This document shows, piece after piece, positions 1 through 64,000 of a stretch of 64,000 nt of DNA; position 1 is the stretch's first letter; the number at the start of each line of letters is the position of its first letter. The stretch is from NCBI GenBank assembly GCA_039566865.1, contig CM076943.1, positions 35,906,663 to 35,970,662 on the forward strand. The letters are read 5' to 3'. Below the pieces are notes generated by a model that did no database searches, was not told the origin of the DNA, and saw nothing but the letters and a program-made list of their open reading frames with translations. Position numbers and translations under genes: made by a program. The stretch comes from Aurelia coerulea (Eukaryota; Cnidaria; Scyphozoa; Semaeostomeae; Ulmaridae).

Positions 1-614
1 ATCGCCCCTCAATCTTACTAATTGCGTCACGGACAACACGTTGTACCAGAGCTGAAGGGTCATTGTCGAGTTTCTGATAAACCCCATGATCCCTAACTGG
101 TTTTCCGCTTCCAAAATATAGTCTTCCCTATCCCAAACTACGACACCTGAACCCTTGTCCGCTTCCTTATTAATAATTGCTCGATCTGATCTAAGATTAT
201 TTAAAGCTACTTTTTCTTCTCTAGTCAAATTACGACAGTTACAACCTTCTTGTGATACTTTCATAAGCTCATAAGTCACAACCTTTTTACCGAAGTTTTC
301 TAAATCGATCTTAACCTGTGAATAATCAATCTCTTTTGGAGTCGCTACAAATTTTAAGTCCCTTTGACAAAACTGAAATTTCATGCTGACTAAGCGTACG
401 CTGTGATAAATTTATTACCTTGTTGTTAACAAATTGTCCCTCAATACGTCCATTTTCATCTCTTTTAACTTGGTACTGAATTTCATCATTATTTTCTGAC
501 ACATCTTGTTGATTGGTACTTTCTGCAAACGTCCTTGATCCTCTTTATCGAATTCCTGGCGGTTGATTATCAAAGTTAGTTTGCATAAGCTCCCTTCGAA
601 TTTCGTCCAATTAT
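1..614 (-). pseudogene. Penelope-like element (PLE), N-terminal fragment
   Basis: Reading the minus strand from about 600 to 1, broken frames give the region that precedes the reverse transcriptase of Penelope-like elements: a LSKGLKFVATPKEIDYSQ-like stretch, then LTREEKVALNNLRSDRAI, then an EADKGSGVVVWDREDY motif. The last motif is the conserved ADKGxxVVV block of PLEs, also present in the better copy at 5586-7640. A frameshift near position 95 separates the DREDYILEAENQLG frame from the frame continuing as KLDNDPSALVQRVVRD. The fragment runs off the left edge, so the reverse transcriptase and GIY-YIG parts are not visible. The copy at 26049-26480 is the same family. It is a dead remnant, and the family call is firm. 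Confidence 0.8.
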
Positions 615-626
615 TATTATTTAAGC

Positions 627-1228
627 AAAATAGCTTAGGAGATGTGGTGTTTCGGGAAATCTATTGTTACTCCTTAAGAGTTTCTTGTCAAATAGAAAAC
701 AGAGGACTGTCTTGAACGGTCAGGCTTCCACCTGGGGGAATATTTCTGCTGGTGTACCGCAAGGATCGATTTTGGGCCCTTTGCTTTTCTTGATATACAT
801 AAATGATCTGACAAAGAATTTGAAATTTAATGTGAAACTGTTTACAGATGACACATCACTCTTTACAATCGTACAAGACCCTAATTTAGCTGCTAGCGAC
901 ATGAACCATGACCTGAGTCATATTGCATTATGGGCACACGACTGGAAAATGTCCTTCAATCCAGGCCCCCGAAAGCAAGCAGTTGAATTAGTCTTTTCAA
1001 AGAAAAAGATAAAAACTAACCATTCCCGTGATCCTCTTTAATGCGTCACCCGTGTCGACAGTTGATCAACATAAACATTTAGGCACCATACTAGATTCTA
1101 AACTTTTTTTCTCAGCTCATATACAAGCAGCCATGAACAAGTCAAGAAAAGCGATTGGAATGGTGAAGTTCATGTCCAAATATCTCCCTAGAAATACATT
1201 GAATGAGTTGTATAAATTGTATCTTCGA
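627..1228 (+). pseudogene. LINE N (CR1-superclade) reverse transcriptase, 5' part of a split copy
   Basis: The frame from about 640 to 1041 encodes reverse transcriptase motifs: SGVPQGSILGPLLF-type box (here SAGVPQGSILGPLLFLIYIND) and a catalytic box reading FTDDTSLF, where most relatives have (F/Y)ADD. A frameshift near 1025 moves the reading to a frame encoding LGTILDSKLFFSAHI and KAIGMVKFMSKYLP, the thumb region. The copy stops at 1228, where another LINE is inserted, and resumes at 2555 in the same order. The altered FTDD box and the frameshift show it is inactive. LINE N is my own label for the family, whose C-terminal part is seen at 2555-3385 and, on the minus strand, at 30965-39090. 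Confidence 0.8.
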
Positions 1229-2546
1229 CACGGTTGTACAAATGTATAAAAGTATAAATTGTAGCATTCGACACGGTTGACCATCAAATACTCTTAGATA
1301 AAATGCAATTTTATGGAATTATTGGACTTGCGCACAAATGGTTCACTTCTTATCTTGATAATCGGAAGCAGTACTGCAGAGTCAATGGCACAATATCTAG
1401 CCTTGAAAATATTGATATTGGAGGGCCACAGGGATCGTGCCTAGGGCCTCTTCTTTTTCTACTATACATAAATGACTTGCCATTTGCTCTAAAGAAAGCG
1501 AAGGCAACCATGTATGCCGACGACACAGCAATTTCGTATTCTTCTGATAAAAGTGAGGAACTGGACCGAGTAATCAACGAGGAGCTGTCGTACATTGAAA
1601 GGTGGCTACAAGGCAATAAGCTTTCCCTTAATGTTGTTAAAACCCAGGCTATGATAATTGGTTCAAAGCCAAAAATTAAAAAACTAAAAAATAATCTTAG
1701 CACACTTCCTTCTTTCAAAGTAAGGGGCGAGGAAATCAACCTGGTAAACGAAACAAAATACCTCGGAGTCATGATTGATAATTGCCTTACCTGGGAAAGT
1801 CATATAAGCGCGGTTCAAAAGAAGATCTCCAGAGCTATTGGCCTATTGAAGTATGCTAACAAATTTGTTCAAACTGACACTTTGATAAATTTATATAGAA
1901 GCATCATGGAGCCACATTTCAGCTACTGTTGTTCTGTCTGGGGCTCTTGTGGTGCTTCAAAGCTAGACGTGCTTCAAAAATTACAGAATAAAGCAGCCAG
2001 AATAGTAACAAATTGCCCTTTCCATGAATCTGCAGCTCCTTTGCTCCAGAGACTTGGTTGGCCATCTGTACAAAAGCTGATAAATAAAGAAACAGGTTCC
2101 ATGGTTTACAAATCTCTTAACTCTCTTGCATCTCAATATCTTAGCGATCTCTTCGTGAGATTGTCCGAGGTACATCCAAGAGAGTTAAGAAACTCTAAAA
2201 CAAACCTTGCAATACCCATGTTGAGAACTGGCAATGGCCAAAAATCCTTTGCTTATCGTGGGGCCAGTCTCTGGAACAGTCTTGATTTGGATACAAAGAT
2301 GGCTCCCTCAATCAATGCCTTTAAGTCCAAAATCAATGAAAATAAACCTTTTATATATGGAGGTGTATCGCTGTAAATTTATATATCTTTAATTTTGACG
2401 TATTCCGCTCTTTTTATTGTAAATTTTGTAGTATATAATTCTTTAATTTTGTAAGTAATTTTTTGCAGGGCCAATTGTAAAACAATATTTATACTGAATT
2501 TGTACCCTGGGTAAACAATTTTAAAATGAAATGAAATGAAAATGAA
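1229..2546 (+). mobile_element. LINE L (L2/CR1-like), 5'-truncated insertion inside LINE N
   Basis: A 1318-bp insertion splits LINE N. It is flanked by the 8-bp direct repeat ATCTTCGA at 1221-1228 and 2547-2554. Its 3' end is a short tail of ATGAA/AAATG repeats at 2526-2546, as expected of CR1/L2-type LINEs, which end in short repeats rather than poly-A. The 5' junction is truncated inside the reverse transcriptase and carries about 34 bp of filler (1229-1262) that repeats CACGGTTG and resembles the adjoining target. Removing the element rejoins the LINE N frame as ...YKLYLR-PHLDY.... Confidence 0.8.
1266..2376 (+). CDS. Reverse transcriptase C-terminal portion of LINE L
   Basis: A 357-codon open frame (first ATG 1303) begins within the reverse transcriptase; the reading is open back to about 1266, giving FDTVDHQILLDKMQFYG. 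Motifs in order are [19 protein letters not shown], the catalytic MYADDTAIS, the KYLGVMIDN thumb motif, and the PHFSYCCSVWG and LQNKAARIV blocks that follow the polymerase in CR1/L2 elements. There is no endonuclease because the copy is 5'-truncated, so it cannot move by itself. The absence of stops over 1.1 kb suggests a fairly young insertion. Related fragments lie at 39500-40340, 43750-45000 and 45034-45240. Confidence 0.8.
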
Positions 2547-3808
2547 ATCTTCGACCCCACCTAGATTACAGCTATGTAATTTATCATGTACCACATGGGA
2601 TGGATGGTTCTGAAAATTACATGATGGAAAAACTTGAATCTGTTCAATATTCTGCTGCCCTAGCAGTGACAGGTACTTGGAGAGGAACATCTCAGGAAAG
2701 TTTGTACAATGAACTTGTATGGGAATCGTTGAGCTCAAGAAGATGGAGTAGACGTCTTATTCTTTTTTATAAATTTGCCAATAATTTGACCCCTGATTAT
2801 ACATGGGACCCTATTCCACCACTGCATGAAAATAACTACTCTTTTCGGAATCCGCCAGTAGTAGGGTAAATAAAGGCAAGAACAGACAAATTTAAATCTA
2901 GTTTCTACCCTGACTCCTTGACTGAATGGAATAAGCTTGATCCCGAAATAAGAGAGTCCACCTCTGTTAGCGTCTTTAGGAAAAGATTATTTTCTCAAAT
3001 TAGGCCTCCTGCTAATTCTGTATATGGTATTCATAACCCAAAAGGGATTGCATGTTTAACACAGTTAAGGGTGGGGCTAAGCAAACTCAATTTCCACAAA
3101 TTTAAACATAATTTTAAAGATACAATCAATCCAATGTGTCCAGTAAACGATGGCATAGAGGATACGGAGCATTTCTTACTGCTCTGCAATTCTTTCAGAG
3201 AGCATAGATGCAGTCTTCTCGCTGGTGTCAATGATGTACTCGAAGCTTATGGATATTCGGAGGGTTCAGATATCAATATGTTGCAACTTCTTCTGTATGG
3301 AAACAAAAATTTGCCCTTGGAAGCCAACAAATTAATCTTAAATTTAACAATTAAGTACATTTCGGAAACGGAACGATTTGGTTGAAGGTTACTGGAATCC
3401 TTGAATAGAGCACCCAAATCCCTTCTGTATGTGTCTGTTTTTAGTAATTTGTTTTTGTCTTTGTGTTTGTTTGTTTGTTTGTTTGTTTGTTTGTTTGTTT
3501 TCTTTCTGCAATTATGTGTCTTAAGGAAGCTTGCAACCAAATAATAGATTTTACATTGCCTTTCTTGGCTCTAAACCTTTCAAATCTTCACTCGAAATTG
3601 TTTGGTTGCAAGATGCCTTAGCTTGTAGCTCTGTTTGTCTGGTTTATATAAATGTACTTTTTCAATGTTTTTCTTCTTTTTAAGGCATCGGGGTTGACAT
3701 AGTATTTTGCTCCTCTTGGTATCGTAGTCGTAGTGTTGTAAAGTAGATTAAGTAGTGTAGGTAGTAATCTGTCATGTAAATTTTTTAGATTGAATATATA
3801 TTAAAAAA
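2547..3808 (+). pseudogene. LINE N, C-terminal part and 3' region of the split copy
   Basis: The frame resumes after the LINE L insertion with RPHLDYSYVIYH, then MEKLESVQYSAALAVTGTWRG, reaches an in-frame stop at 2867, and continues to 3385. The C-terminal part contains LRVGLSKLNFHKFKHN and a knuckle-like CPVNDGIEDTEHFLLLC (CX10HX4C), a feature of a CR1-like subgroup common in cnidarian genomes as I know them. A (GTTT)n run and an AT-rich 3' region follow, ending near 3808 in an A run. The internal stop makes it a pseudogene. Confidence 0.75.
3464..3501. repeat. (GTTT)n microsatellite
   Basis: About nine GTTT units lie in the 3' region of LINE N. The run probably grew from a T-rich stretch after insertion. 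Confidence 0.9.
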
Positions 3809-4690
3809 AGCTACCATATAGCCAGGGATAATGGACCACCAATCATTGTTGGTCCTGAAAGTAAACAACATATTCCATACAAAAGAAAATAGTCAATATT
3901 CAGTCCACCTGCTGGACGAGTCCTGAAAGTACTTTTCGAACTATGCTCTCGCTGTTCATCAACACTGTCTTCTGCACCTCTGCTACAGTTGTCTCAGCTA
4001 ATCGCTCTCGTTCTAATCGTTTGCCAAATACTCTTCCCACATCACTCAACACATGTTTTATACCTCCACCAAGAGCACCAATTACTACGGGAACAATCGT
4101 TATGTCATATCTAGGTCTCCTTTCTCTTAATTCAAATGCAAGTTTTCGATACTTTGTCACTTTCTGATTTCTTTTTGCTTCTATATTTGCCTGCTGCGGA
4201 CATGCCATATCACAAATCCAAATCTTACTCCTTCCTTTATCCTCCAGTACCAGATCTGGTCTCCTAGAAGTTGTTGTTTTTCACAAGTTGAACTCGAAAT
4301 CCCAGACTAACTTAGCACTGCTATTCTCCAACACTTGCCCTCTCACCCAGTGTTTCTTGTACCACCTTGTTTCTCTTTCTACCAATCCATATTACTTGGC
4401 CCACGCAATTGCCATCGCTATTAACGCTCTGTTGTGTCGCGCTAAATATTCACTGTTTGCTATCGTTTTACATCCAGCAACAAGGTGCTCATCGGTTTCA
4501 TTGAATTCACCACATAGCCGACATCTCCCATCTTCAATCAGTCCTCTTGCTAACTTCCATCCTCTTGTCTCTCCCTCTATCATTCATTGTATGAAATCTT
4601 TATTTTGTGCACGGTCTGCTATGTTTCCAGCATCACTTAACTGCGCCACTGTTCTGTCAGCAACACCGGGTGCAAAGTTTGGTTGATTTT
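3809..4690 (-). pseudogene. RLE-type LINE, C-terminal fragment (CCHC knuckle and endonuclease)
   Basis: On the minus strand, broken frames between 4690 and 3900 encode the C-terminal half of a LINE whose nuclease is a restriction-like endonuclease (R2/R4/NeSL type). The knuckle is CRLCGEFNETDEHLVAGC (CX2CX8HX4C, about 4530). After a frameshift comes RRPDLVLEDKGRSKIWICD (PD...D nuclease motif, about 4260-4210). The frame 3900-4208 then supplies the rest, including the conserved VVIGALGGG block and a terminal IVRKVLSG. The sequence differs from the other RLE LINEs in this window, so it is a separate family. The reverse transcriptase is missing: the knuckle region is followed upstream by 5'-UTR-like sequence. 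Confidence 0.75.
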
Positions 4691-5088
4691 GATAATTGTA
4701 ATATAAGTCTTCCATATGATACGTATTTGAATGCACGGGTATTAACTGTCGATCCTAGGTTGCCCGGCACGTAGGACAAGGCTATTTACTAGATAGGTCT
4801 GCCAGTTCCTACCAGGTTCCGTTAGTGGCAGCATAACGTTGCTTCCATTCATTCATCAGCACGGTTAACTCCTTGAATTACGGTTTTTTTTTCGGGGTTT
4901 TCTCTCCCCTAGATCCGCCACACAGGACCACCTCTAGTAGGATGTAGCTCTTCCCTATGCACGGATGGTCTTCACCATGGAGAGGCTTTGTCTGACGCTT
5001 CACATGATGCTGGGTGCCAGGAGACCAGTCTAGGATCCCACAAAAGGCCATCTAGGAAAGGTACTACTCCTTAACAGATTCTTGGCCC
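4691..5088 (-). other. Probable 5' untranslated part of the adjoining RLE-type LINE
   Basis: This stretch has no open frame and is richer in GC than its surroundings. On the minus strand it starts right after an (AAT)n tract (about 5088) with GGGGCCAAGAATCTGTTAAG and runs into the RLE C-terminal fragment. The simplest reading is a 5' UTR joined to a C-terminus by loss of the middle of the element. I infer this from position only. Confidence 0.4.
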
Positions 5089-5270
5089 CTTATTATTATT
5101 GTTATTATTATTGTTATTATTATTATTATTATTATTATCATTATTATTATTATTATTATATGAACTAAACCACCATCTTATTATAACAGAAAATAAAAGT
5201 ATAAAAACAACACTGTTAAAAATTTCGTACGTTTCGATTTAAAAATCTTCTTCAGCTCATAATGATAATA

Positions 5271-5331
<61 letters not shown>

Positions 5332-5340
5332 AATAATATT
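5089..5340. repeat. Two (ATT)n/(AAT)n microsatellites with a core-only hammerhead between them
   Basis: Interrupted (ATT)n covers about 5089-5160 and (AAT)n about 5263-5338. Between them, on the minus strand (5225-5257), is CTGAAGA, a GATTT/AAATC hairpin and GAAAC. That is the arrangement of a hammerhead core, but I could not find a convincing stem I. Such tracts border nearly every RLE LINE and PLE between 5 and 17 kb. Confidence 0.7.
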
Positions 5341-5404
5341 GTAAAAGTAAAGATTGATACGTCTTGTTTGCTAGTTGATAACACGCAAGGAAAACAAGAT
5401 ATTT

Positions 5405-5447
5405 TCATGAAAATTTTCGATCTTACGTAGATCTTCTTCAGTCATAA
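5405..5447 (-). ncRNA. Hammerhead ribozyme, complete by eye, downstream of PLE
   Basis: On the minus strand: stem I strand TTATGA, core CTGAAGA, stem II GATCT/AGATC, GAA, a self-complementary AATT as a minimal stem III, T at the cleavage position, and the closing stem I strand TCATGA. All six stem I pairs form (one is a G-U wobble). It lies about 140 bp past the stop codon of the PLE at 5586-7640, on the same strand. Hammerhead motifs in the terminal repeats of Penelope-like elements are established knowledge. The palindromic stem III suggests a dimeric form. Confidence 0.65.
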
Positions 5448-5585
5448 TTAAGCGTTCTATAAATAACTAAAACGTTAAGTAGCTGTTGGAGAATGTTGCG
5501 TTCTATGAACTATCGAATTAAGAGTTCGCTAAACTGTAAAGTTCGATTAATGTGGCGAAACAGATAAAGTAAATACAAATTATGA

Positions 5586-7640
5586 TCAGGTTTTAGGAAA
5601 AAGCTTGTAATATGTCTTTCCGAATTCATTCATGGTATTGTTCAGACCACGAGGTTTTCTCGTGTCGAGCCTAGTCATCCAGACATTTTCATAAAATTCC
5701 AGAGTGTCATGATCACCCTCTACATTTTGCAAGATGTGTACAGTTAAGTCTCTGTCGAAATCACAATCATAGCTGTCGAAAAAGTGTCTTCCCAGTTCTG
5801 TGGCGTCCGGATCATGCTTTGCATCGTTTCTATGCTTGTTGAATCTTTGACTCAATGTTGTCGATGTGTAGCCTACGTATAACTGTTTGTGTTTTCTGCA
5901 CTCGGCGGCATAAATAACATTTTTTGTGGAACAATTCCCTCCTTCAATGAGACATGATTTACCTGAATTTATGTTGTGCAATTTGTCCACTTGACCCATG
6001 TGACTGCACAGTTTGCAGGGCCGGCCCCGCTTCTTTGTGCCTTTCTGCGTGCATCTGACGCTGTAACCATTTCGTCTGATCTTTTGTTCAGATTGAATTA
6101 GTGTGGCTCGAATATTAGTATTTCTTCTGAAGGAAACGATTGGAGGCTCTGGAAACACATTTTTAAGCTTTGGATGTTCATCAATCATGGTCCGATAGTT
6201 CCCGTGCAATAGTTTAGAAATTCCTTTGAATTTCTGATGCCAGTTCACCACTAGGGGTATCCTCTGATTTGAAATGCTGGATATTTTCGCTTTTGGCTGT
6301 AGTAATTCCTGACGATCCTTCTGCGCAACGACCTCAGCAATTCGTATCATCTTGCCTCTTGAATATCCTCGCTGAACATAAAACTTGACAAACTCGGATG
6401 CATGCTTTCGATAGTCGTTGATAAGAGTGCAAATTCTTCGGATTCTAATGAATTGTGAAAGTGGGTTGGAGCGTATGGTATGCGGAGGATGATCAGATGA
6501 ATTATGTAAATAGGTGTGTGTTGCTGTTGGTTTACTGTATAGTTCGGTTAGGATTTTGCCATCCTGGATCTTTACCCTTGTATCAAGAAATACAACGTTT
6601 GAGCTCGAGTATTCCGATGTAAACTTGATATTCGAATTGTACTTGTTTTTGGCAGCGTATGAATTACAAAATGATAGAAAATGGTTAAGACTTTTCAGGT
6701 CATCTTTCCATACGAAAAAAATGTCATCTATAAATCTGACCCATGAGACTGGACTCTTGCCATATAGTGTTGCATAATCTTCTAATAATTTCGTTTCAAA
6801 TTGAGACATAAATAGGTTTGCAAAATTCACGGCCATTGGTGTTCCCATGGCAGTTCCTTTGATTTGATGAAAATACTGTCCCATGAAAGATAACGTGTTC
6901 GACTTGAGGATAAACGATATGAGGTCAGAAATGACCTTGGACGGAATTGACTTATTTTTGTGTTTTTCTAGCGCTTCGAAACATGCTTTAGCGCCCTCGT
7001 CATGGTCGATATTAGGATAAAGAGAGCTCACGTCCATTGTTACTAAGAAAATATCGTTCTGATCTTTAATTTCATTGTTTAGACTCTCGACATGCTTTAC
7101 AAATTCCGTTGTATCTTTGATGTAGGAAGCAGTTTTAGTTGCAGCGGGTTTTATGAAGCTGTCTACCCACTCGGAAAGTTTAGCTGTACATGAATCATAC
7201 CCACTACAGATAGGGCGCAGTGGTGGAAGATTTTCAAAGACTTTGTGAATCTTCGGTAGGCCATAAAAACAGGGCGTTCTATTACCCTCCCTTAATTTGG
7301 TATCTTCAACGTCGTCGATGTAACCATTATTGAGCAAATCAGTGATTTTCTTGTTTAAAATCTCTCGATAATCCGGGTTTGGATCTGTGAAGATTTGTTC
7401 ATAGAATGTTTCATCTTGAAGTGTCTGAAGGGAAGCTGCATTATAATCGGTTCTGTTCATCAAAACGATACCATTGCCTTTATCAGCTGGCTTGATAATA
7501 ATTGATTCATCCGTTTTGAGTGCTTTGAGAGCATTCCTTTGTCCCTCTGTTAGATTATTCCAGTTTTCATTACTTTTCGAGTTGATGTGTTTGCCAATGT
7601 CTCTAATGTTGTTATCTATGAAAGTTGACAATCCATTGAC
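5586..7640 (-). CDS. Penelope-like element: reverse transcriptase with C-terminal GIY-YIG endonuclease
   Basis: A 681-codon open frame encodes a Penelope-like retroelement protein. Near the N-terminus is IIIKPADKGNGIVLMNRTDY, followed by the polymerase: TPCFYGLPKIHK, VTMDVSSLYPNIDHDEG (catalytic D), IKGTAMGTPMAVNFANLFM, and FIDDIFFVW (catalytic DD, about residue 305). The C-terminus holds CX2C-like cysteines (RPCKLCSHMG) and a GIY-YIG-type nuclease, seen as NVIYAAECRKHKQLYVGYTS with a following RFNKHRNDAKHD. The frame opens with TTG rather than ATG and is open upstream to about 7640, where it meets another PLE, so the extreme N-terminus is probably lost. With no internal stop it is the best preserved PLE here. 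Such elements use telomere-like or hairpin-containing 3' ends. Confidence 0.88.
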   Translation of the reverse strand, partial: VNGLSTFIDNNIRDIGKHINSKSNENWNNLTEGQRNALKALKTDESIIIKPADKGNGIVLMNRTDYNAASLQTLQDETFYEQIFTDPNPDYREILNKKITDLLNNGYIDDVEDTKLREGNRTPCFYGLPKIHKVFENLPPLRPICSGYDSCTAKLSEWVDSFIKPAATKTASYIKDTTEFVKHVESLNNEIKDQNDIFLVTMDVSSLYPNIDHDEGAKACFEALEKHKNKSIPSKVISDLISFILKSNTLSFMGQYFHQIKGTAMGTPMAVNFANLFMSQFETKLLEDYATLYGKSPVSWVRFIDDIFFVWKDDLKSLNHFLSFCNSYAAKNKYNSNIKFTSEYSSSNVVFLDTRVKIQDGKILTELYSKPTATHTYLHNSSDHPPHTIRSNPLSQFIRIRRICTLINDYRKHASEFVKFYVQRGYSRGKMIRIAEVVAQKDRQELLQPKAKISSISNQRIPLVVNWHQKFKGISKLLHGNYRTMIDEHPKLKNVFPEPPIVSFRRNTNIRATLIQSEQKIRRNGYSVRCTQKGTKKRGRPCKLCSHMGQVDKLHNINSGKSCLIEGGNCSTKNVIYAAECRKHKQLYVGYTSTTLSQRFNKHRNDAKHDPDATELGRHFFDSYDCDFDRDLTVHILQNVEGDHDTLEFYENVWMTRLDTRKPRGLNNTMNEFGKTYYKLFPKT

Positions 7641-8257
7641 CCATTGAATTCGAAGAAATTGTTCTTAAGCACCAACTCGGTTAGTTCTACGAGAGAATTT
7701 GTTCAGACCGACTGATCTTCTCGACCGTCCAGGGCAACCCGAAGAGCTTCCAGTCCCTCATCATGTGATATGCTCGGGTAAAGACCAACCACATCAACCG
7801 TGCAAAGAATCGCATTATCGGGAAGCTCGTCAAGACTAGCAATCTTCTGCAAAAATTGGTTGGTATCCTTTATGTACGACCTGACATTTTTAGCCAATGG
7901 TTGTAAGTGATGATCCAAAAACTGAGATATGTTCTCCGTATAAAACCCACAGTTTGAAATAACAGGCCTACCAGGAACGCTATTCAGCCGCTTATGAATT
8001 TTAAGTAATAAATAAAATCTTCCTAATCTGGGATTATTAACCAATAAGTAATCTAATGTCTTGTCGTCGATATCATCTCGTTCTCTAGTATTATCAATCG
8101 CAATATCAATTATCTGCTGTAAGTGCTCCGAAGGATCGCTATCAAGCTCTGCATATACTGCAGTATCCCCTAGCTGACTTTGGGCCTCGTAGCACGTTTT
8201 ATAAGTTTCTCAAAAGGACTTTCTCGAAAAAATCTCTTGTAAAATCTGAGCATATTA
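7641..8257 (-). pseudogene. Second PLE family, N-terminal and central fragment
   Basis: The frame 7703-8044 encodes LGRFYLLLKIHKRLNSVPGRPVISNCG and CTVDVVGLYPSISHDEG (catalytic D box), and continues past a stop into LVLKNNFFEFNG, the strand that precedes the GTAMGT box. It is cut there by the start of the neighbouring PLE. Upstream, broken frames to about 8257 give DTAVYAELDSDPSEHLQQII, the PLE N-terminal region. It differs clearly from the 5586-7640 copy, so two PLE families lie head to tail. It abuts (ATT)n on its 5' side. Confidence 0.75.
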
Positions 8258-9536
8258 TTATTGTTATTATTATTATGCTGCTTTTAGACAGTATTGATCT
8301 AACAACCGGCCAATTGTCTGAATTATGTCTCTCATCGAACCACTCCCCGTGGTCTAGGATGGGAAGCATTTCTGTCCTTCTTCTTATTATTGTCCTTCTG
8401 TGCAGCACTCCTTTGTTCTTTACTTTGTATCGAGGACCTTCCGGATAATGCGCGCTGTTCCAAGAAGACATGTTTTTTGAAGAGCGTCAACCTCCAGGTG
8501 CAGGCCTACCTTGTGAAAGTTTTTTCTTGGATTATTTGTCACAGTTCCCAAAGCCCCTATGACGATTGGTAAGATCATGACTTTATCTTCTTGTCAAAAT
8601 TTCGTATTTCAAGTCGTTGTAGTATTCTATCTTTTCTTGCTCTTTTTTCTTGATTCTGGTGTCAAACGGGCATGCAACATCAATTACGAGGCACAACTTC
8701 TGTTTCTTATCTAGGACCACAATATCTGGCTTGTTATGCTCTATTCTCTTTTCAGTTTGTATAGAAAAATCCCATAACAGCTTAACTTCATCGTTTTCAA
8801 GAACTTTCATCTTTGTTTCCACAAAATGCTCATAGTATTTCTCCGTGCATGCAAAACCAAATTTCTTGCAATAGTTCCAATGGATTATTGCGGCAATCTT
8901 ATCATGTCTGCACTTCTTGTAATCATTTTGAGCTAACTTTGAGCATTCAGATACAATATGTGCTACAGTCTCGTCTCGTTCATCGCACATTCTGCATTTG
9001 GCTGAACAATCTTGTCTATCTATCATTTTCTTGATCCAGTTTACCCGTAATGCCTGCTCCTGTGCTGCTAGTATTAATCCTTCTGTCTCTTTCTTTAATA
9101 CCCCTTTCTGTAACCACAGCCAGCTATCCTTGTCGTCCCTAACCTCTTTTGTTTCTTTAAAAAACACTGAATGGAGCTTCTTTTCTTCAAAGTTTGCTTT
9201 CCGTTTTTTCATGATTTCCTGTTTTTTCCTTTTTGGTTCTACTGACTCTGCAAATAACCCATCCCTCACCACCTCCTTAAGTAACACTTCTTCTGTATGT
9301 TCCAGGTAATAGCCAAGACTCATTTTCTCTAATTCTACAACCTCTTCAACACTCTTAAGTCCCCGCCCTCCTTCAGTCCTTTTCCAGTACAAACGGTCCA
9401 CATCCGATTGGGGGTGCATGCTTCTGTGCATTGTAAACAACTTTCTGGTCTTTCTGTCTATATCCTTCAATTCATCCTTTCTCCAATCAATGATTCCAGC
9501 CCCATATCGTATTATTGACACTGCCCTTGAATTGAT
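8258..9536 (-). pseudogene. RLE-type LINE (family R1), 5'-truncated C-terminal copy
   Basis: The minus-strand frame 8583-9536 encodes the region after the reverse transcriptase: RYGAGIIDWRKDELKDIDRK, RTEGGRGLKS, AAQEQALRVNWIKK, the knuckle CRMCDERDETVAHIVSEC (CX2CX8HX4C), a KPDIVVLDKKQKLCLVIDVA nuclease box (PD...D) and IKKKEQEKIEYYNDLK. A frameshift near 8580 shifts the last block (ILPIVIGALGTVTNN ... RIIRKVLDTK, stop about 8435). The 3' end is a TGCTG/CAGCA sequence next to (ATT)n at 8258-8276. The 5' end stops exactly at an (ATT)n run at 9537. The isoleucine repeat in a longer reading of this frame is only translated microsatellite. Confidence 0.82.
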
Positions 9537-9575
9537 TATTATTATTATTGTTATTATTATTATTATTATTATCAT
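9537..9575. repeat. (ATT)n microsatellite between two oppositely oriented RLE LINEs
   Basis: An interrupted (ATT)n tract forms the shared 5' boundary of a minus-strand RLE LINE on the left and a plus-strand one on the right. Confidence 0.9.
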
Positions 9576-10927
9576 TGTTGACACGTATAAAGATCTCGTA
9601 ACGAAAATCAAAGGTTCTGATTTACCCTTAGCTCTTAAAGGAAGTGCCATGAACAATCTTGCTCTTGCAAAAATATTACACCATTTCTATAATTCAAGAC
9701 TGAGTGTGAAGCAGTTGGACCAGCTTGACAATATAATAACTGACGCAGTTCGAGAATTATTTTCCCTCTACAAATCCACAACACGAATTGTGATATTCCT
9801 CCCCCGAGAAAATGGTGGTCTTGGCATTAAGCGAATTTCTGATGTCTATAGATCAACACGTTTAGCCTTTCTTATTAAAATACTAAATCATGACGTCATG
9901 CATTTTAGGCACATTGCGAGGTCGTCTCTTGAGTTAGACATGAAAAAAAGAGGAGTCAGGCCAACAGATGGTGCGAATAATTTCCTTGGATATGAATTAA
10001 CTGATGATGGTTTCTTGGCTTGTAACACAAATTTCGGTTGTCAGTCTGACTGGCCAGACATGGTAAGATATGCAAGAAGCTTGAACGTTGATATTAAGTA
10101 TGTGAATGACAAGGCGATGGCTCTTATTAAAGGAACATGGTATGACAATCAGTGTGAGCTTCAAAAGAAGCTGTATCAGCTGTGTGTTGAAAGAGATGTC
10201 GAGGCTTCTAAGGAGCTATCTGTGCAAGGATGTTATCTCAATCTTGAGAATGTTCATATGAAATCGTCACATTCGATCTATTATAATTGGAAAGTTGATG
10301 ATGCTCTTGTGATATTTACAATCAAAGCGAGACTTAGTATTCTTCCCACTAACTTTACTCTTCACCTGTGGAATAGAGATCACAATCCAGAATGCCTATT
10401 CTGTCACAGTCATACTGAGTCCGTAGCTCACCTATTAAACGGTTGCAACTAGTTTAAGAATTTCTATTCACGTCGCCATGATCGAATTGTGAATAAGATT
10501 GCAGAATTCATAAAGGAAAATAAGCCACGGGCAAGAATTTCATCCAACTTGTTAGCAGAAACCATATTCCCTGAATTTACTGTTTGTTATGATTTATATT
10601 TGGAAAATGCTTATCAAGAGAAAGTTACAAGATATAAGGAGTTATGTGATTATCTGGAGAGAAATGGATTCTCAGTGCAGCTGGTTGTTCTTTGTTTCGG
10701 TTCGCTTGGGTGTGTAAAAAGTGATGTATGGAAAGGATTGAGAAAATTCTCCCAAAGTAAAGAAAATGTAAAGAATGTGATGAAATGGTGTTCGATATCG
10801 TGTTTAATTGGAGGAAACTATATCTGGAGGAACAGAGTGAAAAAGACACTGGGACAGTAGTTGTTAGTAGTAAACGGACTTTAGCAGATACATTCCTGGG
10901 AATACGGCAACACACCAGTTTTTGAGC
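9576..10927 (+). pseudogene. RLE-type LINE of a different family (R2/NeSL-like), C-terminal copy
   Basis: The plus frame 9576-10451 starts right after (ATT)n with TYKDLVTKIKGSDLPLALKG and carries ENGGLGIKRISDVYRSTRLA, ARLSILPTNFTLHLWN and the knuckle CLFCHSHTESVAHLLNGC (CX2CX8HX4C). A stop interrupts the frame at 10450. It continues with YSRRHDRIVNKIAEFI and ENAYQEKVTRYKELCDYL to 10860. In relatives a PD...D nuclease box sits between these two blocks; here it is missing, so there is a small internal deletion as well as the stop. The 3' untranslated part runs to about 10927 and into the 41-bp repeat, where another LINE has inserted. Confidence 0.75.
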
Positions 10928-10968
10928 AGTTTTTTGCTTAGCATCTTGGTCAAGTAGTAGTTATTATT
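10928..10968 (+). repeat. 41-bp direct repeat, left copy (target-site duplication)
   Basis: This 41-bp stretch, starting AGTTTTTTGCTTAGC and ending in TTATTATT, recurs exactly at 12911-12951. The pair brackets the minus-strand RLE LINE at 10969-12910 and reads as a long target duplication in the 3' region of the plus-strand LINE. Confidence 0.8.
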
Positions 10969-12910
10969 TTCTGCTTTAAGCACTGGCAGTTCTCATCGCC
11001 GAATTTACATCCCAAGGGAGCGGGTCACAACCCATGACCAATGGTCCCTTGGGGTCATTCTCTTTTAGTACTCAAGTACTTTTCTCAATATCCTGGCTGT
11101 TCCTAATAGCGTCGTCTTCTGTAGGATTGCTGTATTTATTGTGATGTCCAGTTTTTCCAGCCATTCATCCAGTTTCTTGGTTACACTTCCAAGTGCACCG
11201 ACAATCACAGGTACAACTATCACACTTCTCATGTGCCAAATCCTCTTGATTTCCCTTTTCAAATCTTGATATTTATCCACTTTCTCTTTTTCCTTGTCAC
11301 TAGTCCTACTATCACCTGGCACAGCAATGTCAATTATAGTGCATTTTCTTTCACCTTTATTCACAACAACTATGTCCGGTCTCCTTGCCTCGATTACATG
11401 ATCACATTGAATGTTCACATCCCATAGTAGCTTTACCTCGTCAGTTTCAACTACACCGTCAGGGGAATGCTCATACCATTTGTCTGCCCTTTCTATATCA
11501 TATTTCTTGCATAAATGCCAATGTACCATTCTCGCAGCATTGTCGTGTCTTCGTTTATATTCTTTCTGTGCCAACTTCTTGCACTCACTGACAATGTGAT
11601 GTACAGTTTCGCCTTTCTCTTCGCACATCCTACAAAGTGGTGACTCTGCTGATTTGTCAATATGGTGTTTAACATAATTTGTTCGGAGGGCCTGTTCTTG
11701 TGCTGCACACAAAAGTGACTCCGTTTGTATCTTTAGATCAGCTTTTCTCAGCCACTTCCATGTCTCCTTTGCATCGATTGATTCCGGCATCTCTCTAACA
11801 AACTGACCATACATTCTTTTTTCCTTCCATCCTTGTTCTTTCTCATTCATCCATATCCTTTTGAACTCATCCTTACTGACAACATATTCAGTGTCTATCA
11901 CTTTAGCAAGCCTAACACCTCGAATCAATGACTCAACAGAATTCCTGACATACCACCCCAAATTATTCTCCTCACTTCTAACGCAATCCTCGCAGCTAAT
12001 CAGTCCACGTCCCCCTTTCTCTCTAGTCAAATATAACCTGTCTGTATCACTCTTAGGGTGAAATGCACCATGTATTGTCATGATCTTCCTCGATTTCCTA
12101 TCCAATTTCTTTAATTCATCCTTTGTCCATTTCAGGATACCTGCTCCATATCTCAATACTGATACAGCCCACGTGTTAATTGCCAAGATCTTATTCCTGC
12201 CATTCAATTTCGATTTTAAAACAAATTTCAACCTCCTTTTATATTCGCTTGCAAACTTGTCTTTCATGTCCGTTTCTTTGATCTTATCCATTTCCACAAT
12301 ACCCAAATACTTGTATCCATTTTCATCGATTTCTTTCATAATTTGCCCATTCGGAAGCGCAATACCATTTTGGTTCACAACTTTTCCTCTCTTCATTACC
12401 AGCACTCCACACTTTTTTAAACCGAATTGCATCCCGATGTCTTCGCTGAAGAGATGTACAGTTTGTACTAGTGAATCTATTTGGTCCTGATTCTTGGCAA
12501 ACAATTTGAGATCATCCATGAATAATAGATGATTGACTCTGAATTCCTTGTCACCCCATTCATAAAAAGCTGCTACTTTCCTCAAGATCAATGTCAGTGG
12601 AATCAGACATAACACAAACAGTAGTGGAGTTAGGCTGTCCCCCTGGAAAATTCCTCTCTGAATATGCACATCTCCCAACCTTTCACCAGCCGATGTTAAT
12701 TCTAGCTTCCATGATCGCATACTGTCACTCATGAATGTTCTAACATTCTCTGCTATCCCGAATGTTTCCAGGCACTCTATAATCCAGCTATGGGGAACCA
12801 TGTCGTATGCCTTTTTGTAGTCAATCCACGCCATAGCTAGATTAGTCTTTCTCCTTTTACAATCTTTCAGCACAGTTTTGTCTATCAATAGTTGGTTAGC
12901 AGCTTTGCTT
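10969..12910 (-). mobile_element. RLE-type LINE insertion (family R2-type copy A) with 41-bp target duplication
   Basis: This 1942-bp insertion lies between identical 41-bp repeats. Its 5' end is truncated just before KAANQLLIDK, where relatives have a similar IDR/IDK motif. Its 3' region runs from the stop at 11065 down to 10969 and includes the imperfect palindrome CCCAAGGGAGCGGGTC...GACCAATGGTCCCTTGGG around 11010-11056. Confidence 0.75.
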
Positions 12911-12936
12911 AGTTTTTTGCTTAGCATCTTGGTCAA
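11065..12936 (-). CDS. LINE protein: reverse transcriptase, CCHC knuckle and restriction-like endonuclease
   Basis: An uninterrupted 623-codon frame carries most of an RLE LINE. The polymerase shows MAWIDYKKAYDMVPHSW (about residues 33-49), GIFQGDSLTPLLF and LLFMDDLKLFA (catalytic DD, near residue 146). Then come KYLGIVEMD, RYGAGILKW, GGRGL and AAQEQALRTNYVK. The knuckle CRMCEEKGETVHHIVSEC and RRPDIVVVNKGERKCTIID (PD...D nuclease) lie in the last third, and the protein ends with VVPVIVGALGSV and ARILRKVLEY. The first about 9 codons read through the 41-bp target repeat, so the annotated ATG belongs to flanking DNA. The N-terminal DNA-binding part is missing, so the copy is not autonomous, but the open frame suggests recent insertion. 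Confidence 0.85.
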   Translation of the reverse strand: MTKMLSKKLSKAANQLLIDKTVLKDCKRRKTNLAMAWIDYKKAYDMVPHSWIIECLETFGIAENVRTFMSDSMRSWKLELTSAGERLGDVHIQRGIFQGDSLTPLLFVLCLIPLTLILRKVAAFYEWGDKEFRVNHLLFMDDLKLFAKNQDQIDSLVQTVHLFSEDIGMQFGLKKCGVLVMKRGKVVNQNGIALPNGQIMKEIDENGYKYLGIVEMDKIKETDMKDKFASEYKRRLKFVLKSKLNGRNKILAINTWAVSVLRYGAGILKWTKDELKKLDRKSRKIMTIHGAFHPKSDTDRLYLTREKGGRGLISCEDCVRSEENNLGWYVRNSVESLIRGVRLAKVIDTEYVVSKDEFKRIWMNEKEQGWKEKRMYGQFVREMPESIDAKETWKWLRKADLKIQTESLLCAAQEQALRTNYVKHHIDKSAESPLCRMCEEKGETVHHIVSECKKLAQKEYKRRHDNAARMVHWHLCKKYDIERADKWYEHSPDGVVETDEVKLLWDVNIQCDHVIEARRPDIVVVNKGERKCTIIDIAVPGDSRTSDKEKEKVDKYQDLKREIKRIWHMRSVIVVPVIVGALGSVTKKLDEWLEKLDITINTAILQKTTLLGTARILRKVLEY

Positions 12937-12951
12937 GTAGTAGTTATTATT
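12911..12951 (+). repeat. 41-bp direct repeat, right copy (target-site duplication)
   Basis: This is the exact partner of 10928-10968. It is followed by an (ATT)n tract to about 12967. Confidence 0.8.
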
Positions 12952-13316
12952 ATTATTATTATTATTCCCTATCAGGCCATCCGGGATTCAGCAATTGCTA
13001 AAAAAAGTTTTAGCAGCGAGCGAATCTATCGGAGGGTCACTTGGGGTGACTGCAGAGTTGCCAAGGTAGCCTCAAAGGAATCAGTAGAACTTTAAAACGC
13101 CTCCAATCCCTTCTCAAATTTAAAAAGGACAAAACGATTATGTAGAGTGGCATAAGTGGGAAAGGATGTTATTGCTTTTAATTGTAAATTTAACATTTTT
13201 ATGTACTTTTTGTTTGTAAACAACTTCTTCTGTATAAATTCTCGGCTGCCCAGTAAAGTTGTAGACTGATGAAGATTTTTAATCGAAACGTATTTTTATG
13301 AAAACAGTTTAATTTC

Positions 13317-13319
<3 letters not shown>
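12952..13319 (+). other. PLE terminal-type sequence with a hammerhead core, after an (ATT)n tract
   Basis: After (ATT)n (to 12967) comes about 350 bp without an open frame. Near its right end (13270-13291) is CTGATGA, a GATT/AATC hairpin and GAAAC, the hammerhead core order, followed by a self-complementary ACGT. Stem I pairs poorly by eye. I infer a decayed PLE terminal repeat; nothing else is recognisable. Confidence 0.45.
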
Positions 13320-13381
<62 letters not shown>

Positions 13382-13430
13382 GCAATCTGCAACCATATTA
13401 TTATTATTATTATTATTATTATCATTATTG
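13319..13430. repeat. (ATT)n microsatellites
   Basis: Two (ATT)n runs (about 13319-13380 and 13396-13428) are separated by about 15 bp. Confidence 0.9.
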
Positions 13431-13662
13431 TTCAATATTCACTCGGCGTTGATGTTGATTGCCGGTTAACTGCTGGATAGCAAGTCAAGTCCCTTGGCCT
13501 TAGGTATCCAGTACTTTTCTCAGGATCTTTGCAGTTCCCAACAGACACGCTTTTTGTAAAAGTTCTGTGCTGCACTCCACTTCAATTATCTTCTACAAAT
13601 TCTCAAAGTTCTTTCCAATGGTACCCAGAAGAGCCCCAATGATTATTGGTATGATCAATGAT
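13431..13662 (-). pseudogene. RLE-type LINE C-terminal remnant serving as insertion target
   Basis: The minus strand encodes the terminal IGALLGTIGKNFENL block, a stop, and then ECSTELLQKACLLGTAKILRKVLDT with its stop, the usual end of RLE LINE proteins in this window. The first part lies in the 68-bp repeat (13595-13662), which recurs at 16405-16472. The remnant was therefore split by the LINE at 13663-16404. It abuts (ATT)n on both sides. Confidence 0.7.
13595..13662 (+). repeat. 68-bp direct repeat, left copy (target-site duplication)
   Basis: This 68-bp stretch, starting ACAAATTCTCAAAG and ending GATCAATGAT, recurs exactly at 16405-16472. The pair brackets a 2742-bp minus-strand RLE LINE. 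Confidence 0.8.
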
Positions 13663-13743
13663 TATTATTATTATCGTCATAGCGCATACTGTCTAAATGT
13701 CAGTAGAGTTCTTTTTCTTGAGGTTCGGTGACAACAAGTCTCC

Positions 13744-14672
13744 TCAAATCTCAAGAACTTTCCTGAGGACCCTTGCAGAATACAAGATGGCACTCTTCTG
13801 CAGTTCCACTATCTTCGTTTCGATGCCAATGTCCTCCAGTCTCTTTTTTTTAAGTTTTGGAGTCGTTCCTAAAGCTCCAATTGTGATAGGGATGACTTTC
13901 ACTCGTTTGTTCCAAATCTTTCTTAGCTCCCTGGCTAAATCTTGATATTTTTCAATTTTTTCCATTTCATTTGCATCCACTCTGCTATCATAAGACACCG
14001 CGAAGTCAATTATCTTGCATATATTTTTCTTTTTGTCTGTCACGATCATGTCAGGCCTTCTCGCTTCATTTACATGGTCTGTTTGTACTTCGAAATCCCA
14101 TAGAATGTGGAAATCATTGTTCTCACTGACTGCATCTGGCTCATGTTCGTACCATTTCTCTTTAACATCAAATCCACACCGTTTACTGACTTCCCAATGC
14201 ACCTTCTTCCCAACCCAGTCGTGTCGACGCTTGTATTCCTTTTGTGCCATCTTACTGCACTCGCTCAAAATATGATTGACACTTTCGTCAGCTTGACCGC
14301 ACATTCTGCATTTGCTTTCTTGCTGGGTCTTGTGTATCTTTGCCTTGATCAAATTAGTTCTGCTTGCCTGCTCTTGAGCTGCCATTATCAATGTTTCTGT
14401 CTTCCTTTTCAAAGTGCCATCCTTTAACCACATCCATTGCTGCTCGTCCGCTAGATTTTCTGTCTGCCTGATGAACTGCCCATGTAGCATTTTGCTTTCC
14501 AGTTGTTTTGCCTTTCGAGTTTTTTTCGTTTCTTGAACTCATTCTTACTTTCAATTGCTGCTTCCCAGTCTGTGGCTTCATCGGCACCTCTTGCAGCACT
14601 AATCAGCCTTTCTTCACTCATCTTCACGTATCCTTGCAATCCCAGTTTAGCTAAATTCACTGTATCTTCAAC
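13744..14672 (-). pseudogene. RLE LINE copy B: knuckle and endonuclease
   Basis: The minus-strand frames 14660-14451 and 14490-13744 overlap by a frameshift. The second carries HGQFIRQTENLADEQQW, AAQEQASRTNLIKAK, the knuckle CRMCGQADESVNHILSEC (CX2CX8HX4C), HDWVGKKVHWEVSKRCG, a nuclease box RRPDMIVTDKKKNICKIID (PD...D), then VIPITIGALGTT and ARVLRKVLEI before the stop at 13744. It follows the polymerase frame after a shift at about 14672. Together with 14675-16404 it gives nearly the whole C-terminal two-thirds of an RLE LINE. Confidence 0.8.
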
Positions 14673-14674
14673 AC

Positions 14675-16404
14675 TCAGGAGTCATCTGCCCCCTTCACTT
14701 CGTGGTATGTAAGACGATCAACATTGCTCCTAGGATGCAGTGCATTATGCATAGTCATTAGCTTTCTTGTTCTTCTATCCATTTCTTGTAGATCACTAAT
14801 AGTCCAGTCAAGGAAAGCAGCTGAGTATCTTAGCATTGGTATGGCCCATGTGTTGATTGCTTTGATTATGTTGCCACCATTGAGCTTGCTTTCAAGTATT
14901 TTCCTTACACGTCTTTTGTATTCTTTTCCAACTTTGTCTTTCATATCTTTCCGTTGTATTTCGTTTGATTGTAATATACCCAGATATTTATAGCTATCAT
15001 CTTGCTTTAGAGATCTTATCTTTTCGTCATTGGGCAATTCGATTCCATCTGATTTAACTATCTTTCCTCTCTTCATTATCAGAACTGCACATTTATCTAA
15101 CCCAAATTGCATGCCTATATCGTTGCTGAAAACTCTAACTGTCTGAACAAGTGAGTCTAGTGCCTTTTCATTTTTCGCATATAACTTGAGGTCGTCCATG
15201 TATAATAAGTGGTTGATTTTCTCTTTACTCTTTGTAAACTCGTAACTAGATTTCATCTTTCTCAAAACATGTGTGAGAGGAATCATTGCAACAACAAATA
15301 AAAGAGGTGAGAGTGCATCGCCTTGAAAAATCCCCCTCTTGATTTTCACTTCTCCCAGTTGCTGGTTTGCACATGTCAGTTCAACTCTCCAAGTTTTCAT
15401 TGTCTTTTCAAGGAACAGTTGTATGTTTTCGCTAATACCTAAGGATTTCAAACACTCCAATATCCACGAATGTGGAACCATGTCATAAGCCTTTCTGTAA
15501 TCTACCCAACCCATTGCCAAGTTCTTTTTTCTCATCCTGGCCTCTCGTAGCACCAATCGGTCAATGAATAGCAAGTCTGCAGTTCCCATCGATTTTCTTT
15601 TGCAACCTTTTTGTTCCTCGGGTAGTAGTTTCTCTGTTTCTAAGAAACAATAGACTTAATCAGTTATCAATCCAGTCAGTAACTTCCAAACAAGTGGTAG
15701 GCAGGTTATTGGTCTGAAATTACTTGATTCTATCCCCTTTGATTTATCCTTTTGAATTAGAACTGTTCTTCCTTTCGTCATCCATTCAGGTGTATCTTCT
15801 TCAAGACAATGAACAAGAAATTGTGTCAAATATTTGTGCATGCTTGTAAAATTCTTTTGCCAAAATCCTTGCACCCCATCGGGACCTGGCGCCTTCCAGT
15901 TAGGGATCTTTTGAAGCATCTTTTTCACTTTTGGTTCAGTTATTTCAACCCTTTGTTGCTTTTGTATATCCTCCATTTCCTTGTTAAAATCACTCAGCCA
16001 TTCTGCCTCTCTGTTATGTTCTACCTCCTTCCCCCAAATTGCCGACCAGAATTGTTTTGATTCATCTGAATCAGGTATAGCATTTTCTTTATTTTGTTCA
16101 TCATTATTAAGTTGCTGGTAAAATCTACTCTCGTTGTTTCTGAACATCCTATTTTGTTGGTATTGATTGATTCTTTGCTGGTATCTTGAGATCTTAGCTG
16201 TTTTTGCTTTGATCCTTTGCCTTATTTCCTCTTTAACTATTTGCAGCCCTTTTTGTTTGATTTTATATTTTCTTTGTAAGGCATCTTGATGTATTTTCTT
16301 TACAGTTTTCCTATCTATTAATGAGTTTACTCTACCGAGATCTTTTTTCATCCCCTTTATCTGTCTGACAAGTCTCTTTTTCCACCATGGTTCTTTTTTC
16401 TTCA
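14675..16404 (-). pseudogene. RLE LINE copy B: linker and reverse transcriptase
   Basis: The frame from 16404 to 15656 encodes a lysine/glutamine-rich linker (IKGMKKDLGRVNSLIDRKTV and KENAIPDSDESKQFW), then the start of the polymerase: NWKAPGPDGVQGFWQK and SSNFRPITCLPLVWKLLTGL. A stop at 15656 ends it. The next frame (15650-14675) gives LAMGWVDYRKAYDMVPHSW, GIFQGDALSPLLFVV and LLYMDDLKLYAKN (catalytic DD), KYLGILQSN and TRKLMTMHNALHPRS. The initial MIIPIIIGALLG of the longer reading belongs to the target duplication, not to this element. The polymerase boxes are intact; only stops and frameshifts inactivate it. Confidence 0.78.
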
Positions 16405-16470
16405 ACAAATTCTCAAAGTTCTTTCCAATGGTACCCAGAAGAGCCCCAATGATTATTGGTATGATCAATG

Positions 16471-16472
<2 letters not shown>
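16405..16472 (+). repeat. 68-bp direct repeat, right copy (target-site duplication)
   Basis: This is the exact partner of 13595-13662, followed by (ATT)n-rich sequence. Confidence 0.8.
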
Positions 16473-16508
<36 letters not shown>

Positions 16509-16580
16509 CATTATTATTATTATTATTACTGATGAAGATTTTAATCGAAACGTTTTTTAAAATAACAGTGTGTTTTTTCA

Positions 16581-16616
<36 letters not shown>

Positions 16617-16619
16617 GCT
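16473..16619. repeat. (ATT)n tracts with an embedded hammerhead core
   Basis: (ATT)n at about 16473-16526 and 16578-16616 flanks about 50 bp holding CTGATGA, a GATT/AATC hairpin and GAAAC (16530-16551), the same core as at 13270. Stem I is not convincing. It is probably a PLE end that inserted into, or expanded together with, the microsatellite. Confidence 0.6.
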
Positions 16620-16916
16620 GATTTCCACAGTTCTGATGCTACAACTGGCTTGTTCTTGATGGTTCCTGAGATCGGATCACAACCCATGATCTTAGATCTC
16701 AAGAACTTTTCTCAACACTCTGGCAGTTCCGAAAAGTACAGATTTTTGAATCAGTTTATCTGTGTTTTGACTCAAATTTCCTTGATGTAGTTGCTCAAAC
16801 TTCGTATTAATATTCCAAGGGCACCCAAGACAATAGGGATTACTTTTGATTTTACTGTCCATAATCTTTCCACTTCTCTCTTTAATTCATCATACTTTTC
16901 GATTAATATCATATTA
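16620..16916 (-). pseudogene. RLE-type LINE, C-terminal remnant
   Basis: The minus strand gives LIEKYDELKREVERLWTVKS, VIPIVLGALGILIR, and, after a frameshift near 16772, VLFGTARVLRKVLRS: the last blocks of the RLE LINE protein. The 3' end is a TGCTG sequence next to (ATT)n at 16619, as in the copy ending at 8276. The right side is cut by the element at 16919-17914. Confidence 0.75.
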
Positions 16917-16918
16917 TA

Positions 16919-17914
16919 CCGGATGTCCCAAAAAAGTTCTGCCGTTTGATTGAACGCAGACAAAAAAGGTCGTTATCTGGCAATTTCTTTTCAATCCTGG
17001 TACATGCTGGAATTTCAACTTACAGTTTGGCATAGCGTAGGAAGAAATCAGTAATCTGAAGATGGAGTTGTTAGTCCTAACATCGCATCTTCATGTTGAA
17101 GGCAAAACCAGAGAGATTAGTACGCCTTTTTGCATCATCGTGGTGGAAGGGGAATCTTCGGATGAGCAACACAAAAACTGGGTTGACACTTTGTTTCATT
17201 GCCTTTACGACGTGCAAGAGTTCCGCTCATTGGGCATATTTGAAGTAAAGGTCTGAAAATCGAATCTAATAGGTCTCAGGGAGGAAATACTACGTTCATA
17301 CCTTGCCACTCAATTCGGACTGAACGAACACACAAAAATGCATTGTTGCATAATATGGCAGGTCGAAGAAGCAATTGAAACTATCCTTTAGTTAAGAAAG
17401 GACAGTCTATTCTACTCAGTGCTGTGAAACCGTGAATTAGTAAAAATTCCCTTTTGAAATTCCCAGTTGGCACGAGACAACAATAACAGCAGCAAACAGC
17501 TGTCCCGAGACGCATTTGTTTCTATTCTTCACACCTTAGGCGAATTCATACAATAATAAATGATTTAAATCTAAATTCGGTTCAATTACAAAGCAACGCT
17601 TTATCTTGTGAATAAAATTTCTGCCCGCTCGGGACGTCAAGGTAATCAACGAATTGTCAACTCAATTTTTGTGTTGCTCGTCGAGGGAGTCCCCACCATC
17701 ACGAAACAGGAAGGCGTAATAATCTCTCTGGTTTTGCCTTGAACATGAAAGTGAAATGTTAGAGCTCATAACTCCAATTTCAGATTACTAATTTCTAACT
17801 ACGATATGCCAAACGGTAAGTTGATATATCTAGCACGTAGCTAGAATGAATAGAAATTGCCAGATTTTTCTCTGTGCTCAATCAAACGTCGGAACTTTTT
17901 TTTGGGACACCCGG
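16919..17914. mobile_element. Mariner/Tc1-type long-inverted-repeat (foldback) element
   Basis: The ends CCGGATGTCCCAAAAAAGTT and (inverted) CCGGGTGTCCCAAAAAAAAG are flanked by TA at 16917-16918 and 17915-17916. The GTGTCCCAAAAAA end is typical of mariner-type elements. The two arms are long: about 330 bp at each end match each other in inverted orientation (for example the GAGCAACACAAAAA region at 17163 and its complement at 17671), with visible divergence. No transposase frame remains. Half-copies with the same GGGACACCCTG end lie at 59520-59824 and 61800-62131. Confidence 0.78.
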
Positions 17915-18146
17915 TAGGGTCATACCTCCAGTCTGCGGACACCTCCAGTCTGCGGACAACAAGCGAAAACTCTTGTTTACGTCAATAAAAAGACCGTAAA
18001 TCCACGCACTTTTCTGGTCACCAAAACCTCGTTTTATTCTCATTCGAAAATTCCCTTCGAGAATTTCATCAGGCAAAGCTGATCACCATCGGAGCAAATT
18101 TATCTTGACAGCCAATAATCCTTTCCATTGCCAGCATCAGTCAATA

Positions 18147-18148
<2 letters not shown>

Positions 18149-18178
<30 letters not shown>

Positions 18179-19712
18179 GGAATTTATTTAAAGTTGGATA
18201 CAAAGTTTAGTTTACTCTATAAATAGGGCAACTAATTCAAACTCACTATTTACAAAAATACAATATTTACAATTTCAGCTACTTACAGATATTACAATTG
18301 CAACTGTCTCCATTCCATTGTTTGACATGTATTTTGAACGAGGCTATAGATTGGCTTGACTTTATCTCATCAGGTAAAGCGTTCCAAAGAATACTGCCTC
18401 TGAATGCAATTTAATTTAAGTCGTTTAAAACAGTTCTAGCTTTTGGTAGCTGTAATAGATCTTTTGCTCTAAGGTCGTAAGTCACTTCCTTTCTTATGAA
18501 CAGATCCCACGTGAATGTTGGATTTTGGCAATTTAAAGACTCATAGACCTCAGTCATTACCTTATGGATGTTTTTTACATGAACTGTCTGCTCATTGTTT
18601 CCTTGTAGAAGCTCTTCGAATGAGGCTTCATAATCATTGAAAAGTATACGTAGAGCACGTTTGTGGATTTTGTTTATCTCCCTGTTGGCGGTTTTTCCAC
18701 AAAACATCCAAATTAACGGACAATAGCTTAGGCTTGACAGTATAAAAGCATTGTATAGCAGCCTTGCTTTCGTGAAGTCAAGTAGTCTTGCCACTCTAGA
18801 GAATGCAGTTACTTTTCTACTTGTTTTGACACACAAAGACTTGACATGATCTGTAAACTTCAGTTCAGAGTCAATGGTAATTCCAAGAAGTTTCACATCA
18901 TCTTTTGCGACTAAAACCAGATCATCAATTTCAATACAGATGTTTGCACTTTTTGGTAGCCCAAGGAACATCACTTGAAATTTTCCAGGATTTGCCACCA
19001 TGTGGTTAGAGTCGAACCATTTAAGAACATTTTCGATATCAATTTCTAAACATGTGGCTACATCTCCTATGTTTTCTCCAGAGGCTTACAATGTATTATC
19101 ATCAGCAAAATTGCATATTTCTGATTTCTCAATGCAAAATGTAAGATCATTTATTTATACATTAAACAATAGCGGCCCAAGAATTGAACCCTGTGGTACA
19201 CCTGATGAGATATAGTGCCAATCACTGAAGGTGGAACCAATTTTAACACGCTGTTTTCTGTGTGAGAGGTAACTATGCAATAAATTTAAGCTACCAGTCC
19301 CAAAGCCATAGGCTGCAAGTTTTGCTAACAATAGGTCGTGGGGCAAGCAGTCGTAAGCTTTGGAGAGGTCCATAAGTACCATGCCCATGATCCCTTTATT
19401 GTCTAGACATTTGCGACATGCTTCAACTAACTTTATCAAGGCATGCTGGGTGCTATATTTCTGTCGAAATCCACACAATAGATGTGAAATCTTGTCCTTC
19501 ACGAATATGAGCATTTGAGTGTACATTAGTCTTTCATATATCTTAGAAAGACATGATAGCACACTTATTGGTCGAAAATTCTTCTTTGTAGCCGAATCCC
19601 CAGTTTTGAAGAAAGGTGATAGGTCAGCTAACTTAAGATTAGATGGAAACGTGCTACTTTGGATTCCATTATTTATGAGGTGGGTGATTTCTTTGTAGCA
19701 ATGGTTTGCAGC
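18149..19712 (-). pseudogene. LINE J (jockey/CR1-like), 3' half of a split copy
   Basis: The frame 19155-19712 encodes SATKKNFRPISVLSCLSKIY, GFRQKYSTQHALIK, GMVLMDLSKAYDCLPHDLLL and SSGVPQGSILGPLLFN. A stop region at about 19150-19080 includes the CNFADDNTLY catalytic box. The frame 18411-19001 continues with MVANPGKFQVMFLGLPKS, VKLLGITIDSELKF and INKIHKRALRILFNDYEASF. The 3' end is a (TAA)n tail at 18147-18178. The 5' half lies at 24495-25404, separated by the 4778-bp composite element. The 8-bp repeat TCAATAAA at 18141-18148 and 25405-25412 flanks the LINE. Confidence 0.82.
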
Positions 19713-19714
19713 TA

Positions 19715-20013
19715 CAATCCTTGCCAAAACAACTTGAAAAAAATTTCATTTCTCTCTTTTCTTCTCCGACCAAGCATCCAAAATACAGTGCAGGAAACTT
19801 CACGCTACTCTTTTCCCTTGCCCCCCTGCCCCCCCCCCCCCTGAACAATGTTGGTCCGAAGCACTGATCACCAGATATCACGAAAATCGCTTTGGCTGCG
19901 TTGTTGTGCCCTTGAGAAATGCGTAATCACGCAAGGAACCAACATTGTAAGGGGGAGGGGGGGAGAGCTGAGCAAAAATATGTGATTTTTTTCAAGAGTT
20001 TTGGCAAGGATTG
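19715..20013 (+). repeat. Left 299-bp terminal direct repeat of the composite element
   Basis: It begins CAATCCTTGCCAAAACAACT and ends AAGAGTTTTGGCAAGGATTG, so it has inverted ends of its own (about 16 bp, extending imperfectly over a run of A/T). It is identical to 24199-24492 over its length except that one poly-C run has 13 C here and 8 there. There is no TA at its inner boundary (next bases TCCGAG), which argues against an independent insertion of this unit. Confidence 0.9.
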
Positions 20014-20522
20014 TCCGAGAGGGCAATTTTTGAAAAAGTTCATCAATCTGAACCAAAATTGGCACAAGTGTACAGTTTTGTGTACTTATCAACATGCAGG
20101 TGTAAAAAATTATCTCAAAACGTTTATGATGAAATTATGACGTCATCGATATGAGAAATGAAGGAATTGCAGGGCTCTTACGGAAATGATGGAGTTATAA
20201 CTGCAGGAAACTTGTCACGTGACGGGAAATACTTGCAATACATGGGGAAAAGAGTTTTACGCGTGTTCTCATGGAAAGTGGCAAAGTACACCAAAAACAT
20301 AGGTCTAACGGCGTGTACAACTTCCATAAAATAGTGGTCCCCTGCAATTCATAGGAAATGGGTGAAAGATGTAGGTAAAAGTGGAGCATTTATGCAAGGT
20401 TCTTCCATGGTGGCACTGGAACGGGCTGCGTCACGATTAGTTTGTGATGTCAGATTAGTGCGTGTAGAATAGTTAGCTAATAATACGTTAAACGAAGGAG
20501 AGAGCTATCAGTTTTAAGAAAG
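20014..20522 (+). promoter_or_regulatory. Left internal arm and presumed upstream region of the transposase gene
   Basis: No gene is visible. The first bases after the terminal repeat (GGATTGTCCGAGAGGGC, reading from its last bases) resemble the complement of the sequence just inside the right repeat, as if an older inverted repeat lay there. A TGACGTCAT octamer is at about 20138. The transposase ATG at 20523 follows directly. Promoter function is inferred from position. Confidence 0.4.
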
Positions 20523-21638
20523 ATGGCTAAAAGTGCGGTAAGGAAAACGAAAGCGATAGATCCGAAAATTCGAGCCATGGCCTATGTTCTGCGGAGAAAT
20601 GGCACGAAAATGGCAACGATTGCGAAAAAATTGCATATCTCCGTGGCATCAGTGTATCGGTGCTGGAAAGATGGTGAGCTGTCTTGCAAGGGTGAAAAGC
20701 GGGAGAAGATCTGTAAAGGCGGTAGGCCAAAGAAACTATCTGCAAGAACAAAGGCACGGTTCATACGGCAATTTTCAAAAGCAAGGGAGAAAAATGTGAA
20801 TGTAAAAGTGATGGATGTGGTTAAAGAAGCAGAACTTCAAGGGCTAGCAAGCTACCGCACATTTGCTCGTATTTTGAACTGTGCAGGATTTAAACATCTG
20901 CAGCCAAGGAAAAAAGGTCTCCTATCGTGCAAAGACAAGCAGGCAAGACTGCAATATGCCCGGAAGATGCTAAGGAAACACCGCAGTAGTTTCTGGACCG
21001 AGGACGTTGCCATGTATTTAGATGGGGTGTCTTTTGTTCACAAATTTAACCCATTTCGTGACGCAAAGACACCAAGTGGGAGGGTGTGGAGGAAAGCAAG
21101 CGAAGGATTGCAATGGACGACGAAAGGGAGCAAGAATTTGCCTGGGGGGCGTCGTGTATATGTGCTGGTTGGAATTAAATTTGGAGTGGGGGTAACATTG
21201 GTGAAAACTTACAAGCACATGACTGGGAAATACTTCGCAGATTTTGTAAAAAATGACCTTGAAAAGGCTCTGAAAAGAGGCAAGGTGAAAGACAGAAAAG
21301 CTAGGGGCATGAAGTATTTTGTAATGGACAACGACCCCTGTCAGAAAAGTGCTGCTGCTAAGTCTGCATTGAAAGAAATTGGAGCAAACGTCGTAGAAAT
21401 CCCCCCACGATCACCTGACCTCAACCCAATCGAAAATGTTTTCCACAATGTTCGCCGTGAGTTACGGAAACAGGCCCTGGAGCAGACACTTGTCCACGAA
21501 GATTTTGCAGCATTCGAGAAACGTGTCGTTGCGACCCTGCATAATTTTAGTCGTCAAGTCATTGACAGAACAATTGAGAATATGGACACACGATTGAAAG
21601 CCATAGTTCAAAACAAAGGCTATAGAACGAAGTATTGA
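20523..21638 (+). CDS. Tc1/mariner-superfamily transposase (DD34E)
   Basis: An intact 371-residue protein that would cut and paste DNA at TA sites, acting in the nucleus. Residues 1-60 form a helix-turn-helix (IDPKIRAMAYVLRR ... MATIAKKLHISVASVYRCWK); residues 60-150 form a second DNA-binding part starting GGRPKKLSARTKARF. The catalytic triad is visible: D167 in MYLDGVSF, D269 in YFVMDNDP and E304 in SPDLNPIENVF, with 34 residues between the last two. The length is normal for Tc1-like transposases. The start ATG has A at -3 and G at +4, a good eukaryotic context. It is a single exon with no stops. It converges on the Rep gene at 22222-23622 within the same TA-flanked unit, which suggests both belong to one element. 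Confidence 0.92.
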   Translation: MAKSAVRKTKAIDPKIRAMAYVLRRNGTKMATIAKKLHISVASVYRCWKDGELSCKGEKREKICKGGRPKKLSARTKARFIRQFSKAREKNVNVKVMDVVKEAELQGLASYRTFARILNCAGFKHLQPRKKGLLSCKDKQARLQYARKMLRKHRSSFWTEDVAMYLDGVSFVHKFNPFRDAKTPSGRVWRKASEGLQWTTKGSKNLPGGRRVYVLVGIKFGVGVTLVKTYKHMTGKYFADFVKNDLEKALKRGKVKDRKARGMKYFVMDNDPCQKSAAAKSALKEIGANVVEIPPRSPDLNPIENVFHNVRRELRKQALEQTLVHEDFAAFEKRVVATLHNFSRQVIDRTIENMDTRLKAIVQNKGYRTKY

Positions 21639-22221
21639 ATTTTAAATGAACATTTTGTATAACGAGATATTTACATAGCATTATTTTCTCTTCATGTATC
21701 GTAATCTTTTGTTTATGAACAATTGTTTATGAGCTAAATGATGCGTTTAATGTCGTAACGTCTCACTGTACACGTAATGAGCCTTCTGGTGTAAGGTTTC
21801 ACGATTGACACATCGATTGACAGGCGTACGTTTCAACCCTTTCGCCCCCCGGAGACTGCTCTTTCTAAAAATATTTGTTACAGAGGGGTGTTCATTATCG
21901 TAACCTATCTGCTGGGCTCATTGGTAAACGCCTATTAATAATGAGTAGCGCAGAAAAGTGGGCTGTAACGATTGACACAGCACTGGTAAAAAGATATTTG
22001 ATGCTCAAGTTCTTTTTAGGAAAATAGGTTGACACTTGTTATGAGCCCTGTAACTTTGGCGTACGCCAAATTGTAAACTATCTGAGGATGTTAGTACACT
22101 GTTTACGTCTTTGAACAGTTGAGAAGCTGAAAAGAAGCTAACTTGCACAATTCAACATCGAATTAAAGGAAGATTCCTTCTACTGTCAATCGTTGTGTCA
22201 ACCGTTGTGTTACTTGTTGCC
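21639..22221. other. Convergent intergenic region with iteron-like repeats and a palindrome (candidate replication origin)
   Basis: No open frame. A short motif recurs on both strands: CGATTGACACA at 21802 and 21969, CGATTGACAGG at 21814, GGTTGACACT at 22028, and inverted copies at about 22184-22192 (TGTCAATCG) and 22195-22205 (TGTGTCAACCG). Among them is a perfect 16-bp palindrome, TTTGGCGTACGCCAAA, at 22055-22070. Repeated short binding sites plus a hairpin-capable palindrome next to a HUH-Rep gene is how rolling-circle origins are usually built (family knowledge). That this one is an origin is inference. Confidence 0.5.
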
Positions 22222-23622
22222 TCAATTTTGGGGAGCATTTTCATGCGCCTGTGCAGTTGAAGTCACATGACCGTCCAGCAAGAAATGGGAGAAGCAGTAC
22301 GCGCATGGCTGAATGCACTTTTGCTTCTCAATTTCTATCTGATGACGGAATTCAATGTGTCTCCAACGCACGCGCATCATTTCACTCTCTCGGTCATCAA
22401 TGGAACCTCCCTTTACATACAAAATTGGCCCTTTAGACGTGCAGAATACTGGGGTATCACTTTCAAGAACTATGTCCTTTGCAAAATGAGTTTTGGGTGT
22501 AGACAAGTGCATTGGTTGTCCCTCTAAAAGAAGAAGGAGATCTGCCCAGGGTATTATGATTGGATTAAATCTGAAGTCATTGAATATTATAACTTCGGCA
22601 GTCTCCACACCCATTAGTGCATAGGTGCATGTAGCTGGATTCACAAAGCATTTATATATTATTCGTAGCGGATCAAGAATAAATGTCTTTCCACAATTGG
22701 CTGGTCCAGTTATAAGGATGTTACGTCCCTTTCCGCGCCCCTTTTCCAACAAATCGACAAAAGCATTCTTGAATTTCCCAGCATCCATGTGATTGAGCTG
22801 CAAGATCTCCTCTGCACACTCACGCCATTCTCCGTTACAAACACAATCAGCATTTAATGCATTATTCAAAATATCCATTCTTGATTGTCGCGCTCTCTCT
22901 ATATTCTCTTCTGCAGTCTCAATTGCCCACACCGTCTCTATCAGTTCAGACACCGCCTTCTCTGATTTTGCAAGCAAGAAATCATACAGCAATGCGTCCC
23001 CTTTCCTCTGTTTGGTGTCTTTTGCAAGTGCCATTAGTTCCAGCCTCGATCTGACGTTTTCGTTCAAAATAAGATCGGCTACATCCTTGTTTGTATAACG
23101 TGTAGCTTTGGCTTTACGTCGTTTCTTTGCACTGCTGGCTCTCAATGTTTTAGGCGGCTGTATCTTCTTTGGATGGCCTGGACTACACACGAAATGTTTA
23201 TCGTACTTTTTTGCATATTTATATGCAGTAAAATAGCATTTGTGTCCTGAAAAATGGACGCTGATGCCGTGTGTTTTTCCAATGTGCTCCTTCACCTTCT
23301 TCCAGCGCCTCTGCTTTCCTAGCAATATGGCTAAATGGAAATGTTTCCCGCCATCTTTGTGTTCTTCCATGCTGCAAGCCCATTGCTTTACGTCTACAAG
23401 CCCTGTTACTTGGAACGCACTCACAACTACAGCTGCAAATGACTGGCGATCAAATCTCTTGACATTTGCACGACTGTATGTGACTAAATATACTTTTCTT
23501 GCACAAGTAGGTTGGAACACCGCGGCAAATTCAATGTCCTGTTCGTCATTCCCCCCTTCACACTCAACTTCAACTTCATTTGTTTCCACATCTATCGACT
23601 CTTGAAAAGTATTGGACGCCAT
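22222..23622 (-). CDS. Rep-like protein: HUH endonuclease plus superfamily-3 helicase
   Basis: An intact 466-residue single-exon protein resembling replication initiators of small single-stranded DNA replicons. Such proteins nick one strand at an origin through a tyrosine and unwind the DNA. Residues 42-145 look like the HUH domain: motif 1 KVYLVTYSRANV, metal-binding GKHFHLAI (H94 and H96), and a tyrosine/lysine motif TAYKYAKKYDKH (Y134/Y136, K138/K139). Residues about 300-425 look like the helicase: Walker A LITGPANCGKTF, Walker B EVIIFNDFRF and motif C TPVFCTS, then an arginine-rich RVRWRHIEF. The tail has clustered cysteines (C436, C440, C443). The ATG has A at -3 and G at +4. I cannot say by eye whether it is closer to parvovirus NS1 or to CRESS-DNA Rep. 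Its place beside the transposase, inside shared ends, makes an element-borne role more likely than a stray viral insertion. Confidence 0.85.
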   Translation of the reverse strand: MASNTFQESIDVETNEVEVECEGGNDEQDIEFAAVFQPTCARKVYLVTYSRANVKRFDRQSFAAVVVSAFQVTGLVDVKQWACSMEEHKDGGKHFHLAILLGKQRRWKKVKEHIGKTHGISVHFSGHKCYFTAYKYAKKYDKHFVCSPGHPKKIQPPKTLRASSAKKRRKAKATRYTNKDVADLILNENVRSRLELMALAKDTKQRKGDALLYDFLLAKSEKAVSELIETVWAIETAEENIERARQSRMDILNNALNADCVCNGEWRECAEEILQLNHMDAGKFKNAFVDLLEKGRGKGRNILITGPANCGKTFILDPLRIIYKCFVNPATCTYALMGVETAEVIIFNDFRFNPIIIPWADLLLLLEGQPMHLSTPKTHFAKDIVLESDTPVFCTSKGPILYVKGGSIDDRESEMMRVRWRHIEFRHQIEIEKQKCIQPCAYCFSHFLLDGHVTSTAQAHENAPQN

Positions 23623-24198
23623 TTTCCCAATAATTTACTTCAAACTGTCCTCTCATTCGGCAGTTTAAGAATCGTTTACCCTTTTATTCCCGAGTTTTTC
23701 TGTATTTAACGAAAATGATTGAAACTTAATGACTTTTCTTATAATTGCATGGCCATAATGAAAATGTATACTGTGACCTCATCTCTTCAATTTTGATCTC
23801 GCCAACCCACATAGCATCTAACTATACGTCATTCATAAAGTGTCCCTATTCATGTATCAATACAGTTCTAATCCAGGCATTTGATTGCACCTTTAATTGC
23901 TCCTTAGGGGCCAATAACAAGTACAAATATAATTCTAATTGTGCTCATTGTCTAGAATGATGAAATTCAAATTTGTAACTAATTGGAAAGCCCACTGTTC
24001 TCTTAAAATTGAATTATGACGTAGATTTCACCCATGCTATCAAGGAATTGTGAAAATGGGTATAATATGACGTCACAAATCCAGAACCCTAACAAATAAC
24101 TGTTTTTTTCCTTCAGTTTCGTGATCTACACTATCGAATTACCCTGCAGCGCAAAAATCAGCTCAAACGACTGACTTTTAGAAATTCACCCCTTCAGA
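23623..24198 (-). promoter_or_regulatory. Right internal arm and presumed upstream region of the Rep gene
   Basis: No gene is visible. It contains TGACGTCA at about 24068 (the left arm has TGACGTCAT). The last bases before the right terminal repeat, read inverted (GGATTGTCTGAAGGGG), match the left arm start imperfectly. Upstream position relative to the Rep ATG implies promoter content, not shown by any motif. Confidence 0.35.
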
Positions 24199-24492
24199 CA
24201 ATCCTTGCCAAAACAACTTGAAAAAAATTTCATTTCTCTCTTTTCTTCTCCGACCAAGCATCCAAAATACAGTGCAGGAAACTTCACGCTACTCTTTTCC
24301 CTTGCCCCCCTGCCCCCCCCTGAACAATGTTGGTCCGAAGCACTGATCACCAGATATCACGAAAATCGCTTTGGCTGCGTTGTTGTGCCCTTGAGAAATG
24401 CGTAATCACGCAAGGAACCAACATTGTAAGGGGGAGGGGGGGAGAGCTGAGCAAAAATATGTGATTTTTTTCAAGAGTTTTGGCAAGGATTG
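24199..24492 (+). repeat. Right 294-bp terminal direct repeat of the composite element
   Basis: It lies in the same orientation as 19715-20013 and is identical to it apart from a shorter poly-C run. Its inner neighbour is TTCAGA, not TA; its outer neighbour is the TA target duplication. Confidence 0.9.
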
Positions 24493-24494
24493 TA

Positions 24495-25404
24495 GCTTAA
24501 GCATGTCAACAGGAATACCGCCACTTGTTTTCTTTGATTTATCTAATCGATAGATTTCGCTAAAGAGTTGGGTGGGGTCTACCTTGGAGAATTCCAAATT
24601 TCCCTGGGTATCATACATATCCTTGATTTTTTTAATACTTGGGTGATTAGCATACTTATTGATTGCATCTAAAACCTAAGGGGGAATATTAATTAAATCC
24701 TGGCATTTTAGTTTATTCAATAGAGAAATTTATGTTTATCAACTATAACTATTGCCGCACGTCAACCTCAAGATTATATTTAACGGGAATATTAAGTGTT
24801 TCTACAATATTTGCAAAGTAGGAATTGAAGCGCTCGGCAACTCGTTCTCGACCAGAACTATTTTATCAGTAGCTGTACATGTTGATGAGAACAATGGCTT
24901 AAACGTTTTCCAAAAAGTCTTTTCTTTACCTGCTTCTGTGGAATTTATTTTACTGTAATATTCTCTCTTGGCATCCTTGATCATTTTGACAACAAGGTTT
25001 CGCTGTACACTGTACCTTTTTTGTCATATTCGCTTCCGCTCTTATTTGCAATGTTCTTAAGCCTAGTTCTCAACATCATTGCTTTTCGGAGCTCTTTCGT
25101 CACAAATGGTTTGTTGTTACCTCTGACTCGAACAGTTTTGTGTGGGGCATGTTTATTCAGTGTTTCCACAAAAACATTTTCAAACTCTGTGAGGTCATCT
25201 GGGTTTGTTTCCTGGATTCCGCCTGTTAGATCTGATAGAAAACGACTCTCAGAAAACTTTTTATAATCGCGAAATCTAATACGTTTTGGCTGGAGTTTTG
25301 TGAATTGAGTTTTAAGTACTGTGTAAATTAAGTGATGCCAATCACTAAACCCAGTCTCAAAAGACTGGCTCGCAAAGAAACTGTGTTTCATATTAGTTAA
25401 CATC
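24495..25404 (-). pseudogene. LINE J, 5' half of the split copy
   Basis: Broken minus-strand frames give MLTNMKHSFFASQSFETGFS, a VRVRGNNKPFVTKELRKAMM block, REYYSKINSTEAGKEKTFWK, and ...RLDKSKKTSGGIPVDMLKL, which ends exactly at the composite element and continues at 19712. These blocks match the intact copy at 50757-52969 in order (GNNKPHVTKALKK, GKEKTFWKTFKPLF, LDKSKKTSG). It lacks the endonuclease domain, so the copy was 5'-truncated on insertion; the TCAATAAA duplication follows at 25405-25412. Confidence 0.8.
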
Positions 25405-26048
25405 TCAATAAACCAGTAAATTCAAACTTTGTGTGTTAAATCATAGCAAAATGTTCCGTTGCGACTTTTTCATGCTCCAATTTTTTGACCATGCTCTGTT
25501 TTCAAATTCCCTTGGGAGCTCTGATGATTCCGCCTCTTATTAAGGATTCAGGGGGGTTAAAGTTCAACCCGTTACTGATACACTCTATCTCCAGTCTGCG
25601 GACACGTGTTTTCCATTTGTTTCTTGTTCGCTTCGAGGCCCTGTGGAAAAGCGGCAATTTAGGCCCAATTTTTACGGGATGTTATCATCGATTTGTTTTG
25701 TTAATTTTGGCTTCAAATCATGAGCTTATTGCAATCATTGCGATTTGCAAGGTATGGCAATGAATTAACAACGGCTAAATTGTTGGAAGTATTCTGAACT
25801 AATGCCCTTTTAGTTAGGCAAATTTGTAGTGAATTTATTACATGTCCGCAGACTGGAGGTCATGGCCGCCAACTGGAAAGAAGAGCCAAGATTTTTGTGT
25901 GGAGAAATTGATTAAAATCTCATTTCGATATTCTGATATCACATGTATTAAACTACTTTTGTTATGAGTCACAGGTTTGTATGCGATTTCTAAGTGATGA
26001 CAATTACCAATTAACTAATAGTGTCCGCAGACTGGAGGTGCAACCCTA

Positions 26049-26480
26049 TATGTTTTGTCCAAGGGCCTTAAATTTGTATCAACACCAAGGGAAATTGATT
26101 TTTCTTAAGTTAAACTCGATTTGGAAAATTTTGGAAGGAGGCTTTGGTTGAAGTGGAATTTTAGGGAGGAACAGGGTTTTTCTGAAGTCCCGTCATTTAG
26201 GCCAAAAAGCAAATTTAATCCAAGACACAAAGATGTTGCTATTGAGGTATTTCTTTCTAGGTTAGAGGGTGAAATTATGAAATCATCGGCAAATGGTTGT
26301 AATTTCAGTAATCTAAGCACGGAGGAAAGATCAGCGTTAAATAACCTCAAAGCAGACCGTTCGATCGTTATCAAGGAGGTGACACATTCAGTAATGTACT
26401 CGTTGAGCAGCATAACATTTAAATTTTTGAAGTAGTCGAAAGAAACCAAGTACAGTATGAACCTTCTCACAAACGTATGA
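26049..26480 (+). pseudogene. PLE fragment, N-terminal region
   Basis: The plus frame reads YVLSKGLKFVSTPREIDF, LDLENFGRRLWLKWNF, FRPKSKFNPRHKDVAIEVF and LSTEERSALNNLKADRSIVI, the region before the reverse transcriptase, same family as 1-614. It leaves the family consensus at about 26380, where ADKG would follow. It starts at the TA that flanks the GGG-type element. Confidence 0.78.
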
Positions 26481-26667
26481 AAATTAAATGCTACTCATTA
26501 TAGAAGTCCCTTCGTTAATTATCTCCTCCAAGTAGTCTAGTGATCAATCGTCTGGTGTAAACATTTGTAACAAGAATCTTAATAATCGCCAAAAAACTGA
26601 ACGCGTGATCAATTCAGTATTCAAGTTTCAAATTCAAATATTCAAATTTTTTGGATTTAGATCATTA

Positions 26668-28149
26668 TTATTATTATTTTATTATTATTATAACATTATT
26701 TACAGTTGGTTAAAAAACTGATAGTTCTAAATTGAACTAATTAAGACCAGCTATTTACACAAAAAGGAATACTAATTACAATGAATAGATAAAAACATGA
26801 TTATAATACAGAAATATTTCTGGTGAAATTCTCACGGACTCTTTATCTACATATTTTGCATGAGCAACTGTCACCCTTCCACTCTTTAATTGATCTCTTA
26901 CAGCTAGCACTGGTTGCCAGGCTTTTTATTGAGTCAGACAAAGTGTTCCAAAGGATGGCCCCCCTGAAAGATAATGAATCATTCCCTTATGACAAGGTGT
27001 TGGTGCTTGGTAACCGTAGAAGATTTTTAGTCCTTAGGTTATAGGCTACATCTTTTGCCTGGAAGATATTCCACATAAAAGATGGATTTTCCGAATTGAG
27101 GCATTTATATATTTCCAGCATTAATTTTTGCAAATTTCGAGTGTGAATAGCACATTCGCTACCCCTAGCTAAGAGTTCAGCAAAGGGGGCTGCGAAATCC
27201 TCCCACATTATTCTCAGTGCCCTTTTATGGACTCTGTTTATTGCTGCATTGGTATCTTTCCCACAGAGCATCCAGATTAAACGATAATAATTAAAATTTG
27301 ACATGGTAAATGTATTATAAAGAATACGCCTCTTGTCCTGATCTAAATATTCTGCTACTCGTGAAAACGCACTGGTCTTGCTGTTGGCTTTTGTGCAAAG
27401 TGTATTTACATGTTCGGAAATTTTTAGCCGGGGGTCTATAGTAATACCTAAAAGTTTCACTGTGCTAGTTGCAGGAATCGGTTTCTTATCAATTTCAAAC
27501 ATGTATTCCTGGTCTGGTTTCAGCCCAAGAAACATGACTTGAAATTTGGAAGGATTTGCGACCATTCCATTGTCCCGAAACCAACACAGCGCATTATGGG
27601 TATCATCCCTAAGACAGGATACAACATGTTCTAGGTTTTGACTGCATGCATATATTGTATTGTCGCCTGCAAAATTACAGAACTCTAACTTAGTAATGGC
27701 ATATGTGAAATCGTTCATGAAGAAGTTAAACAGAAATGGACCTAACACTGAAGCTTGGGGGACACCTGATTCTATGTTTTGCCATTCGCTAAATGAGTTG
27801 CCACATTTGACTCAATGCTTCCTGTTTGAGAGGTAACTTGAAAATAGTTTCAAGCTTTTTTGACCAAACCATAGGCAGCCAGCGTAGCTATTAAGAGATC
27901 ATGTGGAAGGCAGTCGTAAGCTTTTGACAAATCCATCAGTATCATTCCCACATAGCCCTTTTTATCCAGTAAACTGCGACAAGCTTCAATAAGACGGAAC
28001 AGCCCGTGTTGTTTACTGTAACCGTTACGGAAACCACACAGTAAACTAGAAAGTCTGGTATTTGCAAACGGTGTCATTTGCTTGGTCATGATGCGCTCAA
28101 GGACTTTAGATAGGGCTTGAAGTTTAAAATCATTGCTTAAAATGACCAT
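26668..28149 (-). pseudogene. LINE J, 5'-truncated copy with (TAA)n tail
   Basis: The minus-strand frame 27850-28149 encodes LLCGFRNGYSKQHGLFRLIE and GMILMDLSKAYDCLPHDLLI; a frameshift follows, then 26987-27748 gives LGPFLFNFFMNDF, FAGDNTIYAC (the catalytic DD box has become GD), MVANPSKFQVMFLGLKP, VKLLGITIDPRLKI and VHKRALRIMWEDFAAPF. The 3' end is (TAA)n-like at 26668-26692. The lost catalytic residue and frameshifts make it dead. Confidence 0.8.
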
Positions 28150-29734
28150 GCAGCATCTCTAAAGATAGCTCTGCCTTTCAACTAAACTGTGATACAACGC
28201 ATTTTTCAATAACTTTTGATTTCACAAAGTTAGTTATGATCTAGCTAGTGAAATTTTGTTTGGGTCACCCAGTACATCTTTGTTTGAGTTGTTTTCAAGG
28301 AAACCAGAGGAATGTGCAAAAATCCTTGCTAAGCTCATGAAAATACTCCTTCTTTTCCCAGGATACAGTTAGATATCTGCCTACGAAATTCTTCAGCGAA
28401 AGAACTAAATTTCAAAAGGTGTTATTTGATTGCTCAGCCTCAAAAGATTGTAAGTACATTTCATCAAGTATTAGAAACATCTAAATTTCATTATATCAAT
28501 TTAATATGACGTTTTAAGCCAGGAAATATTATTACATATAATGAAAGGCTTTCGTAAAAGCGATGGTTTAAACATTTGGTTTATGCTCAGTATCATATAA
28601 AATTTTGGCTCCACGGACCGGCAATGACACATTTTGATCAGATTTTAACTGGCCCATTAACGTAGCACAGCCATGGAAATAAACTATAATGGGCTTCTTT
28701 GAGTCATAGATATGCAGTGAATCTAGCCAGCCCATAAAATGCAAGAGCCATGATCTCTGAACCAGATAATAAAGCCTTTTTAAAACGATTGCTCGATCCA
28801 TGTTGAAAATATGCGGACCTTAGCTCCTCGTGTGGACAAAAAAGCAAAACACTGGCGCAAGGTTCACATACTTGCACATACTTCACATACTTACACTCGA
28901 TCGAATCGTAAGGAATCGTTGATACAGAATGAGACGTAAAAACATTAATCTCTCTCAAGAGTTTCAGGGAACGAATTTTTAAACAAATACAAAAGATTTT
29001 CGATCCCATCATGGCAATAAATGTGCAGAAGAGATCCGATGCCCGTGAAAACTTTACTTTTGTATTGTTTGCTGTGACAATTATCTGTGCGATTTGATAA
29101 AATGTTTTTTGGCCCTTTTCCGGAGTTTTTTTCATTTATTTTAATATCATTTATACAGAAATTAACCCTTTAGACTATTAAAGTATATATATATCTGTTT
29201 TTTTACATATCATTATCAATTTTTTTCAAGACAAATTACTTATGACGCTACCTACTAATTACTCTACGAAACACTGCAAGGACGATGATACCACAGGGAG
29301 CAATAGACTATGACAACCCCGCGGTAACTAATATGGAAAGAAATAAAAACTACTGGGTGAATCAGGAAAGATGTACCACCCGCCCGCAAAACCGCACCCC
29401 AAGAGCCACCCAATTAATTCGCACTATTTCGTAAGATTTAAACGACGTATCGAAGAGGCTTCAACGAAAATTTTGTCCAGGCCTCGGATTTGAAATTAGA
29501 ATTAGACGAATCGGGTGTGTGACCCCCGCGCCACGACTCCCCGAGCAGGCAACACACCCCCTGACCCACCCATTACATAAAGATACACGTAATTTCTGCT
29601 AAGAATTAAATCAACCATACGGAACTTTACATATAATATACTTTACGAAGACGTACTTGGCGGTTGGATGAGGTATGACTAGATCTGATGCGGTCCTAAT
29701 TCTTGGTATGAAAATATCGACTACAAAAACTGAA
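28150..29734. other. Stretch without a recognisable gene
   Basis: Only short, compositionally weak open frames occur on both strands and none resembles a family I know. AT-rich sequence dominates to about 29250. A more GC-rich part lies at about 29300-29600. I see no inverted ends or repeats that would define an element. Confidence 0.6.
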
Positions 29735-30965
29735 TCTGACGATTTTTCTGGACCTTAAGAAAGCATTCGATACGGTTGATCATACAATCATGATTGAAAA
29801 ACTGAGAGCATACGGCATCAAAGGGATCCCTGGAAACTGGTTCAAATCTGACCTTGATAATAGACAGCAATACTGTTCCCTAAGCGGTAAAAATTCTAAG
29901 GCGAGAGAAGTTCAATGCGGCATACGCCAAGGCTCTTGCTTAGGGCCCCTTCTCTTCATAATATATCTAAATGATTTTGAACAAAGCCTAAAATTTTCGA
30001 AGGCAAATATCTATGCTGATGATACTAATGTGACAATGGCATCGAATGACATCGAAAAACTAGAAGCGGTTGCGCAAGAGGAGTTACTTAACATCTCTGA
30101 ATGGATGAGAGTAAATAAGCTAAGTCCTAACCCCTCAAAGACAGAGTACTTGGTCATAGGCCACCCTCGGAAAACAAAAGCTGTCAATATACCGAATGGG
30201 TTAAAGTTGAATGACTCTGAAATAAAACGAGTTTCCAAAACCAAATCATTAGGAGTAATGGTTGATGAAAATCTGAAATGGGACGAGCAATTTAAAACTG
30301 TTCAGAACAAGATTTGTGGGGGACTTGCTTCACTGAAGAAACTGAAAAATATTCTCCCTCAGTCGAAGCTATGTAGTGTATATTACGCTATTATTGAAAG
30401 TAACCTACGCTACGCAGATGTAACCTGGGGCAGTCTTCCAACAAGAAAACTCGAAACTCTCCAACGATTACAAAATAGAGCCCAGTCGATAATCGAAAGT
30501 GCCAGATTAAATGACAACTGGTCCTGTGATTGGCTGAACGTCAATAATCTTTTTTGTTTCGATCGGTCAGTTATGACCTATAAGATTATGAATAAGCTAA
30601 GCCCCGAAAGCCTTTGGAATAAATTTGAGCTAAGATCAATGCACTCAAGCTATGTAACAAGAAACTGTCATGATCTTCAGATCCCAAGACTAAATACAGA
30701 ACATGCAAAAAAAGGCTTCAAATATTCGGCTCTAAAAATCTGGAACGATACGCCTGTTTATATACGAGAGGCCTCAACTCTCGGTTGCTTTAAAAAACAA
30801 TTGAAAGCACACCTACTGGCTGCTCAAAAACGTTAAATTCAAAACACGACGTTAAATTCAAAACACGACCCCCTGGAAGAACAGCAATATTAACAATTTA
30901 GATACCTGCCTTTGAAATTATTTTTGTTTGTTTGTATTATAAGATTGTATATATGTATTATTAGA
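29735..30965 (+). pseudogene. L2/CR1-like LINE, reverse transcriptase portion, 5'-truncated
   Basis: The plus frame (first ATG 29790, open from about 29740 as FLDLKKAFDTVDH) runs 348 codons to 30836. It shows [32 protein letters not shown] (catalytic), NKLSPNPSKTEYLVIG, KSLGVMVDENLKWDEQ and LQNRAQSIIESARL, and ends IREASTLGCFKKQLKAHLL. It is related to LINE L but distinct. After the stop, TTAAATTCAAAACACGACG is repeated in tandem (30835-30877), then an AT-rich 3' region follows. Polymerase boxes are intact; the endonuclease is absent. Confidence 0.78.
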
Positions 30966-31589
30966 TGCTGAAGGGTTTATTTTCGTGTATGAATATTTAA
31001 AACAAAATCGAATCGACCAGTTTTTTGGATGAATTCTAGAGTCAATTCGAGAATATTTTTGTTGACGTCATTGGAAAGGTCTTTGTCACCATATAATAAA
31101 AGTTGCGTTAAGACCTCGTTTGGAATATTAACATATCCAAATGGTCGTAGTAATGCTAAGACTCGAACGAGAAGATTTCGGCGTTGAACCTCAAAGGGAG
31201 GGTAAAGCAACAAGAAGTGTTCCGTATTCTCTATACCGTCGTTCGTAGGGCACATTGGGTTGACGGTATCTCTAACATTATGCTTGAACTTGTGAAAGTT
31301 CAATTTGCTAAGACTAACCCTAAGTTGAGTAAGATAGGATAGTCATACTGGATCGTGATTCCCAAAGACAGGTTTTGCAGGGGGGGGCGGATTATGGACA
31401 TTAGCTTTTTTTTTTAAATAGCAATTGTTGGTGCAAGTCTAATCTCTAGACATAGATCATTCCATTCAGACAAGCAATTGGGATAGAAGCTAGATGGAAA
31501 TAGCTCAATGCTTCCCGGAATTCGCCCAGTGACATCTTGTCTGCGAAGAGAATACTGCGACTGTTGAAGTTGCGGGATTGGATCCGTTG
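30966..31589 (-). pseudogene. LINE N, 3' part of a copy split by the CACTC element
   Basis: The minus strand from 31589 reads TDPIPQLQQSQYSL..., IRPPLQNLSLGITI, then (30977-31303) LNFHKFKHNVRDTVNPMCPT and GIENTEHFLLLYPPF, where the last cysteine of the knuckle has become tyrosine. Its upstream part is at 38648-39090. Joining across the inserted element with one TA removed restores the reading AYT-TDPIPQ, so the insertion is exact. Confidence 0.82.
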
Positions 31590-31798
31590 TACACTCACAG
31601 AAATAAGCTGGTTTTGAGAAGTACTTTATTGTACCCTAGGGTATTTGAAGGCCACGAGGTATTCTAGTGTATTCTAAAGTACCCTATAGGGTACTTTGAG
31701 GGTATTCTAGAAAACCTTAGGGTACTTCAGGTCAAAAAGGTACTTCAAAGCACCCTTGCGACTGCAAATATCACGTGACTTACGCAAAGCGCTCGAAA

Positions 31799-31917
31799 AT
31801 GGAATCAATTCGCGTTCTTTTCTTCTCTTTGCGACGGTTGAATTTTGAAGTTTTTGTTGCTGCGGCGAAGGTTTGGAGGAAAGAAAAGAAAGAAGCAGTT
31901 ACAGTATTGTGGAATAG
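31799..31917 (+). CDS. Possible small first exon near the left end of the CACTC element
   Basis: From ATG at 31799 there are 40 open codons (MESIRVLFFSLRRLNF ... VTVLWN), with a splice-donor-like AG/GTAAGA at 31916-31923. It could be the remnant first exon of an element gene. No homology is recognised and no acceptor exon was found, so this is a weak call. Confidence 0.2.
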
Positions 31918-33668
31918 GTAAGATTTAATGAATTTATTTCAACCGAATAACAAAATATGATTAAGGAGTATGATGATGAAGTCTATTTGAACGGAATTGT
32001 TTTATTAACTTTATCTGAAATAGGGAGAAAGTCCCGAGAAGGTTAGCTACGGGTCTTTCGAGACTAGTGGGCAAAATTCATCTTTGTGAAATTTTTACCT
32101 TGGGTTTTGGTTTATGTCCTGTCTCTTTCAAAACATTATCTGGCTGAAGAGACATCGACAGTTGACCGAATGCTATTGCCAGGATCTCGGGTACATAACA
32201 TAGACCTAAGGCAGCAAGAAACACTTCTAATTCGTGCGTTTTTTGTCTTGGAAATAGTATTCTCGACCTGCTTCTTTGCATTGTCAAAGATATTCAATGA
32301 TGACACTGCAATCTTGCCTTTCCTAGTTTTTAATTTCTTGAAACAACATTAGGCGAGCCTGCCTAGCATTTCCTACAAGCAATGTTTTGGTAAGAAACTG
32401 TTTCGAAGAAGAGATTTTGCAGATCTGCAGATATGATGGATGGGCTGAAAGGTTGACAAACTTTTATATTTTCCCCTGAGTTCTAGACTAGATCCAAATT
32501 TAGTTCTGAGAAGCAAGTTTTTCTGAATTTTTTCGAGAATTTTTTAGTATCTTCTATTCACATCTAATTCATGTTTTGGTGATGATGTCTTTTGGATCCA
32601 AGAATCTTCCAAGGACTTTGTAGCAAATGTGTTTCTGAGAATGCTATTTTCCTCAACTTTCTTGCTAGGTCTTGCACCTGTGGTGATGTTATAGATATTG
32701 AATTTATCTTGCTGTTTTCAAGAAACTGACAGTGACGGACTATCTAGAGTTGGTGAGGCAGAAATCAAAAGCACCTCATGACAAGCAGAAAGATGGCACA
32801 TGACAATCACATGAAAATAGCAAAATATCGTTCTGTGTTTTGAAAATTGGAACAAAGCAATTGCACTCCTAAGGATAAACCAGCTTTTCACGAAACTTAA
32901 AGTGAAGACAAGACTGTTAGATTTTCTCAACCATACGCGTACGGGGCGGGGGGGCCGGGGGGCGGCATAGGAGTTGTGGCCAGAGAGGTATGAAAGGCTG
33001 GACTGATGATATGAAATTGTAGAATGTAATGATAGGGTGAAATGAAGGGATGAAACTGTAAGACAGAATGACGAAACTGAATGATGAATGGAGTGTTCAA
33101 TGGAAAGTGGAAAATGAATGATCGAGAAGAATGGATAAGAGAAACAATTTTTTAAAGGAGCTCAAACATTCCAGCAACAGTTTTGTCTTCATTAAAATCA
33201 TTTTCTCTTTTCTCTTGTACAGTAAAGTGCCGCCGTTAAGAAACCATTTACTGGAGAATGGGGTAATTCTGGGAGAACAACAGGAGATAAAAATAATTTT
33301 CTTGAAGGCCGTACTTTACTTTACTGTATTGTATTACTTAGATGGTACCTGGGCAAGGAGTACTTAAGTAAGTGTCCAGGTCATAAAACTTCATTGTGAA
33401 AGAATTTAATGAAACCAATAAGAAACCGTCAAGAAACTTTGAGTACATTAAAAAAGGCGCGAAAAACAATTTATTGTTCCAAATTTCTTCTGGCTGAAAG
33501 TTAAAATATTTTGTTCTTCATTCAAGAACTTTGTTCGGGCTAATATCAATGATAGGTTCTTGCTTTTAACACTGAGTTTACATCTTCACTTTAGGTAGAT
33601 TTAAACTGCAAAGGAGGAAATAGCATTCTTTGCTGAAAGGGAAATGACGCCTGAATCTACGCTGGGTA

Positions 33669-33930
33669 CACTCTTTTTTATAAGAATACCCTATACTTTG
33701 TCCAGCCTCGATATTCTTATAAAGTTTCTTTTTGAGCCTGAAAGTATTCTTATTTTTTTCAAAGCTTCCAAAGGAAATAGCCGCCCCGAATAGAAACTTG
33801 GCTTTTGAAAAATGAGATACAGTATGTCAGTCGTGCGATTCTCTAGATATTCTTATAATATTCTTAAAAATTGGATGATTCTGAGCCTGAATATTCTTAT
33901 AAACATTATTCTTATAAAAAGAGAAGAGTG
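33669..33930. mobile_element. Nested 262-bp MITE with CACTC ends
   Basis: The ends CACTCTTTTTTATAAGAATA and (inverted) CACTCTTCTCTTTTTATAAG are flanked by TA at 33667-33668 and 33931-33932. The motif TATTCTTATAA occurs about six times inside, mostly near the ends. It has the same terminal pentamer and TA duplication as the 7-kb element that contains it, on a far smaller scale. Confidence 0.72.
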
Positions 33931-34870
33931 TACTGAGCCAATAAATTCAAAAGTGAAACAAGATTGAAAAAAATAATAGAACAGGATAAAGAAAGTTTTC
34001 CTTTTTTTTCATTTTTAATGCAATTTCAAGTTTTGCCCCGATCCCATGATCGTTTATGTACTAAAAATAGAATCTTGACCATTTAAAGCTAAGGGGCGAA
34101 TCACTCTGTCAAAATATTGTACAGCTTTGCTAAAATGCCGGTCAAATCCTTTTTCCAACATAAATCCATAAAAAATCCCTTAAAATCCTTTTCGGAAGAA
34201 TAATACACCCCTCGGTAATAATAAATTTATGAACTAGCATCCCAAGGAAATTTTCGAGTGAATTCCTTTTCTTGGCTCAGAATGCCTCTCTTCATCCCAT
34301 ATCTACCAGACAAAAATTTGAAACTTCAGAGGGAATGTAAACAAGAAAGTGGCTCAAGCCACTTTGCGGTCAAAGTCTAGCCAATCAGATATCAAAATTT
34401 CATGTTGACGTAAATTACCCAAATATGGCACGGCACATGTAACGGCCTGTTGTTTTGGTAATGTTATTTTTGTCAAAGGCTTGTATATGCATAGATTTCC
34501 TTTAAAATTATACAAGATTTATGCAAAGTGTAGGTTGTCATAGGTCCTATCGTTGAGTAGATATTTTGATAAAAGCCTCAAAGCACACGCTGAACAGTAA
34601 TTGCAAGCAACCTTTACTATTGCTGCAAAGCTGCCCCTTGTTCACCATCAGTGTTCACTCTCGATCGTAATTATTTCTCTTACTAAGTTTAATAACACGG
34701 AAGGATTCAATTGTAGGGATCTCCATCATTCGAAAATTAAAATCAGATAAACAAACTCTCTTATTTTGCAAAAGGGGCCTTTTCCAGCAAAAAGGGCCCT
34801 ATTTTCAAAATCACGAGGGAAGACATTGCTTTTATGACTGTAGTAATGTTAAATTTCTGCCAAGATAGAA

Positions 34871-35082
34871 CCAGAGATGGCGCCACGGAAGAAATGCTAG
34901 GGGACAAATACTGTCAGAGTGCCGACAGTGAGCGAAGCGAGAAAATATTTATGAAACCACGCCTTTCAAGTTCCATTCAAGTTCACTGAGATGGCACTAT
35001 TTTCAAAATTTTAAGTGCCAATGGGGGGATTGATGAAGTCGTGGGGGCTTCTGCCCCCGTGCCCCCCAGGCGCCATCCCTGG
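34871..35082. mobile_element. Small inverted-repeat element (MITE-like)
   Basis: The ends CCAGAGATGGCGCC and (inverted) CCAGGGATGGCGCC define about 212 bp with G/C-rich patches. No clear target duplication is visible. Confidence 0.5.
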
Positions 35083-35429
35083 GTAGAGCCAATGCTCGTG
35101 CAGCAGAATACATCCAATCGATTTCTAAATCCCAAGTCAGTACGAAAAACTCGTTGACAAAATATTAAGAAATTCACATTTTGCTCTGAACACAGGAATG
35201 ACACGAATGTGTAAAAAATCCAGAAGCAAAGTAAAAGCTTTTTGCAAACGTTTTAAGTCATAACTCTTCAAAAACTTTATCGTAACCTATCGAAGTGAAT
35301 AGCACACCCGGTAAATAAACATTTTCTCGGTGCTGGAGTTTCTTATTTTTTGGCGATCTGAGTGTCGAGTTTCTTAAAAGCGGTTTCTTATCAAAATACT
35401 TGCAATCAAAATATGCAGGCGTACCAATA

Positions 35430-36430
35430 TTCAGGCATTTGGAAGCAAGTTCAGTTATGGTTATTTGTGTCACTTTCGATGCCAGTTGGACCACTTTGGT
35501 GACAATATTTTGAAAAACCTTGTTCATATTCGTAATGAGCATGTTTGAAATAGGCTCTTTACTAATTTTGAGTTAATTCTACGCAATTTAAAATGTCAAT
35601 CATTTGTGCCACTTTGTGTGCCATTTGGACCATTTTGGTGACAATATCTTCAAAATCTTTGTTCATATTCGTAATCAGCATCTTGAAATAGGCTCTTTAT
35701 TAATTTTGAGTTAATTCTACGCAATTTAAAGTTTTGGTCATTTGTGCCACTTTGTGTGCCATTTGGACCATTTTCGTGACAATATCTTCAAAATGTTTGT
35801 TCATATTCGTAATCAGCATGTTTGAAATAGGCTCGTTACTAATTTTAAGATAATTCCATGCCATTTAAATTTTTGGTCATTTGTGCTACTTTTTGTGCCA
35901 TTTGGACAATTTTGGGGACAATATTTTCAAAATATTTGTTCATATTCGTAATCAGCATGTTTGAAATAGGCTGTTTACCAATTTTGAGACAATTCTATGA
36001 AATCTAAATTTGTTGTCATTAGTGCCACTTTGTGTGCCATTTGGACCACTGTGGTGACAATATTTTCAAAATCTTTGTTCATATTCTCATAATCAGCATG
36101 TTTGAAATAGGCTCTTTCCTAATCTTTAGATAATTCTATGCAATTTAAATTTTGGGTCATTTGTGCCTCTTTGTGTGCCATTTGGACCACTTTGGGGACA
36201 ACATTTTCAAAATCTTTGTTCATATTCGTAATCAGCATGTTTGAAATAGGCTCTTTACTAATTTTGAGTTAATTCTACGCAATTTAAAATTTCAATCATT
36301 TGTGCCACTTTGTGTGCCATTTGGACCACTTTGATGACAACATTTTCAAAATCTTTATTCATATTCGTAATCAGCATGTTTGAAATAGGCTGTGTACCAA
36401 TTTTGAACCAATCTGACGAAATTTCAATTT
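35430..36430. repeat. Tandem array, about seven copies of a 139-140 bp unit
   Basis: The landmark TTTGAAATAGGCT recurs at about 35543, 35682, 35821, 35960, 36100, 36239 and 36379. Each unit contains TTTGTGCCACTTTGTGTGCC and a CATATTCGTAATCAGCATG block. Units differ by scattered substitutions. Confidence 0.85.
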
Positions 36431-36477
36431 TTAGATAAATTTTTGTTGGTGGGACCCCAACTGGAACACAAAGGGGT

Positions 36478-38620
36478 ACTCTCATCTCAAGTACCTTGCC
36501 ATGAAATACATTTAGTAGTACTCTGAACTACCTTTGGAGGTATTTTGAAGTACCTTTAGGGGTTCACTAAAGTACCTTTAGAGTTGCTGTGAAATACCTT
36601 TAGTAGTACTCTGAAGTACCTTCAGGGGTTCTTTGAAGTACCTTTAGCAGTACTCTGAAATACCTTCAGGGGTTCTTTGAAGTACCTTTAGGAATACTAT
36701 GAAGTACCTTTTGGGAGTTCTCTGAAGTACCTTTAGGGGTTCTCTGAAGTACCTTTAGTAGTACTCTGAAAGGAATACTCTCAAGTACCTTTAGGGGCTC
36801 TGTGAAGTACCTTTAAGGGTTCTCTGAAGTACCTTTAGTAGTTCTCTGAAAGGAATACTCTCAAGTACCTTTAGGGGCTCTCTGAAGTACCTTTAGTAGT
36901 ACTCTGAAAGGAATACTCTCAAGTACCTTCAAGGGCTCTCTGAAGTACCTTTAAGGGTTCTCTGAAGTACCTTTAGTAGTTCTTTGAAAGGAATACTCTC
37001 AAGTACCTTTAGGGGCTCTCTGAAGTACCTTTAAGGGTTCTCTGAAGTACCTTTAGTAGTACTCTGAAGTACCTTGGAGGTATTTTGAAGTACCTTTAGG
37101 GGTTCACTAAAGTACCTTTAGAGTTGCTGTGAAATACCTTTAGTAGTACTCTGAAGTACCTTCAGGGGTTCTTTAAAATACCTTTAGTAGTACTCTGAAG
37201 TACCTTCAGGGGTTCTTTGAAGTACCTTTAGTAGTACTCTGAAAGGAATACTCTCAAGTACCTTCAGGGGCTCTCTGAAGTACCTTTAAGGGTTCTCTGA
37301 AGTACCTTTAGTAGTTCTCTGAAAGGAATACTATGAAGTACCTTTTGAGAGTTCTCTGAAGTACCTTTAGGGGTTCTCTGAAGTACCTTTAGTAGTACTC
37401 TGAAAGGAATACTCTCAAGTACCTTTAGGGGCTCTGTGAAGTACCTTTAAGGGTTCTCTGAAGTACCTTTAGTACTACTCTGAAAGGAATACTCTCAAGT
37501 ACCTTTAGGGGCTCTCTGAAGTACCTTTAAGGGTTCTCTGAAGTACCTTTAGTAGTACTCTGAAGTACCTTGGAGGTATTTTGAAGTACCTTTAGGGGTT
37601 CACTAAAGTACCTTTAGAGTTGCTGTGAAATACCTTTAGTAGTACTCTGAAGTACCTTCAGGGGTTCTTTGAAATACCTTTAGTAGTACTCTGAAGTACC
37701 TTCAGGGGTTCTTTGAAGTACCTTTAGTAGTACTCTGAAAGGAATACTCTCAAGTACCTTCAGGGGCTCTCTGAAGTACCTTTAAGGGTTCTCTGAAGTA
37801 CCTTTAGTAGTACTCTGAAGTACCTTTGGAGGTATTTTGAAGTACCTTTAAGGGTTCACTAAAGTACCTTTAGAGTTGCTGTGAAATACCTTTAGTAGTA
37901 CTCTGAAGTACCTTCAGGGGTTCTTTAAAATACCTTTAGTAGTACTCTGAAGTACCTTCAGGGGTTCTTTGAAGTACCTTTAGTAGTACTCTGAAAGGAA
38001 TACTCTCAAGTACCTTCAGGGGCTCTCTGAAGTACCTTTAAGGGTTCTCTGAAGTACCTTTAGTAGTTCTCTGAAAGGAATACTCTCAAGTACCTTTAGG
38101 GGCTCTCTGAAGTACCTTTAAGGGTTCTCTGAAGTACCTTTAGTAGTACTCTGAAAGGAATACTCTCAAGTACCTTTAGGGGCTCTCTGAAGTACCTTTA
38201 AGGGCACTCTCTCAAGTACCTTCAGGGGTATTCGGAAGTACCTTTAGAAGTTCTCTCAATTACCTTTGGTAGTACTCTGAAGTACCTCTAGGGGCTCTCT
38301 GAATTACCTTTAGAAGAAATCTAAAGTACCTTTAAGCGCACTCTCAAGTTCCTTTAGGGATATTCTGAAGTACCTTTAGAATAATTTTCAAGTACCTTTA
38401 GTAGTACTCTCAAGTACCTTTAGGAGGAACTTTGAAATACCTTCAGGGGTTCTTTGAAGTACCATTTGCAATACTACCAGGGGTTTTCTGAAGTACCTTT
38501 AGGGATATTCTGAAGTACCATACCTTGGGGTACTTCAAAGTACCCCTCGGTAGGGGTACTTCAAAGTACCTTTAGGGGTCCCAAATATGTATTTTGCTCA
38601 AGTACCCTAAAAGGTACTTT
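36478..38620. repeat. Minisatellite of AGTACCTTTAGGGG-type units with higher-order structure
   Basis: About 2.1 kb of short units (mostly about 22 bp, such as GAAGTACCTTTAGGGGTTCT) is arranged in larger blocks. The block marker GGAGGTATTTTGAAG occurs at about 36535, 37076, 37571 and 37831. Near the right end the units grade into the subterminal GGTACTTCAAAGTACC motifs of the CACTC element. Confidence 0.88.
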
Positions 38621-38647
38621 AAAGACCACCTTTTTTCTGTGAGTGTA

Positions 38648-39090
38648 TATGCGGGGGATAGGCAATTCATTATTTTGTAAAACAAAGTAAGGCGTCTACT
38701 CCCCCTTCGGGAATATAGTGACTCCCAACCGAGCTCTGTGTACAGCTTTTCCCGCGATGTTCCTCTCCATGTCCCTGCAACGGCTAGAGCTGCAGAATAC
38801 TGGACGGACTCTAACTTTTCCATTAAATTTGGTAATATTGTATTGCCGCTGAATTCACATACTTTAGCCGGATTATGGTAGATAACATCTCCGTAATCTA
38901 GGTGGGGTCGCACATAGAGCTTAGATTATTCGTTAAGAGTATGTCTTTGCAGTTACTTGGAGAGACATTTCAGCAGACCAATGCCCTTTCTTGTTTTAGA
39001 TATAGCTGGTTTGATATGAGCAGAAAAAGGAAGCTTTGAGTCCAGGATAATTCCTACATTTTTATGTTCTTCTACTTTCATCACCGGTAT
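38648..39090 (-). pseudogene. LINE N, upstream part of the copy split by the CACTC element
   Basis: The minus strand gives ILDSKLPFSAHIKPAISKTR, stop codons in the LSK-LQRHTLNE stretch, then RPHLDYGDVIYHNPAKVC, MEKLESVQYSAALAVAGTWRG and TLFYKIMNCLSPAYT, ending at the CACTC element. It matches 627-1228 and 2555-2870 in order. Confidence 0.8.
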
Positions 39091-39500
39091 GTTACAGTAA
39101 ATGCCCGCATATAAGAACCTACTTTTTGAGAGCCAGGCTGAAATAGTATCTTATTTTGAAGGTACCAAGACCAATTTCAAGGTATCAAGGTTCTCATTTG
39201 AAGAGTGCCTTGCGTAGGCTGTTCTAGAATCTTCACCAAAGATGCCCAGCCCTGTTATTTGTTTTGGTAAAGTAATTATGTACCCAATACCAAATTCTAT
39301 ACTTACAAACAGCAGGGGAAGATATTCAAACTTTAACAGCCAACTGGAACAAAAATGAACTTGATAACGATAATGAAAAATAAACTTTGCTACGCCTGCA
39401 ACAAGAAAATTTTTCCATCTAACTGAAACAGGTTCTTAATTATGAGGTGCATAATTTAAGAAAAACAGCCTCTAGGTTCTTAGTTTTGTAGGTATATTTT
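39091..39500. other. Unassigned stretch between two LINE fragments
   Basis: No gene is visible. AAGAACCTA (39112) and its complement TAGGTTCTTA (39473) near the two ends hint at a small inverted-repeat element, without convincing target repeats. Confidence 0.3.
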
Positions 39501-40339
39501 ATATTTCATATTTTAAACATATTTATACAGGGTACAAAATTCAAGAAATATTGTTTTGCAATTTGGCCCTGTCAAAAGTAAAGTTCCTAATATAATACAT
39601 ATAAACAAATTAGATAAAAATTTACACCTGAATGCAAAAAATATCTGTACAAAATTAATGATTTTCATACCCTAACTGTCTCAACCTTGATTTAAAAGAG
39701 TAGACCGAGGGAGCCTCTTTGATATTGTCGTTAAGCATGCTCCACACTTTTGTACCCCGGTAAGAGAATGCCTTTTGGCCACTTACTGTTCTCATTAACG
39801 GTACTGCAAGATCATTTTTAGTGTTTCTTAGCTCACGAGCGTGGAAATCTGATAGTCTTACGAAAAGTCACTGATGTACTGTGGTGCTAGATCGTTTAAA
39901 GATTTGTACATCATGGTAGATGTCTCTTTCAAAATCATTTCTTTGATGGACAACCCTGCCAAGTTCTTTGCGTAACGGCACAGAAGGTGCATCATAAGGA
40001 CTACCCGTAACGATTCGGGCAGCCCTGTTTTGTAGTTGCTGTAGAGACTGTAATCCAGTAATCCCACTACAGCCCCAAACGGAGCAGCAATAGTTTAAAT
40101 GTGGTTCTACAATACTACGATGAATGTCCTTCAATGTCTGCATAGATACAAAATTTTTACAGTATTTCAAAAGGCCAATTGCTTGAGAAACTTTCCCTTT
40201 TATACTCTCAATTTGGCACCTCCGCGTTAGACTGTTGTCTATTTGGAGACCAAGGTATTTACTTTGCTCACTAAATCAATATCAGTACCACCAACGTTAA
40301 ACACAGTTAAAAAAGCAGGCTTCACTGCCATTTTATTTA

Positions 40340-40340
<1 letters not shown>
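39500..40340 (-). pseudogene. LINE L, C-terminal fragment and 3' region
   Basis: The minus-strand frame 39868-40170 encodes GLLKYCKNFVSMQTLKDIHR, PHLNYCCSVWGCSG and LQNRAARIVTGSPYDA; a frameshift at about 39990 moves to LAGLSIKEMILKETSTMMYK and APQYISDF. The 3' region (39500-39640) matches that of the 1229-2546 copy (GGGCCAAATTGCAAAACAAT). Frameshifts make it dead. Confidence 0.75.

Positions 40341-40345
<5 letters not shown>

Positions 40346-40408
<63 letters not shown>
40346..40408. repeat. (GATT)n microsatellite at a LINE 3' end
   Basis: About 15 GATT units. On the minus strand this is the (AATC)n tail of the LINE fragment to its right. Confidence 0.9.
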
Positions 40409-40409
<1 letters not shown>

Positions 40410-40930
40410 TCATATATTTAGGAAGGGTAGCCCTTCAGCAAGTGCTGATTTTCAAGGGGCCCTCCATCTACGATACAATACAATGGTAATATAATACAAC
40501 GGAAAGAGAAAACCTATTTACAATATGCCAAAGTCTAATTAATCTATGAAAAACAATGTTAGAAATAATGATCAGTGTTAAAATCAATTTACAGGGTATC
40601 TAAAATATATTATCTACACAGCAGTCTACGCTAAATATGGCTCTTGAAGGCATTGACCGAAGATGCCTGGTTAACCTCAGTTGAAAGGCAGTTCCAGCTT
40701 TTTGTACCCCTGATTTTTTCCATTAGCGGAACTTTTCAAAGACAGCCTTAAGTCAGTGTTTGTATTTCGTATGCTACGTTGGGTGCAATCAGCTTTTTTG
40801 GTGAAAAGATTGCAAAGATAGGTAGGAGCAAGTTCGTTGATGCATTTAAAAACCATTAGTTTCGTCTGTCCATCTATCAGCTCCTTGATCGCGTGCCAAC
40901 CTAAAATTTGTATCAAGGGTTTACTTGGAG
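40409..40930 (-). pseudogene. CR1/L2-like LINE, extreme 3' coding end and 3' UTR
   Basis: The minus-strand frame 40677-40916 encodes ILGWHAIKELIDGQTKLMVF and LAPTYLCNLFTKKADCTQRS. The 3' UTR (40409-40620) contains GCTGATTTTCAAGGGGCCCTC read on the plus strand, and the same block recurs at 61620-61665. Confidence 0.65.
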
Positions 40931-40950
40931 CATCGAACTGACTATTGGTC

Positions 40951-41058
40951 TGTATGTATGTATGTATGTATGTATGTATGTATGTATGTATGTATGTATG
41001 TATGTATGTATGTATGTATGTATGTATGTATGTATGTATGTATTTATGTATGTATGCA
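40951..41058. repeat. (GTAT)n microsatellite
   Basis: About 27 GTAT units with few interruptions. It forms the (ATAC)n tail of the minus-strand LINE on its right. Confidence 0.92.
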
Positions 41059-43700
41059 TGTAAAATTTTGCCATATAAATTTAAAATTAAAAGTAAAAAT
41101 TTACGGAATGAAAGAAAGGCTATTTACAAGCGTACAATATGATAAAAACTAAGATCTAGTATAAAAACACCCCTAGTTTAAAATGGCAGGGGTAGCATTA
41201 AAAGGTCAGTACAACCTTGTTTCCATAATGGTTCCTCCAGGGGTATTATAGAAAAGAAAAGTTTTCATATAAAACGAGACAAAAATATTTTGTGTCAAAA
41301 GTATAATGTAATGGCTCATTCCTAAGAAAGTTAAACAGCCTGTTTGGCCTGTTGGTTATGCAGTTTTTAGAAATTTTATGATATATGTAGGGACTGTTTT
41401 CTTGATTTTGGAGGTCTTTGAAGAAATTTTCCTTTATCTTATGTTTGAAACTGTTAACGTTTTCAGCAGACTTTAGGTCAGAGTGCAGATTGTTCCAGAT
41501 TTTAGGTCCTAGGTAAGATATGCCACTTTTGCCCAATGTTCCTCTTTCGAAAAGGTTGATTTAATTTGTTTTTAGACCTTCGAGTAATCCGACTCTGGCC
41601 AACTGGTAAGAACATCTCCGACATATAGGATGGGGCTGAATTATCGAGAAATTTGTAAATGTTTGTAGCAGTACATTGTATAAATCTCTCTTTAGTAGGG
41701 AGCCAATTTATATTCTTAAATTCTTTGATTCCTACGTGTGCTCTGTTATTCATATTTAAGCAGAACGTGATACATTTATTTTGAGCTATTTGAATTCTTT
41801 TTGTTAGTCTTTTATTATTCAGTGGAAACCAAGCACTGCATGCATAGTCAAAGTGGGGCTGGATTAGTGCATTTGCTAGTAACCTACGAAGAGAGAAGTC
41901 AAGAAAATTTTGCTTTCTATAGAGGAACCTTAGCCTACCATTGATTTTACCCAGGGTCCTGGTAGCCATTGATTCACCAGACAGGTTTCCATCAAGAATG
42001 CAGCCCAGATAGGTCACTGAGGTGTGCTGTTTAATCCTGATGTCACCCCTTCTGATGTCCAGATTTTGATTGCCGGTTCTCTTATTTGGTCTGCCAAAAA
42101 GTATAGACTTTGTTTTGTCCTCTCCAAAGTGAATGCTTAGTTTGTTATCAATAAACCAATCACAGAGGGAATTAAAATTCTTATTTAGTTGCTTTTCTAT
42201 GTCATTGACGCTATTGTCACCGAATACAAGGCAGGAATCATCTGCATATAAAAGAAGGTCGCAGTCAACTGCCTGAGGCATATCATTGACATACAAGAGG
42301 AAAATGAGTGGGCCAAGAATAGAACCTTGCAGGACTCCACATGATAATTCCCCAGGTGACGAGGTCCCTTTCTCTATGTTTACGAAGAAAGTTCGTTTTT
42401 TTAGATATGATCTAAACCACAATATAACTGAATCGGCAAGCCAATGCGTTTTATTTTTTCAAGGAAAATTTCGTGGTCGATTGTGTCAAACGCCTTTTGT
42501 ATATCAATTAAGATCATGCCGGTAAACTTCCCGTTTTCAAACCCTTTTATGATTTTATCACTTAGATATATGATAAGCATGTGTCTGTTAAGTGGAAAGG
42601 ATGAAAACCGGACTGGTATTGATAGAGAATCTTATTTGTATCCAAGTATTGTTGTATCTTCTCGTGGACAATTTTTTCAATAACTTTCGAGATCTGTGGT
42701 AAAAGTGAGATTGGCCTGTAATTTTTTGGTTCATCTTTCTTACCCTTTTTAAAAAGTGGTTTTAATTCAGCTTGCTTGCAGTCGTCTGGGAAACGAGCTA
42801 GGGAGATGGAGAGATTGCATAGCTCCTTGACTGGTTTTGCCAGTATTGGTGCACCGTCCTTGAGGAATTTTCCTGCGAGAGTCCCTGCTGCTTTTGCGGG
42901 ATTTATTTTCTCTAAGAATTCGAGAACATGTTCATCTGTTGTATGATGTAGTTTGAATTTGTTCTTCCCTAGGTCGAGGTGTTGGTAGTATTGTTTGACA
43001 CTTTCTGACCCAAATATTGTGGGTGGATTTGGTAGCTTCTTTACTAGTTCTTTAGCCAAATTTGAAAAGAAATGTTTGAAAATGTTTGAATTAATTTTAT
43101 CATCAAAACAGTGCTCGTTATCATTTTTAGACATATTTTGGAGGGTTTGTCTTGTTTGGAAGGAAGTCCCAGTGATTTCAGGCTTTTCCATAGTTGCCAA
43201 TATTTTCATTTAGTTTCCCAACCACGCAAGTTTTCTTTTTCTTCTTTATAAGAGACAAAACCTTATTTCTAGCTTTCCTGAAATTGACATGGTCCATGTG
43301 ACTTTTTGTTTTCTTAAATTTGCAGAGCAGCTTGTCTCGAATCCTGATCCCTTCAAGAATTTCCTCATCTATCCATTCTTGATTGTCTTTTCTTACGCGA
43401 ATTTCTTTTAAACGAGCTATTTCATCAATTATGGAAATAATCACTTTTAGGAAGTGAGAATATGCAGCATTGATATCAATAAATTCGAAATATTTTGGGA
43501 ATTTGACCAATTTCAGTTTTTTCAGAAAAAGCTCTCTACTGTAATTTTTCATTGAGCAGATTTTAACATATTTGTGACCAAAGCTTTTAGTCTTTGTGCT
43601 CTTCCTTGTACAGTAGATCATTTGGTGGTCAGATATTCCCAAGTTGAGGAAACCATGCTGAAAAATTTTTTGGCCCGAATTTGAGATTATATGGTCCAAT
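41059..43700 (-). pseudogene. LINE M (L2/CR1-like), long copy from endonuclease end to 3' tail
   Basis: In order on the minus strand: 43699-43178 has the end of the apurinic-type endonuclease (NLGISDHQMIYCTRK) and a lysine-rich linker; 43209-42562 has the polymerase start (INPAKAAGTLAGKFLKDG, NYRPISLLPQISKVIEKIV); an FDTIDHEIFLEKI block follows with a frameshift; 42422-41502 has GVLQGSILGPLIFLLYVNDM, LLYADDSCLVFGD (catalytic), VTYLGCILDG, PHFDYACSAWFPL and NINWLPTKERF; 41536-41246 has SYLGPKIWNNLHSDLKSAEN. The tail is (ATAC)n. At least three frameshifts or stops inactivate it. Fragments of the same family lie at 56640-57780 and 60520-61172. Confidence 0.82.
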
Positions 43701-43750
43701 AGAGTTCAAAGGTTTACGTTTAAAGGTTTAAGGTTTAAAGTTTAAAGGTT
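43701..43750. repeat. Short GTTTAAAG-type tandem repeat
   Basis: Imperfect units of about 7-8 bp (GGTTTAAAGTTTAAAGG) lie at the junction of two LINE fragments. Confidence 0.7.
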
Positions 43751-45000
43751 TAGAGGTCACGACACAAGCTGCTCTGTTTTGAAGTCTCTGCAATTGTAAG
43801 ATGTCGGTGGCATTGCAGCAACCCCAAACAGAACAACAGTATTGGAAATGAGGCTCCACGATGCTGCTGAGTCTTCACAACTCCAGCAGGTAGATACTTT
43901 TTGGCGTATTTCAAGAAGCCGATAGCTCGGGAAGCTTTCGCAGTGACTGTTTTTATTTGCTCCTTCCATGTGAGATTTTCGTCGATTTGAACACCTAAGT
44001 ACTTAGTATTACTTGCAACTTCGACTCTAGTCTCGCGATTGGAAGGTTGGAAAGTTTTATTTGAAAACTTTAGATGCTTCATCTTATGTTTGGTGGTAAT
44101 TAGCATAGAATGGGTTTTAGTTACGTTGGGGGATAGTTTGTTCCCCTTTAGCCACGTATCAAGCTTCCGTAGATCTTCATTGATAGCCTCGTTCAACTGA
44201 GTAATGTCTTTCGAAAAATGATAAATACTTGTATCATAGACACTTTAGAGTTCTTTATAACGCATGGAAGGTCATTTGTGTGCACTAGAAATAGGAGTGG
44301 ACCGAGACAAGAGCCTTGTGGGACTCCCACCTCGATGCTCCCCATATTAGAGTCTACACCATTTACTCGACAATACTGCTTTCTGTTAGCGAGATAGGAC
44401 TTGAACCAAGATAGCTCCCTACTTAGTACACCATAGTGCGCGAGTTTTTAGCAAAGGATTTCATGATCAACCGCGCCAAAAGCTTTTTTGAGATCAATAA
44501 AGATCATGCCAGTCAAAAGTCCCTTATCCATGCCGTTATACCAATCTTCGGTGCATTTCAGCAAGCAAATTATAGTTGAGTGTAGAGCTCTGAAACCAGA
44601 CTGGTCTGGTGACAGAAATCCATTCTCATTCATGTACTGTTACAACTGGTCAAAGATAAGTTTCTCAAATAGCCTAGATATGACAGGCAATACAGAAATT
44701 GGTCTATAGTTCGATTTTTCTGACTTTTCCCCTTCTTTGTAAATCGGAGTAACTCTAGCAATTTTCCAAGCATCGGGAAAGGTACTGGTTTCAATAGAAA
44801 CGTTAAATATTTGCACTAAACTACTAGAAATTACTGGAAATGCAATCTTTAGAAAGTATCCAGAGACGTTGTCATTGCCAAAGCTTTTCTTTAGTTTGAT
44901 CTTAGCCATTGCTTTTTGGATATCTTCTTCATTAATTGCCTTCTTGTTAAAAGTCTTCTCACCGTCATTAATGTTATATTCTTCCGACAGAAGCGGACTA
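43751..45000 (-). pseudogene. LINE L-related copy, reverse transcriptase
   Basis: Minus-strand frames, in order: 44909-44640 (FGNDNVSGYFLKIAFPVISS, NYRPISVLPVISRLFEKLIF), 44633-44448 (SGFRALHSTIICLLKCTEDW, GMIFIDLKKAFGAVDHEIL, with G for the usual D), about 44440-44270 ([15 protein letters not shown]; the region of the catalytic box is decayed), and 44196-43750 (NKLSPNVTKTHSMLI, KYLGVQIDENLTWKEQ). Several stops and a lost catalytic region. Confidence 0.75.
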
Positions 45001-45033
45001 GATGTAACATCAATTGCATTGACCCAATTACCA

Positions 45034-45240
45034 TTATAGTATCATAGCCTGTGTTTTGACGACGTTCAAGGATAGCTTATTCTCGATCTCAACAAGTTCG
45101 GCGTTTAACACCATGTGCATTTCTTCCAAGTTTTCGGAGGAATAGGAAATCATGGTATTATCAGCACACATGTTTGCCTCGGCCTTCTTTAGTGCAAAGG
45201 GAAGATCATTTATATAAAGCAGAAAAAGAAGTGGTCCCAA
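45034..45240 (-). pseudogene. LINE L fragment, catalytic region
   Basis: The minus-strand frame reads MGPLLFLLYINDLPFALKKA, MCADNTMISYSS (the usual YADD is CADN) and LSLNVVKTQAMIL. It aligns with residues 45-115 of the 1266-2376 copy. Only about 200 bp remains. Confidence 0.75.
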
Positions 45241-45251
45241 ACAGGACCACT

Positions 45252-46175
45252 ATACGTATGTTAGCTAGGTGTATAAATACAAGGATCATCTGAGTATTCT
45301 GAGTATCCGAGATCCTGAACATACTTTTGAAGTCTATTCTTTCAATGAGGTTACTGCTAGAGATGTATGGCTCCAATTGAAAATGCTCGATGGCAGTAAG
45401 TTAACAGATGTTGATCAAATTCCACCAAAACTTGTTTCTCTGGCTTGCGATGACCTGGCTGTCCCTCTTACTGACGCCATCAATTGCGGCATTCGAAATT
45501 TCATGTTTCCCCAGAATGCAAAAACTGGCACAGTTTGCCCTTTAGACAAAGGTGAACCCGTTTGTACTGTGGAGAGAAAATGTCGTCCAGTCAGTGTACT
45601 TAGCACTTTTTCCAAAATCTTTGAAAAAATTCTAAAGAAACAGCTCAGCCCCTTCCTTGATAAGACCCTTTCGATCTTTATTGCAGCTTATAGAACAGCC
45701 TACAGTACAGAGCATGTTTTTATTAAACTTGTAGAAGAATAGAAATCTAGCTTGATATAAATTTGTTGTAGGGTCCGTCTTGATGGATCTGTCAAAGGCT
45801 TTTGATTGCATCCTGCACGATTTGATAACAGCCAAACTTCATGCATATGGCTTGGATGAAAATGCATTGGTTCTTGTCTATTCCTATCTGAAAAAACAGA
45901 AGTAGAGTGTCCGGATGAATAATGTCTGCAGTTCTCTTTACCCCAAGGATCAGTGTTAGGTCCTATTCTTTTCAACTTCTATATAAATGATATTTTCTCT
46001 TTCATAAGCAAGCAACCATGTACAATTATGCTGATGACAACACGCTATCTTTCTTTTCCAAGTCCCTGCCGGATCTTGTAAATGTTTTGCAAAATGAAGC
46101 AGACAGCGCTCTGTCTTGGCTCGACCAAAATGAAATGATTGCTGACCCTAAAAAACTCCATGCACTTTTTCTTAA
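45252..46175 (+). pseudogene. LINE K (jockey/CR1-like), reverse transcriptase, first part
   Basis: The plus frame 45269-45742 gives QLKMLDGSKLTDVDQIPPKL, RPVSVLSTFSKIFEKILKKQ and AYRTAYSTEHVFIKLVEE. After stops and shifts come VLMDLSKAFDCILHD, PQGSVLGPILFNFYINDI, MYNYADDNTLSFFSK (catalytic box intact) and LDQNEMIADPKKLHALF. It is interrupted at about 46176 by a G-rich inverted-repeat element and continues at 46618. Confidence 0.75.
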
Positions 46176-46617
46176 GCCTGTCTGACCTGAGTACTTTGAA
46201 GCACTCAATGCCGGGGGGGGGCGGATTCCACCCCCTGTTTATCTCTGTTGTCATATGAGATATAGCAGCCAAATTTGTCACAAAGGTACTTCATTATATG
46301 AACAATGAAAATTTGAAATAGGAATTCAATTAGCGATGTTGTTGTTGTTGTTGCTAGAGCGTGATGATCATTATGATGTCATAAAAAGGCATCTAAATAA
46401 AATAGTGTTTTTCACGGAGTGCGGTATGACAGATTGGTAACCATGGACACAGGGCTAAAAATATAATGTCCAAATTGCTACAATTTTATTGCTCTATGAT
46501 AAAAAGTTAAGCCTACAAAATCTCCGAGGCCTGCTGCATATACGGAAAAGGTGCAAACAAAACTATACTAGGGGGCAGAATCCGCCCCCCCCCCCCCTCT
46601 CCAGGTCAGATGGGGTT
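46176..46617. mobile_element. G-rich MITE inserted in LINE K
   Basis: Inverted ends read CTGTCTGACCTGAG...GGGGGGGGCGGATTCC on the left and, inverted, CATCTGACCTGGAG...GGGGGGGCGGATTC on the right. The interruption falls inside the LINE K frame after HALF and before KDQTNTCG. Exact ends and the target duplication are uncertain. Confidence 0.6.
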
Positions 46618-46785
46618 CAAAAAGACCAGACAAACACTTGTGGCATAGATCTTCATTTCCAAGGACATTCTATCAAATCTGAAGAGACTGTTAAACTCTT
46701 AGGTGTAACACTAGATTACAAATTGAACTTTGACCCACACATATCAAACCTTTGCAAAAAAGCTGCGGCACAACTAAACGTTCTT
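46618..46785 (+). pseudogene. LINE K, second part
   Basis: The plus frame gives KDQTNTCGIDLHFQGHSIKS, VKLLGVTLDYKLNFDPHI and KAAAQLNVLK, the thumb region that follows the catalytic box. It is cut again at about 46786 and resumes at 48795. Confidence 0.72.
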
Positions 46786-48794
46786 AAGGTTAATTGTACC
46801 TTTTCAGGACGATAACAAATTTTATCCGATCATTTTTTGGATTTTTAGATCATTGGATCGCACACACATCTACCTACAATTTCTTCTTTATGTTTCAGCG
46901 AATTATATGCAATTTAAAATAAGGTCTTTTTAGCTAGGAAAATGCTGTTTACATGGCATAACGGAATAACCAAACCCAGGACCACTAGGACCAGACCCTA
47001 ACGGACCAGACCCTAGGGGAATGCCCTACCCTCGCTTTGACGTTGGTTAGGAAGTCGTCAAACTATGTCGTGACTTCCAAACTATTTAATAAGATCTAAA
47101 ACAAAAAGGAATAACATAATTGGCACTCAAAAATTATTGAACACGGTACAGTAATAGCAACAGTAATAGTATTGTTGAATGAAACTTACGAAAGTTTCTT
47201 AGCATATTGATACAGGCGGTGGGGTAGTATTTTTCGAAACTTTTCGCTTACTGTTTCTTATGAGCTGTTTCTTATAAAAATACAGGCTCGTAAGAAGCGG
47301 GGGGGAGGGACAGGGGGGTTTAAGCCCCCAGTAATTTTGAAAACAATGGTGCCACGCCACAAGTATTAATTAGATGTATTGCTCTCTATTGTTCTAAGAA
47401 CAATTCCCCCAATCAGAAGCTGCTTCCTACGGCCCTGTAAAAAGGTGAGTGCACATGCATGATACGAGAAAACAAATGCACACAAATGCACATTCTGAGA
47501 TGCAATATTGTGATCATGGGATTTACCAAAGACAAGTGGGGTCAATGCTCTGGTCAATGCTTGCCTTCACAATAAACATTACGAACGAATATGTTATCAA
47601 AAAGGTGCCTGCTAAATGATTTTGCAGTCCCAAACTAACTTGCAAAGAGCATGGAGAAGCCAGAATCAAGTCCAGAAATTGATTGTGGAGATGGAATACA
47701 ACATGGCTGGCATCACGACGTCATTGCAACAACTTGAATCACCAAGCAAGGCAGAGAGGTAAAATATTTAGGCCATGTAGTTAAATGCTTAGGCCCAGTG
47801 AGCAATGGCTTGAGGCTGGATCAAAGTTTGTCTGCTGGTTAGACGATTTGATATACCATGCATTTTTGCGTTTGTTCTGGCATCCAGAAGGTAGAATTTA
47901 CTTACAGCAGTGACTGCCTTATCTTACTTTGGAGCGAAACTTCTGTGTTGGCCGCCATTGCAAACAAACGCTGGAAGGAAAGTAATGGGTATTCCCCCAG
48001 GGTCTGGTCCGTTAGGGTCCGGTCCTACTGGTCCTGGGTCTGGTTATTCCGTTATGCCTGTTTACATGACGAGCAATATTTGAGAACAAAAGGTTAAAGT
48101 TTGATTTTCTGTTGAAAGAATTCTGCGGTTATAAAACCAATTATGTCATTGTAAATTGTAGGCTAAATTCATACAGGATTACTCTGTTTACTCTTGTGGC
48201 CAGATTAATGTTAATCATTTACAACAGTGGAATTATACACTAAGAAACTTTCAGCGCTTTTCTCAAAATCAATTTTGCAGCAACCAATGGGTATTCATAC
48301 AGCTCCATGTACCCAACGGCTTGATGTAATTGGCTGAAATTTGACAGAAAGAGAGAAAAAGCATGGGGGACCAAATGTTGTCTCACTTTTGAGAAAAATT
48401 GCATGGTCCAAAGTTAACATTTGAATGAATCTCAAAACAAGGCCAGGGAGCGTGAGGCAAAATTTTTTTTATTAATTATTCTGATGCTAAGGGATGCAAA
48501 GGAAACTTGAGACATTAGTTGCTAGATTAATGTGTTGAGAAGGCAAAAATTTATTGAGATTTAAATGAAACTTATCTGGGGGACAAGGAGGTTCTAGAAG
48601 GGGGCAGGTCCTATTTTCACGTTTTCAGATGCATAACGCACAATTTTTGAATATTTGTATTCTTTTTGGCTTATAAATACTCCCCATTTAATGACGAATC
48701 GAATGATGTATAGTTTATACGTGTTGTGTCGCGGGCGTGATAATCAAGAGAGAAAACACCGTGAGTGGTCACTGAAGGGGTACAGTAACCTTGG
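46786..48794. mobile_element. 2-kb insertion in LINE K, ends only loosely defined
   Basis: LINE K breaks off after QLNVLK and resumes with LGRVTLFISFAEKQVF. The break ends resemble inverted repeats (GGTTAATTGTACCTTTTCAG on the left, GGTTACTGTACCCCTTCAG inverted on the right). No coding sequence is recognised. It contains the sharper element at 46956-48057. Confidence 0.4.
46956..48057. mobile_element. Mutator-like element: ~85-bp inverted ends, 9-11 bp target duplication
   Basis: The left end GCATAACGGAATAACCAAAC matches the inverted right end GCATAACGGAATAACCAGAC, and the similarity runs about 80-85 bp through repeated GGACCAGACCCT-type motifs. CTGTTTACATG flanks both sides (46945-46955 and 48058-48068), an 11-bp duplication (9 bp if its palindromic edges are excluded). 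Long inverted ends with 9-11 bp duplications are typical of Mutator-like elements. No transposase remains in the 1102 bp. Confidence 0.72.
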
Positions 48795-49510
48795 GCGAGT
48801 TACATTATTTATTAGTTTTGCTGAAAAACAAGTTTTTGTTCAAAGTTTCATCTGTTCGAATTTTAGTTACTGTCCTTTAGTTTGATACTTTTCATCTTCA
48901 AAATTAGTCCAGAAAATTGAAAGAATACTGGAACGCACACTAAGATTTCTGTACAATGATCATAAAATCTCCTATGATGATCTTCTTATTAGGTCAAAAA
49001 GATGTTCAATGCAAGTTGCTCTTCAGAGAACCCTCTGTGTTGAAATATTTAAAGTAAATGAACGGAGATATAGCGACATGATCTAAACATAGCACCAAAG
49101 AACGGCAGACGCCAATTATGTTTCTATTGTTTTCATCAATCGAGAACATCAAATACAATAGGTTATATTTAGACTGACCCAGTCCCCCTAGCTAAGTTCC
49201 TTAACTCCATTGATTTACTTTAAGACAATAAAAACTTGAATTCATCTTTTATGCATAACATTTTTAGTTCAAGAACTTAGAAGCATCCATCTCGGAATCC
49301 CAACAATTTAAATCATTTTCACCCAAATCAGGTATCTTTTGGTTCCAAGAGCCTTAAAGCCATGGGACCTCCGATCTGAAACTGTTTGCCAAATGAACTA
49401 AAATCATCTGACAATCTCAACAGTTTCAAGCGTATGATAAAACAATGGAATGGCCCTACATGTAAATGCAACGCTTGTAAATATGATATACAAGCAATAT
49501 CATGAAGACT
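48795..49510 (+). pseudogene. LINE K, third part and 3' end
   Basis: The plus strand gives FAEKQVFVQSFICSNFSYCP, then after a stop VQKIERILERTLRFLYNDHK and SYDDLLIRSKRCSMQVALQR. Decayed C-terminal sequence follows (KSSDNLNSFKRMIKQWNG about 49400), ending with a cysteine pattern CKCNACK. It is full of stops. Confidence 0.68.
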
Positions 49511-50177
49511 ATTTTTTAATTTGTTAGTAGATTCGACTTAGATTAGTTGTATAATTGTTAGTAGATTCGACTTAGATTAGGTGTATATCTGTGTATATAT
49601 CTGTGTATGTCTTCGCGTGTTAGTGTATAGTCGTTATTTATATAGTTGTATAGTTGTTAGTTGTATGTCTTCATGTGTTAGTTGTATATATATATATATA
49701 TGTATGCAGACATAAACCCGCGACCGCGGGCAGCAGCTCAAACCAATCTGACGTGAAATCACAAACGAGGTACGTCAAAAAACAATCACAACAACCAACA
49801 ACCAACAACAACAACAACAACAATAACAAAAAGGAACCAAGGAAATTAATTTGACGCAAGATCAAACGATGAACGTCAAACAACAACACTAGCAACAACA
49901 ACAACAACACGAACGATTTATACAGCTAGCAACGCACAACACAACAACAATTAAAGCAAAGCGTAAGAGGACACGGATCCACTGCGAAGGGTAGCAACCT
50001 GAGATGGTCAGAAACTGAGGAGGAGGCTGTCTTCTAAGCAAACAGATCTGACGATTCATACAAACGGACCAGAGAGAACTGGGTCCAAGCACTTATTGTA
50101 TTTACCTTAAAAGGACATTAAATAGATTTAATTAAATTGATCTCTATAAAACCAAATGTAGTTAAAAAATTCTTCAG
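49511..50177. repeat. Low-complexity region with a short tandem duplication
   Basis: TTAGTAGATTCGACTTAGAT is duplicated (about 49526 and 49559), followed by (TA)n at 49685-49702 and CAA-rich runs at 49790-49910. No gene; the asparagine- or leucine-rich frames are translated simple repeats. Confidence 0.7.
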
Positions 50178-50217
50178 TTGCTCTGATGATGGCCTGTTGG
50201 CCGAAACTAGTTAGCAG
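50178..50217 (+). ncRNA. Hammerhead ribozyme, complete by eye, upstream of a PLE fragment
   Basis: Stem I strand TTGCT, core CTGATGA, stem II GGCC-TGTT-GGCC, GAA, stem III as self-complementary ACTAGT, T at the cleavage position, then the closing strand AGCAG. Every conserved core base is present and all stems pair. It lies about 100 bp upstream of PLE coding sequence on the same strand. The six-base palindromic stem III leaves almost no loop, as in hammerheads thought to work as dimers. Confidence 0.72.
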
Positions 50218-50315
50218 ATGACTGAATAGAAAATGAATAGCGCAAAAGATCAAGTCGATGCCTGCTCTCTGAAGATGTTGTCTCTCTTCTTTATCATCGT
50301 TCACTATATATATGT

Positions 50316-50756
50316 ATGTTGGATAGGACAAATCTTCTAGCAAATGCGGGAAGTAGGACCAATAACCAAGGGAGGGGGGAAAGGGTTCCACTTGTTGCCA
50401 CATACCATCCAGCACTCAATAGTTTGGGGAAGGTTGCCAGGAGACTCCATTCTATGCTCACAAACACGGAGGAGCATAGGGCGGTGTTTCCTGAGCCACC
50501 TTTAATAGCATCTAGGATATGTAAGAACCTTAAGGATATACTTGTTAGAGCTAGGCTCAGTGAGGGAAATGGGGGGGGGGGGACTGATAAGAAGAGAAGT
50601 TGTCGTTGTGGTAAATCTCGTTGTCAAGTGTGTAATGTCATGAATAATAGTGAACATTTTCATTCAAACATAGATAGCCGGGAATATAGGATAAACTATT
50701 CGTTTAACTGTGACTCGTCAAATGTTGTGTATTTGTTGGAATGTACTGTTTGTTAA
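50316..50756 (+). pseudogene. PLE fragment: linker and start of the GIY-YIG domain
   Basis: The plus frame gives VATYHPALNSLGKVARRLHS, VFPEPPLIASRICKNLKDIL, a cysteine pattern CRCGKSRCQVC and SSNVVYLLECTVC, the strand that opens the GIY-YIG nuclease. The rest is replaced at about 50752 by the LINE J insertion. It corresponds to the C-terminal third of the 5586-7640 protein (VFPEPPIVSFRRNTNIRATL), but is another family. Confidence 0.8.
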
Positions 50757-53143
50757 CTTATGTTAAGAAAGAACCAAAAATTATCAAATATAGAAATTAC
50801 GCAAAATCTTCTCATCAAGACTTCTTAGCTGAAGTCAATAATAGCCTCCAAGCAAGTATGCCAGAAAATTACGATAAATTTGAAGAGATCATAATAAAAA
50901 TCCTAGATAAACATGCTCCCATAAAAACAGCAATGGTTAGGGGCAATAACAAGCCTCACGTGACTAAGGCGCTGAAGAAAACTATGATGAAAAGGACAAG
51001 GTTAAGAAACATTGCAAATAAACCCAAAAGAACGGAGGATAAGGACAGATACAAGGCTCAACGAAATCTAGTAGTTAAATTAAACAGAAATGAAAAAAGG
51101 AATTTCTTTGCCAACCTCGACCCTGTTACTGTTGGAAAAGAAAAAACCTTTTGGAAAACGTTTAAGCCCCTTTTCTCAGAAAAGTCCAGCAAAGGCAGCC
51201 AAAAAATAATACTTGTTGAAAATGAAGCTATCATAGATGATGAAACTGAAATAAGTAATCTCTTTAACACCTATTTCGTGAACATAATTGATACTTTGCC
51301 CATTGACAAAACGGTGTCCACATCTATAGTCCCAAATACCTCAAATGACGTAGTGGCAGATGCGATAAAAAAATACGAAAATCATCCTTGTATCACTCAA
51401 ATAAAAAGACACATGACTGGAAATGACATATTTGAATTCAAGAGTGTCAGTCCCTTGGAGGTTTGGGAGGAGATCAATAAATTAGACAAATCAAAAAAGA
51501 CCAGCGGCGAGATTTCCACAGATATTGTTAAACTGATATCAGGATGTTCCTTAGAACATACAACTTATTTTATAAATAAAATGTTCTCAAGTAATGAATT
51601 CCCCGGAAAACTTAAACTGGCTGATGTCTCCCCGATCTTTAAATGTGGTGAGAGTACACAGAAGGCAAACTTTCGGCCAATAAGTGTCCTGTCAGCACTC
51701 TCCAACGTGTTTGAGCGCATTATGTCTCAACAGATACAGCCATTTACTTGTAAATTCCTATCTAGTTTACTATGTGCTTTTCGAAGTGGGCATAGTACAC
51801 AGAACGCGCTTTTCCGACTCATTGAGACTTGTCGTAAGACACTCGATGAAAAAGGGATAGTGGGGATGGTGCTAATGGACTTGTCAAAGGCATATGATTG
51901 TCTCCCACATGATTTACTTATAGCCAAACTTGCAGCCTATGGATTTGGGCCAAACAGTCTTGAACTAATCTCAAACTATCTGTCACAAAGAAAACAACGC
52001 GTTCAAATAGGTTCAAAATTCAGTGAATGGCAGGAGATAGTTTCAGGAGTTCCACAGGGCTCAGTTCTCGGTCCACTTTTATTCAATATCTTTGTCAATG
52101 ACTTCATCTTCGCCATGAAGTCCTCACACGTCTGCAACTTTGCAGATGATAATACTGTGTATGCATGTGACAAAGATGTTGAATCAGTGGCAATGAGACT
52201 TGAGGATGATATCTCTAGAGCTCTTGACTGGTTTAAAGATAACAGAATGGTGGCAAATCCCAAAAAATTTCAAGTAATGTTTCTTGGCCTGAAGCAGCAT
52301 CAAGAATTTCTGCTAGAAATAGAAAACAAAATAATAAATGTGACAAGGTCTGTTAAACTTCTTGGGATAACTGTTGACGATGAGCTGAAATTTGACAAGC
52401 ATGTGAAAACACTGTGTCAACAAGTTAGCAGAAAAGTCAGTGCATTCTCAAGGGTTGCACCTTACATCGATGAAAAGAAAGGGAAGATCCTTTACCACAC
52501 ATTTATAAAGTCAAATTTTAATTATTGTCCACTTATCTGGATGTTTTGTGGTAAAACGCAAAACAAAGAAATAGACAGAGTTCACAAAAGAGCTTTGCGA
52601 ATACTTCTTGAGGACTATGCATCGAACTTCGATGAGCTTCTCCAAAAGATAGATGACACTAGGGTCCATGTAAACAATCTACGTAACTTGATGATAGAGA
52701 TATATAAGTGCCTATCGTGCGAAAATCCATCCTTTCTGTGGAATATTTTCCAGCGAAAGGACCTTACATACAATCTAAGATCAGGTTCAATATTAATGCT
52801 ACCACAAGCGAAAACTACAACCTATGGGACCAGTTCATTGACCTTTAGGGGTAGCATCCTCTGGAACAGCCTACCTGACTCTATAAAAAGCTCGCCATCT
52901 GTTGTATGCTTCAAAAAATCGATAAAAGAATGGAAGGGTGAAAACTGCACATGCAAAAATTGCTTGTAGCAACAATAACTATGGAAATCTCTCCGAAAAC
53001 AGTAATCATCTGTAAATATATTTATTTTCTTTATATTATTGTAAATTTTTCCTTTGTAGATAGTTGGTTTGAATTAGCTGGTGTATTTTAAGCTATTGTA
53101 AATACCAACTGTAAATAATTTAATAATAATAATAATAATAATA
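50752..53143 (+). mobile_element. LINE J, best copy, 5'-truncated, with (AAT)n tail
   Basis: This insertion begins inside the PLE fragment and ends in an (AAT)n tail at 53121-53143, the same tail as in the two other LINE J copies. It lacks the endonuclease, so it was truncated on insertion. The TA two bases after its tail was then used by the pogo-type element at 53148. Confidence 0.8.
50757..52969 (+). CDS. LINE J reverse transcriptase, 5'-truncated, long open frame
   Basis: The frame (open from 50741, about 738 codons within the LINE) carries the linker (GNNKPHVTKALKKTMMKR, GKEKTFWKTFKPLF), the polymerase (ANFRPISVLSALSNVFERIM, LCAFRSGHSTQNALFRLIE, GMVLMDLSKAYDCLPHDLLI, SGVPQGSVLGPLLFNIFVND, CNFADDNTVYACD with the catalytic DD near residue 470), MVANPKKFQVMFLGLK, VKLLGITVDDELKFD, and the end with VHKRALRILLEDYASNFDE and a cysteine tail CTCKNC. 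No stop or frameshift occurs. The endonuclease domain is missing, so it can supply reverse transcriptase at most. The first residues read from PLE flank. Copies at 18149-25404 and 26668-28149 are its decayed relatives. Confidence 0.85.
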
Positions 53144-53147
53144 AGTA

Positions 53148-54510
53148 GGGTAAGACGGGGTAAAGTGAACTACGGGGTAAAGTGAACTACTCAAAACATT
53201 CGCGCTTCTCTCCAAAAGCAAACATGCAATGATAAAACATGATTTATGCCAAATGCTTTGTTACATGTGCTCACAGAAAATGAAATAATTTTTGCAAAAT
53301 AGTTCTTCCTGTTGTTGCAAAAAATCCCTTTACCCGAGGCAGTAAAAACAACCTCGGGAAATCATGGTTGTTAGGTTTGGGCTCCTATCTTTGGTCTTAA
53401 TTTTTGACCCCAAGACGAAATTCATTTCTATAATTTTTTTGATCGATTTGAAGCACATACCATGTGGTTACTTTTTCCAAAAGGAAAGGGCCAAGAAAGA
53501 CTTTTTTGTACGCTTACATAATATTTTAAAAGATCTACCGTCCAGTCGATATTTTGCTTCGACCGGGGTAAAGTGAACTACCCATGATTTTTCATTTTCT
53601 CATGTGAACATGAAGTCAGATGAAGAAGACCTTTTCAATCTCATTTGGTTCATAAGTCTGCCTTCAAAAAATCATGATTTGCAGGATAATTTTTCGCTCT
53701 GATGACACAGAAATATATTCTGATACCAGCTCCCTGAAAAACCTCCAAACATTTGACAGCCGAAGTTTGACCTTCATTCAAAAATGCGGTTACTGATCCA
53801 AGAATTTTGTTGGGATTTGACGAAGCAAGCATACCTATCGACGTGTAAAGGATAAATGGCCATCACTGTGAAATTAGAATATAGATAATTGTTATAGATT
53901 TATAACTATTTTTGGTTTTATTTCTGGGCGGAGGTTTCAGGTCAAAGTGAGCTACTTTGAAAATATTGTTTCTCTTTGTGGTAATTTTGTATTTATATGC
54001 AGAATATAGTATTTTCGAAGAATATTCCCATTATTGATCATCGACTTGTATTCAGGTCTCGCAATCTGACTCGAATTGATGACTTAGACAATAGTTTTTG
54101 GTTAATATTTGATCTGCAAAGATCGTTCTCAACATAGGTCACAATTTAATTTTTTTAAATATCACTCTTGTGAAATTTTTGGGTTTTTTTCGTTTTGGCA
54201 TGCGAAGAACTCCTTAGAGTTGCAAAATAAATCATATTTTCGGGTATTACAAGCATTATTTTGGTTTTATCGAACAATTGCTAAGTAGTTCACTTTACCC
54301 CGGTCCGGGGTAAAGTGAACTAGGCAGAGCGGTCGCCAAAGAAAGCTCTTTTGTGAGACAATGGAAAAAGATTTGAAAAATATTTTTGCTGGATAAACTG
54401 AACCAAAGACATAATGTCAAAACAACGTTAAAAAGTTTGCCCTCAGCTACAATCTCTTTAGGATATCCTTGAAAAACCTCCAAAATAGTTCACTTTACCC
54501 CGTCTTACCC
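53148..54510. mobile_element. Pogo-type element with repeated GGGGTAAAGTGAACTA motifs
   Basis: The ends GGGTAAGACGGGGTAAAG and its exact inverse are flanked by TA (53146-53147 and 54511-54512). The perfect inverted repeat is 25 bp. GGGGTAAAGTGAACTA occurs about six times in both orientations: twice near the left end (53156, 53174), at 53565, as a back-to-back pair around 54283-54320, and at the right end. The 1363 bp hold no open frame of note. Confidence 0.78.
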
Positions 54511-54513
54511 TAG

Positions 54514-54800
54514 CTTTGCTGTTTCTTTCAAGGGAAGAACCTTTACTTCAGTGCACCTCCAGGATTTATGGGAAGTCGCTGATTTTTCAGGCCATTCCCT
54601 TGATGGCTGCTGATTATTTAAGATTTGAATCCTTTCAAAATTCCATACTCGATATTTCACCACTCCAGTCGTTGATGCTTGATCAAGTAGGGAAAGTCAA
54701 GAACATTGGTATCAACACTGCTGTAATTTATTCTGACCAGTCGACTGCAGTCAGACAGAGGAGGTTTTGAAAGACATCGAAGAAGGAGGGATATTGCTGA
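54514..54800 (+). pseudogene. RecQ-like DNA helicase fragment
   Basis: The plus frame 54516-54770 reads YGKSLIFQAIPLMAADYL, which resembles the Walker A region of RecQ-type helicases (GYGKSLxFQ-like; the first G of the motif is not clear here), and DISPLQSLMLDQVGKVKNIG, which resembles motif Ia (SPLxxLMxDQV). A possible continuation, VLKDIEEGGILLIA, lies in another frame after a shift near 54760. Only about 90 residues are present, with no intron signals I trust. It could be an exon of a host gene, a retro-copy, or part of a mobile element; RecQ-like fragments are common in cnidarian repeats as far as I know. Confidence 0.55.
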
Positions 54801-55175
54801 TCGCCATCATCTTCACATAGTAGCAACAGACAGTGGTTAGTATTTGCATCGTATGTTTTTTGGATTTACATTGGCCTATTACTTACTTAATTGAAGCAGA
54901 CCGAGGCACCAAATTAATGTGTTTCTCATTTCATGAGTACCAGTGCATGATTAAAAGATAATGTGGAATGTAGATTTTAAACCTTTAAAGTAGGAGAGAC
55001 AATGAAGCAGCTGTCTAAGACTTTTCATAGGTTTTTAAAGAAACTAAAAAGGCTGGGGCTGGTAGACAGTTTCTTGAATTTTATGACACTTTGCCTACCA
55101 AAAGTTTTAAATGAGTTTCTAAGACTCAGCTTCAAATAGCTCTTTGGAGAGGTATCTGGATGTCAAAAAGATTAG
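54801..55175. other. No recognisable gene
   Basis: AT-rich sequence without supported coding or repeat structure. Confidence 0.5.
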
Positions 55176-55183
55176 GCTGGTAC

Positions 55184-55636
55184 CCCGGGGGGGGGGGGGT
55201 ACTCCATTTGAGGCCTGACAGGGGGGTCCAGTCAGGGTTAAAGAGGGCCAAGGCAAAAATTTGAAAGTTACCCTCAAATGGTAGTATCTTTTTATAGAAA
55301 CCCCCAAATGGCAGTTCATGGACCTAAAATTGGGCCATTTGGTAGCGTGTGGTAGCAAAATTTTCTACAGTATTTCAAAATTTTCTATTGTAAAAACTGA
55401 TTGAACAAAACAAAAAAACTTCAAAATTCAATGATAATTACTGCTGCAAAGACCATATCACCGTGCCGAGGAGCCTACTGAGTTGAAATCTTATAACTGA
55501 CCAGGAATCTTGGAATACCCCCAATTGGTAGTTTATGTTTGACAAATAGGGCCATTTGGTAGCCATTTTGTAAGACCCTCAAACCGACTGGACCCCCCTG
55601 TTAGGCCATTATGGAAGTACCCCCCCCCCCCCCGGG
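55184..55636. mobile_element. G-rich MITE with 8-bp target duplication (hAT-like)
   Basis: The ends CCCGGGGGGG...TACTCCATTTGAGGCC and, inverted, CCCGGGGG...TACTTCCATAATGGCC enclose 453 bp. A second matching block is GGGGGGTCCAGTC at 55221 and its inverse at 55587. GCTGGTAC flanks both sides (55176-55183 and 55637-55644). An 8-bp duplication points to a hAT-type element. Homopolymer length at both ends may be unreliable in assembly. Confidence 0.68.
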
Positions 55637-55644
55637 GCTGGTAC

Positions 55645-56638
55645 ATGGTACATTGTGGCTCAAATTTTCAATTTTCATTCTTTCAGGGACTTGGCACTAC
55701 TCAGAAACCTGGCCTTCAGCAAATTGTATGGACAAATTCTGGAAATAAAGGCATTTCTGGATTCTTCAGTGAAACTTGCAGTTTTCACAGCAACTGCTTC
55801 AAATCTACAATAGCATCAATCTTGTCTGTTATGAATTTAGCCCCAGTCTCTACCCATGTTTAATAGCAACAACGTTCTGCTGCCAAGAACTCTGACATGA
55901 TATGGACATTGAGAAGAGTGAAGTTTAAAAGAGTAGATCAGAGAAGAGTAAGAATTTTAATCAAAGAAGTTTGAAGATGTTCTAATTGTCTAAATTTACA
56001 TCATGGAGACAGATCTTGCTATCTGGAAACAGGAGAATCCATTTTGAACTAGCATACTGTATGCTGATTGTCAATTTAGACAATTTGAGAATGAAAGAAT
56101 TTTATGCAACTACTGTAGTAGAAGTTCACAACAAAACAATACAGATTAATTAATTGCAATTGTAGCAGCTCAAATCTGTGCATATTATTGAACAAACAAT
56201 AACTTGTGAACATATACAGGGATTGTTTTAAAAGGAACTAAGAAATTTACCAACAATGGAATGTTTCTTAAATTTATTGAATTTAAGTTTCTTTAGCAGT
56301 TTCTTAGTTGGTGTAGCAATTCATATTCATACATTTAAAACAACATTTAAAAGGTTTCTTTACTAAATGTTTTTCCGATACCCAACCACAGTTGGCAGAA
56401 CAGAGGATCAGGCGCTTGTAGAGGATGTTGGTCGTAAAATTTCTGATATTCTAAAATAATGGAATAAACTTGTAGCATTAAGTTGTTTTAACATATTTTC
56501 AGGTATCTGCATCATGATTTCTTACAACAGATATTCTAAATTTCATTTGCAATCAGTTCAGTGACATTCAAGTGAACAAAAAGCTTTTCAAAACTACAGT
56601 TTTGTATTTTTCTCTCACATTTTTTCTTGTACCAGCAT
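55645..56638. other. No recognisable gene; one weak open frame
   Basis: An open frame at 55690-55863 (GLGTTQKPGLQQIVWTNSGN) follows a splice-acceptor-like TTCTTTCAG. I do not recognise the protein. The rest is AT-rich and featureless. Confidence 0.35.
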
Positions 56639-57780
56639 CTCCAAGGGGACTATTATGGAATTAAGGTCATCTTGACCTTTTATTGCTACCCCTGCCGCTG
56701 TAATTAGGGGTGTTTTCCTTTAATAACCCCACATATTGTATTGTATCTATGCTCAGATATTTATGTATGTACAGTATGTATGTATCAATTTGCCACAATA
56801 GATGTCTACAAGTTTTATAATAAAAATAGATACAATACAATATTAGATGTTAAAAATATAAAGATAAACACCCCTAATTACTGTGGTAGGGATAGCACTA
56901 AAAGTTCAAGCTGACTTTACTTCCATAATGGTCCCCTTAGAGGTGCTGTATAACGGAAATACATAGAAAAAAGGAAATTCAGAGCTGCATGTGTATTTTC
57001 AATATGGTCCTTAGTAGAAGACATTTATGTCATCTTTCTCTTTCTGTATATTTTGGAAAAAGTTCTCTTTGATCTTATGTTTGAATGCATAAGCATTGTT
57101 TATTGATTTGATCTCAGACGAAAGACTATTCCATGTTTTTGGCCCTAGATAAGACAGGCATTTTTGTCCAGCATTATGTTTTTGAAATGGAATATCCAAT
57201 TTGAACTTGGATTTTTGTGTTGTTTGGCCCTGGTTGACTAGAGGGAATATCTCAGCACTGCACGCTGGGGCAGTTCATTTGAGAAATTTCCTTACATTGA
57301 AATGGACACATTGATCTGTCCTGTTCTTTGTAGTGCACCAATTTATAGCCTTGAATTCTGTGACCCCAATATGTGCTGTGCTTTTCACATTCAGGTAAAA
57401 ACAAATGCATTTGTTTTGAGCCATCTAGAATTTTTTGGACAGCCTCTTATTCAACCCTCGATACCAAGAAGTGCATGCATGATAAAAATGAGGTTGAATA
57501 AGAGCATTTAAAAGCAACCTGCTAATTGCCATTTATTTTTCCAAGCATCTTTTGTTACCATCGACTGCCCAGAAAGATTTTCATCCAGGATGCATCCCAG
57601 ATATGTCCAACTTTTTCAGATTCTTGCTTTTTTGGTCTAAAGAGAATTTATTGAGTTTTGTCCTCTCCAAAATGAATGTGGTTAGTTTTCTACAAACCTA
57701 TCACAGAAGGAATTAAAATTTCTGTTTTCTGAGATCTCCTAAACCAGAACTGATCTCTGAATTGTGTTCTGTCTTTCCAC
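56639..57780 (-). pseudogene. LINE M remnants in inverted (tail-to-tail) arrangement
   Basis: On the minus strand, 57780-56850 holds the decayed C-terminal end of LINE M (KCLSYLGPKTWNSLSSEIKS at 57199-57011) and its 3' UTR (AAACACCCCTAATTACTGTG at 56868). On the plus strand at 56639-56800 the same 3' UTR appears in the opposite direction (CCGCTGTAATTAGGGGTGTT), with a GTAT-type tail. Two 3' ends therefore face each other about 70 bp apart. Confidence 0.68.
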
Positions 57781-57955
57781 TCTATATTATTTAGGCATTC
57801 TTCTTCTTAGCTTTTTATATATTTAATCAAAATTTTACAATACAAGTTACTTTTTAACACTACTTACAAAACTACTTTACGATACAACAAAAACGATACC
57901 TTGGAGAGAAAAAGTCAATGGCAACTCCGCAGCCATTACATAAAACTAAAGACTA

Positions 57956-58072
57956 AAAGTTTATCTCAAATTAGACGTCATCTAGTGAAACAAATTGAAT
58001 TGATCATTTGGGACAAGTTTGCGTGCCCAGATATCATGTGACGTCTAATTTAAGATAGACTTTCAAGACTAT
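57956..58072. repeat. Short hairpin (MITE-like) repeat
   Basis: AAGTTTATCTCAAATTAGAC at the left pairs with GTCTAATTTAAGATAGACTT at the right, with a loop of about 70 bp. The surrounding 57790-58330 has no other supported feature. Confidence 0.5.
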
Positions 58073-58399
58073 TACATACATTATATGAAACGACTACAAA
58101 ACAAAAAAAACAAAAAACAAAAAACAAAAATAAAGTTATAGACTACAGTATTTCTAGCCCAGTGGTAGTGAAAATGTCAGCTTTGTCGATTTTTAGTCCG
58201 TCATGTAAACATTCCGCTTTGAAATTGAATGCATCTCGGACAGTTGGGGCAGTTTCTTTAATGGCATCTCCAAATTTGTTCAATCATTCCTTCGAAACCA
58301 GGGAGTTATCCTCTTTTCTCCAACTCTGTACATGTCGCGATCAATATTGATATAATGCATCGCTGCATTATCTGGGCGCTGCATACCTCCTTGCCCGTG

Positions 58400-59460
58400 G
58401 AAACAATTAAATTTCAGGTAATTCTAGAAACTCAAGATCAAGATCTCTCAAGCTACTTGGAGGTTGACGATGAGCTAACATTTAGCACTCACATCGGCAA
58501 TTTGTGCAAAGAGTGAGCCAGAGAATAGGTGTCATACCTAGATTTCGTAATATAATGCCCACCAATGCAAAACTGACAATCTACTAGTCAGCAATTCTCT
58601 CTCACTTGACATACTGCAGTACAGTGTGGCATTTCTGCAAAATAGCAGACAAAAGAAAGATAGAGGGACTCCAAGAGAAAGCCCTAAGAGTTGTTTATTG
58701 TGATAAGTCCACGCCATACGCACAACTCCTAGTAAAGCGAATCTTCCATCTCTCGAGAATAGAAGACTGCAGGACATCGCCATACTAATGTACAAAGTTA
58801 AAAATGGTTTTGCTCCACATTATGTAAAAGAAATGTTTACAATAAAAGAAACTCCTTGCGAATTAAGAAACAGCAACTTCATTGTTCCGAAATTTCGCAC
58901 AGTAAAAGAAGGAAAACATTCAATAAGGTACTTTGGCCCATATCGGTGGAGTAAGTTAGAGAGACCAATTAAGGAGGTGCCAACAATTAACCAGGTCAAA
59001 GGAAGTATAAGAAGAATGGACATGGAAACTCTCTTGGACTGTAGACTGTAATTAGTTGTACATATGATTTTAAAGGACTCTTTATATAAAACTGGGTGTG
59101 TCAGAAGGAGCTGTCCGCTTTTGGCGGGCCGTGGGGGTCGTGCGCCTGGGCGGTTTCGGGGGTCTGTTGCTTGGTCTTTGGCAGGGGTCCTGAGTTAGAT
59201 GCCAGTTGGTGGTATCTGATTCGGGATCTTGGCTGGAGATTGGGCTGTGGGCCTTCAGGGCTGGTCTGGTGCGCGATTTGTCGTAGGCTGTCGGGAGTTG
59301 ATGGTTCTTTTTGGTGCACCCAGTTCAGCATAATTTTAACAAATATTTTCTATAGATCGTATTTTAATTTAATTTGTTATATATTTTCGTTGTGTCCCAA
59401 TTAGCTTGTAAGCTAAAGATTCTGACACATAAATAAAGTTATTGATTGAATGACTGATTG
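58400..59460 (+). pseudogene. CR1/L2-like LINE, C-terminal end with GC-rich 3' UTR
   Basis: The plus strand gives VDDELTFSTHIGNLCKE, then in shifted frames LTYCSTVWHFCKIADKRKIE and LQEKALRVVYCDKSTPYAQL (58606-58788) and MYKVKNGFAPHYVKEMFTIK with FGPYRWSKLERPIKEVPTIN (58788-59051). The 3' UTR (59052-59430) is markedly GC-rich around 59100-59320 and ends in an (ATTG)n tail. The open frames in that GC-rich part look like chance readings. Confidence 0.72.
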
Positions 59461-59482
59461 ATTGATTGATTGATTGGTTGAC

Positions 59483-59513
<31 letters not shown>

Positions 59514-59516
59514 CTC
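59440..59516. repeat. (ATTG)n microsatellite at a LINE 3' end
   Basis: About 18 units of ATTG with a few GACTG/GGTTG variants form the tail of the plus-strand LINE. Confidence 0.9.
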
Positions 59517-59519
59517 AGA

Positions 59520-59824
59520 TTTAAAGAAAGAAACCTGAAGCCTTCTTTTCCATTAAGAATAGGGCTAGTTTGGTTTTCCAAAAGTAAGTATGACTGTAAA
59601 CAATAGTAGACAATAGTAGAGCAAAGGTCAAGAAAACATGTAAAAATTGGCCATAACTTTGAGAACCCCTTGGATTCTTTGTAGTTGTCAAATTTGAAGT
59701 GCAAGAGGCTCAAAATAGAAGTACATGTCTCAGCTCTCAAATAATACCAGAATGGTTCAAATATATCAAATATTTCCTGATTTATTCAAATTTAAAAGTC
59801 GGACACTTTTTTTGGGACACCCTG
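59520..59824. mobile_element. Half of a mariner-type element (GGGACACCCTG end)
   Basis: The right end GGACACTTTTTTTGGGACAC followed by CCTG and TA (59825-59826) matches the mariner-type end at 17891-17914. No partner end is seen to the left, where the (ATTG)n tail lies. A CCCTGTATA...TATACAGGG palindrome spans the boundary. Confidence 0.5.
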
Positions 59825-59844
59825 TATATGTGTATACAGGGTTA

Positions 59845-60150
59845 AAATTTCGAAATTGTTAAAATTCGAAGAAATCAAGATTCGTGCCACAAGTATGTGT
59901 CTGGTCTTTTTTAAGAAACAGTTTATGTTATATGGTAGGTTTAGCAATCATTTCATTTTGGTCGAGCCAAGACAGAGCGCTGTCTGCTTCACTTTCCAAA
60001 ACCTTGACAAGATCTGGCAAGGATTTGAAAAAAAGCTGGCGTGTTGTCATCAGCATAATTGTACATGGTTGCTTGCTTTATGAAAGAGAAAAGATCATTT
60101 ATAAAGAAGTTGAAAAGAATATTACCCAACACTTCTATTTGATATTTGTG
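59845..60150 (-). pseudogene. LINE K-like fragment, catalytic region
   Basis: The minus strand reads NILFNFFINDLFSFIKQATM followed by YNYADDNTPAFFQILARSCQ, matching 45960-46090 on the plus strand (FNFYINDI, MYNYADDNTLSFF). About 300 bp, with stops on either side. The remaining stretch 60150-60510 holds nothing I recognise except an (ACAA)n run at 60451-60473. Confidence 0.68.
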
Positions 60151-60519
60151 TATATAGATGTACAGCTACAATCTTGGCCAAGATACTTGGGACAAATCAT
60201 AAAATTGCACTACTTCGGCCTTTGATTGCGTGCCCACCGCTCCCCTCGTTTCAAAGTTGCTTTAATCAAACGCCTTTCGACTTTCTCAACATTAACATTG
60301 AAGTAGGGGGGAGGGGGGATTAGGAGACTCTAAACGTATGTTTTCTCCTCGATATTTTAGGAAACATCATGAAGACACTGAAATTTGCCTGTGTCCCAGC
60401 TTCTTTTGGTCAGGATTGTAGGTATAAAAATCGAATAAAGATAAGGTAACACACAAACAAACAAACAAACAAACGAAGATTACTAGCAAATGCAGTACTT
60501 CCGCCCCACTGTCATTATG

Positions 60520-61172
<653 letters not shown>

Positions 61173-61279
61173 AACCAAAAAGCAGCCAACAGACATCGTT
61201 ATTTAACAATTTTAAGAATGATTTTCTTGAATTTCCTCTGTACTAGTATAGCTTTTAATTCCTTTCTTTCCTTCCATAG

Positions 61280-61467
61280 ATGGTGCTGCTGTTGAGATGT
61301 TGAAAGAAATGAGTCCATCGGCGATCGATGTTGAATTCCGACTGGCTGCTCCTGAAGGCGGTGGTAGTGTTGATGCCTTGAAATTGCTGCTTGAGTTCTT
61401 CAATGAATGCCTGGGTGGTGGACGGAATTATGAATTGATCCAAGCATACATTGGCTTATTTTTGAAG
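61280..61467 (+). CDS. WDR36: Internal exon of WDR36/UTP21 (Utp21 C-terminal domain)
   Basis: A 188-bp exon is bounded by an acceptor with a pyrimidine-rich tract (CTTTCCTTCCATAG, AG at 61278-61279) and a GTATGT donor at 61468. The reading is (D)GAAVEMLKEMSPSAIDVEFR, then APEGGGSVDALKLLLEFFNE and YELIQAYIGLFLK. These match the order of motifs in the C-terminal Utp21 domain of WDR36 (LGPSGIETELRSLSPDCGGS and AQAYLALFLK in vertebrates, from memory). WDR36/Utp21 is a WD-repeat component of the nucleolar small-subunit processome that matures 18S rRNA. The exon starts in codon phase 2 (its first two bases complete a codon) and ends on a codon boundary. The flanking exons are not seen in this window, so the surrounding DNA is taken as intron. 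Confidence 0.85.
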
Positions 61468-61597
61468 GTATGTGTGACTTTCCTCTTTGCTGTTTCCTCT
61501 TTGCTGTTCCAAGGAACTTCTCTTTTATTAGAACAATGAGGCCTTAATATGTCCTTGAATAATGTTTGCATCATCAACATTGATTGATACATTTTTT

Positions 61598-61800
61598 CAT
61601 TTCATTTTTAATTCATTTAGGGAGGGTTACCCTTCAGCAAAGGCTGATTTTCAAGGGGCCCTCAAGTAAAACTTTTAATTACAATATACAATAAATTAAA
61701 TCTGCAATATAAAAAACCATCAAGCTAAAAACCTACTTACAATAATTATACAATACTAGACTTGAAGAAATAAAGACTTGAAGGGAAGAAATAATTTCTG
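61598..61800 (-). pseudogene. LINE 3' UTR fragment
   Basis: The block AGGGAGGGTTACCCTTCAGC followed by AAAGGCTGATTTTCAAGGGG matches the 3' UTR at 40420-40465. An ATTTC-rich end at 61598-61615 resembles a LINE tail read in reverse. No coding part remains. Confidence 0.55.
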
Positions 61801-62131
61801 TCAGGTCAGAAATAGTGCAACTCTCTGAGGATTATCGGAATTTTCACGAGAGCTATGACATTGGAGGCTGCTGTTTCATTTTCATCCCATAAAGCTATTT
61901 ATCGCTGCAAAATAGTAAGACAAAATGGCCGACCGCTGGTTTCAGTGATCAGGCAAATTTGGTCTCCTGAAAGTCATAGCTCCATCATTTTTCAACGGAT
62001 TTTTATGGGGATGGTTGCAAACTTTAATTGAACATCTGAAGACCACCATCATGCAAAAGTTTGGCGAGAATCTTTTCCCGTTTTGTCGCAATCTTCAAAC
62101 AAACGGGGTACAATTTTTTTGGGACACCCTG
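61801..62131. mobile_element. Half of a mariner-type element (GGGACACCCTG end)
   Basis: The right end AATTTTTTTGGGACACCCTG is followed by TA at 62132-62133, as in the element at 16919-17914. The arm contains CATAGCTCCATCATTTTTCA. The matching left end is not visible. The next element (62134) starts right at this TA. Confidence 0.5.
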
Positions 62132-62133
62132 TA

Positions 62134-63474
62134 GGGGAGACCGGGAAGAATTGTAACACGGGGCAATTGTAACACTGGCTCTCATGCCCAGCAGAAAAGT
62201 GCAATAAATCTGATTTGTGCACAGAACATGCTCATTCTAACCCTCTACATATGACTTGAGATACAGGAATATTCATCAAAGTGTGTGAAATTATCGGGGG
62301 GAAAACATGTTTTTGAGCACAAAAGTAGAAACGTACTTCCAATGTAAATTTTTGTCTGAGAGATTTTGCTCTTGAGTAAAAACTTCATTTTCACATGACA
62401 GTTATGACATCTATTTAGGATGAAAGCTACGTTAAAACTTTCAAGCTCCACAGCTTGCGAGATGTGAAAATGGGGTACAATGAAAGCTGACCAGGTCAGG
62501 GGCAATTGTAACACGCTGTTACAATTGCCCCGATGTAAGCTGACTGATGGCTTGGTCTTGATTCAATTTCTATTTGAGGCAAACAGCATGCATCCATGCA
62601 GTATTATAGAGTTGAATGTTTGAAACTTTTAAACAATAGTTCCTTTGATATAAAACACTTTTTCTCACAATTGATTCATTTGTTCAATTGATTCATCGAG
62701 CTTTATAACAAAGAAACAACAAGTCTGGAGATCTGAAATAAAGGAAGCTTTCCAACGTATAGTGCACATTTTCTCAACCTCAGGGGAGGGATGATGAATT
62801 GGAATGTTTCACATCAAAGATCTTTTGTATTTTCATTTATCTTGAACATGGTTCGTAGCAGAAAACGGACAACAAACCGAGGAGAAAATCTGCATTTACT
62901 GCCAGAGGCAGCACAATGTATTTTAAATCAGGCAAAATCCGTAAGATGCATTGCCAAAGAGATGAATTTATGTCACGTAACCCTGTCAAGATATTGCAAT
63001 AAATTAAGAAATATAGAAGCTCCAAAAGCGGGCTACAATCCCCACACAAGGGTATTTTCAAAGGATCAAGAAAAGGCTTTGGGCCAATAAACACTTCTTT
63101 CCCTATATTAGCTTCAAAATCTCTGGTCTCACGACAGATGAAGAGAAGAGTGGATACCTGGCATTGATATGTTCTGCGTTGAGAAACAAAAATAGCTGGT
63201 GAATGATTCTCTGTACTGATTTTAAAGATGTGTTACAATTGCCCCGACCATGTGTTACAATCGCCCCGTGTTACGGGGCAATTGTAACACTTGACCGATG
63301 GTTTTAAAACTTTCACGATGACACGAAATTTGGTTCTGCAAGAATGAAACTTAATTCTATCTCATTCCAACAGATGCAAGTATAATATTATCTACCCCCA
63401 AGAACGCTATTGACCATTATTTAGACGTTACGGATGATTTTGCAAAAAGTGTTACAATTGTCCCCGGTCTCCCG
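62134..63474. mobile_element. Pogo-type element with repeated GGGGCAATTGTAACAC motifs
   Basis: The left end GGGGAGACCGGGAAGAATTG and inverted right end CGGGAGACCGGGGACAATTG are flanked by TA (62132-62133 and 63475-63476). The motif GGGGCAATTGTAACAC or close variants occurs near the left end (62161), at 62500-62533 in both orientations, at 63230-63290 in both orientations, and at the right end. It carries a short frame with a pogo-type DNA-binding domain (62848-63090). Confidence 0.78.
62848..63090 (+). CDS. Truncated pogo-type transposase: N-terminal helix-turn-helix only
   Basis: From the ATG at 62848 the 80-residue product starts MVRSRKRTTNRGENLHLLPE and contains IAKEMNLCHVTLSRYCNKLR, a Pipsqueak-type helix-turn-helix, then GYNPHTRVFSKDQEKALG, the hinge that precedes the catalytic domain in pogo/jerky-type proteins. 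A stop at 63088 ends it, and no DDE domain follows. It sits inside the TA-flanked element whose repeated motif could be its binding site. It may be expressed as a stand-alone DNA-binding protein or may simply be debris. Confidence 0.6.
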   Translation: MVRSRKRTTNRGENLHLLPEAAQCILNQAKSVRCIAKEMNLCHVTLSRYCNKLRNIEAPKAGYNPHTRVFSKDQEKALGQ

Positions 63475-63476
63475 TA

Positions 63477-63649
63477 TATATCTATTTTATTACAAATGGA
63501 TCAGCCACAAAATTATGTTCAGCTTTTTTTTATCACATTGTTCCCCTGTGGCTCGTCATTTCTCAATCATTCGTAAGTTCAATCAATTAATTTAACGTTA
63601 TATTTATAAAAAGAATTTGTAAAATCCGTTGCTGTAGAAAATATTGCTC
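63477..63649. other. No recognisable gene
   Basis: AT-rich flank between the pogo-type element and a hammerhead-like motif, probably part of a PLE terminal repeat. Confidence 0.4.
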
Positions 63650-63691
63650 ATTCTCCCGATGATGACCACACGGTCGAAACTAGTTGGGAAT
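63650..63691 (+). ncRNA. Hammerhead-like ribozyme with one core change
   Basis: Stem I strand ATTCTC, core CCGATGA (consensus CTGATGA, so the U at the fourth core position is C), stem II GACC-ACAC-GGTC, GAA, self-complementary ACTAGT as stem III, T at the cleavage position, then GGGAAT closing stem I. All stems pair. The core change predicts weak or no activity. Confidence 0.58.
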
Positions 63692-63736
63692 TGAGAGAAA
63701 ATTTGTATATATATATATTCCTGTTCGTCTTTCTTT

Positions 63737-63997
63737 TTGTTCTTTCTTAAAGCTCTTAATGATTACGTACAAATCCCAGGGTATGAACTTGTAATTGAAA
63801 ATCGCAACAACATGAAGGGAGGGGGAGTCGGGTTCTACGTCAAAGACTCGATCAAATTCAAGCGTCGGAAAGATATTGAAAACAAGGCTCGCGACTTAGA
63901 ACACTTATGGATTGAGCTACCGGGACAAAGTAAAAACAGCCGGCTTTTGGCAGGGGTCATTTATCGTTCCGAAAAATTACTACCTGTAAATGACTAG
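63737..63997 (+). pseudogene. LINE endonuclease fragment (apurinic-type), at the window edge
   Basis: The plus frame reads LNDYVQIPGYELVIENRNNM, KGGGVGFYVKDSIKFKRRKD, EHLWIELPGQSKNSRLLAGV and IYRSEKLLPVND before a stop at 63995. This is the middle of the apurinic/apyrimidinic-type endonuclease of CR1/L2/jockey LINEs (RGGGVGFYIKD and EHLWIE-type boxes). The stop comes before the SDH box. It is the only sizeable piece of this domain in the window besides the SDH end at 43650. Confidence 0.75.
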
Positions 63998-64000
63998 CTT

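Follow-up and report, generated by a model that had tools for sequence, protein, structure and literature searches.

Cut-and-paste transposons depend on host replication or repair to raise their copy number, and those of the Tc1/mariner group ordinarily consist of one gene within one pair of inverted repeats. Rep proteins that join an HUH nuclease to a superfamily-3 (SF3) helicase serve rolling-circle replicons. Helitrons, which encode a RepHel protein with an SF1 helicase, copy themselves by rolling circle and form tandem arrays, generally without target duplication or inverted ends. A geminivirus-like transposon of Tuber melanosporum carries a Rep-like ORF and transposase ORFs within terminal inverted repeats, and has been amplified in the truffle genome (Liu et al. 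2011, PMC3198968). The excerpted account presents it as decayed, with Rep and one transposase ORF interrupted and another transposase ORF truncated; it has 37-bp inverted repeats, no obvious target duplication, a geminivirus-type Rep and a fungal host, and long direct repeats, arrays and footprints go unmentioned in that excerpt (PMC3198968). Teratorn of teleosts is described as a 180-kb piggyBac-herpesvirus fusion, for which rolling-circle concatemers have been proposed, the unit lying between two transposon copies being integrated by transposition (PMC10175614). Rotifer Terminons are giant retroelements in which Rep genes can be present and which can also lie head to tail in arrays (PMC6431247), and the CMITEs of Acropora are short inverted-repeat elements forming tandem arrays in corals (PMC2872659).

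We analysed a window of 64,000 nucleotides from the scyphozoan Aurelia coerulea, part of a 574-Mb assembly, which holds a mobile unit of 4778 bp. Its limits are exact, starting with CAATCC at 19715 and stopping with GGATTG at 24492 (Table 1). An earlier note, made from the window alone, had delimited this unit and its TA flanks, and both TAs as well as the CAAT/ATTG termini were read. The same note claimed that removing the unit repairs the frame of the LINE that it hit. This was borne out: the joined flanks, equivalent to an empty site, align with the LINE at 50714-52969 through the insertion point in one in-frame stretch (residues 112-702), and with the insert present the alignment breaks at residues 284/286. 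The interrupted LINE is itself incomplete, residues 10-148 matching in a different frame with or without the insert. The two convergent genes were also found as stated, each in one frame. They are the only long genes of the unit, as the remaining frames of at least 80 aa all lie opposite Rep, and no capsid gene of CRESS or parvovirus type was present among its long frames. A reading of the unit as chance or artefact is out, given 43 near-identical copies, the empty site and the TA flanks; the unit is a mobile element with two genes, young and recently spread. The arms of the 23-bp inverted repeat at 21801-22205 are 91% matched, and the right arm contains the endpoints (~22190) of three broken relatives.

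Table 1. Features of the unit and of its insertion site, in window positions.
Feature	Position	Strand	Remark
Host LINE, interrupted, portion downstream of the insertion	18411..19712	-	
Left target-site TA (within CTA)	19713..19714		
Left LDR (long direct repeat), 299 bp, CAATCC...GGATTG	19715..20013		identical to right LDR except for the C-run
Outer inverted end, left LDR	19715..19742		partner 19986-20013; 29-nt arms including one flanking base, 83% complementary
Inner palindrome arm, left LDR, C-run + CAATGTTGGT	19818..19855		partner 19938-19975
INT, body between the LDRs, 4185 bp, TCCGAG...TTCAGA	20014..24198		from the joints; LDR-free array periods of 4185 or 4186 bp
Tc1-type DD34E transposase gene (predicted), 371 aa	20523..21638	+	
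Inverted repeat, 3' ends of both genes on either side	21801..22205		arms 21801-21823 and 22183-22205
Rep gene, HUH nuclease + SF3 helicase, 466 aa	22222..23622	-	
Right LDR, 294 bp	24199..24492		
Right target-site TA	24493..24494		
Host LINE, interrupted, portion upstream of the insertion	24495..25403	-	

The plus-strand gene is predicted from its sequence to encode a cut-and-paste enzyme of Tc1/mariner (IS630-Tc1-mariner) type. The DD34E triad reported before was recovered as D167, D269 and E304, with 34 residues between the last two. DDE_3 of Pfam matches with an E-value of 4.2e-14, which passes its cut-off, HTH_Tnp_Tc3_2 scores 3.5e-6, under its cut-off, and the SB100X chain of Sleeping Beauty matches with an E-value of 2.7e-10. 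The unit thus shares with Tc1/mariner elements the spacing of the catalytic residues, Tc1-type domains and the TA duplication, seen in the window copy and at 36 of 41 outer flanks, and departs from them by its second gene, its nested ends and its tandem arrays.

For the minus-strand gene, the HxH, tyrosine and Walker A/B motifs claimed in the earlier note were retrieved; motif C is unusual. Among 32 aligned homologues, H94 and H96 (HFH), Y136 and K312/T313 (Walker A, GPANCGKT) are invariant and K139 is almost so. Motif C reads DTPVFCTSK, with a Lys where SF3 helicases usually have Asn. The predicted fold matches parvovirus NS1/AAV Rep and CRESS Rep, an HUH nuclease followed by a helicase part of SF3 and not SF1 type, and Rep is predicted to initiate rolling-circle DNA copying. 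It differs from these viral proteins in that no Pfam family reaches its cut-off, no capsid gene was seen with it, and integration is likely achieved by a DDE transposase. A sequence search of the PDB gave no match to Rep, and two scans of viral contigs and one phage tblastn returned no relatives in virus and phage collections. A SNP-based estimate of purifying selection (6 nonsynonymous, 7 synonymous) was discarded as unusable, the 30 loci having been chosen by Rep protein score.

The inverted outer ends of the earlier note do exist, the anatomy around them having been overlooked: they belong to direct repeats of 294-299 bp, the LDRs. Each LDR is a two-tier palindrome, in which inverted ends of ~28 bp surround an inner C-run + CAATGTTG and, further on, CAACATTG + G-run. 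Five aligned families of the element have the motifs CAATGTTG and CAACATTG and the CAAT...ATTG termini without variation, and all of these recur in the LDR of a sixth. Folded as single-stranded DNA, the LDR is more stable than every shuffle: z is −6.6 for the window copy, and the LDRs of four further families score −8.6, −11.6, −7.6 and −9.6. In the family of the window copy (family 1), the distinct outer flanks of the loci read end in TA in 36 of 41 cases, in CTA in 32 and not in TA in 5, one of the 41 deriving from a related MITE (L021); CTAG is thus favoured. Elsewhere, family 2 has TA on both sides, family 4 has TG and GA, and the arrays of families 3 and 5 each stop cleanly at an LDR on a single side, where the flank is TA.

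Other copies with the same two genes, which the earlier note proposed to look for, were found. Among the scored Rep places, 43 copies belong to family 1 (97-100% match), and all but one have a convergent transposase match less than 3 kb from Rep. These copies form 24 loci, and 28 of them stand in nine head-to-tail runs of 6, 6, 3, 3, 2, 2, 2, 2 and 2 units, runs being defined by a spacing of 3.5-6.6 kb. There are at least five further families, whose Reps are 42-52% and transposases 37-52% identical to those of family 1. Families 2 to 5 each have their own LDR and a transposase convergent to Rep, as seen in DNA that separates adjacent Reps or closes an array; for family 6, an array on C10, the Rep was read together with a joint with and a joint without LDR. 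All families taken together, 62 of 91 scored Rep places (707 candidates; 107 matches, 16 of which were removed as additional stretches of Rep genes already counted) lie in 17 runs. For the transposase, 567 candidates gave 110 scored places, and 71 of these fall into 19 runs. The longest run has 8 units. In the run count, two copies on C7, 8.8 kb apart, were entered as singles, though one has an INT-INT joint. A scored transposase lies near Rep in at least 68 of the 91 places; this is a lower bound, since the 23 others include every family 3 place listed, yet locus L062 carries a family 3 transposase.

Units within arrays have private SNPs in common. Across the array on C20 the pattern is X-A-A-A-A-Y, and on C2 the last unit is missing one base common to four other compared units. 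In the family 6 array (G000:C10:15755233-15799325), unit lengths are mainly ~3735 and ~4016 bp, which fits units without and with the LDR; a single joint of either sort was read. At L023 (G000:C17:1592030-1604784), three units are ~1.2 kb longer than usual, with spacings of 5679 and 5678, and an extra insert in INT was observed in the one unit read; either expansion after an insertion or copying of an insert-carrying circle would account for them.

Rep and transposase, claimed by the earlier note to sit in one element, are convergent in the window family and in five others, and they have diverged together. For eight pairs of sequences, the pairwise identities of Rep and transposase are correlated with a Mantel r of ~0.945 (permutation p 0.0004); the pairing is indirect, the eight being the window and seven pairs matched only by equal size of their contigs, three above 14 kb and four of 2.7-7 kb that may be partly chance. 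Such equality of the longest contig was found for 8 of 120 listed Rep homologues against 119 listed transposase homologues (P0123, which has no size, excluded), compared with a mean of 1.35 and a maximum of 7 in 2000 null draws, sizes below 5 kb being liable to coincide. The P0001/P0187 pair was probably a coincidence and was omitted from the Mantel set. Given the convergent genes in six families and the co-divergence, the pairing is genuine and old, and not the product of two chance insertions. At E ≤1e-3 there are 346 Rep and 593 transposase homologues, and with so many for both proteins the element type may be widespread. Among 240 listed homologues, three come from named species, all anthozoan (Porites, Exaiptasia, Dendronephthya). 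Small contigs with Rep homologues were dropped as evidence of circles, LINE homologues too being found on contigs of 3-5 kb.

The joint between LDR and INT reads ...AGA|CAAT...ATTG|TCT... in all six families (TCC in family 1), without target duplication, and the two INT termini both begin with TCT or TCC, in inverted orientation. INT-INT joints without LDR occur in families 1, 4 and 6. An exact-pattern scan of the whole genome gave eight of them for family 1, and none with the reversed control. Five belong to the C2 array, with one-base spacers C, G, C, G and G, the first having an adjacent substitution; the other three comprise a CA spacer, a spacerless joint and a small deletion. Family 4 has one spacerless joint and three with CTG. 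Unit length follows the joint to the base: 4185 when spacerless, 4186 with a one-base spacer and 4182 with a 3-base deletion. Deletions aside, every spacer can be assembled by taking 0-2 letters from either LDR terminus (CA.../...TG). Tc1-type excision footprints are short and arise from the terminal letters of the element ends, and the LDR-free joints look like them. The single LDR-free joint read in family 6 and the joint on C6 are deletions, which any end joining could yield.

LDRs also stand alone. Of 388 LDR candidates, 40 were scored; among 30 fetched loci, 19 LDRs adjoin INT, one is the related MITE and the remaining 10 stand solo between two TAs. The solo LDRs represent nine distinct sites, two loci (L002 and L008) having the same flanks. 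Being short, with inverted ends and a TA duplication, a solo LDR has the make-up of a Stowaway-type MITE. The LDR probably amounts to a portable set of two Tc1-type ends. Runs of family 4-type LDRs spaced 2.36 kb were observed at G000:C20:8796040-8805724 (five) and C19:10051725-10059048 (four).

The earlier note had raised the prospect of transposase-only copies with these ends and of a Rep gene inserted separately within its own boundaries. The former exist as relatives of family 4; the latter was rejected for that family. L092, from a run of LDRs spaced 2.36 kb, and L093, on C10, have no Rep and share the same deletion joint, at which the Rep tail SVPSCPRCFAEL is kept, so these two Rep-less units are deletion derivatives. 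Their transposase frame is open in L093 and broken in L092. Units of the L092 type are non-autonomous, carry LDRs and still stand in arrays. Transposase relatives ~85% identical were found at three loci, all with stops, one of which keeps an 84% LDR. L088 and L089 have in common a piece of transposase (INT 860-2031 and 2144-2176) without LDR, as if within another repeat.

Our preferred reading, to which we give a probability of about 0.55, is that INT and one LDR (~4.48 kb) form a predicted rolling-circle replicon, multiplied as circles and pasted into TA as LDR-(INT-LDR)n. An integrated copy would yield the circle by recombination between its LDRs. Rep would nick the palindromic LDR or its border, and rolling-circle copying would produce head-to-tail concatemers. 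The DD34E transposase would then cut the CAAT/ATTG ends of the two outermost LDRs and paste the stretch into CTAG/TA. Products of each kind were observed, namely solo LDRs (n=0), the window copy (n=1) and arrays (n=2-6). Inner LDRs of an array would likely be excised on their own as well; the INT-INT joints left behind are precise, keep 1-3 terminal LDR letters or have small deletions. These products, the TA targets, the footprint-like joints, the intact genes and the co-divergence were observed and the Rep fold was predicted, while circles, nicking, concatemers and the identity of the protein that acts on the LDR are inferred. The suggestion in the earlier note of amplification as a circle or single strand, with integration at TA, fits the arrays and the TA sites, and is retained as a proposal. 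Since arrays of LDRs are built by deletion copies without Rep too, any replication or growth of arrays would operate in trans; Rep is thereby dispensable in cis, which counts against a replicon. The atypical motif C, the TG and GA flanks of family 4, the five non-TA flanks of family 1 and the one-sided ends of families 3 and 5 also speak against it.

The chief rival, which we rate as less likely, is a purely cut-and-paste Tc1-like composite in which LDR-INT-LDR would travel as a single unit. Once it is inserted, unequal homologous recombination among the 300-bp LDRs would give rise to arrays and solo LDRs, and Rep would have a different role, for instance in aiding donor-site repair or copying. 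It agrees with the private SNPs common to array units, which are compatible with both readings, with the extra length of all three C17 units and with arrays built of Rep-less units. Unequal exchange explains the C20 pattern and the C2 base loss at least as well as one concatemer does, and the series of C2 spacers is not predicted from one circle alone. However, recombination between LDRs cannot by itself yield LDR-free INT-INT joints, for which LDR excision is needed too; runs of two or more units are frequent and reach eight; and the parallel divergence of Rep and transposase calls for a role of Rep in the life cycle.

It is improbable that INT is a Helitron-like element inserted by Rep, without target duplication, between the T and A of an LDR-TA-LDR tandem, with arrays as rolling-circle read-through and the LDRs as a favoured landing site only. 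In all six families INT does lie exactly between the T and A of hypothetical abutting LDRs, without duplication, and INT-INT joints do occur. Helitrons are not known to have matching inverted end motifs such as those of INT, both ends of which start with TCT (TCC/TCT in family 1); no abutting LDR-LDR tandem without INT was present in 60 loci, and the helicase fold is SF3. The HUH protein, the tandem arrays and the proposed rolling-circle copying recall Helitrons, from which the TA duplication, the inverted ends and the separate DDE transposase also set the element apart. About as improbable is an LDR that is an unrelated MITE landed in or beside a Rep/transposase circle, INT alone being the element proper: solo LDRs act like MITEs at TA and LDR-free joints occur, but each of the six families has an LDR of its own, always built as a two-tier palindrome and joined to INT in the same way, all cleanly readable array ends terminate in LDR, TA is not duplicated around LDRs that lie between INT copies, and INT inserted at TA by its own TCT ends was seen in no family.

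Returning to the replicon reading, a bolder form of it is held more tentatively, at clearly less than an even chance: the element would be a nuclear self-replicating rolling-circle plasmid, with the detachable palindromic Tc1-end cassette serving as both origin and attachment unit, and the transposase would paste concatemers of n=0 to at least 6, so that HUH replication and DDE integration would meet in one life cycle, making a new class of eukaryotic DNA transposons.

Among described systems, the truffle element likewise has Rep and transposase genes within shared inverted ends, amplified together in a eukaryotic genome (PMC3198968, in part). Teratorn similarly fuses a replicon to DDE-transposon ends, and its scheme matches the one that we propose (PMC10175614); here, the unit is 4.8 kb, the Tc1-type ends form a 300-bp module, the transposase gene lies in the body and virion genes were not seen. 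CMITEs resemble the LDRs as short inverted-repeat elements in arrays, but are piggyBac-related, target TTAA and measure ~100 bp, no Rep being described in the excerpted account (PMC2872659). In the open PMC literature, as far as its excerpts go, no description was found of a Tc1-type element that is intact and combines a parvovirus-like Rep with nested LDR ends and arrays resembling concatemers. The pairing of Rep and transposase is known from the truffle; the intact Tc1-type version with LDRs and arrays appears new, and there is a real chance that the element type forms a class of its own. If the replicon reading is true, the element brings its own rolling-circle initiator together with detachable transposase ends, and in less than 5 kb it would make copying independent of pasting, offering a living model of a plasmid- or virus-like replicon merging with a DDE transposon, of which earlier cases are decayed (truffle) or giant (Teratorn). 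The ready-made arrival of tandem repeats as concatemers in animal-type genomes becomes testable.

Elsewhere in the window, a 692-aa open frame at 5586-7664 looks like a reverse transcriptase ending in a GIY-YIG-like part, Penelope-like as judged by eye, and a trinucleotide microsatellite at 60367-60897 reads in one frame as a long run of isoleucine codons.
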